NCBI GenBank assembly: GCA_027858735.1
Contig: JAQICC010000137.1
Location: 1-42,164, forward strand
Reading direction: 5' to 3'
Length of the DNA stretch: 42,164 nucleotides
Source of the DNA: Salinivirgaceae bacterium
GTDB lineage: Bacteria; Bacteroidota; Bacteroidia; Bacteroidales; SZUA-534
Both the position numbers and the translations under genes were made by a program. The notes under the pieces were generated by a model. That model had not been told where the DNA came from and ran no database searches. It was given only the letters and a program-made list of their open reading frames with translations. Numbering within the stretch: the first letter of the stretch is position 1; the number at the start of each line of letters is the position of its first letter. Below, piece by piece: positions 1 to 42,164 of the stretch.

Positions 1-107
1 GGATAGTAATATTTAAATCAACAATCTCATGTTATTATCTTAATTTGGAAATTGAAATCTTGTAGTTGAAATTTATGTATCTTTATTTTCTGTCCCTCTG
101 AAATTAG

Positions 108-578
108 TTTGAACTTACGTCAGATTTTAACATCAATAATAAAAAATACGATGGCTTAAGTATTTTAGAAACTTTTGCTCTTTTGGATGATACGGATCTG
201 GTTTCGTCAATAAAAGTTTGGACAAACCATAGCGACAAAGTACTTTCTTTGCTATGTAAGAACTTCATAAACCGAAAACTTTTTAGAAACATAATTGGGG
301 ATGCCCCTTTTGATGAAAATCTAATAAAAAAGGTAAAAAAGAAAACGGCTGAAAAACTTGATATTCCTTTGTATGATATTGAGTATTTTGTAAAATCAGA
401 CACCATTGAAAACAGTGCCTATAAGCAAGAAACTGACAAAATTTTGATTAAAGAAAAAGATGGCAAAATAACCGAAATAGTGAATATTGCTGACATGTTA
501 AATATTAAAGCTCTTTCCGGAACTGTGAGTAAATACTTTTTATGTTTTCCAAAAGAGGTTAATATAGATAATTTATAG
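108..578 (+). pseudogene. C-terminal remnant of an HD-superfamily phosphohydrolase
   Basis: The readable protein (TTG at 183, or from 108 without a start codon) resembles the last third of the HD-domain phosphohydrolases that commonly sit just upstream of lpxD in Bacteroidota. Recognisable stretches are LDDTDLVSSIKVW, a DKVLS..C..FINR segment, and a terminal ALSGTVSKYFLCFPK. The same frame continues upstream with family-like residues (YFLSL, then FELTSDFN) but is broken by stops at 63-65, 99-101 and 105-107, and nothing recognisable precedes about position 78. The catalytic HD core is therefore missing within the window. I read it as a decayed 3' fragment and not as a functional small protein. 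The family assignment is from memory of homologues. A short translated product from TTG 183 cannot be excluded. Confidence 0.72.
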
Positions 579-639
579 TTCTACATCATAAATCTTGTTT
601 ATTCAACTGAATATTTAATAAATATTCCCTTTTGTTTTA

Positions 640-647
640 TAGATTTG
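640..647 (+). promoter_or_regulatory. Possible -7 element of the lpxD promoter
   Basis: TAGATTTG matches the Bacteroidota -7 consensus TAnnTTTG and lies about 80 bp upstream of the lpxD ATG. No good TTG -33 element is visible at the usual spacing, so this is a weak call. Confidence 0.35.
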
Positions 648-726
648 CCAAAATTAATACAACGGAAGTTGGGTATTATTTAATTTTTACCCTAAAAATC
701 TAACTTTATAAGCTAAATAAATATAT

Positions 727-1788
727 ATGGAATTTTCAGCAAATCAGATAGCGGAATTTTTAAAAGGACGCGTTGAAGGTGACGGTGAAGTAAAGGTAAG
801 CGATGTTGCAAAAATTGAGGATGGTAAGTCTGGGACATTAGCTTTTTTAGCTAACCCAAAATATACTCCCCATATCTACAATACAAATTCATCGGCGGTT
901 TTAGTTAACAACGATTTTAAGCCTGAAAAAGATGTTACTGCCACATTAATATATGTTGACAATGCTTACGAAGCCTTTGCTACCTTACTTGAAATGGTCG
1001 CCGAATCCATGTATGAGGTAAAAATGGGTATTGAACAACCGAGCCATATTCACGAAAGCTGCAAATACGAAGAGGGACTGTATGTTGGTGCCTTTGCTTA
1101 TATTGGCAAAAATGTTACGCTTGGCAAAAATGTAAAAATCTATCCTCAGGTATATGTTGGCGATAATGTAACTATTGGCGATAATACAATATTATATGCT
1201 GGTGCAAAAGTTTACCACGATTGTATTCTTGGCAAACATGTTACTATCCATTCAGGCGCAATTATTGGTTCCGATGGATTTGGTTTTGCTCCGACTGACA
1301 CTGCCAATTACAAAAAAATACCGCAAATAGGGAATGCTATTCTTGAAGATTATGTTGAAGTTGGTGGAAACACAACCGTTGACCGTGCAACAATGGGTAG
1401 TACAATTTTAAGAAAAGGGGTTAAACTTGATAATCTAATTCAAATTGCACACAATGTTGAAGTAGGCGAAAGCACTGTTATGGCTGCACAATCGGGCATT
1501 GCAGGTTCGTCCAAAGTTGGAAGAAACTGTATGGTTGGCGGTCAAGTAGCTATTACCGGACACATAACTGTTGCCGATGATGTTAAACTTGCAGGTAAAT
1601 CGGGTGTTTCTGGTAATATTAGAAAAGTAGGTGCTATTCAAATGGGCGCTCCATCTTTTGATATTCGCGATTTTAATAAATCGTATGTTTATTTTAGGAA
1701 ATTACCTCTGCTAAATGATAAAATCAGTGCCCTTGAAAAAGAACTTGCTGAATTAAAAAAAACAACTTTAAAAAATACCCTATCATAA
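727..1788 (+). CDS. lpxD: UDP-3-O-acylglucosamine N-acyltransferase LpxD
   Basis: LpxD transfers a 3-hydroxyacyl chain from acyl carrier protein to the 2-amino group of UDP-3-O-acylglucosamine, the third step of lipid A synthesis, in the cytoplasm. At 353 aa it has the usual length. An N-terminal uridine-binding domain (about 1-100) is followed by hexapeptide repeats of the left-handed beta-helix (about 105-310, seen as repeated [IV]G.N[VT] turns). His242 in the segment IQIAHNVEVG matches the catalytic base, and GSDGFGFAP is the conserved substrate loop. A C-terminal helix ends the protein. In many Bacteroidota lpxD is followed by lpxC/fabZ and lpxA. Here it is followed directly by a terminator and the convergent rnr gene, so it stands alone. 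Confidence 0.96.
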   Translation: MEFSANQIAEFLKGRVEGDGEVKVSDVAKIEDGKSGTLAFLANPKYTPHIYNTNSSAVLVNNDFKPEKDVTATLIYVDNAYEAFATLLEMVAESMYEVKMGIEQPSHIHESCKYEEGLYVGAFAYIGKNVTLGKNVKIYPQVYVGDNVTIGDNTILYAGAKVYHDCILGKHVTIHSGAIIGSDGFGFAPTDTANYKKIPQIGNAILEDYVEVGGNTTVDRATMGSTILRKGVKLDNLIQIAHNVEVGESTVMAAQSGIAGSSKVGRNCMVGGQVAITGHITVADDVKLAGKSGVSGNIRKVGAIQMGAPSFDIRDFNKSYVYFRKLPLLNDKISALEKELAELKKTTLKNTLS

Positions 1789-1794
1789 AATTAT

Positions 1795-1827
1795 AAAAGG
1801 CTGCCTCATTTGAGAGCAGCCTTTTTA
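1795..1827. terminator. Bidirectional terminator between lpxD and rnr
   Basis: A 10-bp stem (AAAAGGCTGC pairing with GCAGCCTTTT) plus an inner CTC/GAG pair encloses an ATTT loop, with a T-run on the plus strand and an A-run on the other side. It ends lpxD and can also serve the convergent rnr transcript. Confidence 0.85.
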
Positions 1828-1912
1828 ATAATAAAGCAGAGCATTGCATTTTTTTTGCATTGCTAATACCTATAACCAAATGCTATGCCAAATATTGTAT
1901 TTGTTAATTTAT

Positions 1913-4075
1913 TTATTCAGAAACCATTTCAAAATCGAGCTGTTTTTTTGTCAAATTAGCTGATACAACCCTGATTTTCACCTCATCACCCATTGTATAT
2001 CTTTTTTTACTTCGTTCTGCAATTAAAGCAAATTCAGCTTCGTCGTATTCATAATAATCATCGGTAAGTGTACGCACCGGAACCATTCCCTCACATTTGT
2101 TAGCAATTAGCTCAATATATAAGCCCCATTGCGTAACGCCAGAAATTACACCGTCGAATACCTCACCCACATTATCTTTCATAAATTCTACTTGCTTAAA
2201 TTTTATGGAGGCACGCTCAGCATTAACTGCCAATTGCTCCATATCCGATGTATGTTTACACATATCTTCGTACTCATCTTGAGAATAAGAATTTCCTCCT
2301 TCTAAGTAATGCTCAAGCATACGATGTACCATCATGTCTGGATATCGGCGTATGGGAGAAGTAAAATGAGAGTAATAGTCAAAAGCCAATCCGTAATGAC
2401 CTATATTTTTTGTTGAATATATGGCCTTAGCCATTGTGCGAATAGCTAAAGTCTCCACTACAGTTTGTTCATTCTTTCCACGCACATCAAGTAACAATTG
2501 GTTCATACTCTCCGCAATTTTTTTAGGCGATTGGGTTTGAACCTGATAGCCAAAGCGTTTAATGAAAAAGGAGAATGCTCCTAATTTTTCTTTATTGGGC
2601 TCATCGTGAATACGATAAACAAAGGTTTTTACCGTTTTTTTGCCATCGGGTTTACCAATAAACATGGCCACCTTTTTATTGGCCAATAGCATAAACTCTT
2701 CAATAAGCTGGTTACTCTCTTTGTTTTCCTTTAAATAAACTCCAACCGGTCGAGCTTGATCATCGAGCTCAAATTTAACTTCGCTGCGTTCAAATGCTAT
2801 TGAACCACTCTGAAATCTTTTTGATCTTAGTTTTTTGGCAAGATTGTGCAATGTTAGAATTTCATCTTTTAAATCCCCTTCCCCTGTTTCTATAACTTCT
2901 TGAGCTTCTTCGTAAGAAAATCTTCGATCGGAATTTATTATGGCTTTCCCAAACCATTGGTTCACAACATGAGCCTTTGCATCCAATTCGAAAACGGCTG
3001 AAAAAACTAACTTTTCTTCATTGGGTCGTAATGAACAAATTACATTAGAAAGCCTTTCTGGAAGCATGGGTACAACCCTATCAACTAAATAAATAGAAGT
3101 TGCACGTGAATATGCCTCTTTTTCAAGTATCGTATTTGGCCTTACATAATGTGTTACATCGGCAATGTGTATACCCACTTCAATATTGCCATTTTCCAAT
3201 TTTTTATACGATAAGGCATCATCAAAATCTTTCGCATCAAATGGGTCAATGGTAAAAGTAGTTGTGTCTCTAAAATCGCGACGCTTGCCTATCTCCTCTT
3301 TTGATATTTCATCAGGAATTATTTCTGCTGCTTCCAGTACTTTTTCAGGAAACTCATATGGCAAACCGTATTCGGCTAAAATGGAGTGCATTTCTACTTC
3401 ATTCTCTCCCGGCATCCCTAAAACATCAACAATTTCACCTATGGGGTTTTTCTGTCGTTCGGGCCATTCAATAATTTTCGCAATTGCTTTCTGTCCCTGT
3501 TTGGCATCATTAAGTTTGTCAAGCGGAATAAATATATCGTGTGGTAATTGATTTCGTTCAGGCACTAAAAATGCAAAATGATTTGAAATCTCAACAACAC
3601 CTACAAAAACCTCACGGTGACGTTTAACGATTTCAACCACCTCGCCTTCAACATGATTGCGCCTTTTTAAGGCATACACGTAAACTTTCACTAAATCGTG
3701 ATGCAAGGCATGATTCAGATTTTTTGAGGCAACAAATACATCTTTTTCTATTTCATCGGAAACTATATAAGCCGATCCTCGTGCCGTTAAATCAACTCGC
3801 CCGGTAATGTATGCCCCTTGCGATTTAAGTTTAAACTTTCCCCGGTGAATTTCTATTAAATCGCCTTGCTGCGATAATTCCATTAAGCAGCTATTTATCA
3901 GTCGCTTTGTCTCTGAATCTTTAATTAATAACAGACTTGATAACTGTCGGTAATTTAAAGACCTACCCGGTTCTTCATTAAATAGCTGAAGTATTTTACT
4001 TATTAGTGTCTTTTTATTGAATGATGAGTTTTTTCCACTCTTCTTCTTCAAAGTTTGTTTCTTTTTTTTTGACAT
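1913..4075 (-). CDS. rnr: Ribonuclease R
   Basis: RNase R is a processive 3'-5' exoribonuclease of the RNB family that degrades structured RNA, including mRNA and rRNA fragments, and is often induced by cold. The 720-aa protein has a basic, Lys-rich N-terminus (residues 1-20), a helix-turn-helix-like segment, cold-shock/OB domains, and an RNB catalytic domain with the metal-binding motif DPFDAKDFDDA (around residues 277-287). A C-terminal S1 domain follows (from about 640, GEVFDGVISGV). The SPIRRYPDMMVHR motif of the RNB active site is intact. The ATG lies 9 bp downstream of the membrane-protein stop codon, so the two are very likely co-transcribed. It converges on lpxD across a shared terminator. 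Confidence 0.96.
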   Translation of the reverse strand: MSKKKKQTLKKKSGKNSSFNKKTLISKILQLFNEEPGRSLNYRQLSSLLLIKDSETKRLINSCLMELSQQGDLIEIHRGKFKLKSQGAYITGRVDLTARGSAYIVSDEIEKDVFVASKNLNHALHHDLVKVYVYALKRRNHVEGEVVEIVKRHREVFVGVVEISNHFAFLVPERNQLPHDIFIPLDKLNDAKQGQKAIAKIIEWPERQKNPIGEIVDVLGMPGENEVEMHSILAEYGLPYEFPEKVLEAAEIIPDEISKEEIGKRRDFRDTTTFTIDPFDAKDFDDALSYKKLENGNIEVGIHIADVTHYVRPNTILEKEAYSRATSIYLVDRVVPMLPERLSNVICSLRPNEEKLVFSAVFELDAKAHVVNQWFGKAIINSDRRFSYEEAQEVIETGEGDLKDEILTLHNLAKKLRSKRFQSGSIAFERSEVKFELDDQARPVGVYLKENKESNQLIEEFMLLANKKVAMFIGKPDGKKTVKTFVYRIHDEPNKEKLGAFSFFIKRFGYQVQTQSPKKIAESMNQLLLDVRGKNEQTVVETLAIRTMAKAIYSTKNIGHYGLAFDYYSHFTSPIRRYPDMMVHRMLEHYLEGGNSYSQDEYEDMCKHTSDMEQLAVNAERASIKFKQVEFMKDNVGEVFDGVISGVTQWGLYIELIANKCEGMVPVRTLTDDYYEYDEAEFALIAERSKKRYTMGDEVKIRVVSANLTKKQLDFEMVSE

Positions 4076-4084
4076 AGTAATAAA

Positions 4085-4696
4085 TTACAAATTAAATAAA
4101 ACTATTACCCCAAAGTTTAAAGCATATCCTATCATAAAGCCACCATAAATTTGCTGTGCATCGTGTTCTTTCAAATACAATCTTACAGTACCAATAATTC
4201 CTGCTACCAAAATAGCCATCATTAATACCCAATTAACATGCAAACCGTATAAATGCTCGAGCGATGAGAGTAAACCAATTAACCCTCCAATACCTATCAT
4301 ATGCAGACTTATTTTCCAACCAATATTTATTACCGATGCTACCAATACACTTATAAAAACTGCGAGCATATACTGTTGAAGAATAAAGGGTGCCGAATAT
4401 CTATTAAGAATATAATATCCAAAAAGGTAGAATAGCGATGTTATAAACATAGGTACAAGCCGTTCTCGCCTTGTTGACATTTGTACACCTGTTATAATTT
4501 TTTGATAATACAAAATTGGGATAATTGCCAAAGGGAAAAAAACGGTTACAATAGCAACCAAATAAACAATTGCTTTTTTCGATTCGAATGGTAATAGTGC
4601 CAAATGACTCATGCTAAATATCAGTAAAACACCTATTAAAGGTATAAATACAGGATGCAAAACAAAAGACAGAAGCTTGAATACTTTCTTTGTCAT
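4085..4696 (-). CDS. PAP2-like integral membrane protein
   Basis: A 203-aa protein made almost wholly of hydrophobic helices (about six) and predicted to lie in the inner membrane. It carries a weak but ordered PAP2 phosphatase signature: STRRERLVP in place of KxxxxxxRP, SLHMIGIGG resembling the central S-x-H motif, and RLYLKEHDAQQIYGG resembling SRxYLxxHxxxDxxxG. The Arg and His of the last motif are kept but the Asp is replaced by Gln. Activity on phospholipid-type phosphates is possible but unproven, and it may be a non-catalytic relative. It lies 9 bp upstream of rnr and about 100 bp downstream of rpoN on the same strand. Confidence 0.7.
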   Translation of the reverse strand: MTKKVFKLLSFVLHPVFIPLIGVLLIFSMSHLALLPFESKKAIVYLVAIVTVFFPLAIIPILYYQKIITGVQMSTRRERLVPMFITSLFYLFGYYILNRYSAPFILQQYMLAVFISVLVASVINIGWKISLHMIGIGGLIGLLSSLEHLYGLHVNWVLMMAILVAGIIGTVRLYLKEHDAQQIYGGFMIGYALNFGVIVLFNL

Positions 4697-4796
4697 GGAA
4701 TAATATTTTGTGTGACAAGGTATAAAAGAAATAACAATTCGTAGGTTAATTAAACTGAAATTTTAGATTAACTAATTGCAAAACCAGCTTGACCGC

Positions 4797-6245
4797 TTAT
4801 AATTCCTTTCTTAATCGTGCAACAGGAATATCAAGTTGTTCACGATACTTTGCTACTGTTCTTCGAGCTATCATATATCCTTTTTCCTGCAAAATCTTGG
4901 TGAGTTTTTCGTCCGTTAAAGGTTTTTGCTTATCCTCACCACCAACGGCATCTTCCAGAATACTTTTTACCTCACGTGCTGATACTTCTTCACCACTTGT
5001 GGTTTGCATAGCTTCGGAAAAGAATGATTTCAATGAAAGAATACCAAAATCGGTTTGAATGTACTTACTGTTTGCTACTCGTGAAATTGTTGAAATATCG
5101 AGATTCGTAACATCAGCAATGTCTTTCAATATCATCGGTTTAAGTTTCTTTTCATCTCCTTCTTGAAAATATTCACCTTGATATTCAATGATTGCTTCCA
5201 TGGTTAAAAGCAAGGTTAATTGTCTTTGCCTAATGGCATCAATAAACCATTTTGCTGAATCAAGCTTTTGCCTCACAAAAGTTATGGTTTCTCTATCTTG
5301 TTTATTTTTTTTTGCTTTTTTATTGCCAAATTGTTCAAGCATATCATTGTAGGCCTTGCTTAAACGCAAATCGGGAACATTTCGTTCATTTAACGACAAT
5401 TCAAGTTCTCCATCGTAGTTTTCTAATACAAAATCAGGAATAATTGGCCTGTTGGTTTGATCACGCGGATCGGAATAACTTCCTCCTGGTTTTGGATTTA
5501 ACCTTAGTATTTCATCAAGAGCATCTTTTAAATCATCTTCAGTAATATTTAATCTTCCAATAATTTTATCGTAATGCTTGCGGGCAAATTCAGTGAAATG
5601 ATCCTGCAAAATTTCCGTAGCCAATTTTACACTGCTACTTCCATTTCTTTTTCTTTTAATTTGAATAAGTAAACATTGCTGTAAATCAACAGCTCCAACA
5701 CCGGGAGGATCAAAATCTTGAATAATGGCTAATATTTCCTTTAATTGCTCTTCTGTAGTATCTATATTAAGCGTAAAAGCCAAATCATCAACAATTGCCT
5801 CCAAATCTCTTCGCAGGTAACCATCATCATCAATATTTCCTATAATATACTCAGCCAATTTACGGTTGAAATCTGATATTACTCTTAACCCTAGCTGTGC
5901 TATAAGACTTTCATGGAAAGTTGAACCTAGTGAAAAAGGTACTTCTTTACGCTCCTCATCTTTTGAATAGTTACTGGCACGTAATTTATAGGAGGGGGTA
6001 TCATCTTCATCAGCTAAATAATCTTCAATCGAGAATTCATCCTGTTCTTTTTCTTCTTTTATTTCGTCTTCATTCTGGTTATCAAAATCAACTTCAGCCC
6101 CTTCTTCCAAGGCTGGATTTTCCTCCAACTCTTTTTTAACCCTCTGATTTAACTGCATAGTAGGAATTTCAAGCAGCTTTATCAATTGAATTTGCTGAGG
6201 TGAAAGCTTTTGTAATAATTTATGTTGTAAACGTTGCTTTAACAT
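4797..6245 (-). CDS. rpoN: RNA polymerase sigma-54 factor
   Basis: Sigma-54 directs RNA polymerase to -24/-12 promoters that need AAA+ enhancer-binding activators. The 482-aa protein has the Gln/Leu-rich region I (about 1-50, KLLQKLSPQQIQLIKLLEIP), a strongly acidic region II (about 50-75), the core-binding domain, a helix-turn-helix region and the diagnostic RpoN box ARRTVAKYRE (residues 460-469) near the end. Length and domain order are normal. The gene is on the minus strand after asnS, separated by an asnS terminator, so it probably has its own promoter. No clear -24/-12 promoter was recognised elsewhere in the window. Confidence 0.97.
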   Translation of the reverse strand: MLKQRLQHKLLQKLSPQQIQLIKLLEIPTMQLNQRVKKELEENPALEEGAEVDFDNQNEDEIKEEKEQDEFSIEDYLADEDDTPSYKLRASNYSKDEERKEVPFSLGSTFHESLIAQLGLRVISDFNRKLAEYIIGNIDDDGYLRRDLEAIVDDLAFTLNIDTTEEQLKEILAIIQDFDPPGVGAVDLQQCLLIQIKRKRNGSSSVKLATEILQDHFTEFARKHYDKIIGRLNITEDDLKDALDEILRLNPKPGGSYSDPRDQTNRPIIPDFVLENYDGELELSLNERNVPDLRLSKAYNDMLEQFGNKKAKKNKQDRETITFVRQKLDSAKWFIDAIRQRQLTLLLTMEAIIEYQGEYFQEGDEKKLKPMILKDIADVTNLDISTISRVANSKYIQTDFGILSLKSFFSEAMQTTSGEEVSAREVKSILEDAVGGEDKQKPLTDEKLTKILQEKGYMIARRTVAKYREQLDIPVARLRKEL

Positions 6246-6347
6246 TCCAAATACGCTTCTATTATCTATTGATTAATGTAAGTGCAAGATACTGAAAATA
6301 CTCATGACCTTAGCATATTTCGTGCCACAAAAAATATTATGTAAATG

Positions 6348-6380
6348 AAAAAGGACATGCTTTGGTTGCATGCCCTTTAA
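6348..6380 (-). terminator. Terminator downstream of asnS
   Basis: On the minus strand a GC-containing stem (AAAGGGCATGC pairing with GCATGTCCTTT, one mismatch) is followed by a T-rich tract. It lies about 57 bp past the asnS stop and separates asnS from rpoN. Confidence 0.75.
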
Positions 6381-6436
6381 CACTGTTTAATTTGATGTTT
6401 ATTTTAGAAAAAGAATTGCACGTGTACAATTCGCCA

Positions 6437-7885
6437 TTAAAACTCAGCAGTCTTAGCTGCTCTTGGGAAAGGTATTACGTCGCGTATGTTACCCATACCT
6501 GTTACAAATAACATCATTCGCTCAAAACCAAGGCCATAACCACTATGAGGAACCGTACCAAACTTACGTGTTTCAAGAAACCACCACAGATCTTTTTTAG
6601 GAATTCCCATCTCTTCAATTCGTGCCAATAATTTTTCATAGCTCTCTTCACGTTGCGAACCCCCAATAATTTCACCAATTCCCGGAAATAGAACATCCAT
6701 AGCACGAACAGTTTTACCATCGTCATTTTGCTTCATGTAAAATGCCTTAATATCGCGAGGGTAATCTGTTAAAATTACTGGTTTTTTATAATGTTTCTCT
6801 ACTAAAAAACGTTCGTGCTCACTTTGTAAATCAATACCCCATTCCACAGGATATTGGAATTTACCTTTTTTATTTGGTTTTGAATTTCTTAAAACCTCAA
6901 CTGCTTCTGTATATGTTAAGCGCTCAAAATCATTTACAAGAACAAACTCTAGTTTCTCAATAAGCGCATGTTCTGAACGATCTTTTTCAGGCTTAGATTT
7001 TTCCTCATCGAGAAGACGTTTTTCCAAAAATTCAAGATCGTCTTTACAATTATCTAATGCGTATTTCACCAAGTATTTTAGCATCTCCTCTGCTAAATCC
7101 ATGTTGTCATGAATATCGTAAAATGCCATTTCAGGTTCAATCATCCAAAACTCGGCCAAGTGGCGTGAAGTGTTTGAGTTTTCGGCACGAAACGTTGGTC
7201 CAAATGTGTAAACTTCGCCCAAAGCTAATGCTGCCAATTCGCCTTCAAGCTGACCCGATACGGTTAAGTTCGTCTCCTTACCAAAAAAGTCTTGGCTATA
7301 ATCAATTTCACCTTCTTTTGTTTTTGGTGGGTTTTTCATGTCAAGGGTGGTAACCTGAAACATTTCACCTGCACCTTCAGCATCCGAACCTGTTACTATT
7401 GGTGAATGCATGTACTTGAAACCTTTACCGTTAAAAAACTCATGAATAGCAAATGCCATGGCATGACGTATACGGAATACCGCACTAAATGTGTTGGTGC
7501 GGAAGCGTAAATGTGCCTTTTCGCGTAAAAACTCCAAACTATGTTTTTTAGGTTGCAAGGGGTATTCATCAGGATTTGCCTCGCCTAAAACTTCAATAGT
7601 GTCGGCAATAACCTCAACATTTTGTCCTGAGCCTTGGCTCTCGGTAAGCAATCCAACAATTGAAAGCGATGCTCCCGTGTGAATTCTATCGAGTATTGAA
7701 TCATCAATTTTTTCACGATCGGCTACAACCTGAACATTATGAATTATAGAACCGTCATTAAGTGCAATAAAAGCTACATTTTTACTTCCTCGCTTGGTTC
7801 TTACCCAACCTTTCACACACACTTGTGCACCAAAATCATCACGTTTTAGCACATCTGCAATTTTAGTTCTTCTTAATTCACTCAT
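6437..7885 (-). CDS. asnS: Asparagine--tRNA ligase
   Basis: A class II aminoacyl-tRNA synthetase that charges tRNA-Asn. The 482-aa protein has an N-terminal OB-fold anticodon-binding domain (about 15-110) and a catalytic core with motif 2 ([21 protein letters not shown]) and motif 3 ([13 protein letters not shown], near 450). The HLAEFWM signature favours AsnRS over AspRS. The ATG at 7885 follows a TATTTTTG promoter element at 7920-7913. A terminator lies just downstream. Its location between cysS and rpoN on the same strand fits the usual Bacteroidota arrangement near rpoN. Confidence 0.97.
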
Positions 7886-7912
7886 GTTATTATTTTCTTA
7901 ATTTTTGATCGG

Positions 7913-7920
7913 CAAAAATA
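7913..7920 (-). promoter_or_regulatory. Probable -7 element of the asnS promoter
   Basis: On the minus strand TATTTTTG fits TAnnTTTG and lies 28 bp upstream of the asnS ATG. The -33 element is not clear. Confidence 0.5.
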
Positions 7921-7988
7921 GCAATTAGTTTGATAATTTGAAGCCCTTTAAAATTAAAACAGCTTCATGTTTTGGGTTAATTGACAAA

Positions 7989-9464
7989 TTATTTTATCTC
8001 CCATTCAAAACCGTCTTTGGTATCTTTAATTACAATACCCATTTCAGTTAATTGATTACGAATTTTGTCGGCAGTGGCCCAGTCTTTGTTTTCTTTGGCT
8101 GCAATACGCATATTAAGCAGCATTTCAATTAAAACTCCCGACAAGTCATTGCCATCTTTTACATCTTCCTCTTCTGACTTTAACCCCAAAATATCAAAGG
8201 TGAAATTATGAAACAATTTCGTTAAAGCATCTAAGCCGGCGGTATCAATTTTTTCATTTCCAGCAGCAATAGAATTTATGCTTTTCACTCCTTCAAAAAG
8301 TTGTGAAAGCAAAATTGGAGTATTAAAATCGTCATTTAAGGCTTCATAACATTTGTTTGTGAGTTTTTCAACATCAAGGGTGTTTTCGCTGCTGGCTTTT
8401 ATTTTCGAAAGGGTTTCAATACCAGATAAAAGTCTGTTTAGTCCCTTTTCAGCAGCTTGCAATGCTTCGTTGCTAAAATCAATCGTTCCCCGATAATGAG
8501 CCATTAATATAAAAAAGCGAATAGTCATTGGGCTGTATGCCTGTTCTAACAGTTCATGGGTTCCGGTAAACAATTCATCCAAATTAATGAAATTATTTAG
8601 CGATTTACCCATTTTTTGTCCATTAATGGTAATCATATTATTGTGCATCCAACACTGCGCCGAATCGTGCCCGTGCACTGCTGTTGATTGCGCAATTTCA
8701 GCCTCATGATGCGGAAAAACCAAGTCCATTCCTCCACCATGAATATCAAATTTTTTTCCTAAGTATTTTGTACTCATGGCTGAACATTCCATATGCCAAC
8801 CTGGGAAACCCTCACTCCACTCCGATGACCAGCGCATAATATGTTCCGGTGTGGCTTTTTTCCAAAGTGCAAAATCGTAGCTGTTACGTTTCTCGCTCTG
8901 ACCGTCAAGCTCACGGGTGTTTTCCAACAATTCATCGACCTTACGTCCCGATAATGTTCCGTACGGATATTTCTCATTATATTTTAGTACATCGAAATAG
9001 ACAGATCCGTTGGCCTCATAAGCAAACCCAAGCTCCAACAATTTGCGGATCATCTCTTGTTGTTCAATAATATGGCCTGTTGCACGAGGTTCTATACTTG
9101 GTGATTTTACATTTAAAGCACGCATACTATCATGATAGCTCTCAGTGTACTGATGTACCACTTCCATAGGTTCCAATTGTTCTAATCTGGCTTTTTTCGA
9201 AATCTTATCTTCCCCGGTTTCGGCAACATCATCCGTTAGATGACCCACATCGGTAATATTACGAACATACCGAACCTTATAACCAATGTGGCTAAAGTAT
9301 CGTGAAACTACGTCAAAAGTAATGGCCGGACGCGCATGACCTAAATGTGCATCACCATAAACAGTTGGCCCGCAAACATACAACCCAAGTTTACCTATTA
9401 TTAGCGGAACAAACTCTTGCTTTTTACGTGTTAGTGTATTGTAAATGAAAATTTTATGCTGCAT
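7989..9464 (-). CDS. cysS: Cysteine--tRNA ligase
   Basis: A class I aminoacyl-tRNA synthetase that charges tRNA-Cys. The 491-aa protein has the HIGH motif as HLGH (residues 40-43), preceded by Cys31, one of the zinc ligands that recognise cysteine. The other ligands are visible as the Cys of [10 protein letters not shown] and the histidines of [11 protein letters not shown]. The KMSKS loop reads KMGKS (about residue 282-287), a variant I recall from other Bacteroidota CysRS. The C-terminal DALR-type anticodon domain is complete. The gene is on the minus strand upstream of asnS, with about 100 bp between them. Confidence 0.97.
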
Positions 9465-9756
9465 AAACTATTGTTATTAAAGGTACTGCTATCAATTTTT
9501 TAACCATTTAGTGATAACCTTGAACCTCATTTTTAAATATGTCTTCAGTTGGCAGTATGCAACCTAATATCCATTTTTAAGACGATTAACTATGGACTGC
9601 TATAAAATTATTAATGTAAAGGATGTTTTATATAAAAACACCTCCAATTTGCATAAATACCTAATAAAGAAGCTGCAAAGCTAAAAATTATTCTTTGAAA
9701 TATTGCAAGAATTTTAACCAGTTTTGGGTTAATTATTGAAAGAAGGGTTTGAATGT

Positions 9757-10605
9757 TTAAGGATGGGGCTCAATTGCCTCCACTGCTTTACCGCCCTTGT
9801 AAACAATTGTTTTTACCAGGTCGCCATTGTCGTTATATAAAAACCTTTTCCCTTCCATAAGTTTGCCATTCACAAAATCGCCTTCACGGTCAATTTTTTT
9901 AAACTCATTATACGTTTTAAAGTAGCCGGTTTGAGTAAACACTCCCGGAGAATCCCCAGAACTCTTTTTTGGGCTTACCTTTTGGGTATTTGGCGCAGAT
10001 TTTCGGGCAGCTGGTTTTTCGGCAACTTGATATTCTTTTATTGATGAAATTTGCACTTTGCCTTCAACAAAATTCATTTCCGATTTAATACTGCCATCAC
10101 GATGAAACTCGGTAAGTACCCCTTTTTTCTTGCCCTCAGTCCAATCACCCTGAATCATGAGTGAACCATCATCGTAATAGTATTTTTGCTCTCCGGTACG
10201 CCTTCCCGTTTTATTGTATTTCCAATCGTAGGCTAAACTTCCATTGGTATGATAGTACTTATACTCGCCAACCCATTTATTAATTTTCCAGATACCTTGC
10301 TCCGAAATTTTACCATCTTCATAATAAAATTTTGCAGGACCATCGGGCCGGTTTCTTTTATACGTAATTTCATGTTTGATTTTTTCACTCGGGTAATATC
10401 CTTTCCAAAGGCCTTCTTTTTTATTGTTGATATATTCACCCCGCTCTTCAAGCACCCCTCTTTTATCAAGTATTACCCAAACACCTTGTTTTTTATTCTC
10501 AGCATCGCGCACATTCACAGTTTCCCCCTTATACGTTTCCGACGACTGTGAAAAAGCATGAAGTGAAACCAAAAATATTACAACAACAATTAAATATCTA
10601 TACAT
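9757..10605 (-). CDS. Secreted MORN-repeat (YwqK-like) protein
   Basis: An exported protein built of repeated beta-hairpin MORN-type units (G.W..YY.NG.L pattern), such as GLWKGYYPSEKIKHE, GEYKYYHTNGSLAYD and GEQKYYYDDGSLMIQ, similar to the YwqK antitoxin-like family common in Bacteroidota. The open frame extends to 10686, but I chose the ATG at 10605. It begins directly with a signal peptide (MYRYLIVVVIFLVSLHAFS) and removes a 27-residue non-signal extension. An ATG at 10614 is nearly as good. A Lys/Ser/Pro-rich linker (around residues 195-215) separates the repeats from a last MORN-like unit. No partner toxin is adjacent, so an antitoxin role is not implied. The function is unknown, and periplasmic or outer-surface scaffolding is possible. 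Confidence 0.8.
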   Translation of the reverse strand: MYRYLIVVVIFLVSLHAFSQSSETYKGETVNVRDAENKKQGVWVILDKRGVLEERGEYINNKKEGLWKGYYPSEKIKHEITYKRNRPDGPAKFYYEDGKISEQGIWKINKWVGEYKYYHTNGSLAYDWKYNKTGRRTGEQKYYYDDGSLMIQGDWTEGKKKGVLTEFHRDGSIKSEMNFVEGKVQISSIKEYQVAEKPAARKSAPNTQKVSPKKSSGDSPGVFTQTGYFKTYNEFKKIDREGDFVNGKLMEGKRFLYNDNGDLVKTIVYKGGKAVEAIEPHP

Positions 10606-10824
10606 AGGTATCATTTTTAACAAATTTAACATTTTTAAGATATTATTGAAAAATAAATTTCCCTTTGGTCTGAATACTTTTATCAAACCGCTTTATTTGA
10701 TGATGTAATTCATTTAGCCCAAAAGAACCCGTTGAATGTTTTGGCATGATATTGTTTTCTTCGGCCTATTTTGAACATCTATGTCCTAAAAACCTCTTAT
10801 TCATCACAATTCCACATAAAAAAA

Positions 10825-10855
10825 TTTTGATATAAATAAATTGACCTTATCTTTG
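10825..10855 (+). promoter_or_regulatory. Promoter of the methionine block
   Basis: TTTTG at 10825-10829 and TATCTTTG at 10848-10855 are separated by 18 nt. This is a near-ideal Bacteroidota -33/-7 promoter (TTTG, then TAnnTTTG). Transcription should start near 10861, just before the riboswitch. Confidence 0.75.
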
Positions 10856-10884
10856 CATATTCAATACTCGATCTAATGGTTGAT

Positions 10885-10996
10885 GTTATAAAGAAGGGCT
10901 AAGAGATTAGGCTCCGTGAGGCCCTAGCAACCTTCCCCCAAAAAGGAAAGGTGCTAACACCTAACCCAACAACTGTTTTGTATGGGAAATTATAAC
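10885..10996 (+). ncRNA. SAM-clan (S-box-like) riboswitch
   Basis: This leader segment contains the conserved S-box core: AAGAG, a short helix, then CTAGCAACC, a small stem of C-run against GGA, and AGGTGCTAACACCTAA. The outer P1 helix can be drawn from GTTATAA (10885-10891) with TTATAAC (10990-10996). The SAM-I/SAM-IV clan binds S-adenosylmethionine and shuts down methionine biosynthesis genes, which matches the downstream metY-hom-metH-metF block. The exact subtype (SAM-I or a SAM-I/IV variant) cannot be settled by eye. A 37-codon ORF starts 8 nt after the P1 helix. Confidence 0.78.
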
Positions 10997-11003
10997 TATA
11001 AAA

Positions 11004-11117
11004 ATGAAAAACTACAGAAAATTACTAATCGTAAATTTTAATGAAGTGCAAAAAGCACATCATTGTAAACATGCTGTATCGTATTGTTTAGCTTTTTCAA
11101 AATCGAGTATGCGCTAA
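11004..11117 (+). CDS. Putative 37-aa leader peptide between the SAM riboswitch and metY
   Basis: An ATG-initiated 37-codon ORF begins 8 nt after the P1 helix and ends 142 nt before metY. It encodes MKNYRKLLIVNFNEVQ, then a His/Cys-containing middle (KAHHCKHAVSYC), and ends KSSMR. Its stop codon lies in the loop of a GCGC-TAA-GCGC hairpin (11111-11121). Between it and metY are two more hairpins: CAATTC/GAATTG at 11165-11179, and AAACCA/TGGTTT at 11205-11229. It contains several stretches that could act as a regulatory peptide, but no run of Met codons. It could be a translated leader coupling ribosome position to metY expression, a small functional protein, or chance. It is not in a family I can name with certainty. 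Confidence 0.5.
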   Translation: MKNYRKLLIVNFNEVQKAHHCKHAVSYCLAFSKSSMR

Positions 11118-11259
11118 GCGCTATTCTACCCTTATTTCCCAAAATTTTATCCTAATATAAAATCCAATTCAAGGAATTGCGATAAAAGGAATCTTAATGA
11201 ATTAAAACCAGATGCTAAGCTTTTGGTTTAAGTAAAAAAGCTTATTAAAATTAGACATT

Positions 11260-12531
11260 ATGACAACTTCAAAACTACATATTTCAACACTGGCAGTTCA
11301 AGCTGGATACAATCCTGAAAATGCAGCAACTCGCGTGCCTTGCATTGCACAAAGTACTACATATGCTTTTGATACTGCCGAACAAATTGGCGATGTATTT
11401 GATTTAAAAGATACTGCTCACATATATTCACGAATAAGCAACCCTACCGTTGCTCAACTCGAAGAAAAAATAAATGCCCTTGAAGGAGGGACCGGGGCTT
11501 TAGCCCTATCATCAGGACATGCGGCGGTTTCTTTAGCAATAATGAATTTATGCATCGCTGGCGATCATTTTGTTACAGCAAAATCATTGTACGGTGGAAC
11601 CATCAACCTGTTTATGCATACCTTAAAAAAATACGGTATTAGCTGTACTTTTGTTGATCAGGATGCGCCGATTGAAGAACTTGAAAAAGCCATTCAACCA
11701 AACACCAAACTGATATTTGCCGAGAGTTTAACCAATCCGGGTATGGAGGTGCTTAATTTTAAGAAATTCTCGAAATTTGCTGAAGGCAATCAATTACCGC
11801 TAATTATTGACAACACCTTCCCCACACCCATTTTATGTCAGCCTTTTCAGCATGGAGCCAATATTGTAATACATAGTACCACCAAATTTATTGACGGCCA
11901 TGCCACTAGTTTGGGCGGAATAATTATTGATGGAGGAAACTTTGATTGGACAAATGGCAAATTCCCTGATTTTACAGAACCCGACGAAACCTATAATGGG
12001 GCTATTTACGCTAAAGACTTTAAAGAAAATCCGTTTGTAGTAAAAGCCCGAACACAATTGCTTCGCGATTTTGGCCCTTGCATGTCGCCATTTAATGCAT
12101 TTATGACTTATCATGGTTGCCAAACCCTTGCTTTACGCATGGAAAAGCACTCCATGAATACTCTACAGCTAGCAGAATGGCTGGAAGATCATGAACACGT
12201 GGAATGGGTGCGTTATGCCGGCCTTGAATCGAGCCCCTATATTGAGCTTTCAAAAACATACTTACCCGATGGGGCCAGTGGTGTATTAGCTTTTGGGTAT
12301 AAGGGTGGATTAGAAGAGACCAAAAAAGTAATTAACAAGCTAAAGCTGGCAAAATTGGTGGTTCATGTTGGTGACATTCGAACAGGAGTTGTTCATCCCG
12401 CAAGTATGACCCATCGCCAATTAACTGAAGAACAATTGCTTGATATTAATATTACTCAAAACCTCATAAGGATATCGGTAGGAATTGAAGATATAAGGGA
12501 TATTATTGCTGATTTTGAACAGGCGCTTTAA
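11260..12531 (+). CDS. metY: O-acetylhomoserine aminocarboxypropyltransferase (sulfhydrylase)
   Basis: A PLP-dependent enzyme that makes homocysteine from O-acetylhomoserine and sulfide (direct sulfhydrylation). The 423-aa length, the SLYGGTINLF segment and the long insert with DFTEPDETYNG are typical of the MetY branch of the Cys/Met-metabolism family and distinguish it from the shorter MetB/MetC. The PLP lysine is Lys209 in HSTTKFIDGHATSLGG. The C-terminal HPASMTHRQL segment is conserved. It is the first full gene after the SAM riboswitch and probable leader ORF. No metX (homoserine O-acetyltransferase) is present in the block, so its substrate must be supplied from elsewhere. Confidence 0.94.
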   Translation: MTTSKLHISTLAVQAGYNPENAATRVPCIAQSTTYAFDTAEQIGDVFDLKDTAHIYSRISNPTVAQLEEKINALEGGTGALALSSGHAAVSLAIMNLCIAGDHFVTAKSLYGGTINLFMHTLKKYGISCTFVDQDAPIEELEKAIQPNTKLIFAESLTNPGMEVLNFKKFSKFAEGNQLPLIIDNTFPTPILCQPFQHGANIVIHSTTKFIDGHATSLGGIIIDGGNFDWTNGKFPDFTEPDETYNGAIYAKDFKENPFVVKARTQLLRDFGPCMSPFNAFMTYHGCQTLALRMEKHSMNTLQLAEWLEDHEHVEWVRYAGLESSPYIELSKTYLPDGASGVLAFGYKGGLEETKKVINKLKLAKLVVHVGDIRTGVVHPASMTHRQLTEEQLLDINITQNLIRISVGIEDIRDIIADFEQAL

Positions 12532-12644
12532 TTTTTTAAATAGCCCGGAGCTTATATTAATTTTGAGGCACTCGCAGCTTGTTCCGAATTAACTTCGGGA
12601 TGAGTAATATCTCAACATAAGCACAAATATTAAACAAACGAACA

Positions 12645-13844
12645 ATGGAAACAAAAATTAAAATAGGGTTAATAGGATTTGGCACCGTTGGAGAAGGATT
12701 GCATGATGTGCTAAAGAAATCACCTAGCGTAAAAGCCCAGGTTCTTAAAATATGTGTTAAAAATATTGACAAGGATCGAAGTCTCGACAAAGAGAATTTC
12801 ACGGATGATGTAAATGAATTGCTCGACAATGATGAAATTAATCTCATTGTAGAACTTATTGATGATGCCGAAGAGGCCTATCTCATCGTAAAAAAGGCTT
12901 TAACAAAAGGCAAATCGGTTGTATCGGGCAATAAAAAAATGATTGCTTCGCATATTGAGGAACTCATTCAACTGCAAAAAGATTATAATGTTGCTATGCT
13001 ATATGATGCTTCAGCTTGTGGAAGTATACCAGTTATTCGTAACCTTGAAGAATATTACGATAACGATTTACTAAAATCGATAACCGGTATACTTAATGGT
13101 TCATCAAATTATATTCTAACCAGAATTTTTAACGATGGACAAGACTATAGTACTGCTCTTAAAAAAGCGCAAGAATTAGGATTTGCAGAAAGCAACCCAA
13201 TTTTCGATGTGGAAGGTTTTGATAGTTTATATAAACTTGTAATTTTAACAGTACATGGCTTTGGAACAATTGTAAATCCCGGCGATGTTCTAAATCATGG
13301 AATTTCAAAAATATCTGATTTTGATATTCAATATGCAAAAGAAAAAGGTTACCGAATAAAACTAACAGCTCAGGTAATTAAAATAAACGAAAACGAAATA
13401 ACCATGTACGTGTTGCCTCGTTTAGTTACACGCGATAAATACATTTATAGTGTTGAAGATGAATTTAATGGCGTAGTAATTCAGGGTGAAGCTTACGATA
13501 AACAATTTATGTTTGGCAAAGGTGCTGGAGCCCATCCTACAGGAGCTTCCGTTTTATCAGATATTACTGCTCGCCGACACAATTATAAATACGAGTATAA
13601 AAAACGAAAATATTTTAAGGTGCCATTATATAGCACAAATTATACATTAAAAGTATATTTGCGCTATTTAAAAACAGATGATCTTGATCTTTTTAAATTT
13701 GAAGAAATTAAAGAACGCTATACTTCTGAACAAAACAACTATGTTATTGGTACCATAAAACTCGATAACTTAATTAAAATTAAAAGTATGCTTCCAAAAC
13801 TAGACATTTTTATTGCCTACTTGGGAGCAGAAAATACTTATTAG
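12645..13844 (+). CDS. hom: Homoserine dehydrogenase (monofunctional)
   Basis: Reduces aspartate semialdehyde to homoserine, the branch point to methionine and threonine. The N-terminal Rossmann fold shows GFGTVGEGL (residues 10-18). The catalytic-domain signature is visible as GILNGSSNYILTRI and the following AQELGFAESNP.FDVEG.D segment. At 399 aa it is a monofunctional enzyme with no fused aspartate kinase. The last 75 residues may form a small ACT-like regulatory domain, but no clear motif is seen. It lies 113 bp after metY and 22 bp before metH, so it is probably co-transcribed and may be a methionine-dedicated isoform beside a bifunctional ThrA elsewhere. Confidence 0.92.
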   Translation: METKIKIGLIGFGTVGEGLHDVLKKSPSVKAQVLKICVKNIDKDRSLDKENFTDDVNELLDNDEINLIVELIDDAEEAYLIVKKALTKGKSVVSGNKKMIASHIEELIQLQKDYNVAMLYDASACGSIPVIRNLEEYYDNDLLKSITGILNGSSNYILTRIFNDGQDYSTALKKAQELGFAESNPIFDVEGFDSLYKLVILTVHGFGTIVNPGDVLNHGISKISDFDIQYAKEKGYRIKLTAQVIKINENEITMYVLPRLVTRDKYIYSVEDEFNGVVIQGEAYDKQFMFGKGAGAHPTGASVLSDITARRHNYKYEYKKRKYFKVPLYSTNYTLKVYLRYLKTDDLDLFKFEEIKERYTSEQNNYVIGTIKLDNLIKIKSMLPKLDIFIAYLGAENTY

Positions 13845-13866
13845 AAACGAATAAAAAAGCTAAAAT

Positions 13867-16800
13867 ATGTCACGTCAGAAGGTAAATATTGAAGAATTAT
13901 TAAAAAAGAGAATACTTATTCTTGATGGTGCCACGGGTACCATGATTCAACGCTATAAGTTAAAGGAAGCCGATTTTCGTGGAGAAGAGTTCAAAGACCA
14001 TCCTTCGGATTTAAAGGGCAATAACGATTTACTTACTTTAACTCGTCCTGATATTTGTAAAGAAATACATGGTCAGTTTTTAGCTGCAGGATCCGATATA
14101 ATTGAAACCAACACATTTAATTCAACAAGCATTTCACAGGCCGATTATGCAATGGAGCCACAAGTGAGAAGAATTAATATTGAGGCCGCCAAAAATGCGC
14201 GTGAAATGGCTGATAAATTTACAGCTGAAAATCCTGATAAACCTCGATTTGTTGCTGGTTCAATAGGACCTACAAACAAAACAGCTTCCTTATCTCCCGA
14301 TGTTAATGACCCTTCAAAACGGTCAATAACTTTCGATCAATTGGTAGCATCGTATCAGGAACAAACTGAAGGTTTAATTGAAGGAGGCGTCGATCTATTG
14401 CTTATTGAAACGGTGTTTGATATTCTAAATGCCAAAGCTGCCTATGTAGGAGTTGTAAATGCATTTGAAAAATACAACACAAAGTTACCTATAATGATGT
14501 CGGTAACTATTGCTGATAAAAGTGGACGTACCCTTTCAGGACAAACCGTAGAGGCATTTATTATCTCACTGTCACACATGGACTTGCTAAGTATAGGGCT
14601 TAACTGTAGTTTCGGTGCCGAAGGCTTACGTTCATATTTAGAAGAATTAGCTGCAAAATCGCCTTGGTATATTTCAGTTTATCCAAATGCGGGTTTACCA
14701 AACCAATTGGGTGAATACGACGAATTACCAAAAACTATGGCTGGCCAAATTCAATATTTTCTTGACAATAAACTCATAAACATTGTGGGTGGTTGTTGTG
14801 GAACTACACCCGATCATATTAATGCCATTGCAAACATTACAAATGGTTATGAACCTCACATAAAAAGCGAAATTAAAGTTGAAACGCGCTTAAGCGGATT
14901 AGAACCATTAGCTATTAATAAAGAACGTAATTTCGTAAATATTGGTGAACGTACCAACGTAGCTGGATCAATAAAGTTTGCCCGTTTAATTCGAGAAAAA
15001 CAATACGAAGAAGCATTAAATATTGCAAAAGACCAAGTTGAAGGAGGAGCACAAATTATTGATGTTAACCTCGATGACGGATTGCTTGATGCAGAGGAGG
15101 AAATGACTACATTCTTAAACTACATTGTTTCAGAGCCAGAAATTTCGCGTTTACCAATAATGATTGATTCATCGAAATTTGAAGCAATTGAAGCTGGTTT
15201 AAAAGTGTTGCAAGGCAAAGCTATTGTAAACTCCATCAGCCTTAAGGAAGGTGAAGAAGACTTTATTAAAAAAGCCAAGACAATCCGCAAATATGGTGCT
15301 GCTGTTGTAATAATGGCTTTCGACGAAGAGGGTCAGGCGGTAACTACTCAACGCAAACAAGAAATTTGCAAACGTGCATACGACATTTGGGTAAGCGATT
15401 TAGGTTTTCCTGCTGAAGATATCATTTTTGATCCCAATATTCTTGCTGTAGCTACCGGAATGCAAGAGCATGACAATTATGGTGTTGAATTTATTGAAGC
15501 CATAACATGGATAAAAGCAAACCTGCCTCATGCCAAAATTAGTGGCGGATTAAGTAACTTATCGTTTAGTTTCCGTGGAAACAATGCAGTACGTGAAGCC
15601 ATTCACTCGGTATTTTTATATTACGCCATTAAGCAAGGTATGGATATGGCCATTCTTAATCCAGGCATGATTCAAATTTACGATGACATACCAAAAGATT
15701 TACTTGAAAGAGCAGAAGATGTAGTTCTAAATAAAAGGCCTGATGCTGGCGATCGGCTTATTGAATTTGCCGAAACTGTAAAAAACGATGGAAAAGCCGT
15801 TGTTAAAACACTTGCTTGGCGCGATAAGCCATTAGAAGAACGCCTTTCGTATTCATTAATGAAAGGAATAAATGAATTTCTTCAAGAAGATATTGGCGAA
15901 GCACTAAAAAAATATTCGCCTACTCTCCGAATCATTGAGGGCCCCTTAATGGACGGAATGAACATTGTTGGTGACCTTTTTGGCGAAGGTAAAATGTTTT
16001 TACCTCAGGTAGTAAAAACAGCGCGTGTAATGAAACAAGCTGTGGCAATTTTACAACCTTATATTGAAGCCGAAAAAGAAGATGGCGGTGGCGAGCGCAC
16101 TTTTGCAGGTAAAGTACAATTAGCGACTGTAAAAGGCGATGTTCATGACATTGGTAAAAACATTGTGAATGTGGTGCTTGCATGCAATAATTATGACACT
16201 ACCGACCTTGGTGTAATGACTCCTTATGCAACGATTTTAGAAACTGCCATTAAAGACAACGTTGATGTTATTGCTTGTAGTGGCTTAATCACCCCTTCGC
16301 TTGATGAAATGGTAACGGTTGCCAAGGAAATGGAAAAAGGTGGATTTACTATTCCTTTATTTGTTGGAGGTGCAACTACATCAAGATTGCATACCGCATT
16401 AAAAATTGATCCGCATTACAGTGGACCTGTAATTCAGGCAAAAGACGCTTCTGAAGCTGTTAAAATGATGAATGCCGTAATGAATAAAGAAACGGGTGCT
16501 GAGTATTGCGCAAGCATTAAGAAAGAATACGCCCGTATTCGAAAAAATTACGTAGCCGGAGGTAAAACCTTACACAAGTTAAAAGATGCTCAAGCTAAAA
16601 AAATGCCTTTTGATGCAGCTACTGCCGATATTGTAAAACCAAACAAAATAGGATTAACCGTAATTGAAGATTATGATTTGTCGGAAATTCGCGAATACAT
16701 TGATTGGACCTTCTTCTTTGTTTCTTGGGACTTTAAAGGTAAATTTCCCAATATTTTAGATGATCCTGAAAAAGGGGAAGAAGCTAGAAAACTTTATGAT

Positions 16801-17541
16801 GACGCCAATAAACTATTAGATGAAATAATTGCCAACAAATCATTATCAGCAAATGCTGTGCTAGGATTATATCCTGCAAATGGCGATGGCGATGATATCA
16901 TTATTTACGATCCTGAGGATGATACCAAAGAAATTGCAAGGTACCATGGGCTTCGTCAGCAGAATCCTGCTCCAAACAGTGAATATTGTCATTCTTTAGC
17001 CGATTTTATTGCTCCTGTTGAATCAGGTGTGAAAGATTATGTTGGCGGTTTTGCAGTAACTGCAGGTATTAATATTGAGAAAAAGCTGGAAGAATATGCT
17101 GCCCAAAATGATGAATATTTGGGTATTTTAATAAAATTTGTTGCCGATAGATTGGCCGAAGCATTTACTGAACTACTGCATATCAAAGTACGACGCGAAT
17201 ATTGGGGCTATGCTCCAAACGAAGAAATTAGCTTCGATGATTTATTAGCTATGAAATATCGTGGAATTCGTCCTGCTATAGGATATCCCGCATGTCCGGA
17301 GCATAGTGAAAAAACCATGCTGTTTGATTTAATTCAAGCCGAAAAAGCTGGAATTCAACTAACTGAAAACTATGCTATGTTGCCTAATGCATCGGTATCG
17401 GGTATAATTCTGGCACATCCGAAAACACATTATTTTGGTATTGGTAGAATTGGCAGAGACCAAGTGGAAGATTATGCAAAACGCAAAGGTTGGGATGTCG
17501 CAAAAGCAGAAAAATGGCTTGGAACTTTGTTGAACTATTAA
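13867..17541 (+). CDS. metH: Cobalamin-dependent methionine synthase
   Basis: Transfers a methyl group from 5-methyltetrahydrofolate to homocysteine through cob(I)alamin. The 1224-aa protein carries all four modules. The homocysteine-binding barrel (about 1-325) has zinc ligands in GLNCSFG and GGCCGTT. The pterin-binding barrel covers about 345-610. The B12 cap and Rossmann domains (about 640-880) have [11 protein letters not shown], whose His760 is the lower axial cobalt ligand. The C-terminal AdoMet-binding reactivation domain (about 905-1224) contains [12 protein letters not shown] near residue 1135. Length and order match full-length MetH. It depends on a cobalamin supply that is not encoded here. 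Confidence 0.97.
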
Positions 17542-17801
17542 TTTTTCTCAAATTTGCATCCCCAAAATAGAGTTTTGTCCAAAAGTCAACTTTTTTAAAA
17601 AGACTGACTAGAGATTTTATTTTCGAGCTGCCTGCCGTAAGCTTCAGGCAGGGCTTGCGAAGCCAGAAAAAGAGGAGTCCCGAAGACTCGGTATGAGTAT
17701 TTTGCTGGCAAGCCTAACGATGAAAATGGAATTTATAGACTGACTAAATAATGGGATTTTCAAAATTAATCGACCAAATACCATTAAGCCTGTAGTAAGT
17801 T
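17542..17801. repeat. metH-metF intergenic hairpin cluster
   Basis: Three short hairpins follow each other: CTGCCTG/CAGGCAG (17628-17651), GGCTT/AAGCC (17652-17664) and GAGTC/GACTC (17675-17689). They are unusually GC-rich for this AT-rich genome. The phrase AGACTGACTA occurs on both sides (about 17602 and 17737), as if the hairpin block were inserted between copies of it. No ORF is present. This resembles a dispersed palindromic intergenic repeat, and a role as a partial terminator or mRNA stabiliser between metH and metF is possible. Confidence 0.5.
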
Positions 17802-18755
17802 ATGAAAGTTATTGATAAAATTAATACTAGAAAGAAAACACTGTTCTCTATAGAAATTGTTCCACCGCTGCGTGGTAATAATATTGAAGGCATTTATAAG
17901 CGAATCGATCCACTAATAGAATTCGATCCGGCTTTTATTAATATTACCTACCATAAAGATGAGGCCACCTATATTGAAAAACCCGATGGTAGTACGCAAA
18001 AACGCATTATTTCAAAAAGACCGGGCACAGTTGCTTTAACTGCTTCATTAATGAATAAGTATAAGGTCGAGGTAGTTCCTCACCTTACTTGTGGTGGTTT
18101 TACCAAAGATCAGGTTGAAAGTGCATTAATCGACTTTAACTTTTTGGGAATAGAGAACCTTTTAATTTTGCAAGGCGATGCCGGAAAAGGTCAGGACCAT
18201 TTTATTGCTGAAAATGGAGGACATACTTACGCCGTAGAATTGCTTGAACAGGTTTTAAACATGAATGAAGGTAAATACCTCGATGAAAATTTAAAACAGC
18301 ATAATCCTTCAAACTTTTGTTGTGGAGTTGCAGGATATCCTGAAAAACATTATGCCGCAGCAAGTCTCGATTCAGACATTCAGTATCTTAAAGCTAAGGT
18401 TTTAGCCGGAGCTGATTACATCGTTACTCAAATGTTTTTCGACAATAAAAAGTATTTTGCCTTTGTGGATAAATGCCGAGCAGAAGGTATAGAAGTTCCT
18501 ATTATTCCAGGACTGAAACCTATAGCAATGCTTAATCAAGTTGATATTTTACCTAAACTGTTTCACCTTGAAATTCCTGAAGAATTATCAAAAGAGGTTC
18601 ATAAATGCAAAGATAATAAAGAGGCTTTAGAAGTAGGTACTCAATGGGGAATTCAACAAGCAAAAGAACTCATGGAAAATGGAGCTCCGGTTCTTCATTT
18701 CTATACATTAGGAGCTGGAAATAGTATCCGTAAAATTGCTGAAGAGATATTCTAG
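17802..18755 (+). CDS. metF: 5,10-methylenetetrahydrofolate reductase
   Basis: FAD-dependent reduction of 5,10-methylene-THF to 5-methyl-THF, the methyl donor used by MetH encoded just upstream. The 317-aa TIM-barrel protein starts with SIEIVPPLRGNN (the family's active-site Glu region) and contains PHLTCGG, NLLILQGDAGKG and TQMFFDNKKYFAFVDKC, all typical MetF segments, and ends with an HFYTLG motif. It is 260 bp downstream of metH, separated by a hairpin cluster, and is probably the last gene of the SAM-controlled block because ftsX has its own -7 element. Confidence 0.95.
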   Translation: MKVIDKINTRKKTLFSIEIVPPLRGNNIEGIYKRIDPLIEFDPAFINITYHKDEATYIEKPDGSTQKRIISKRPGTVALTASLMNKYKVEVVPHLTCGGFTKDQVESALIDFNFLGIENLLILQGDAGKGQDHFIAENGGHTYAVELLEQVLNMNEGKYLDENLKQHNPSNFCCGVAGYPEKHYAAASLDSDIQYLKAKVLAGADYIVTQMFFDNKKYFAFVDKCRAEGIEVPIIPGLKPIAMLNQVDILPKLFHLEIPEELSKEVHKCKDNKEALEVGTQWGIQQAKELMENGAPVLHFYTLGAGNSIRKIAEEIF

Positions 18756-18765
18756 TAAATTGTAT

Positions 18766-18773
18766 ATCTTTGC
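18766..18773 (+). promoter_or_regulatory. Probable -7 element of the ftsX operon promoter
   Basis: TATCTTTG fits TAnnTTTG and lies 16 bp upstream of the ftsX ATG, giving a very short leader. It starts just 10 bp after the metF stop. Confidence 0.5.
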
Positions 18774-18789
18774 CCTTTAAACGAATAAA

Positions 18790-19668
18790 ATGAGTGTGCG
18801 AGAACAAAAAGTATCAAAACGTAAACTTCGTAGTTCCTATTTAACTTCAATATTTAGTATCTCTTTGGTACTTCTACTTATTGGAATCATAGGACTGATG
18901 CTGCTTAATGCTCAAAAACTTTCGCGTCATGTAAAAGAAAATATTGGCTTCTCTGTTATTCTTGAAGATAACATCCGCGAAGTTGAGATGATACGATTGC
19001 AAAAAAATCTTGATGCATTAAAACCTATTAAATCAACCGAGTATATTACTAAAGAACAAGCAGCACGTGAACTTCAAGATGAATTAGGCGAAGATTTTAT
19101 TGAATTTTTAGGCTACAATCCGTTGTTACCGAGTATTGAAGTAAAGCTTTTTGCTGAATATGCAAATCCTGATAGCGTGGCAAAAATTGAAAAAAAGATA
19201 TTAGCTTATTCAGCGGTTAAAGAGGTAGCCTATCAAAAATCCTTGGTTGAAATTGTAAATCATAATATTCGTAAACTGAGCCTTATACTTTTGGGCTTTA
19301 GTAGTATTTTATTAATGATCTCATTATCATTAATAAATAACACTATAAGACTTTCAGTTTATTCACGGCGTTTTTTAATAAAAACAATGCAATTGGTTGG
19401 AGCCACCCGAAAATTTGTACGTGCTCCCTTTATAGCAAAAAGTCTTTCACATGCATTCTACTCAATTATACTTACCTACTTTTTTCTAGGCGGTATTATA
19501 TATGCCATTGCAACTCAAATACCTGAGCTAGCTATTTTAAGCGATGTTGATACGATTGCCATATTATTTGCAGTAGTTATGATAATTGGTTTTGTTATTG
19601 TTTGGCTATCAACATGGTTTGCGGTAAACAAATATTTACGACTACGGTCTGATGAATTATACTATTAA
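18790..19668 (+). CDS. ftsX: Cell division protein FtsX
   Basis: FtsX is the membrane subunit of the FtsEX ABC-type complex, which activates septal peptidoglycan hydrolases. The 292-aa protein has a first transmembrane helix (about 20-43), a periplasmic extracellular domain (about 45-165) and three C-terminal helices (about 172-195, 220-245, 255-280), as expected. The conserved cytoplasmic loop reads IKTMQLVGATRKFVRAPF. ftsE is not adjacent. It overlaps no neighbour if the next gene starts at 19682, 13 bp downstream, and opens the conserved ftsX-DUF3098-uppP-truB-queA run. Confidence 0.93.
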   Translation: MSVREQKVSKRKLRSSYLTSIFSISLVLLLIGIIGLMLLNAQKLSRHVKENIGFSVILEDNIREVEMIRLQKNLDALKPIKSTEYITKEQAARELQDELGEDFIEFLGYNPLLPSIEVKLFAEYANPDSVAKIEKKILAYSAVKEVAYQKSLVEIVNHNIRKLSLILLGFSSILLMISLSLINNTIRLSVYSRRFLIKTMQLVGATRKFVRAPFIAKSLSHAFYSIILTYFFLGGIIYAIATQIPELAILSDVDTIAILFAVVMIIGFVIVWLSTWFAVNKYLRLRSDELYY

Positions 19669-19681
19669 AAATATAAATACA

Positions 19682-19927
19682 ATGAGTACATCTCAAGAAA
19701 ATAACAAAATTGAATTTGCCTTAGATAAAAACAATTTTATCTTAATGGGAATTGGCCTAGCCATTATCATATTAGGATTTATCCTAATGTCAGGTGGAAA
19801 ATCAGACGATCCTGCCGTTTTCAATGAAGAAATGTTCAGCTTTACTCGCATTACACTAGCTCCACTCTTGGTTTTTGCTGGTTTTGTGTTTGAAATTTAT
19901 GCAATAATGAAAAAGCCAAAAGAATAA
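19682..19927 (+). CDS. DUF3098 family small membrane protein
   Basis: An 81-aa protein with two hydrophobic helices (about 20-38 and 55-75) and the family-like segments MGIGLAIIILGFILMSGG and FTRITLAPLLVFAGFV. I chose the ATG at 19682. The open frame begins at 19652 inside ftsX, but the upstream 10 residues are AT-rich and not family-like. DUF3098 proteins are known as small Bacteroidota membrane proteins of unknown function that sit between ftsX and uppP, exactly as here. Its stop codon abuts the uppP start, so translation is probably coupled. A role in envelope or division work is inferred from context only. Confidence 0.85.
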   Translation: MSTSQENNKIEFALDKNNFILMGIGLAIIILGFILMSGGKSDDPAVFNEEMFSFTRITLAPLLVFAGFVFEIYAIMKKPKE

Positions 19928-20710
19928 ATGAATTGGTTTGAAGCATTAATTATTGCAATTGTTGAAGGACTTACTGAATTTTTACCTGTATCATCAACAG
20001 GTCATATGATAATAACTCAGAAATTACTAGGGGTAGAAAATTCTGATTTTGTAAAAGCATTTATTATAAACATTCAATTTGGAGCCATTTTATCCGTTGT
20101 TATATTATACTGGAAAAAATTTTTCCAAACACTTAATTTTTATTACAAATTATTTGTTGCTTTTATTCCTGCAGCGGTATTTGGATTGCTGTTTGGAGAT
20201 ATCATTGATGGCTTGTTAGAGAATGTATTGGTTGTGGCTATTATGCTTGTTTTAGGTGGAATTGTTCTTGTATTTGTTGATAACTGGTTTAAACAACCCC
20301 ATGAAAAAGAGCAAGAGGTAAGCTATAAGAAATCATTCATTATTGGTATGTTTCAGGTAATTGCAATGATACCCGGAGTTTCACGCTCCGCATCAACAAT
20401 TATTGGAGGTATGACCCAAAAACTTAATAGAAAGAATGCTGCAGAATTTTCTTTCTTTTTGGCTGTTCCTACCATGTTTGCGGCATCAGCTTATAAGCTA
20501 CTTGAAAACTATAAAGCAATAAACCTTGATAATATTGGAATTTTAATTTTTGGCAATGTAATTGCTTTTATAGTGGCCTTTTTTGCCATAAAATCATTTA
20601 TCACTTTTTTAACAAAAAATGGATTTAGAATTTTTGGCTATTACAGAATTGTTGTTGGATTAATAATAATAATATTATTGGCATCGGGCGTTGAACTTAA
20701 TATAATTTAA
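19928..20710 (+). CDS. uppP: Undecaprenyl-diphosphatase
   Basis: Dephosphorylates undecaprenyl diphosphate to regenerate the lipid carrier for peptidoglycan and O-antigen synthesis, in the inner membrane. The 260-aa BacA/UppP-family protein shows both catalytic motifs: [16 protein letters not shown] (residues 13-28) and [13 protein letters not shown] (around 150), with several membrane helices between and after. It starts immediately after the DUF3098 stop and its last base overlaps the truB ATG, so the genes are translationally linked. This is not a PAP2-type phosphatase. Confidence 0.96.
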
Positions 20711-21402
20711 TGAATTTTATAGAAGGCGAAGTACTGTTAATTGACAAACCCCTTAACTGGACTTCATTTGACATTGTTAATAAGATTAGATACATTATTC
20801 GTGCGAAACTAAACCTGAAAAAGATTAAAGTGGGGCATGCCGGTACTCTTGATCCTTTAGCAACAGGTTTACTAATTGTATGCACTGGTAAAATGACAAA
20901 ACAAATAGAATCGTTTCAAGCACAAGAAAAAGAATATATAACGACCATTAAATTAGGAGCTACTACTCCATCGTTCGATAAAGAGACTGAGGAAGATGCC
21001 ACATTTTCAACCGATCACATTACCAAAGAAATGATAGAACAAACGCTGCAAAAGTTTGTGGGAGAAACTGAACAAATGCCTCCTATGTTTTCAGCTAAAA
21101 AAGTAAATGGACAAAAAGCATATATTGCAGCAAGAAAAGGAGAAGAAATTGAACTAAAGCCTAGAAAAATTGTCATTAGTTCAATCGAGTTACAAAATAT
21201 TAACATGCCTTACATACAAATTAAAATTTCTTGTAGCAAAGGAACATACATTAGAGCATTGGGTCGCGATATTGGTAAAACTATGAATTCAGGAGGGTAT
21301 TTAACTGAACTACGACGCACAAAAATTGGTGATTTTAATGTCGAAAATGCCCTTGAAATTTCAGAATTTGAAAAAAATGTTAATAATTTGCAACTAATTT
21401 AA
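20710..21402 (+). CDS. truB: tRNA pseudouridine(55) synthase
   Basis: Converts U55 of the T-loop to pseudouridine in nearly all tRNAs. The 230-aa protein has the family motif GHAGTLDPLATGLL with the catalytic Asp48, the KEY segment QAQEKEYITTIKLG, and CSKGTYIRALGRDIG. It is shorter than E. coli TruB because the C-terminal PUA domain is absent, as in other Bacteroidota. The ATG overlaps the uppP stop by one base. Confidence 0.96.
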   Translation: MNFIEGEVLLIDKPLNWTSFDIVNKIRYIIRAKLNLKKIKVGHAGTLDPLATGLLIVCTGKMTKQIESFQAQEKEYITTIKLGATTPSFDKETEEDATFSTDHITKEMIEQTLQKFVGETEQMPPMFSAKKVNGQKAYIAARKGEEIELKPRKIVISSIELQNINMPYIQIKISCSKGTYIRALGRDIGKTMNSGGYLTELRRTKIGDFNVENALEISEFEKNVNNLQLI

Positions 21403-21545
21403 AAATGGTACGTATAACCCACCTCGAAATTCAAATAGAAATAATACAATGAAGCATCCATAAAACTAAGCCTTTAAGAATAAAATAGTGCAAAATAGCG
21501 TAACTGATGTTTCAATTAACAGCAAAAAAATAAATTTATATACAG

Positions 21546-22595
21546 ATGAAATTATCCCAATTTAATTTTACTTTGCCTGAAGAGTTAATAGCCTTACACC
21601 CGGCTGATAATAGAGATGAGTCACGCCTAATGGTAGTTGACAGAGCGACAGGGAAAATTGAGCATAAGGTATTTAAAGATGTTATTGATTACTTTGACGA
21701 TCAGGATGTTTTGGTTTTTAATAATACGAAAGTTTTTCCTGCACGCTTGTATGGAAATAAGGAAAAAACAGGAGCTAAAATTGAAGTTTTTTTATTACGT
21801 GAATTAAATCGCGAACAACGTCTTTGGGATGTTTTAGTTGATCCGGCACGCAAAATTAGAATTGGAAATAAATTATACTTTGGTGATGATGATAGCATGG
21901 TTGCCGAAGTAATTGACAATACTACCAGTCGTGGACGAACCTTACGATTCTTATACGATGGCCCATATGATGAGTTTAAGAAAAATTTATACGCTTTAGG
22001 TGAAACACCACTTCCTAAATTTATTAACCGTGATGTTGTGCCTGAGGATAAAGATCGCTACCAAACAATTTTTGCAAAACATGAAGGAGCCGTTGCCGCA
22101 CCTACAGCAGGATTGCACTTTAGCCGCGAACTTCTAAAACGTTTCGAAATTAAAGGGGTGAATTTTGCTGAAGTAACTCTTCATGTAGGTTTAGGAAACT
22201 TCCGCAGTGTTGATGTGGAAGACCTTACCAAACACAAAATGGACTCAGAACAAATTATAATTACCGAAGGAGCTACCGAAATTGTAAATGGAGCAAAAGA
22301 TAAGCGCAAGCATGTGTGCGCGGTAGGAACGACCGTTATGCGTACTCTAGAAAGTTCTGTTTCAACATATGGCTATTTAAAACCATTCGAAGGCTGGACC
22401 AATAAATTTATTTTTCCTCCCTATGAATTTAGCGTTGCCTCGCGTATGATTTCGAATTTCCATTTACCACTTAGTACTTTACTAATGATGGTTTCAGGGT
22501 TCACTGGTTATGATTTTCTTTTTGAGGCATACAATGTAGCCATTAAAGAAAAATATAAGTTTGGCACTTATGGCGATGCCATGTTGATTTTATAA
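21546..22595 (+). CDS. queA: tRNA preQ1(34) S-adenosylmethionine ribosyltransferase-isomerase
   Basis: Adds and rearranges the ribosyl moiety of SAM onto preQ1 at tRNA position 34, giving epoxyqueuosine. The 349-aa protein begins with [16 protein letters not shown], and contains [23 protein letters not shown] and LHVGLGNFR, all standard QueA signatures, and ends with the conserved [11 protein letters not shown]. It lies 143 bp after truB. The next enzyme of the pathway, QueG, is encoded in this same window at 26441-27379, although not in the same transcript. Confidence 0.96.
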
Positions 22596-22905
22596 TACAT
22601 GAAAAATCAGCTTGGTTTAATCTGTCTAACAGCATACAAATCTGCGGAATAATTAAACGTTTTCAAGTAGTTCCTAATATCCGCAGCAAAAAAATGAAAC
22701 CATAGATGGGCACAGTCTTACATGAAATATATTTTCACCCAATTGGGTGAAAACGAAATTAGTGTTAATTCGTGTAATTCGTGGCCTCAAAGAATGCGCT
22801 TGCGGATTTAAGGGTAGTTACGCAATGATTATTTAACGCCATTAGAGGCAAAAAGAATAGGGCTAACTGATTAGGTTATTTCTTGTCAGTTCCATAATCA
22901 TTTTG
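22596..22905. other. Non-coding stretch with a 22-bp perfect palindrome
   Basis: No ORF of note is seen. A perfect palindrome lies at 22732-22753 (arms TTTTCACCC and GGGTGAAAA around AATT). It is followed by a short tandem phrase, TAATTCGTG twice, at about 22766-22783. The phrase CTAATATCCGCA (about 22675) recurs near 28569. The palindrome could be an operator or a repeat fragment. Confidence 0.4.
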
Positions 22906-23291
22906 ACTAAACCACTATGGACTGAAAGTACCATAGGTTTGACTACGAATGAAATTCGTATATATTATAACAAGACATTAGATTAGATTAGATACTAGAT
23001 TTTAGAATTACATTGAAAATTAATTTTTTTTAGTCTAATATCTAACCTGAACTATGCATAAAGGTCAGGATAGTCCCGACTTAAATGCAGTTAAACTTTT
23101 TTTCAAAAGTTTTTACTAAATCTTAGTCGCTGTCGGAGACAGGGATTATTCGTGAATAATCCGGGCTAAAGTCTAAGCTCTAATATCACGTAAAAATTTT
23201 AGAACCCAAATTGAGCGATTCGCTATAGCAAATCTGCTCAATCGAGATGCACTAAAGTACATAGTTTTAACTACGAATGAGACCAATAAAA
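22906..23291. repeat. Composite structured repeat, copy A
   Basis: This block recurs at 25323-25621 on the other side of the lamin-tail gene. Shared modules, nearly identical, are: m1 (22906-22975; hairpins CTATGG/CCATAG and ACGAAT/ATTCGT), m5 (22978-23045; AT-rich TTAGAT runs), m4 (23172-23203), m2 (23204-23245; long imperfect hairpin TTGAGC...GCTCAA) and m3 (23243-23291; CGAGATGCACTAAAGTACAT). Copy A contains about 125 bp (23046-23171) absent from copy B, including a perfect 9-bp hairpin (GGATTATTC/GAATAATCC, about 23143-23162). Confidence 0.75.
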
Positions 23292-23500
23292 AATATAAAG
23301 AGCGGATTTATTTCGCTTTTTTTTTGGTGCTCCCTAACATATTTATTCATTATTACCTCTTCACGTATGATTTGCACCTAAAGACTGTAAGTAGCTGGTT
23401 ATATGACATCTGTCAGAAAATAAAATAGCCCATTTACTTTTCGATTGCAAATTAATTAAACGTCTACATATTTATCTTTTTAAAATTTTATTCGTAATTT

Positions 23501-23508
23501 TAACTTTG
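23501..23508 (+). promoter_or_regulatory. -7 element for the lamin-tail protein gene
   Basis: TAACTTTG matches TAnnTTTG and lies about 47 bp upstream of the ATG. A T-rich stretch occupies the -33 region. Between the end of repeat copy A (23291) and this promoter there is only AT-rich non-coding DNA. Confidence 0.55.
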
Positions 23509-23555
23509 CTTTATATGCTCAAATTAATATTAATTACAAATTAAAAACTACTATT

Positions 23556-25241
23556 ATGAAGAAATTTACTTTGCTGCTATTTACCGTAGTGGCGTTCGTC
23601 GGGTTGAATGCCCAATCATTAATCATCTCTGAATATATTGAGGGAAGTAGCAATAACAGGGCTTTGGAAATTTACAATCCAACTGATGCTGTTGTTGATT
23701 TAACAGAGTATGCTTTCCCAAACGTTAGCAATGAGCCAACAACTGCTGGGGAGTATGAATTTTGGAATACTTTCTCAGAAGGTGCAACAATTGCCCCAGG
23801 CGAAGTTTATGTTATTGCCCACAGCGATGCAAATGCAGCAATTTTAGCTAAAGCTGATCAATTGCATGATTATTTAAGCAATGGCAATGATGGATATGCC
23901 TTGGTAAAAGGAACCGAATCTGATTTTGTTATTATTGATAAAATTGGAACTTGGGATGCTGATCCAGCTGATGGTTGGGATGTTGCCGATGTTACTAATG
24001 CAACGGAAGATCATACTCTAGTTAGAAAAGACTCTGTTTTAACAGGTGAAACTGACTGGTCTATTTCTGCTGGAACAAATTCAGCGTCTTCAGGTTGGCT
24101 GATTTTCAACGTGGATAGTGTAGAATTCCTCGGATGGCACATAAACAAACCAGCTAACGAAGCTGAAATTATAAGTTTTGTTTTAGCTGATGAACTTGAA
24201 ACTGCAATGATTAGTGCAGAAAATGCACAAGTAACTTCCACCGTGCTTTGGGGAACTGATGTGACAGCACTTGCTCCAGAAATTACAATTTCATCAGGCG
24301 CTCAAGTTACTCCAACAACAGGTACGGTAAAAGACTTTACTGAAGCTGTTAAATATATTGTTACTGCAGAAGACGGTACTGAAAAAGAATGGAAAGTAAC
24401 GGTTATTGTTGCTGATGAACCCGCTGTAGTAACTATTAAAGATATCCAATTTACTGAAGATGAGTCAGGCGATAGCCCTCTTTTTGATGATCTTGTAAAA
24501 ACTCAGGGTATAATTACAGGTTTTGACGCCTATGGATTCTATATTCAAGATAAAGCAGAAGCTTGGAGTGGTATTTATGTTTTTGCTCCTGATGATATAG
24601 CTAATTATAGTGTGGCTGATGAGGTTACTGTAACTGGAACAGTAAACGAATATTATGGATTAACTCAGCTTTATGAAATAATTTCAATAGAATTAGTTGA
24701 TTCTGATAATGATATTCCAGCAGCAATTACAGCTACTGTACCTGAAGTTGCAGAAGCAAATGAATCTATTATTGTTACAGTTTCAGATTTAGTTTGTACT
24801 GATACTGAACTTTATTATGATGCATGGCAAGCTACAAGTGGAAGTGATGCTCTTTATATTGGAACAGAACTTTTTGTTTCCTCTCCTGCAATTGACGATG
24901 CATTTGAAACTATAACCGGTATAGCTACTTACAAACGTGACTTTTTTAGAGTTATGCCTCGCTCTGCCGATGACTTAGTTGTTGCAATAAGTATTTCTGA
25001 AGACAACTTATCTGCAATATCTATGTATCCTAATCCAGTGAATAATCAATTGCTTATTGAAAACCTTGAAGGTATTAACCAAGTAATTATTAGCAACGTA
25101 TTAGGTCAAAAAGTAATAGCTAAAGATGTTACTGATAGTAAAATAACCATAAATACTTCTGAATTTAAATCGGGTGTTTTCATTGTAACTATCGTTTCTG
25201 AAACTGGTGCAAGCCGTTCTCAAAGAATTATTAAAGAATAA
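23556..25241 (+). CDS. Secreted lamin-tail-domain protein with T9SS sorting domain
   Basis: A 561-aa secreted protein. It has a signal peptide (1-19, ending VGLNAQ), a lamin-tail-like domain (about 20-180, opening LIISEYIEGSSNNRALEIYN), a DUF5018-like beta-sandwich (about 190-285, ending GTEKEWKVTVIV) and an OB-fold-like domain (about 290-470, YGFYIQDK and VADEVTVTGTVNEYYGLTQL) of the kind found in secreted nucleases. A T9SS type A sorting domain follows (about 480-561, SMYPNPVNNQLLIENL, VLGQKV, SGVFIVTI). No nuclease catalytic residues are seen, so it is likely a surface binding or adhesion protein. It is flanked by copies of a structured repeat and ends in a strong terminator. Confidence 0.85.
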   Translation: MKKFTLLLFTVVAFVGLNAQSLIISEYIEGSSNNRALEIYNPTDAVVDLTEYAFPNVSNEPTTAGEYEFWNTFSEGATIAPGEVYVIAHSDANAAILAKADQLHDYLSNGNDGYALVKGTESDFVIIDKIGTWDADPADGWDVADVTNATEDHTLVRKDSVLTGETDWSISAGTNSASSGWLIFNVDSVEFLGWHINKPANEAEIISFVLADELETAMISAENAQVTSTVLWGTDVTALAPEITISSGAQVTPTTGTVKDFTEAVKYIVTAEDGTEKEWKVTVIVADEPAVVTIKDIQFTEDESGDSPLFDDLVKTQGIITGFDAYGFYIQDKAEAWSGIYVFAPDDIANYSVADEVTVTGTVNEYYGLTQLYEIISIELVDSDNDIPAAITATVPEVAEANESIIVTVSDLVCTDTELYYDAWQATSGSDALYIGTELFVSSPAIDDAFETITGIATYKRDFFRVMPRSADDLVVAISISEDNLSAISMYPNPVNNQLLIENLEGINQVIISNVLGQKVIAKDVTDSKITINTSEFKSGVFIVTIVSETGASRSQRIIKE

Positions 25242-25260
25242 CAATTAATTCTTATATATA

Positions 25261-25291
25261 AAAAGCTGTCTCAAAGGACAGCTTTTTTTTT
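25261..25291 (+). terminator. Terminator of the lamin-tail gene
   Basis: A perfect AAAAGCTGTC / GACAGCTTTT stem with a 6-nt loop is followed by an uninterrupted T-run, 19 bp past the stop codon. Confidence 0.92.
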
Positions 25292-25322
25292 GCTATATTT
25301 TAAAAGCAGGACAAATGCATTT

Positions 25323-25621
25323 AACCCAAATTGAGCGATTCGCTATCGCAAATCTGCTCAATCGACTGAGGTCTTGTAAGGTTTTCATACTTTCGCTAAT
25401 AAACTAAACCACTATGGACTGAAAGTACCATAGGTTTGACTACGAATGAAATTCGTTTATATTTTAACAAGATGTTAGATTATAGATATTAGATGTTACA
25501 TTGAAAATTATTATTTTTTCTAATATCTAAATTCTAAGCTCTAATATCACATAAATTTTTTAGAAGCTAAAGCGAGATGCACTAAAGTACATAGTTTTAA
25601 CTACTAATGAGACCAATAAAA
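25323..25621. repeat. Composite structured repeat, copy B
   Basis: Second copy of the block at 22906-23291. The order here is m2 (25323-25365), then a short unique piece, m1 (25403-25472), m5 (25474-25530), m4 (25533-25564) and m3 (25573-25621). The two hairpins of m1 are conserved, and differences are mostly single bases. The m2 module has moved relative to copy A, where it lies between m4 and m3. From 25622 to the next gene nothing else is recognisable. Confidence 0.75.
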
Positions 25622-25761
25622 TATTTATCCACAAGCTCCACGAACCTGTCCCGTAACCTCGTAGATTCATACTTTTTTTGTTTTTAAATTTTTAATGCGC
25701 TTGCCCTGATCTTAAAAGTAAAAAATTAGTTAATAAAACAGTTTCTTACTACTTTTACCTT

Positions 25762-26454
25762 GTGTCTAAACCAACCAAGCTAAATATTACAATACTCATT
25801 GTAGCTTTGCCTATATTTCTTATGGGTCAAAGCAGCAAATACGATAAGTATTTTTCTAAAGATCAATTATCATTATCAGCAAACAGTACACAATGGATTC
25901 AAGAAGAAAAAAGAGCTTCTCCTTCTATACTCTCGCGTGGAGTTAACCTGCAAATGATGTATCCAATAATTGGAAATAAATCGAATGTGGCATTGGCGCT
26001 GGGCTTTGGTTTGGCAAGTCAGAATTACTATTTAAAAGAATATATATCTACTAACGATGACTCCCTTTGGTTTGTGCCAATTCCTGACAGTATTAATTAT
26101 ACGAAATATAAGTTAAACACAAATTACCTAACCATACCATTTGAATTACGTTTTAGAACAAATCCGAGTAAAGCTACTCGTAGAAGTTTTAAAATTTATC
26201 CTGGATTTCGTGTTGGAATGATGATTAATGTTCATACTAAATACATTGGTCGCGATTTAGAAACTGATGAAAAAATAAAGGAGAAATCATTTGACATTAA
26301 ACATCTTTCGAAATTTGATTACGGGGCTTCACTTAGAATTGGATATGGTAAATTTATGGTGCATGGCTATTATTCTTTTGTTGATCTGATTGAGCCCGGA
26401 AAAGGCCCAAAACTTACCCCAATAGAAATTGGAATAAACATTATCCTTTTTTAG
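25762..26454 (+). CDS. Outer-membrane beta-barrel protein
   Basis: A 230-aa exported protein with a signal peptide (residues 1-22, ITILIVALPIFLMGQ) and alternating-hydrophobic beta strands (VALALGFGLAS, LTIPFELRFRT, FKIYPGFRVGMMI, ASLRIGYG, VHGYYSF) ending in a hydrophobic terminal strand, IGINIILF. This pattern is that of small PorT-like outer-membrane barrels in Bacteroidota. The function is unknown. The only start that keeps the signal peptide is the GTG at 25762. A TACTTTTA sequence at 25750-25757 could be its -7 element, which would make the message nearly leaderless. The 3' end overlaps the convergent queG gene by 14 bp. Confidence 0.75.
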   Translation: MSKPTKLNITILIVALPIFLMGQSSKYDKYFSKDQLSLSANSTQWIQEEKRASPSILSRGVNLQMMYPIIGNKSNVALALGFGLASQNYYLKEYISTNDDSLWFVPIPDSINYTKYKLNTNYLTIPFELRFRTNPSKATRRSFKIYPGFRVGMMINVHTKYIGRDLETDEKIKEKSFDIKHLSKFDYGASLRIGYGKFMVHGYYSFVDLIEPGKGPKLTPIEIGINIILF

Positions 26455-27379
26455 AAAGAAATTCCAAATTTCGTATCATACCATAATATTTTGCACGCTT
26501 TAAAGGCGACTTTTTGAAAATTCTAGTAAAGTCCTCGCTTTCTAATTTTTGCCACTGCTCAAAGTCGAAAGTGAAAAACTCGGGATTAGGCTTAAACTCC
26601 TTTTCTTTTGTTTCCATTGCGCCATTATTCCACGGGCAAACATCTTGACAAATGTCACACCCAAATAGTCTATTACTAAATTTCCCAACATATTCTTCCG
26701 GAATGGTCTCCTCTTTATTCTCGATAGTTTGATACGAAATACATTTATTACTGTCAATAACACCCGGGTGAACAATTGCCTGAGTTGGACACGAATCAAT
26801 ACACCTGGTACAACTTCCGCAAAAATTTAATCGGTAAGGTTCATCATACTCCAATTCAATATTTACAATTAACTCGCAAATAAAAATGAACGAACCTAAT
26901 TCTTTGTTTATTAAACAACTGTTTTTTCCTAACCATCCTAAACCCGCCTTTAAGGCCCAAAGTTTATCCGAAACAGGGGCCGAATCCACAAACATTCTTC
27001 CCTCCAAATTTTGAAATTTTTCACTAATAGCATCCCATAGAATTTTCATTTTATCTTTCAAAACAAAATGGTAGTCCGTGCCATAGGCATATTTCGAAAT
27101 TTGTGGAATATTAGTAGGCTGATGCTTTATAGGATAATAAGATATAATTAAAGAAATTACACTCTTTGCGCCTTCAACCAACAATTCTGGATTACACCTT
27201 TTCTCAAAGTTTTTCTCCATATAATGCATATTCGCATTATACCCGGCTCTAAGCCATTGCTGTAACGAATCGGAAAAACCCTCAATTTCTTCAGCCTTTG
27301 AAATACCAATACCATTAAAACCAATTTCTCTAGCCTTTTGTTTTATAAATTCAGTAAGTTCAATTTTATTGTCGCTCAC
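26441..27379 (-). CDS. queG: Epoxyqueuosine reductase
   Basis: Reduces epoxyqueuosine to queuosine in tRNA, the last step of the pathway, using a cobalamin cofactor and two [4Fe-4S] clusters. The 312-aa protein has an N-terminal cobalamin-binding domain (VDSAPVSDKLWALKAGLGWLGKNS) and a ferredoxin-like section with two Cys motifs: CGSCTRCIDSCPTQAI and CDICQDVCPWN. It lies 22 bp downstream of ruvB on the minus strand, so the two are probably co-transcribed. It completes the queuosine functions begun by queA in this window. Confidence 0.96.
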   Translation of the reverse strand: MSDNKIELTEFIKQKAREIGFNGIGISKAEEIEGFSDSLQQWLRAGYNANMHYMEKNFEKRCNPELLVEGAKSVISLIISYYPIKHQPTNIPQISKYAYGTDYHFVLKDKMKILWDAISEKFQNLEGRMFVDSAPVSDKLWALKAGLGWLGKNSCLINKELGSFIFICELIVNIELEYDEPYRLNFCGSCTRCIDSCPTQAIVHPGVIDSNKCISYQTIENKEETIPEEYVGKFSNRLFGCDICQDVCPWNNGAMETKEKEFKPNPEFFTFDFEQWQKLESEDFTRIFKKSPLKRAKYYGMIRNLEFLSKKG

Positions 27380-27401
27380 TGTTTAATATTTAAAGTAATT
27401 A

Positions 27402-28424
27402 TTAAAATAGCTTTCCCTGATTGCTCACATGTATTTTACCTAAATGTGTATAAGCTAATTCTGTAGCTTCACGTCCTCGAGGTGTGCGCTTAAGAAAACC
27501 TTCTTTAATTAAAAAAGGTTCGTAAACCTCCTCCAATGTTCCGGAATCTTCACCCACCGCTGTAGCGATTGTAGTAATACCAACAGGCCCCCCTTTAAAT
27601 TTATCAATAATGGTTGACAGAATTTTATTATCCATTTCATCTAATCCATATTGATCAATATTCAGAGCTTCTAAGGAGTATTTTGCAATTTTAAGATCAA
27701 TATTACCATCGCCTTTTACCTGTGCAAAATCGCGAACCCTACGCAACAAGGCATTTGCAATACGTGGGGTGCCTCTACTTCTTGAGGCAATTTCTACTGC
27801 CGCATTTTCATGAATGGGTACTTTAAGGATAGAAGCTGAACGAATCACAATTTTTGTGAGTACTGGTGCATCGTAATATTCTAAATGCGAATTTATACCA
27901 AAGCGCGCACGCAGTGGGCTGGTTAATAATCCGGAGCGTGTGGTTGCACCTATCAATGTAAACGGATTAAGAGTAAGCTGCACTGATCGGGCACTTGGTC
28001 CTTTATCAATCATAATATCAATACGAAAATCCTCCATGGCAGAATATAAATATTCTTCAACGATAGGATTAAGCCTATGAATTTCATCAATAAAAAGCAC
28101 ATCGCTTTCTTCCAGATTGGTAAGTATACCCGCTAAATCACCGGGTTTATCAAGTACTGGACCCGATGTAAGCTTGAAACCCACATTTAATTCGTTAGCA
28201 ATAATATTTGATAAAGTGGTTTTACCCAAGCCCGGAGGGCCATGAAGCAATACATGATCTAAAGCCTCGCCACGCATTTTAGCAGCAGCAACAAATATTT
28301 TAAGATTTTCTACAATATTACTCTGTCCGCTAAAATCATCAAAACTAAGGGGTCTAAGCTTTTGCTCAAACTCTTTATCGTTCGAAATATTAGCATCTTC
28401 TCGTATATCAAACTCCGAACTCAT
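27402..28424 (-). CDS. ruvB: Holliday junction branch migration helicase RuvB
   Basis: The AAA+ motor that, with RuvA, drives branch migration of Holliday junctions in recombination and repair. The 340-aa protein shows Walker [10 protein letters not shown] (residues 62-70), Walker [10 protein letters not shown] (around 110), sensor 1 IGATTR, the arginine-finger region SPLRARFG and a winged-helix C-terminal domain ([19 protein letters not shown]). ruvA and ruvC are not adjacent. It begins 37 bp from a hairpin terminator (28461-28496), which isolates it from upstream transcription. Confidence 0.97.
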
Positions 28425-28460
28425 TTTTATGGTGTAGAATATTTTGAAACAATATTACAA

Positions 28461-28496
28461 AAAAAAAGGAGCTTTCCCGAATAAGCTCCCTTTTTT
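28461..28496. terminator. Bidirectional terminator upstream of ruvB
   Basis: A GGAGCTT/AAGCTCC stem with an 8-nt loop is flanked by an A-tract on one side and a T-tract on the other, so it works on both strands. No recognised gene ends here. The closest candidate transcript is the minus-strand lipoprotein message, whose coding part ends 460 bp away. Confidence 0.8.
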
Positions 28497-28957
28497 ACTA
28501 ACCTACTTTATTTTTATTTTTTACTAATTCTTTAAACAAATTGAACTGTTGGTTTCTAACTTAATTGCTAATATCCGCAAGTCACGGTGCTACACTTTGG
28601 TAAACAGCTATTTATAATAATTATAGCATTACAAGTAATATATAAGTCACGCCGTGACTATCAATAATTTAGCTTTTTACCTGCGGGTTTAAAGTAATTA
28701 TACAAATAGTAAACCTGAATAATTCATAAATTTTCTTAAAATTGATTTAATATTCTGATTATCAATTTTTAAAGGAAATATGATAATATAAATATATATT
28801 AAGAAAATTTTCAGGTGCGTTTATTTTAATGCATCTGTTTCGTTCCGAAACCCTTGAAATATAAAGATATGTCTGCGGATTCCGACGCCTTACAGCTACA
28901 TCAAACTAAACGCATGAATTAATCAGGTTAAGCCATTGACTAAAGTTTATTTTGGAA
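28497..28957. other. 460-bp gap with inverted repeats, no gene seen
   Basis: No credible ORF is present. A perfect 15-bp palindrome (AGTCACG-C-CGTGACT) lies at 28645-28659 and a related half, AGTCACGGTG, at about 28580-28589. An AT-rich imperfect hairpin lies between them (about 28607-28629). The stretch could be the 3' untranslated region of the lipoprotein message or hold a small RNA ending at the 28461-28496 terminator. No promoter consensus was found to support a separate RNA. Confidence 0.35.
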
Positions 28958-29398
28958 TTAATTTACGTTGTTTACGGTTAAATCTTTAAACGCTTTGCCC
29001 ATCTCATCCAAATCATGATTGAATTCACTTCTAAATGCAGTCCATTTTTCCTGGCCTTCATCTTTTAAATTATTTAGTGACTCTTTCATTTCATTATTTT
29101 TAGTCTCTAACGCATTCAATTTCTTTTGGTAGATGGCCTTATCTTCCCTTTTTTCAGTGGCTATCTTTGCTTTTAACTCAGCAATGCTTTTTTTGAAATT
29201 GTTAACTTTTACTTGCGCTTCCTTCTTGTATTGTTCAATGGAATCGTTTCGTTCCTGATTAAACTCTACCGCTTTATCCATGGTAGTTTCTACTTTTTCT
29301 TGAGCATTCTCAGCTTTTTTATTTGATAAACTACAACTGGTTATAAATGCTCCTGATACGATTAATGCCAGGATAATAATTGTTATTGAATTTTTCAT
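28958..29398 (-). CDS. Coiled-coil lipoprotein
   Basis: A 146-aa lipoprotein. It has a signal peptide with lipobox SGAFITSC (Cys at about residue 22), then an almost entirely alpha-helical, Lys/Glu-rich region (about 30-125) with heptad spacing that predicts a coiled coil, and a conserved-looking tail, QEKWTAFRSEFNHDLDEMGKAFKDL. It resembles small stress-related coiled-coil proteins of Bacteroidota, but I cannot name a family with confidence. It is preceded by a 39-bp regulatory box (29461-29499) and -7 element (29436-29443), so it belongs to the regulon described in the findings. Confidence 0.82.
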   Translation of the reverse strand: MKNSITIIILALIVSGAFITSCSLSNKKAENAQEKVETTMDKAVEFNQERNDSIEQYKKEAQVKVNNFKKSIAELKAKIATEKREDKAIYQKKLNALETKNNEMKESLNNLKDEGQEKWTAFRSEFNHDLDEMGKAFKDLTVNNVN

Positions 29399-29435
29399 GC
29401 TAAAATTTTTAAGTGTAATTATTTATTTATTGGAG

Positions 29436-29443
29436 TAAAGGTA
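29436..29443 (-). promoter_or_regulatory. -7 element of the lipoprotein promoter
   Basis: On the minus strand TACCTTTA lies exactly 17 nt downstream of the 39-bp box, the same spacing as in the three other copies. Transcription should start near 29429, giving a leader of about 30 nt. Confidence 0.65.
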
Positions 29444-29460
29444 AATATCTATGAAGGGTA

Positions 29461-29499
29461 AAGTGTTATACAACTTTTGCAATAAGTTGTATTATTCAC
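29461..29499 (-). promoter_or_regulatory. 39-bp activator-type box, copy 1
   Basis: Read toward the lipoprotein gene, it begins GTGAATAATACAACTT and ends AAGTTGTATAACACTT. It holds a perfect inverted repeat (ATACAACTT and AAGTTGTAT, 7 nt apart) and imperfect direct repeats (ATACAACTT and ATAACACTT, 23 bp apart). The proximal end is 62 bp from the start codon. Confidence 0.75.
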
Positions 29500-29700
29500 A
29501 GTTTAACCCGCATTATGCAATAGCATAATTCGACTAAGAGCAACTAACTGATTTAATGAATAATAAAAAAACTAAGATTATACCGATGTGGTTAAATCAC
29601 CAATTTGCTCTAAGTCGGGACAGGCTCGGAGCTTGCCATTAGTTTATTTCATTCCTAATGACTAATCGCGGTTTAAACTGCAAATCACTACCCTAAAAAC
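29500..29700. other. Gap between box 1 and the DUF3494 terminator
   Basis: No ORF. Small hairpins are seen (ATTATGC/GCATAAT at 29512-29529, and AGAGCAA with TTGCTCT, about 29536 and 29603). No function can be assigned. Confidence 0.3.
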
Positions 29701-29740
29701 AAAAAAACCACCGCCGATTACTCGGAACGGTGGCCTTTTT
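29701..29740 (-). terminator. Terminator of the first DUF3494 gene
   Basis: CCACCG/CGGTGG with an inner CCGA/TCGG stem and TTAC loop, followed on the minus strand by a T-run. The core is identical to the terminator of the second DUF3494 gene (34332-34367), supporting duplication of gene plus terminator. Confidence 0.9.
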
Positions 29741-29754
29741 ATCTGAATTTATCA

Positions 29755-32700
29755 CTAATTCGATATCAGTTTGCCTGATTGAATCGTAATTTCATTATCA
29801 ATCACTTTGTAGAAATAAACACCTTTAGGAAGATTATTCGTTTCATAGACAGTTGATTGTTTTGTTATGACTGTATGCATTATTTCTACTCCCACAACAT
29901 TGTATAATTTCAATTCGCAATTATTTATTAGCGAAATATCATTTATCTTGAAAACTATTGAAGTAGTGAATGGATTTGGATAAACACTAAATGCTTTATT
30001 ATCAGCATTAAATATTACAATACCCGTTGCATTAGCTTCCAAAGAAACATTTACTGAAGTAGCAATTGGTTCACATGTTCCGGAAACAACCACATTATAA
30101 TCGGATGCTGCATCAGTTAAAGCTACAGGATTAATAGTAAGGGTAGCTGTTGTCGCGCCACTTATATTTCCTGTATTGCTTAAGTCAACAGTTCCTTTTC
30201 TCCATTGGTAAACCAAACCGATACCGGTTGCAGTTGTAGAAAAACTAACTGACTCACCAACGGTTGCAATTTTATCGCTTGGTTCAGTAGTAATTACAGG
30301 AGCCGAATTCATTGCTAAAGAAGCATCGTTTGATACAACTATAGGTGCACAAGTACCTGATACCTGAACGCTATAGCTTGATGAAACATCGATGAAACTT
30401 GTCTGAAGTATTGATAGATTAGCGGTAGTTGCACCTGAAATAGTTGCACCATCCATTAAATCAACCTCTTCTTTTCTCCATTGGTAAGTAAGATTCGTTC
30501 CTGTTGCTGTCACTGAAAAATCAGCCTGATTGCCTTCACAAACGGTTTGATCCATTGGTTCAAGGCTTATAATCGTAGCCGTATTTACCGTTAAGGATGC
30601 ATTCGCAGAAGTTACATCAGCGGCACACATGTTTGAGACAAGAACGTTATAATCAGAACTTGCATCAGACACTAAAACAGTATCAATACTAAGCGAATTG
30701 GTGCTTACTCCTGAAATGTTAGCTCCATTGCTTAGGTTAACCAATCCTTTTCTCCATTGATATACAGGTTCATTACCTGATACTAATACTGAAAAACTAA
30801 TTGGGCTGCCTTCACACACGGTTTTATCCATTGGTTGATTCGTAATGCTTACTGGCTGATTTACAGTTAATGCAACATTCATTGAAGTATCATTTAAAGC
30901 GCACGTGCCAGAAACAATAACATTATAATCTGATGCAGCATTAACCATAGCCACTGGATCAATTGTCAGCGTGGCTGATGTTGCACCTGAAATATTTCCG
31001 GTGTTGCTTAAGTTTACAACTCCCTTTCTCCACTGATAAGTTAAACCTGCGCCTGTTGCATCAATTGAAAAACTTACCGGACTTCCTTCACATACTGTTT
31101 GATTAGTAGGTTCAGCATTAATGGTTAGATCACTGCTTATAGTTAAAGAAGCATTTGCCGAAGTTACTTCCATCCCACAAATATCTGAGATAATAACATT
31201 ATAGTTTGATACCGTATCAACATTAGCTACAGGATTAACGGTAAGGGTTGCGGATGTTGCGCCTGAAATATTACCCGTATTTGTCAAGTTCACCGTTCCT
31301 TTTCTCCACTGATAAGTTAGACCTGCACCCATTGCACTTACTGAAAAACTTGCTGAATTTCCAACAGTACAAACAGCTTGATTAGCTGGTCCAGTTGTAA
31401 TGCTAAGAACAGGATTAAAAGATAATGAAACATTACCCGAAGTATCTGAAGGTTCAAGCGAATCAAATACAATAACATTATAGTTTGAACTTGTATCAGA
31501 AGCGCTTACAGGGTTAATTATCAAGGTATCGTTAGTTACTCCCGATATGTTGCCCCCGTTGCTTAAGTTTACAGTTCCTTTTCTCCATTGGTAGGTATAA
31601 GAACCCATACCCATTGCGCTTACAACAAAACCTGCAGAATCACCATCACAAACAGCTTGCTCTTCAGGATTGATTGAAACCATAGGTATTGGTAAAACCG
31701 TGGTCATTCCTGTGGTTGAAATGGAACCATTTGTTGTAAGGGCTCTACCATCAAGGCTTGCACCTTTAAGAAGGTCGATTGCCCCATTGTTGGCAACAAT
31801 AGTTCCATTAAAAACTGAACTGTCACCAATGCTTACAGCACCATTAACCATCCAAAATACATTTTTTGCTTGTGTTCCGTTCTTCAATATAACGTTTGAA
31901 TGTACACCTGATGCAAAGGCACCATAAGTTTTAATAACAAAAACAGCATCGGCATTTCCTGTGGCATCCAAAATTAAGGTGTCCGTAAATGTAACCGCCG
32001 TATTCATAACATAAGAATTTGGAGTAAGCACCAAATTGTGCCCGAATTGAGCAGGAGCCAACAATTCAATATCTGCCGTAAGTGTACTCATGGAATTATA
32101 AACCAACAATAAATCGGCAGCAGCACCTGCTGTAGAAGGATTCATACCTTCAATTTTGCCCGATACAAATAAAGGGTTAAAGCCTGTAGGTAATGCAGTA
32201 TTGCTACCCACGCTACCTGTAACATGCGATGTACCATCATCGGAAACATCCCCTATGGTGGAAAATACAGCATATTGTTTTGATTCAACAAATACAGGGG
32301 CTGCTGGTCCTGTAGGCAGTGAAGCTGCTATATCAACAGGTAAATATGCCGATAATCCTATATCTCCGTTGTTAATGGTAACTGAACCATTAATGGTAAG
32401 TGCTCTACCTTCAAGTGTATTACCAGCTGCCATTGAAATTGATCCACCGGCAATAATAGTACCTTTCATTGAAGTTTCGGTGCCCATACTTACTGCACCA
32501 GTTACAAACCAAAACACATTGCATGCTTGTGCACCGTTTATTAATTTAACCTGTGCATTTACACTGGTGCTAAAAGCATATACAGGGGGTCCTGCAGGCA
32601 TTTTAAAAATAAATACTGCATTCGCATCGCCCTGCGCATCTAAGGTAATACTTTTGTCGAGCGAAGTTGCGCCAGGCAATAGGTAAGTACCCGCCTTAAA

Positions 32701-33048
32701 AGTAGAATCGTTTCCCAACACAGGATTCACAATTGTTGAATCGGGAATAGCTGCCTCAAGAAAGTTATAAGCAGCCAGTACATCAGTAGCGCATTGGCCG
32801 CTTTCTCCGTTACCTGCGTGCATACTACCATTCACATTACCAAAATTGGTATTTGAACCACTATTTGTACCTACATCACCTGTCAGTAATGTCAAATACT
32901 GGTATGTTCCTACATTTTGCATTGCCCCAACCGAAGTAAACAGAACAAAATCGGCAGCAGTACCCATTGGGGGCGCCTGTGCAATACTCAAAGTTGTTAT
33001 TAGCATCAGAATAACTGCTGCTAAAACATTACGTAATTTTTTTTTCAT
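29755..33048 (-). CDS. Tandem DUF3494 (ice-binding-like) protein with six Ig-like domains and T9SS sorting domain
   Basis: A 1097-aa secreted protein. After a signal peptide (1-24) come two DUF3494 domains (about 28-240 and 255-450), recognised by [32 protein letters not shown] and GRALTTNGS-type turns. This is the right-handed beta-solenoid fold of bacterial ice-binding proteins. Six Ig-like domains follow (about 455-1005), each with YQWRK and a C-terminal SDYNV strand, then a T9SS sorting domain (VYPNPFTTSIVFKIND, GVYFYKV, GKLISN). DUF3494 domains are known from ice-binding and ice-adhesion proteins, but activity cannot be read here. It lies 165 bp downstream of the DUF4382 gene and may share its promoter. 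Its first 450 residues are nearly the same as in the 1520-aa paralogue. Confidence 0.9.
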   Translation of the reverse strand: MKKKLRNVLAAVILMLITTLSIAQAPPMGTAADFVLFTSVGAMQNVGTYQYLTLLTGDVGTNSGSNTNFGNVNGSMHAGNGESGQCATDVLAAYNFLEAAIPDSTIVNPVLGNDSTFKAGTYLLPGATSLDKSITLDAQGDANAVFIFKMPAGPPVYAFSTSVNAQVKLINGAQACNVFWFVTGAVSMGTETSMKGTIIAGGSISMAAGNTLEGRALTINGSVTINNGDIGLSAYLPVDIAASLPTGPAAPVFVESKQYAVFSTIGDVSDDGTSHVTGSVGSNTALPTGFNPLFVSGKIEGMNPSTAGAAADLLLVYNSMSTLTADIELLAPAQFGHNLVLTPNSYVMNTAVTFTDTLILDATGNADAVFVIKTYGAFASGVHSNVILKNGTQAKNVFWMVNGAVSIGDSSVFNGTIVANNGAIDLLKGASLDGRALTTNGSISTTGMTTVLPIPMVSINPEEQAVCDGDSAGFVVSAMGMGSYTYQWRKGTVNLSNGGNISGVTNDTLIINPVSASDTSSNYNVIVFDSLEPSDTSGNVSLSFNPVLSITTGPANQAVCTVGNSASFSVSAMGAGLTYQWRKGTVNLTNTGNISGATSATLTVNPVANVDTVSNYNVIISDICGMEVTSANASLTISSDLTINAEPTNQTVCEGSPVSFSIDATGAGLTYQWRKGVVNLSNTGNISGATSATLTIDPVAMVNAASDYNVIVSGTCALNDTSMNVALTVNQPVSITNQPMDKTVCEGSPISFSVLVSGNEPVYQWRKGLVNLSNGANISGVSTNSLSIDTVLVSDASSDYNVLVSNMCAADVTSANASLTVNTATIISLEPMDQTVCEGNQADFSVTATGTNLTYQWRKEEVDLMDGATISGATTANLSILQTSFIDVSSSYSVQVSGTCAPIVVSNDASLAMNSAPVITTEPSDKIATVGESVSFSTTATGIGLVYQWRKGTVDLSNTGNISGATTATLTINPVALTDAASDYNVVVSGTCEPIATSVNVSLEANATGIVIFNADNKAFSVYPNPFTTSIVFKINDISLINNCELKLYNVVGVEIMHTVITKQSTVYETNNLPKGVYFYKVIDNEITIQSGKLISN

Positions 33049-33213
33049 TTATTTATGTTTTTAATTAGTAAAAAAAATATTTAAACAGTTAAACTCACCT
33101 GCAAAATATAATTGCCAGGCTTAAGCACTGTTTCTGGATATTATGGCTACCGTCAAGCCTCTTATTATCTAGCTGAATTTCCTGCCCTTTGGCAGACACT
33201 AAATAATTAGTAA

Positions 33214-33984
33214 TTAATTTATTTTAACCGTATCTAAATCAGTTATCTGTCCTAACAATACTTCAACATTGGTTATTGTTTTTTCAGAGATAAGAGTATC
33301 TCTAGGTTGAATAATAACTTCATAGAAACCTTCTGGTATCCCTTTTAATAAAAAATAACCATTTATATCTGAAATAGTACCAATTGTATCATTTGAATTC
33401 AAAGCTTGAACATAGTATGAAATTGAGCCAGGTTCAATTATTCCTTTTATAGAACCACTTGTGGCTTCTGTAAAAGTGCGGATAACCGGTTTCAAATTAT
33501 ATTTTCCTGAGCCCGTTTCAACTATTGATCTGGAAGCATCAAAATCAAGCCACATGGAATAAGTAATTCCTTCTTCCAGTTGTTGATGAATTTGCAATTT
33601 TAATCCTGACTGTATACCTGATGTAGTAAACAAATCATGAGTTTGTCCATCTTTTACTAGTGTATTATTCTCTCCAAGGTAAAGTCTTATTTGCGAAGCA
33701 TTTCCTGTCGGAAGATATGAGGATGCTAATAATGTGTCCAAGCCATTATTAAAATCTAACAAGTTATAAATTCCTTTATTCATGATTTCGACATCATGCC
33801 ATCCTTCTTCATTTTCGTTATCACCAATATGAATTTGAACATTTTCGATTTCAACGTTCACTGCTTCATAATTTGCAGGAGCATCAGTAAGCCTGATATT
33901 CAATACAGCTTCTTTAGTGTTTTCATCTTTGCCGCATGAAACTATAAAAAACACCCCCAATAAAATAATCGTTAATTTTTTCAT
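33214..33984 (-). CDS. DUF4382 lipoprotein
   Basis: A 256-aa lipoprotein with signal peptide and lipobox FFIVSC (Cys17). The central part (about 25-165) matches DUF4382: LNIRLTDAPANYEAVNVEIENVQIH, a D/N-rich strand, LPTGNASQIRLYL and SMWLDFDASRSIV. The last 80 residues (from about 170, GSIKGIIEPGS and NGYFLLKGIPEGFYEVII) form a carboxypeptidase-regulatory-like beta-sandwich. DUF4382 proteins are surface or envelope lipoproteins of unknown function in Bacteroidota and other bacteria. The promoter is the box-2 promoter at 34236-34299. A 160-bp palindromic element lies in the leader. The DUF3494 gene follows on the same strand. Confidence 0.88.
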   Translation of the reverse strand: MKKLTIILLGVFFIVSCGKDENTKEAVLNIRLTDAPANYEAVNVEIENVQIHIGDNENEEGWHDVEIMNKGIYNLLDFNNGLDTLLASSYLPTGNASQIRLYLGENNTLVKDGQTHDLFTTSGIQSGLKLQIHQQLEEGITYSMWLDFDASRSIVETGSGKYNLKPVIRTFTEATSGSIKGIIEPGSISYYVQALNSNDTIGTISDINGYFLLKGIPEGFYEVIIQPRDTLISEKTITNVEVLLGQITDLDTVKIN

Positions 33985-34015
33985 AATTTATAAGTTTTAA
34001 TTATTTCTATATATA
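33985..34015 (-). other. Leader segment between the palindromic element and the DUF4382 start
   Basis: AT-rich DNA with no promoter consensus. It shows only the end of the leader that would be made from the box-2 promoter. Confidence 0.3.
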
Positions 34016-34181
34016 TTAGAAGCTGTTTAAGTTTTATCCTTCAGTTTTATTATGTGCCTTTTTTACCATATTATTGTTATTTTTTCTACACGTAACTATG
34101 GCTATGTGTCTCAAAAATGCCTCAATATGGCAAAAAACTCTTCATAATAAATTCTAAAAACAAAATTTAAACAGCTTCTTA
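34016..34181. mobile_element. MITE-like palindromic insertion in the DUF4382 leader
   Basis: The 160-bp element (34019-34178) has terminal inverted repeats GAAGCTGTTTAA (16 of the first 17 bases match when the next five are included). It is flanked on both sides by TTA, a candidate 3-bp target duplication (34016-34018 and 34179-34181). The inverted similarity continues inward, through TTTATTATG and TTTTTTrCCATAT, to a centre near 34095-34100, so the whole element can fold back on itself. It has no ORF of more than a few codons. A 3-bp TNA-type duplication suggests mobilisation by an IS5-group transposase. Confidence 0.7.
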
Positions 34182-34235
34182 GAAGTTCTTAATCCAATTT
34201 TCATTTCACTTTCATTAAGTTAAATAATTGAACAA

Positions 34236-34243
34236 CAAAGTTG
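34236..34243 (-). promoter_or_regulatory. -7 element of the DUF4382 promoter
   Basis: On the minus strand CAACTTTG lies 17 nt downstream of box copy 2, as at the other three sites. The leader to the DUF4382 ATG would be about 245 nt, most of it the palindromic element. Confidence 0.6.
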
Positions 34244-34260
34244 GCTACCATTTAAATAAT

Positions 34261-34299
34261 AAGTGTTACATAACTTAAGTAATAACTTACATTATTCAC
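34261..34299 (-). promoter_or_regulatory. 39-bp activator-type box, copy 2
   Basis: Toward the gene it begins GTGAATAATGTAAGTTATTA and ends AAGTTATGTAACACTT. It matches copy 1 at the ends and centre, and also beyond the distal end (both continue into a GGTTAA/GGTTAAAC-type sequence). It lies between the terminator of the second DUF3494 gene and the DUF4382 gene. Confidence 0.75.
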
Positions 34300-34331
34300 A
34301 GGTTAACCAATGAAACACAACTAAAAACAAA

Positions 34332-34367
34332 AAAGGCCACCGCCGATTACTCGGAACGGTGGCCTTT
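34332..34367 (-). terminator. Terminator of the second DUF3494 gene
   Basis: AAAGGCCACCG/CGGTGGCCTTT with the same inner CCGA/TCGG stem and TTAC loop as the terminator at 29701-29740. A T-rich stretch follows on the minus strand. Confidence 0.9.
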
Positions 34368-34382
34368 AACTATCTTAGTTTA

Positions 34383-37300
34383 TTACTGATTTGAAATCAG
34401 TTTACCTGATTGAATGGTTTTTCCATTCGCTATCACTTTGTATAAATATATACCTGAATGAAACTTACTCGTTTTAAAAGTTGTTTTTTGTTCAGTAATT
34501 TTTGCAATTATCTTCTCTTCTCCTAAAATATTATAAATCCTCAATTCGCAATTATTTATTAGCGAAACATCATTTAACTCGATGGCTATTGAGTTTGTAA
34601 AAGGATTAGGATAAAAGCCAACTGATTTAGTATCATCTTCGTTATTAATAATACCCGTTGTGCATTCAACAAGCGTTGCGGTTGTTCCTGTTGAAACACA
34701 TCCATCAATATTCTGCACCGTTACTTCATATACGCCTGGATCAACTGATGTAAATATCCCTGAAGTATTGGTATAGGTTTCCCCATCAATACTAAAAGAA
34801 AGATCAGTTAAAATTGAGCTTACAGTAATTGTACCCGTTAGTACGGTACATGTTGGCTGAATCAAAGTAACAGTTGGTGCTTCCGGAGTTGCCGGTTGAG
34901 CATTGATTGTAACGCTTGTCGCTAGTGAAACACATCCGTCAGCATTCTGCGCAGTAACTTCGTATGTGCCTGCTGCAACTGATGTAAATTCCCCTGAAGT
35001 ATTGGTATAGGTTTCCCCATTAATACTAAAAGAAAGATCAGTTAAAATTGAGCTTACGGTGATTGTACCGGTTGCTACATCACAAGTTGGTTGTAAGGTT
35101 GCACTGGCAGTTGGTGCTACCGGAGTTGCCGGTTGAGCATTGATTGTAACGCTTGTTGCTAGTGAAACACATCCGTCAGCATTCTGGGCTGTTACTTCGT
35201 ATGTTCCTGCTACAACTGATGTAAATATCCCTGTAGTATCGGTATAGGTTGTATCATCAATACTAAAGAAAAGGTCAATTGTACTTGAGCTTACAGTAAT
35301 TGTACCAGTTGCTACTGAACAGTTTGGCTGGATCAAAGTAACAGTTGGTGCTACCGGAGTTGCCGGTTGAGCATTGATTGTAACGCTTGTCGCTAGTGAA
35401 ATACATCCGTCAGCATTCTGGGCTGTTACTTCGTATGTTCCTGCTACAACTGATGTAAATATCCCTGTAGTATTGGTATAAGTTGTATCATCAATACTAA
35501 AGAAAAGATCAGTTAAAATTGAGCCTACGGTTATTGTACCAGTTGCTAATGAACAGCTTGGCTGGATCAAAGTAACAGTTGGTGCTACCGGAGTTGCCGG
35601 TTGCGCATTGATTGTAACGCTTGTTCCAAGTGAAACACATCCGTCAGCATTCTGTGCAGTAACTTCGTATGTTCCTGCTGCAACTGATGCAAATATCCCT
35701 GTAGTATTGGTATAAGTTAAACCATCAATACTAAAAGAAAGATCAGTTAAAATTGAGCTTACGGTTATTGTACCAGTTGCTAATGAACAGCTTGGCTGCA
35801 AGGTTGCACTGGCAGTTGGTGCTGCCGGAGTTGCCGGTTGCGCATTGATTGTAACGCTTGTCCCTAGTGAAATACATCCATCAGCATTCTGCGCTGTTAA
35901 TTCGTATGTGCCTGCTGCAACTGATGTAAATATCCCTGTAGTATTGGTATAGGTTGCCCCATCAATACTAAAAGAAAGTCCAGTTGTACTTGAGCTTACG
36001 GTAATTGTACCGGTTGCTACTGAACAGCTTGGTTGTAAAGTTGCGCTTGCGGTTGGTGCTGCCGGAGTTGCCGGCTGAGCATTTATTATAGCGCTTGTTC
36101 CTAGTGAAACACAGCCGTCAGCATTCTGTGCAGTAACTTCGTATGTGCCTGCTGCAACTGCTGCAAATATCCCTGTAGTATTGGTATAAGTTGAACCATC
36201 AATACTAAAAGAAAGATCAGTTGTACTTGAGCTTACGGTAATTGTACCGGTTGCTACTGAACAGCTTGGTTGGGTCAAATTGACAGTCGGTGCTGTGATT
36301 GACGGCTGGGCATTGATTGTTGCACTTGTTCCAGTTGAAATACATCCGCCTGAATTTTTGGCTGTTACTTCGTAATTATCTGGATCAACAGATGTAAATA
36401 TACCTGTAGTATTGGTATAGGTTGTACCATCAATACTGAAAGATAAACCTGTTGTACTTGAATTTACAGTAATTGTGCCGGTTGCTACTGAACAACTTGG
36501 TTGGGTCAAAGCGACAGTTGGTGCTGGGGTTGCCACTTGGGCAATGATTGATACACTTGTACCTGTTGAAACACATCCGCTAGCATTCTTCGCAGTTACT
36601 TCATACACGCCTGCTGCAACTGATGTAAATTCCCCGGTAGTATTGGTATAGGTTGAACCATCAATACTAAAAGAAAGGCCAGCTGTACTTGAGCTTACGG
36701 TAATTGTGCCAGTTGCTACTGAACAGCTTGGTTGCAAGGTTGCACCAGCGGTTGGAGCAGTTGGTGTTGGGTTAACAACTAAAGAAGCATTTATTGAAGT
36801 ACCATTTGGAGCACATTCTCCAGCGATAACAACATTATAGTCGCTAGCTGCATCGGCAATAATCACAGGATCAATTGTAAGCATAGCAGAAGTTGCTCCG
36901 GCTATATTAACTGTTCCTTTTCTCCATTGGTAAGTAAGGCCTGCACCAATTGCAGATACTGAAAAACTTACCGAACTTCCTTCACAAACTGTTTGATTAG
37001 TAGGTTCAGAATCAATGATTAGGTCACTACTAATTCTTAAAGAATCATTTGCTGAAGTTACATTTCGTCCACAAATATTTGAGACAACAACATTATAGTT
37101 TGATACCGTATCGACAAAAGCCATAGGGTTAATGGTAAGGGTTTCAGATGTTGCGCCTGAAACATTACCTGTGTTTGTCAAGTTATCATTTCCTTTTCTC
37201 CATTGGTAAGTAAGACCTACGCCCGTTGCACTTACTGAAAAACCTGCTGAATCTCCAACAGTACAAACTGCTTGGCTGCTAGGTTCTTTTGTAATGCTTG

Positions 37301-38945
37301 GGAGCGGATTGAAAAATAATGAAGCATTTGCTGTAGTATCCGAAGGTTCAAGAGAATCAAATACGATAACATTATAGGTTGAACTAGTATCAGAATCGCT
37401 TACAGAGTCAATTATCAGGGTATCGTTAGTTACTCCCGATATGTTGTCTCCGTTGCTTAAATTTTCTGCACCTTTTCTCCATTGGTAGGTATAAGAACCC
37501 ATACCTATTGCGCTTACTACAAAACCTGCAGAATCACCATCACAAACATATTGATTGCTGGGATTGATTGAAACCAGAGGTATTGGTAAAACTGTTGTCA
37601 TTCCTGTGGTTGAAATGGAACCATTTGTTGTAAGAGCTCTACCATCAAGGCTTGCACCTTTAAGAAGGTCGATTGCACCATTGTTGGCAACAATAGTTCC
37701 ATTAAAAACTGAACTATCACCAATGCTTACAGCACCATTAACCATCCAAAATACATTTTTAGCTTGTGTTCCGTTCTTCAATATAACGTTTGAATGTACA
37801 CCTGATGCAAAGGCACCATAAGTTTTAATAATAAAAACAGCATCGGCATTTCCTGTGGCATCCAAAATTAATGTATCGGTAAATGTAACCGCCGAATTCA
37901 TAACATAAGCATTGGGAGTAAGAACCAAATTGTGTCCAAATTGAGCAGGAGCCAACAATTCAATATTCGCAGTAGTCGTACTCATGGAATTATAAACAAG
38001 CAATAAATCGGCAGCAGCACCTGCGGTAGCAGGATTCATGCCTTCAATATTACCCGATACAAATAAAGGATCAAAACCTGTAGGTAATGCACTATTGCTA
38101 CCCACGCTACCTGTTACATGCGATGTACCATCATCGGAAACATCGCCTATGGTAGAAAATACGGCATATTGTTTTGATTCAACAAATACAGGAGCCGCTG
38201 GTCCTGTAGGTAATGAAGCTGCTATATCGACAGGTAAATAACCCAAAAATCCTAAGTCACCATTATCAACTGTAACCTGACCGTTAATGGTAAGGGCTCT
38301 TCCTTCAAGGGTATCATTTGCACCCATGGCAAATGCCCCGCCGGCAATAATGCTACCTTTCATTGAAGTTCCGGCAGCCATACTAACAGCACCACTAATA
38401 TACCAATATACATTACAAGCCTGAGCACCATTTATTAACTTTACTTTTGCATTCACACTGGTACTAAAGGCATAAACAGGGGATACTGCAGCCATTTTAA
38501 AAATAAATACCGCATCAGGATCTCCCTGTGCATCTAATGTCAGACTCTTGTCGAGCGACACTGCTGAGGCTGGAAATAAGTATGTACCCGCCTTAAAAGT
38601 TGAGTCGTTCCCTATAACAGGATTAACTATTGCTGAATCATGAAGAGCTGCAACAAGGAAGTCGCGAGCAATTAATAAATCGGCATTACATTCCGCAGTT
38701 ACTCCGTTGCCTTCATGCATAACGCCATTCACATTACCAAAATTGGTATTTGAGCCACTGTTTGTGCCCACATTACCCGTTAACAAAGTTAAATACTGGT
38801 AGGTTCCTACATTTTGCATTGCCCCAACCGAAGTAAACAGGACAAAATCTGCAGCAGTACCCATTGGGGGTGCCTGTGCAAAACTAAAAGTTGTTATTAG
38901 CAACAGAAATACTGCTGCAAATACATTCCGTAATTGTGTTTTCAT
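34383..38945 (-). CDS. Tandem DUF3494 protein with Ig-like domains, nine SprB-like repeats and T9SS sorting domain
   Basis: A 1520-aa secreted protein, the largest in the window. It has a signal peptide (1-24), two DUF3494 domains (about 28-450, with [16 protein letters not shown] and [12 protein letters not shown]), three Ig-like domains with YQWRKG (about 455-722), nine tandem repeats of about 78 aa (about 724-1426), and a T9SS sorting domain ([29 protein letters not shown]). The repeats follow the SprB-repeat pattern: [36 protein letters not shown] long ice-binding-like head on an extended stalk suggests an adhesin or ice/surface attachment protein. This is an inference. Its promoter is box copy 3 (39012-39052), 67 bp upstream. 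Confidence 0.9.
34668..36776 (-). repeat. Nine tandem ~235-bp coding repeats (SprB-like)
   Basis: Nine units of about 78 codons in the second DUF3494 gene. Each has two Cys, one in QPSC or a variant (QPNC, QPTC) and one in DGC or a close variant, likely forming a disulfide. Units near the C-terminal side are very alike ([17 protein letters not shown]), indicating recent expansion. Boundaries are approximate. Confidence 0.85.
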
Positions 38946-38986
38946 TTGAATTTATATTCGTTAAAAATTTATTTTTAATGAAGTGA

Positions 38987-38994
38987 TAAAGGTA
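38987..38994 (-). promoter_or_regulatory. -7 element of the second DUF3494 promoter
   Basis: On the minus strand TACCTTTA, 17 nt downstream of box copy 3, is the same sequence as at copy 1. The leader would be about 35-40 nt. Confidence 0.65.
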
Positions 38995-39011
38995 AGCTCG
39001 TTGCAATCCGG

Positions 39012-39052
39012 AAGTGTTATACAACTTTAGATATTACTTGCGTAATTACCAC
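39012..39052 (-). promoter_or_regulatory. 39-bp activator-type box, copy 3 (41-bp variant)
   Basis: The proximal half (AAAGTTGTATAACACTT toward the gene) is the same as copy 1. The distal half diverges (GTGGTAATTACGCAAGTAAT) and is two bases longer. The -7 element at 38987-38994 keeps the 17-nt spacing. Confidence 0.7.
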
Positions 39053-39312
39053 ATTATTAAACAAAAAGAGGTTTTACTGTGCGGAAATTTATATCAGTAT
39101 TAAATGTCAATGCACACTTGAAATGACCTTTGTATTCTAAGATTTCAAATCTGCCTACATGCGTGGTTTCGTGTCATGTGGAAAGTTAAAAGTATTCGTA
39201 TCGGTTTTTATCTTGATAAAGTTAGCAGTGCCCTTGAAATTAGAGTTAAAACTGTTACTATATAAATCCAAACGGCGATCACAAGCTAAATGTGCTATTA
39301 AAAAATATATGT
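39053..39312. other. Intergenic DNA between divergent boxes 3 and 4
   Basis: No credible gene. A minus-strand ORF at 39155-39349 runs into box 4 and shows no family resemblance. This 260-bp stretch separates two divergent promoters of the same regulon. Confidence 0.35.
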
Positions 39313-39351
39313 GTGAATGATGTAACTTATTACCAGAATTAAGTAACACTT
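39313..39351 (+). promoter_or_regulatory. 39-bp activator-type box, copy 4
   Basis: On the plus strand it begins GTGAATGATGTAACTTATTA and ends AGTAACACTT. It is closest to copy 2. The proximal end is 64 bp from the SHOCT gene ATG. The -7 element follows after 17 nt. Confidence 0.75.
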
Positions 39352-39368
39352 TTCGATATCAAAACAAT

Positions 39369-39376
39369 CAATTTTG
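39369..39376 (+). promoter_or_regulatory. -7 element of the SHOCT/PRC-barrel promoter
   Basis: CAATTTTG, 17 nt after box copy 4. It fits YAnnTTTR as at the other sites. The leader would be about 33-35 nt. Confidence 0.6.
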
Positions 39377-39415
39377 TATAAGCAATAGAATTATACAATA
39401 TAAAAAATAGAAATT

Positions 39416-39643
39416 ATGATGTACGATGGTTATCAATTTTGGGGGATGCACTTTGTATGGTGGATTATTTGGTTTGGATTTATACTTTGGATTTTCGCTT
39501 TACCCTATCGAATTCCAGGTCAGCGACATAAGCAAGATTCTCCTCTTGACATACTACAGAAACGCTTTGCTTCTGGGTTAATATCAAAAGAAGAGTATGA
39601 AGAGGCAAAAGCAATTCTTGAAAAAGATAGGATTACAAGTTAA
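39416..39643 (+). CDS. SHOCT-domain small membrane protein
   Basis: A 75-aa protein with one N-terminal membrane helix (about 10-30, HFVWWIIWFGFILWIF) and a C-terminal SHOCT motif (about 42-70, PLDILQKRFASGLISKEEYEEAKAIL). SHOCT domains are short helical oligomerisation modules. The protein is complete. A second Met follows directly, so the start may be one codon later. Its promoter has box copy 4, and the PRC-barrel gene follows after 83 bp, which contains a small GAGCGA/TCGCTC hairpin (39691-39705). A role in envelope stress is inferred from context only. Confidence 0.85.
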   Translation: MMYDGYQFWGMHFVWWIIWFGFILWIFALPYRIPGQRHKQDSPLDILQKRFASGLISKEEYEEAKAILEKDRITS

Positions 39644-39726
39644 TACTTGATTTCATAGACAGAAAGTAAGTTATAACTATTACCAAAATCGAGCGATTAT
39701 CGCTCATTAACGAAAGGAAAATAATT

Positions 39727-40497
39727 ATGTTTATCAAAGCAAAAACACTAAAAGGGTACAAATTAGATGCTATTGATGGCGAAATTGGCAAGGCCGATGA
39801 ATTCTATTTTGACGACTTACACTGGGTAGTTCGCTATCTGGTTGCCGATACAGGAAACTGGCTTACAGGAAGACTAGTATTAATTTCGCCATATGCGCTA
39901 GGTGATGCAAATAACCAGAAAGAAAACATTACGGTTAATTTGAGCAAAAAGCAAATTGAGGATAGTCCTTCTCTCTCAAGCGACAAGCCCGTATCGCGAC
40001 AATTTGAAACGGATTATTATGGATATTACGGATGGCCAGCTTACTGGAACGGCTTATATATGTGGGGAAATTATCACGGCATAATGCGCGACAACAAAGA
40101 TTGGAAATCCGACAATGAACAAAAAAAATCTGTCGATTCGCATTTACGAAGTACTAATGCAGTAAATGGTTATTTTATTCAGGCAAACGATGGCGAAATA
40201 GGTCATGTAATTGATTTTATTATTGATGACGAGAACTGGGCTATTCGATATCTGGTTATCGATACAACAAACTGGTTTGGTGGAAAAAAAGTACTGATTT
40301 CAACCAAATGGATTGAAGATATAAGTTGGGATGATTCCAAAGTATTTATCAACCTTTCTATGGAGGATATTAAGAATGCTCCGGAATATTCTGAGGAGGC
40401 GCTGCTTACCCGTGATTATGAAACCCAACTACATAAATACTATAAACGCAATGTATATTGGTTAGAGAAACCTGAAGATATTATACATGCTCAATAA
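39727..40497 (+). CDS. PRC-barrel protein, two domains
   Basis: A 256-aa cytoplasmic protein made of two PRC-barrel domains (about 1-80 and 140-225), each with the pattern DGEIG...FYFDD..W.VRYLV.DT.NWL. This double form is frequent in Bacteroidota and other bacteria beside stress genes. PRC-barrels usually serve as protein-binding modules, and no catalytic motif is seen. The linker (about 85-140) is rich in Tyr and Trp and has YYGYYGWPAYWNG. It probably shares the box-4 promoter with the SHOCT gene. Confidence 0.88.
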   Translation: MFIKAKTLKGYKLDAIDGEIGKADEFYFDDLHWVVRYLVADTGNWLTGRLVLISPYALGDANNQKENITVNLSKKQIEDSPSLSSDKPVSRQFETDYYGYYGWPAYWNGLYMWGNYHGIMRDNKDWKSDNEQKKSVDSHLRSTNAVNGYFIQANDGEIGHVIDFIIDDENWAIRYLVIDTTNWFGGKKVLISTKWIEDISWDDSKVFINLSMEDIKNAPEYSEEALLTRDYETQLHKYYKRNVYWLEKPEDIIHAQ

Positions 40498-40638
40498 TAT
40501 CACATGCGATTGATCGGGATTGGGTTAAATGGCTATAAAAAAATATACAAAATGAAACAAGCACGTTAAAAAAATAATCATGCTTGTTTCATTTAACTAC
40601 GACTTTAGCCCTCATGAGCTATAGCAAACTAAATAAAA
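40498..40638. repeat. Gap with a 14-bp perfect inverted repeat
   Basis: AAATGAAACAAGCA (40550-40563) and its complement (40581-40594) are separated by 17 nt. No T-run follows, so termination is uncertain, but it lies just after the PRC-barrel gene. Nothing else is recognised. Confidence 0.5.
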
Positions 40639-40800
40639 ATGACTATTCAATTTAATACAGAAAAATTTCTTAAAACTCACATCAGCGACTCCACCAAAAA
40701 TGTTTATGTCTGTGGTCCTCCGCCAATGATGGATGCAATATAAAAACAATTGGTGAATTTGAAAATAGATAAGAAACAAATAATAAAAGAAACATTTTAA
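40639..40800 (+). pseudogene. C-terminal remnant of a ferredoxin/flavodoxin-reductase-like oxidoreductase
   Basis: An ATG ORF of 34 codons ends with NVYVCGPPPMMDAI, then an in-frame TAA (40741-40743), after which KQLVNLKIDKKQIIKETF continues in the same frame to 40800. CGPPPMM is the conserved NAD(P)-binding motif near the C-terminus of FNR-type reductases, and the residues after the stop keep the family pattern. The N-terminal FAD domain is absent. I read it as a decayed 3' fragment. Confidence 0.78.
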
Positions 40801-40895
40801 AATACCACTTTATTGATCATGCCAAACATTTAAGTAATATGGAAAATTATAACCCTTTACAACTTAATTAGACGTAAATCAAATACTTTAAACAA
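40801..40895. other. hflK upstream region
   Basis: AT-rich DNA between the oxidoreductase remnant and hflK. No strong TAnnTTTG promoter and no copy of the 39-bp box are visible. Confidence 0.3.
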
Positions 40896-41867
40896 ATGGA
40901 AAATATTTTTAACATAAACAAAATTGAATCGCCTTTTTTGAAAAAAATGGTGAAGTACAGAAAGATTGTCATCATTGTATTTTTTTCACTGTTGGTTTTT
41001 TTTAGTGCATTTTTTCAGATTGAACCCGAAGAAGTAGGTGTTATTACCCGCTTTGGTAAATATGTGAAAAAAGTTGAACCAGGGCTTAACATGAAAATAC
41101 CTTTTATTGAACAGGTATATAAAGTGCCGGTTGAAAGACAACAAAAACTGGAGTTTGGTTTTAGAACTGTAAGAGCTGGCGTTAATTCTCAATATACAAG
41201 GTCTGGCGCCAAAGATGAGTCGTTAATGCTTACCGGCGATCTTAACCTTGCAGATGTGGAATGGGTTGTACAATACCGTATTAATGATGCTTACAAATAT
41301 TTATTTAAGGTAAGGAATCCTGAAAATACATTGCGTGATGTTTCAGAAGCTGTGCTCAGACAAATTGTTGGAGATCGCACAGTGAATGAAGTACTTACTG
41401 TAGGACGTACGGAAATAGCCACTAAAATGGTCGAACTTGCGAACCAAATATGCAAGGATTATTCACTTGGAATTAAAATCGATCAGGTGGTACTGCAAGA
41501 TGTTAATCCGCCCGAACCTGTAAAAGCCGCTTTTAATGCAGTAAACCAGGCTCAACAGGAAAGGGAGACCTTAATTAACCGAGCAAAATCGGAGTATAAT
41601 AAGGTGATACCCAAAGCCAGTGGACAGGCAGAGGAAACCATACAACAAGCAGAAGGATTTGCTACCGAGCGGGTGAATAATGCACTGGGCGAAGTTGCCC
41701 GTTTTAATGCTATTTATAGAGAATACGTTAAAGCTCCCGAAGTTACTAGAAGGAGAATTTATCTCGAAACAATGGCATCCGTTTTACCAAAGTTGGGTAG
41801 CAAAATTATTATCGATGAACAAGGAAACAATGTATTGCCCTTATTACAAATGCAATTAAACAAATAA
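40896..41867 (+). CDS. hflK: FtsH protease modulator HflK
   Basis: HflK with HflC forms a membrane complex that encloses and modulates the FtsH protease. The 323-aa SPFH/band-7 protein has one N-terminal membrane helix (about 25-45), followed by the diagnostic EEVGVITRFGKYVKKVEPGL. The SPFH domain covers about 45-240 (VGRTEIATKMVELANQ, DVNPPEPVKAAFN) and an Ala/Glu-rich coiled-coil tail extends to about 300. It lacks the Gly/Pro-rich N-terminal extension of the E. coli protein. It is 12 bp upstream of hflC, so the pair is an operon. Confidence 0.93.
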   Translation: MENIFNINKIESPFLKKMVKYRKIVIIVFFSLLVFFSAFFQIEPEEVGVITRFGKYVKKVEPGLNMKIPFIEQVYKVPVERQQKLEFGFRTVRAGVNSQYTRSGAKDESLMLTGDLNLADVEWVVQYRINDAYKYLFKVRNPENTLRDVSEAVLRQIVGDRTVNEVLTVGRTEIATKMVELANQICKDYSLGIKIDQVVLQDVNPPEPVKAAFNAVNQAQQERETLINRAKSEYNKVIPKASGQAEETIQQAEGFATERVNNALGEVARFNAIYREYVKAPEVTRRRIYLETMASVLPKLGSKIIIDEQGNNVLPLLQMQLNK

Positions 41868-41879
41868 CACGTTGGAGTT

Positions 41880-42164
41880 ATGAAGAAGAATAAAATTATA
41901 TTTTTAAGCGTCACCTTGATAATATTGTTGATAGCGGTATTACAAAGTGCATATGTTGTAAAAGAATCGGAACAAGTAGTTATTACTCAATTTGGAAAAC
42001 CTGTGGGAGAAGCGAAAACAGAACCAGGACTAAAGTTTAAAACACCCTTTATTCAAAAAACCAATTATTTTGAAAAACGCTACATGGAGTGGGTTGGGGC
42101 CCCTTACAAAGTGCCTCCAAAAGATAATAAATTTATTTTTGTTGTTACCTTTGCACGCTGGCAG
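41880..42164 (+). CDS. hflC: FtsH protease modulator HflC (partial, cut by window edge)
   Basis: The first 95 codons of HflC: an N-terminal membrane helix (about 5-25, IIFLSVTLIILLIAVLQ), then SEQVVITQFGKPVG and EPGLKFKTPFIQ, the start of the SPFH domain typical of HflC. The rest lies outside the window. It starts 12 bp after the hflK stop, which is the normal HflKC arrangement. Confidence 0.93.
   Translation, partial: MKKNKIIFLSVTLIILLIAVLQSAYVVKESEQVVITQFGKPVGEAKTEPGLKFKTPFIQKTNYFEKRYMEWVGAPYKVPPKDNKFIFVVTFARWQ

Follow-up and report, generated by a model that had tools for sequence, protein, structure and literature searches.

AraC at araI1-I2, SoxS, and MarA are class II activators of the AraC/XylS family. 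The candidate regulator considered here, designated AraC-SxRC, is like these proteins in having a C-terminal AraC domain with two HTH modules (Pfam HTH_18; AraC domains in the PDB) and in its predicted site, a direct repeat that ends at the -33/-35 region. Unlike AraC, it has an N-terminal domain that is like a heavy-metal-associated (HMA) domain rather than sugar binding, and unlike the class II activators above it would use the -7 promoter of Bacteroidota and serve a stress regulon of dispersed genes rather than a single operon.

The hybrid two-component systems of Bacteroides combine an AraC domain, a histidine kinase, and a receiver in one protein. The same parts are fused in the source genome (G000) and one relative (G002), but there the AraC domain is N-terminal and PAS domains are the input. 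Most of the listed relatives differ further from the hybrid systems in that their AraC open frame is only approximately 190 to 230 amino acids long.

Stress regulation in Bacteroidota is poorly mapped, and the phylum is not known to have the well-known general stress sigma factors. The genes downstream of the box described below recall the sigma-B, sigma-S, and EcfG regulons in that they include CsbD, Usp, Dps-like, BON, and small membrane proteins. However, in contrast to those regulons, they have an activator-like box at -7/YAnnTTTG promoters and no alternative sigma promoter. No paper describing the box or the regulator was found among the matches listed in a search of open-licence PMC (titles and abstract openings).

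Boxes and target genes in the window

The window is the whole 42,164-nt stretch of Salinivirgaceae bacterium DNA that was analyzed (GenBank assembly GCA_027858735.1, contig JAQICC010000137.1). The original prediction was that four boxes, each followed by an octamer, precede genes in it, and all were located where predicted:

28958..29398 (-), 146-aa coiled-coil lipoprotein, target of box 1
29436..29443 (-), -7 element TACCTTTA, 17 nt past box 1
29461..29499 (-), box 1 (39 bp), GTGAATAATACAACTTATTGCAAAAGTTGTATAACACTT
29755..33048 (-), Ice_binding (DUF3494) protein with Ig-like repeats and a T9SS sorting tail
33214..33984 (-), DUF4382 lipoprotein, target of box 2
34236..34243 (-), -7 element CAACTTTG, 17 nt past box 2
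34261..34299 (-), box 2 (39 bp), GTGAATAATGTAAGTTATTACTTAAGTTATGTAACACTT
34383..38945 (-), second Ice_binding (DUF3494) protein, 1520 aa, with a T9SS tail, target of box 3
38987..38994 (-), -7 element TACCTTTA, 17 nt past box 3
39012..39052 (-), box 3 (41 bp)
39313..39351 (+), box 4 (39 bp), GTGAATGATGTAACTTATTACCAGAATTAAGTAACACTT
39369..39376 (+), -7 element CAATTTTG, 17 nt past box 4
39416..39643 (+), SHOCT-domain small membrane protein, 75 aa, target of box 4
39727..40497 (+), PRC-barrel protein

The boxes follow the pattern GTG...TAACACTT, and the octamers lie exactly 17 nt beyond them in the predicted order (TACCTTTA, CAACTTTG, TACCTTTA, and CAATTTTG). The distances from box end to ATG are 62, 276, 66, and 64 nt for boxes 1 to 4; those of boxes 1, 3, and 4 fit the 62 to 67 bp claimed for three sites. 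The outer left part of box 3 is 2 bp longer than in the other boxes, and its core repeat stays in register. The lipoprotein downstream of box 1 is an sll1863 family stress response protein according to NCBIfam (50.8 bits; cutoff, 35). The Ice_binding gene at 29755..33048, which follows the DUF4382 gene after a gap of 165 nt, is presumed to be the second gene of the DUF4382 transcript, and the PRC-barrel gene is likewise the presumed second gene of the SHOCT transcript. The two Ice_binding genes are paralogues, and each is followed by an identical terminator-like hairpin.

Architecture of the box

The description that suits the box best is a direct repeat of 21 bp, A[AG]TTATGTAAC. Dyad symmetry is weaker, and the box ends at the -33 region. 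Among the nine boxes of the source genome, same-strand identity peaks at a shift of 21 bp (0.49). The 23-bp direct repeats proposed originally did not hold up, because identity at that shift (0.33) is at the background level. The dyad halves of the same proposal are partly borne out, with a best identity of 0.47 over 14 pairs, a value that the nine boxes separate from that of the direct repeat by a small margin only. However, self-comparison of the logo of 44 AraC promoters gave 8.16 for the 21-bp direct repeat versus 6.44 for the best inverted pairing, and dyad symmetry ranks second.

PMC9723704 gives the span of the Bacteroidota -7 element as -12 to -5. Among boxes of relatives, the -7 element was at offset 57 in 30 of 40 with a loosened -7 pattern, a spacing that is partly selected among matches to model R2, which contains the -7 columns. 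The fairer, model-free set of AraC promoters had YAnnTTTG at offset 57 in 21 of 44 cases and at offset 56 in 7 of 44. The putative operator overlaps the -33/-35 region at a fixed distance from the -7 element, as in class II activation, and the predicted activator-type site beside the -33 region, with its 17-nt gap to the -7 element, was recovered for four of four window boxes. The copies, approximately 21 bp apart, have the geometry of the direct repeats bound by AraC/XylS proteins and may be bound in the same manner.

Boxes across the source genome

An exact 33-nt pattern occurred seven times in the 6.0-Mb genome, compared with once for the backwards control. Four occurrences are the window boxes, and one more is a full box that ends 25 nt ahead of the TTG start of an AraC-kinase gene. 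Exact matches on contigs C50 and C388 were rejected; they lie inside genes and their left half-site is missing. A short pattern with two mismatches allowed was found 5 times versus 4.66 expected, which is not significant by itself and is uninformative in the window. The significance of the box rests instead on a 65-nt model and on the relatives. The model found nine boxes in the genome (E values of 0.0012 to 5e-14); five of them had been used to train it, and the four further boxes that it recovered each precede an open reading frame (ORF). The whole-genome matrix scan that had been suggested placed all nine boxes ahead of ORFs.

Outside the window, boxes precede genes for an Ice_binding lipoprotein and an AI-2E-type transporter, a 60-aa ORF, the AraC-kinase gene, and a gene divergent from it. 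The 60-aa ORF appears CsbD-like by eye. Weaker model matches (E > 0.05) were left out of these counts; five of them were inspected, two of these against the surrounding ORFs. One, on C262, is inside a gene. Another, on C179 (E = 0.07), consists of the right half only and is intergenic, directly ahead of an ORF, a possible weak half-site.

A candidate regulator and its association with the box

The regulator was predicted to be encoded outside the window, and the best candidate is indeed elsewhere in the genome, an AraC-type protein on contig C400 with a box in its own promoter. Its AraC domain (Pfam HTH_18, 8.8e-16) is N-terminal to the kinase. HTH_18 and Foldseek matches to AraC-family domains agree with the two-HTH domain of approximately 100 residues that characterizes AraC/XylS proteins. 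We consider it likely that the box is the operator of this putative activator, AraC-SxRC, through which the protein would control itself as well as stress and envelope genes; we infer binding and activation from the following associations.

The box has a characteristic place in promoters of AraC genes. Among 80 named Bacteroidota AraC loci, 50 had a model match (E ≤ 0.5; chosen by eye from the listing and then checked) starting 83 to 115 nt before the AraC start, and 30 had no match at this place. Without the model, TGTGAAT was present in 48 of the 80 upstream regions, compared with a maximum of 25 for the most frequent 7-mer in 50 shuffled sets, and TGTGAA was located at -75 to -135 in 44. 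In these promoters, conservation centers on the box and the -7 element.

The box and the AraC clade also co-occur. Model R2, trained on the nine source-genome boxes only, had matches in 69 of 295 genomes of the order at E ≤ 1e-3. These matches were in 50 of 56 genomes with the close AraC clade versus 19 of 239 without it (Fisher, 7e-34), and in the phylum sample boxes were in 18 of 36 genomes with a close AraC versus 14 of 359 without (Fisher, 4e-13), values that overstate independence because the genomes are related. Both tables were compiled from the search listings. Conversely, 6 of the 56 order genomes and half of the 36 phylum genomes with a close AraC had no box at the threshold applied, and nine AraC upstream regions of family f142 (SLRC kind, ATG start) had no visible box.

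It is conceivable, but in our estimation unlikely, that the box is bound by a different regulator, for instance a response regulator of the LytTR or NarL type, as originally suggested, and that the AraC gene is just one target, preceded by a box as any target would be. A 21-bp period would suit LytTR proteins too, and the regulator family therefore does not follow from the geometry by itself. Response-regulator genes are also preceded by boxes (6 of 88 downstream proteins), and 13 order genomes without a close AraC contain a box at E ≤ 1e-5. Of these, seven had no match to an AraC of the AraC-SxRC family even at an E value of 1e-12, including G023, G040, and G257, which are at least 98% complete; for only one of the 13, G125, is there a ready explanation, a truncated AraC fragment beside a box. 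Ice_binding genes preceded by boxes were present in G011 (65% complete) and G023, neither of which had an AraC match at 1e-20. However, the box-preceded receiver proteins recognized by eye are short (137 to 164 aa), and no DNA-binding family, LytTR and NarL included, was among the 25 listed of the 50 families matched by the 88 downstream proteins, a set that had excluded AraC genes beforehand. The co-occurrence of the box with the AraC clade and its fixed position in 50 of 80 AraC promoters argue further for AraC-SxRC.

Proposed mechanism

Two HTH modules of AraC-SxRC, or two monomers, would contact the two A[AG]TTATGTAAC copies, which at 21 bp apart are two helical turns from each other and would present the same DNA face. 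Because the promoter-proximal copy ends at approximately -37 to -30, with the -7 element 17 nt further on, the bound protein could touch sigma-A RNA polymerase at the -7 YAnnTTTG, and such contact would lead to recruitment (class II activation). Binding to the box in its own promoter would create a positive feedback loop. AraC-SxRC would also turn on dispersed, partly clustered envelope and stress genes: in the window, those for the sll1863-like lipoprotein, the DUF4382/Ice_binding transcript, the second Ice_binding protein, and the SHOCT/PRC pair; elsewhere, those for the Ice_binding lipoprotein, the AI-2E-type transporter, the CsbD-like 60-aa ORF, and the divergent gene of the regulator.

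The box overlaps the -33 region, as many operators do, and might instead be a repressor operator at which the AraC protein or another factor covers that region and blocks the promoter. We regard this as very improbable, because repressor sites tolerate varied positions, whereas a fixed 17-nt gap to the -7 element together with a 21-bp direct repeat is the arrangement usual for class II activators of the AraC type.

Genes downstream of the box

The box appears to be a real, conserved switch site upstream of many Bacteroidota envelope and stress genes. Further boxes in relatives were located outside ORFs of at least 120 aa in 118 of 120 cases, whereas 82% of random positions were inside, and the boxes lay a median of 38 nt ahead of the start codon; random placement relative to genes, which would have spoken against a regulon, was not seen. 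The 120 boxes were selected from 208 rows, leaving out aligned AraC-promoter rows, rows weaker than approximately E = 0.0011, and a few others (for example, L164 7819, L168 3638, and L176 7533). A mobile element or a gene duplication that left remnants carrying the promoter by chance is scarcely credible as the source of the repeats despite the paralogous Ice_binding genes and identical hairpins in the window, because boxes are found ahead of unrelated families in many genomes, nearly always outside ORFs, and the box and the -7 element are the focus of conservation in AraC promoters.

A family search covered 88 of 111 downstream proteins (AraC copies, near-repeats, and some others were left out). 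Families seen downstream of boxes include Ice_binding (DUF3494), CsbD, sll1863-like, OmpA, Usp, Dps-like, BON, and response-regulator families. The families suggest a regulon of stress and envelope genes. This supports the predicted regulon, but calling it an envelope regulon was too narrow: envelope genes are present, accompanied by those for CsbD, universal stress protein, Dps-like ferritin, BON, and response-regulator proteins. Whether the same genes carry the box in relatives was checked for Ice_binding genes, 15 of 18 of which had a box in 60 genomes (14 directly and one via a presumed operon; two matches at G021:C13, one with an internal stop, were taken as one gene). The three without a box are in G005, which has a CIRC-type AraC, G050, which has a distant AraC only (E = 7e-55), and G045, which has none at 1e-20. 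Only three of six CsbD genes above the family cutoff had a box.

Sequence data from many genomes, those of culturable Flavobacterium species among them, reveal the box, its likely regulator, and a list of genes downstream. In Flavobacterium fluvii DSM 19978, for example, the araC promoter and a neighboring gene have boxes (locus L196, positions 7910 and 12470). How Bacteroidota regulate their DUF3494, CsbD, sll1863, Usp, and Dps-like genes thereby becomes directly testable. The findings also suggest how the architecture of a metal sensor may have been put to use for a different signal.

Putative sensing domain and probable signal input

The N-terminal domain of the regulator is predicted to have the HMA beta-alpha-beta-beta-alpha-beta fold (mean pLDDT, 85), and this putative sensing part resembles a metal-binding domain. 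Foldseek matched it to GolB, Atx1, and NmerA with target TM scores of 0.64 to 0.70, though with E values of 0.16 to 0.6, and the Pfam HMA match (0.28) was under the cutoff. The MxCxxC metal site is missing, with the first metal cysteine replaced by serine (SxRC); MVSxRC was present in 80 of 80 AraC loci, a biased sample of the closest relatives of the SxRC query (alignment A7 contains 36 of the 80).

The signal probably enters via a phosphorelay because the AraC domain is fused to PAS, kinase, and receiver parts in G000 and G002, and kinases and short receivers elsewhere are preceded by boxes. A broader interpretation, which we offer tentatively and consider somewhat less likely than not, is that many free-living Bacteroidota have a general stress response run by an AraC activator instead of an alternative sigma factor, with an HMA domain without its metal site, rewired to PAS/kinase phosphorelays, as the sensor and with ice-binding-like surface proteins as the signature output.

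Bacteroidota HMA-AraC paralogues that keep the first metal cysteine have the same two-domain makeup as AraC-SxRC, but 14 of 16 paralogue rows in the AraC tree keep both cysteines (CxxC). The tree included only relatives whose AraC was caught by a text pattern (21 of 30 loci tried), and a branch with support of 100/95, for which the bootstrap had not settled, separates the cysteine-keeping paralogues from AraC-SxRC. The source genome has a CNRC-type paralogue on C344, with no model match upstream or between it and the adjoining permease gene; two weak matches (13.1 and 7.1 bits) were located elsewhere in that stretch. The permease looks ArsP-like. Weak boxes beside more distant AraC genes precede a copper-ATPase-like gene in G048 and an ArsP-like permease gene in G043.

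Boxes in the genome of the Salinivirgaceae bacterium

The four boxes predicted in the window were all found in place, each pointing the same way as its gene, and in all four the YAnnTTTR octamer (the -7 element) follows after a gap of exactly 17 nt, as originally proposed. The exact pattern TAACACTT-N17-YAnnTTTR had seven matches in the 6.0-Mb genome versus one for a backwards control. These were the four window boxes, a fifth full box on contig C400, and two intragenic matches, which were not accepted as boxes because they lack the left half-site. A sequence-only model built on the five full boxes (R1) and searched over the same genome recovered four additional sites (E values of 8e-9 to 1.2e-3), with the next match only at an E value of 0.06.

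Boxes found in the genome (aa, amino acids)
Window 29461-29499: box, ATG 62 nt past its end
Window 34261-34299: box, ATG 276 nt past its end
Window 39012-39052: box, ATG 66 nt past its end
Window 39313-39351: box, ATG 64 nt past its end
Contig C400: fifth full box, ahead of the candidate regulator gene
Contig C395: additional box (R1), precedes a Big_5/Ice_binding lipoprotein
Contig C103: additional box (R1), precedes a 60-aa ORF, CsbD-like by eye, with no Pfam or NCBIfam match
Contig C207: additional box (R1), precedes an AI-2E-type transporter
Contig C400: additional box (R1), precedes a 127-aa ORF divergent from the regulator

The consensus of the nine boxes is TGTGAATnATGTAACTTATTnCnAAAGTTATGTAACACTT-N17-TACCTTTG; one of the nine has a spacer 1 nt shorter. 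Contig C179 (locus L019, 1501-1545) carries a right half-site only (E value of 0.07), intergenic and directly ahead of an ORF, which could be a weak tenth site.

Box symmetry and promoter position

Across the nine-box alignment the repeat copies lie 21 bp apart, mismatches included. The 23-bp direct repeat of the original prediction found no support, the best self-match being 21 bp. In an information-weighted self-comparison of the logo from AraC promoters, the 21-bp direct repeat scored 8.16 and the best inverted pairing came behind it at 6.44, suggesting that the site also has some dyad character and that the dyad symmetry first proposed holds in some measure. The nine boxes alone barely tell direct repeat from dyad (0.49 versus 0.47).

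In a Flavobacterium psychrophilum study (PMC9723704), the TAnnTTTG element occupies -12 to -5. Applying that numbering places the right half-site at about -37 to -30 and extends the box to about -69. By analogy, this activator-type position, anticipated earlier, is that of a class II activator touching RNA polymerase. An AraC-type regulator bound at the box would contact RNA polymerase and bring about class II activation, a mechanism that would fall within established AraC-type activation. The geometry of the box alone may accommodate a LytTR regulator; the earlier suggestion of a NarL or LytTR regulator is unsupported.

An AraC-family candidate, putatively autoregulated

The candidate AraC-family regulator, AraC-SxRC, is encoded outside the window, as predicted, and its own promoter is boxed. 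The -7 element of this C400 box ends 25 nt ahead of the TTG start of a 1,092-aa protein with an AraC-type HTH, two PAS, HisKA, HATPase, and receiver domains; a gene for a 145-aa receiver follows. In one relative (G002), PAS, kinase, and receiver domains are likewise joined to the orthologue, and G162 has an open frame of comparable length (1,088 aa). The remaining listed AraC open frames are mostly about 190 to 230 aa.

Autoregulation was evaluated in the best 80 named loci with this AraC gene. A match (E ≤ 0.5) to R2, a model trained on the nine own boxes only, started 83 to 115 nt 5' of the AraC start in 50 of them. Without any model, TGTGAAT was the top 7-mer in the 200-nt AraC upstream regions (48/80 loci), with the best 7-mer across 50 shuffled sets reaching 25. 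Anchoring on TGTGAA (44/80 loci) gave the logo AATGTGTGAATTATGTAACTTATTnnnAAAGTTATGTAACACTT, and YAnnTTTG stood at an offset of 57 in 21 of these loci and 56 in 7. The codon matching the TTG start on C400 is TTG in 64 of the 80 loci (L133 to L212), and this retained start perhaps limits regulator synthesis. In a MAG locus (L184, 8004-8564) the AraC frame contains a single stop codon, either a pseudogene or an error.

Co-occurrence of the box and the close AraC clade

R2 and an AraC-domain profile, with the close clade defined by E ≤ 1e-74, were run on 295 genomes of the order. A box (E ≤ 1e-3) turned up in 50 of the 56 genomes carrying a close AraC versus 19 of the 239 lacking one (Fisher, 7e-34), and in a phylum-wide sample of 395 genomes in 18 of 36 versus 14 of 359 (4e-13), both significance values being inflated by kinship among genomes. 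The matrix scan foreseen earlier recovered the box both elsewhere in the genome and in relatives.

In 13 genomes a box scored E ≤ 1e-5 yet there was no close AraC. When these were re-searched at an E value of 1e-12, an AraC of the family was found in six and none in seven; three of the seven (G023, G040, and G257), all at least 98% complete, have good boxes. Another of the 13, G125, has a 65-residue AraC fragment beginning 25 nt past a box on contig C193; if the contig end truncates this gene, as seems likely, it would be the sole explained case. The top-scoring boxes of G040 (L125) and G023 (L132) have a -7 element that reads TTAG, not TTTG.

Fifteen AraC upstream regions from the phylum-wide set were inspected by eye. 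Thirteen belong to ATG-start genes of the SLRC or SIRC type and had no clear box, nor did one of the CIRC type; one STSC regulator with a TTG start had a box-like upstream region. The box thus seems to accompany one sub-branch of the close clade.

A predicted metal-sensor-like domain in the candidate regulator

An AlphaFold model of the regulator (36-sequence alignment, mean pLDDT of 85, pTM of 0.72) predicts a beta-alpha-beta-beta-alpha-beta domain joined to the AraC domain by a linker helix. Foldseek placed the HTH part among AraC-family structures; for the N-terminal part it gave the HMA domains GolB, Atx1, and NmerA (target TM of 0.64 to 0.70, with weak E values of 0.16 to 0.6). NCBIfam gave no model at cutoff for the two AraC proteins tried (for one, among 25 of 29 matches).

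MVSxRC replaces the usual MxCxxC in all 80 loci. Sixteen paralogues that retain the first cysteine (14 as CxxC) group on the far side of a branch supported at 100/95, with the bootstrap unsettled; L099, a long odd sequence, is placed on the SxRC side of the tree. In L129 (G048) and L131 (G043), a weak box separates a more distant AraC paralogue from a gene that by eye is copper-ATPase-like or ArsP-like, respectively, a hint that related DNA sites are recognized across the wider family and that its origin was in metal resistance. Given the altered motif, the CxxC paralogues, and these metal-gene neighbors, the SxRC clade seems to represent a metal-sensor architecture whose metal site has been lost. 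No open-licence PMC paper listed in the literature searches described, in its title or the opening lines of its abstract, the box, the HMA-AraC family, or a Bacteroidota stress regulon under it; as far as checked, the regulon and the make-up of its candidate regulator are new.

Genes preceded by the box

Consistent with the proposed regulon, the named loci gave 120 boxes apart from those at the AraC promoters, and 118 of them lie outside ORFs of at least 120 aa; random positions are within such an ORF in 82% of cases. Measured from the model end, which is the -7 element, the next start is a median of 38 nt away, and 9 of the 120 boxes have no ORF within 300 nt. The 88 downstream proteins scanned included 23 Ice_binding (DUF3494) proteins, 6 CsbD, 6 response regulators, 5 OmpA, and 3 cupin proteins, with single cases of Usp, BON, Dps-like ferritin, DUF4382, and MlaE; since the named loci are AraC neighborhoods, this tally reflects the clustered part of the regulon only. 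The coiled-coil lipoprotein of the window is a member of the sll1863 stress response family. Judged by these annotations, the box-preceded genes are together stress and envelope genes: the envelope genes of the original prediction stood, but not a regulon of envelope genes only, as stress genes (CsbD, Usp, Dps-like) also lie downstream of boxes.

Whether the same genes are boxed in relatives, a check proposed earlier, was addressed by a gene-first count. The 60 relatives hold 18 Ice_binding genes, spread over 9 genomes, and 15 are boxed, 14 at their own promoter and the DUF3494 gene at 29755-33048 via a presumed operon. The three unboxed genes are in G005 (CIRC-type AraC), G050 (distant AraC), and G045 (none). 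In G011 and G023 the Ice_binding genes are boxed and AraC was not detected. Among CsbD genes above the cutoff, three of six have a box.

Clusters of box-preceded genes occur in G002 (contig C140, L113), G044 (contig C256, L116), and G021 (contig C3, 434 to 465 kb, L118 and L119); each of these three regulon islands has six boxes at E ≤ 0.01. In the window, identical 26-bp terminator-like hairpin sequences at 29708 and 34337 come after both Ice_binding paralogues, as would be expected if a tandem duplication had taken in the terminator.
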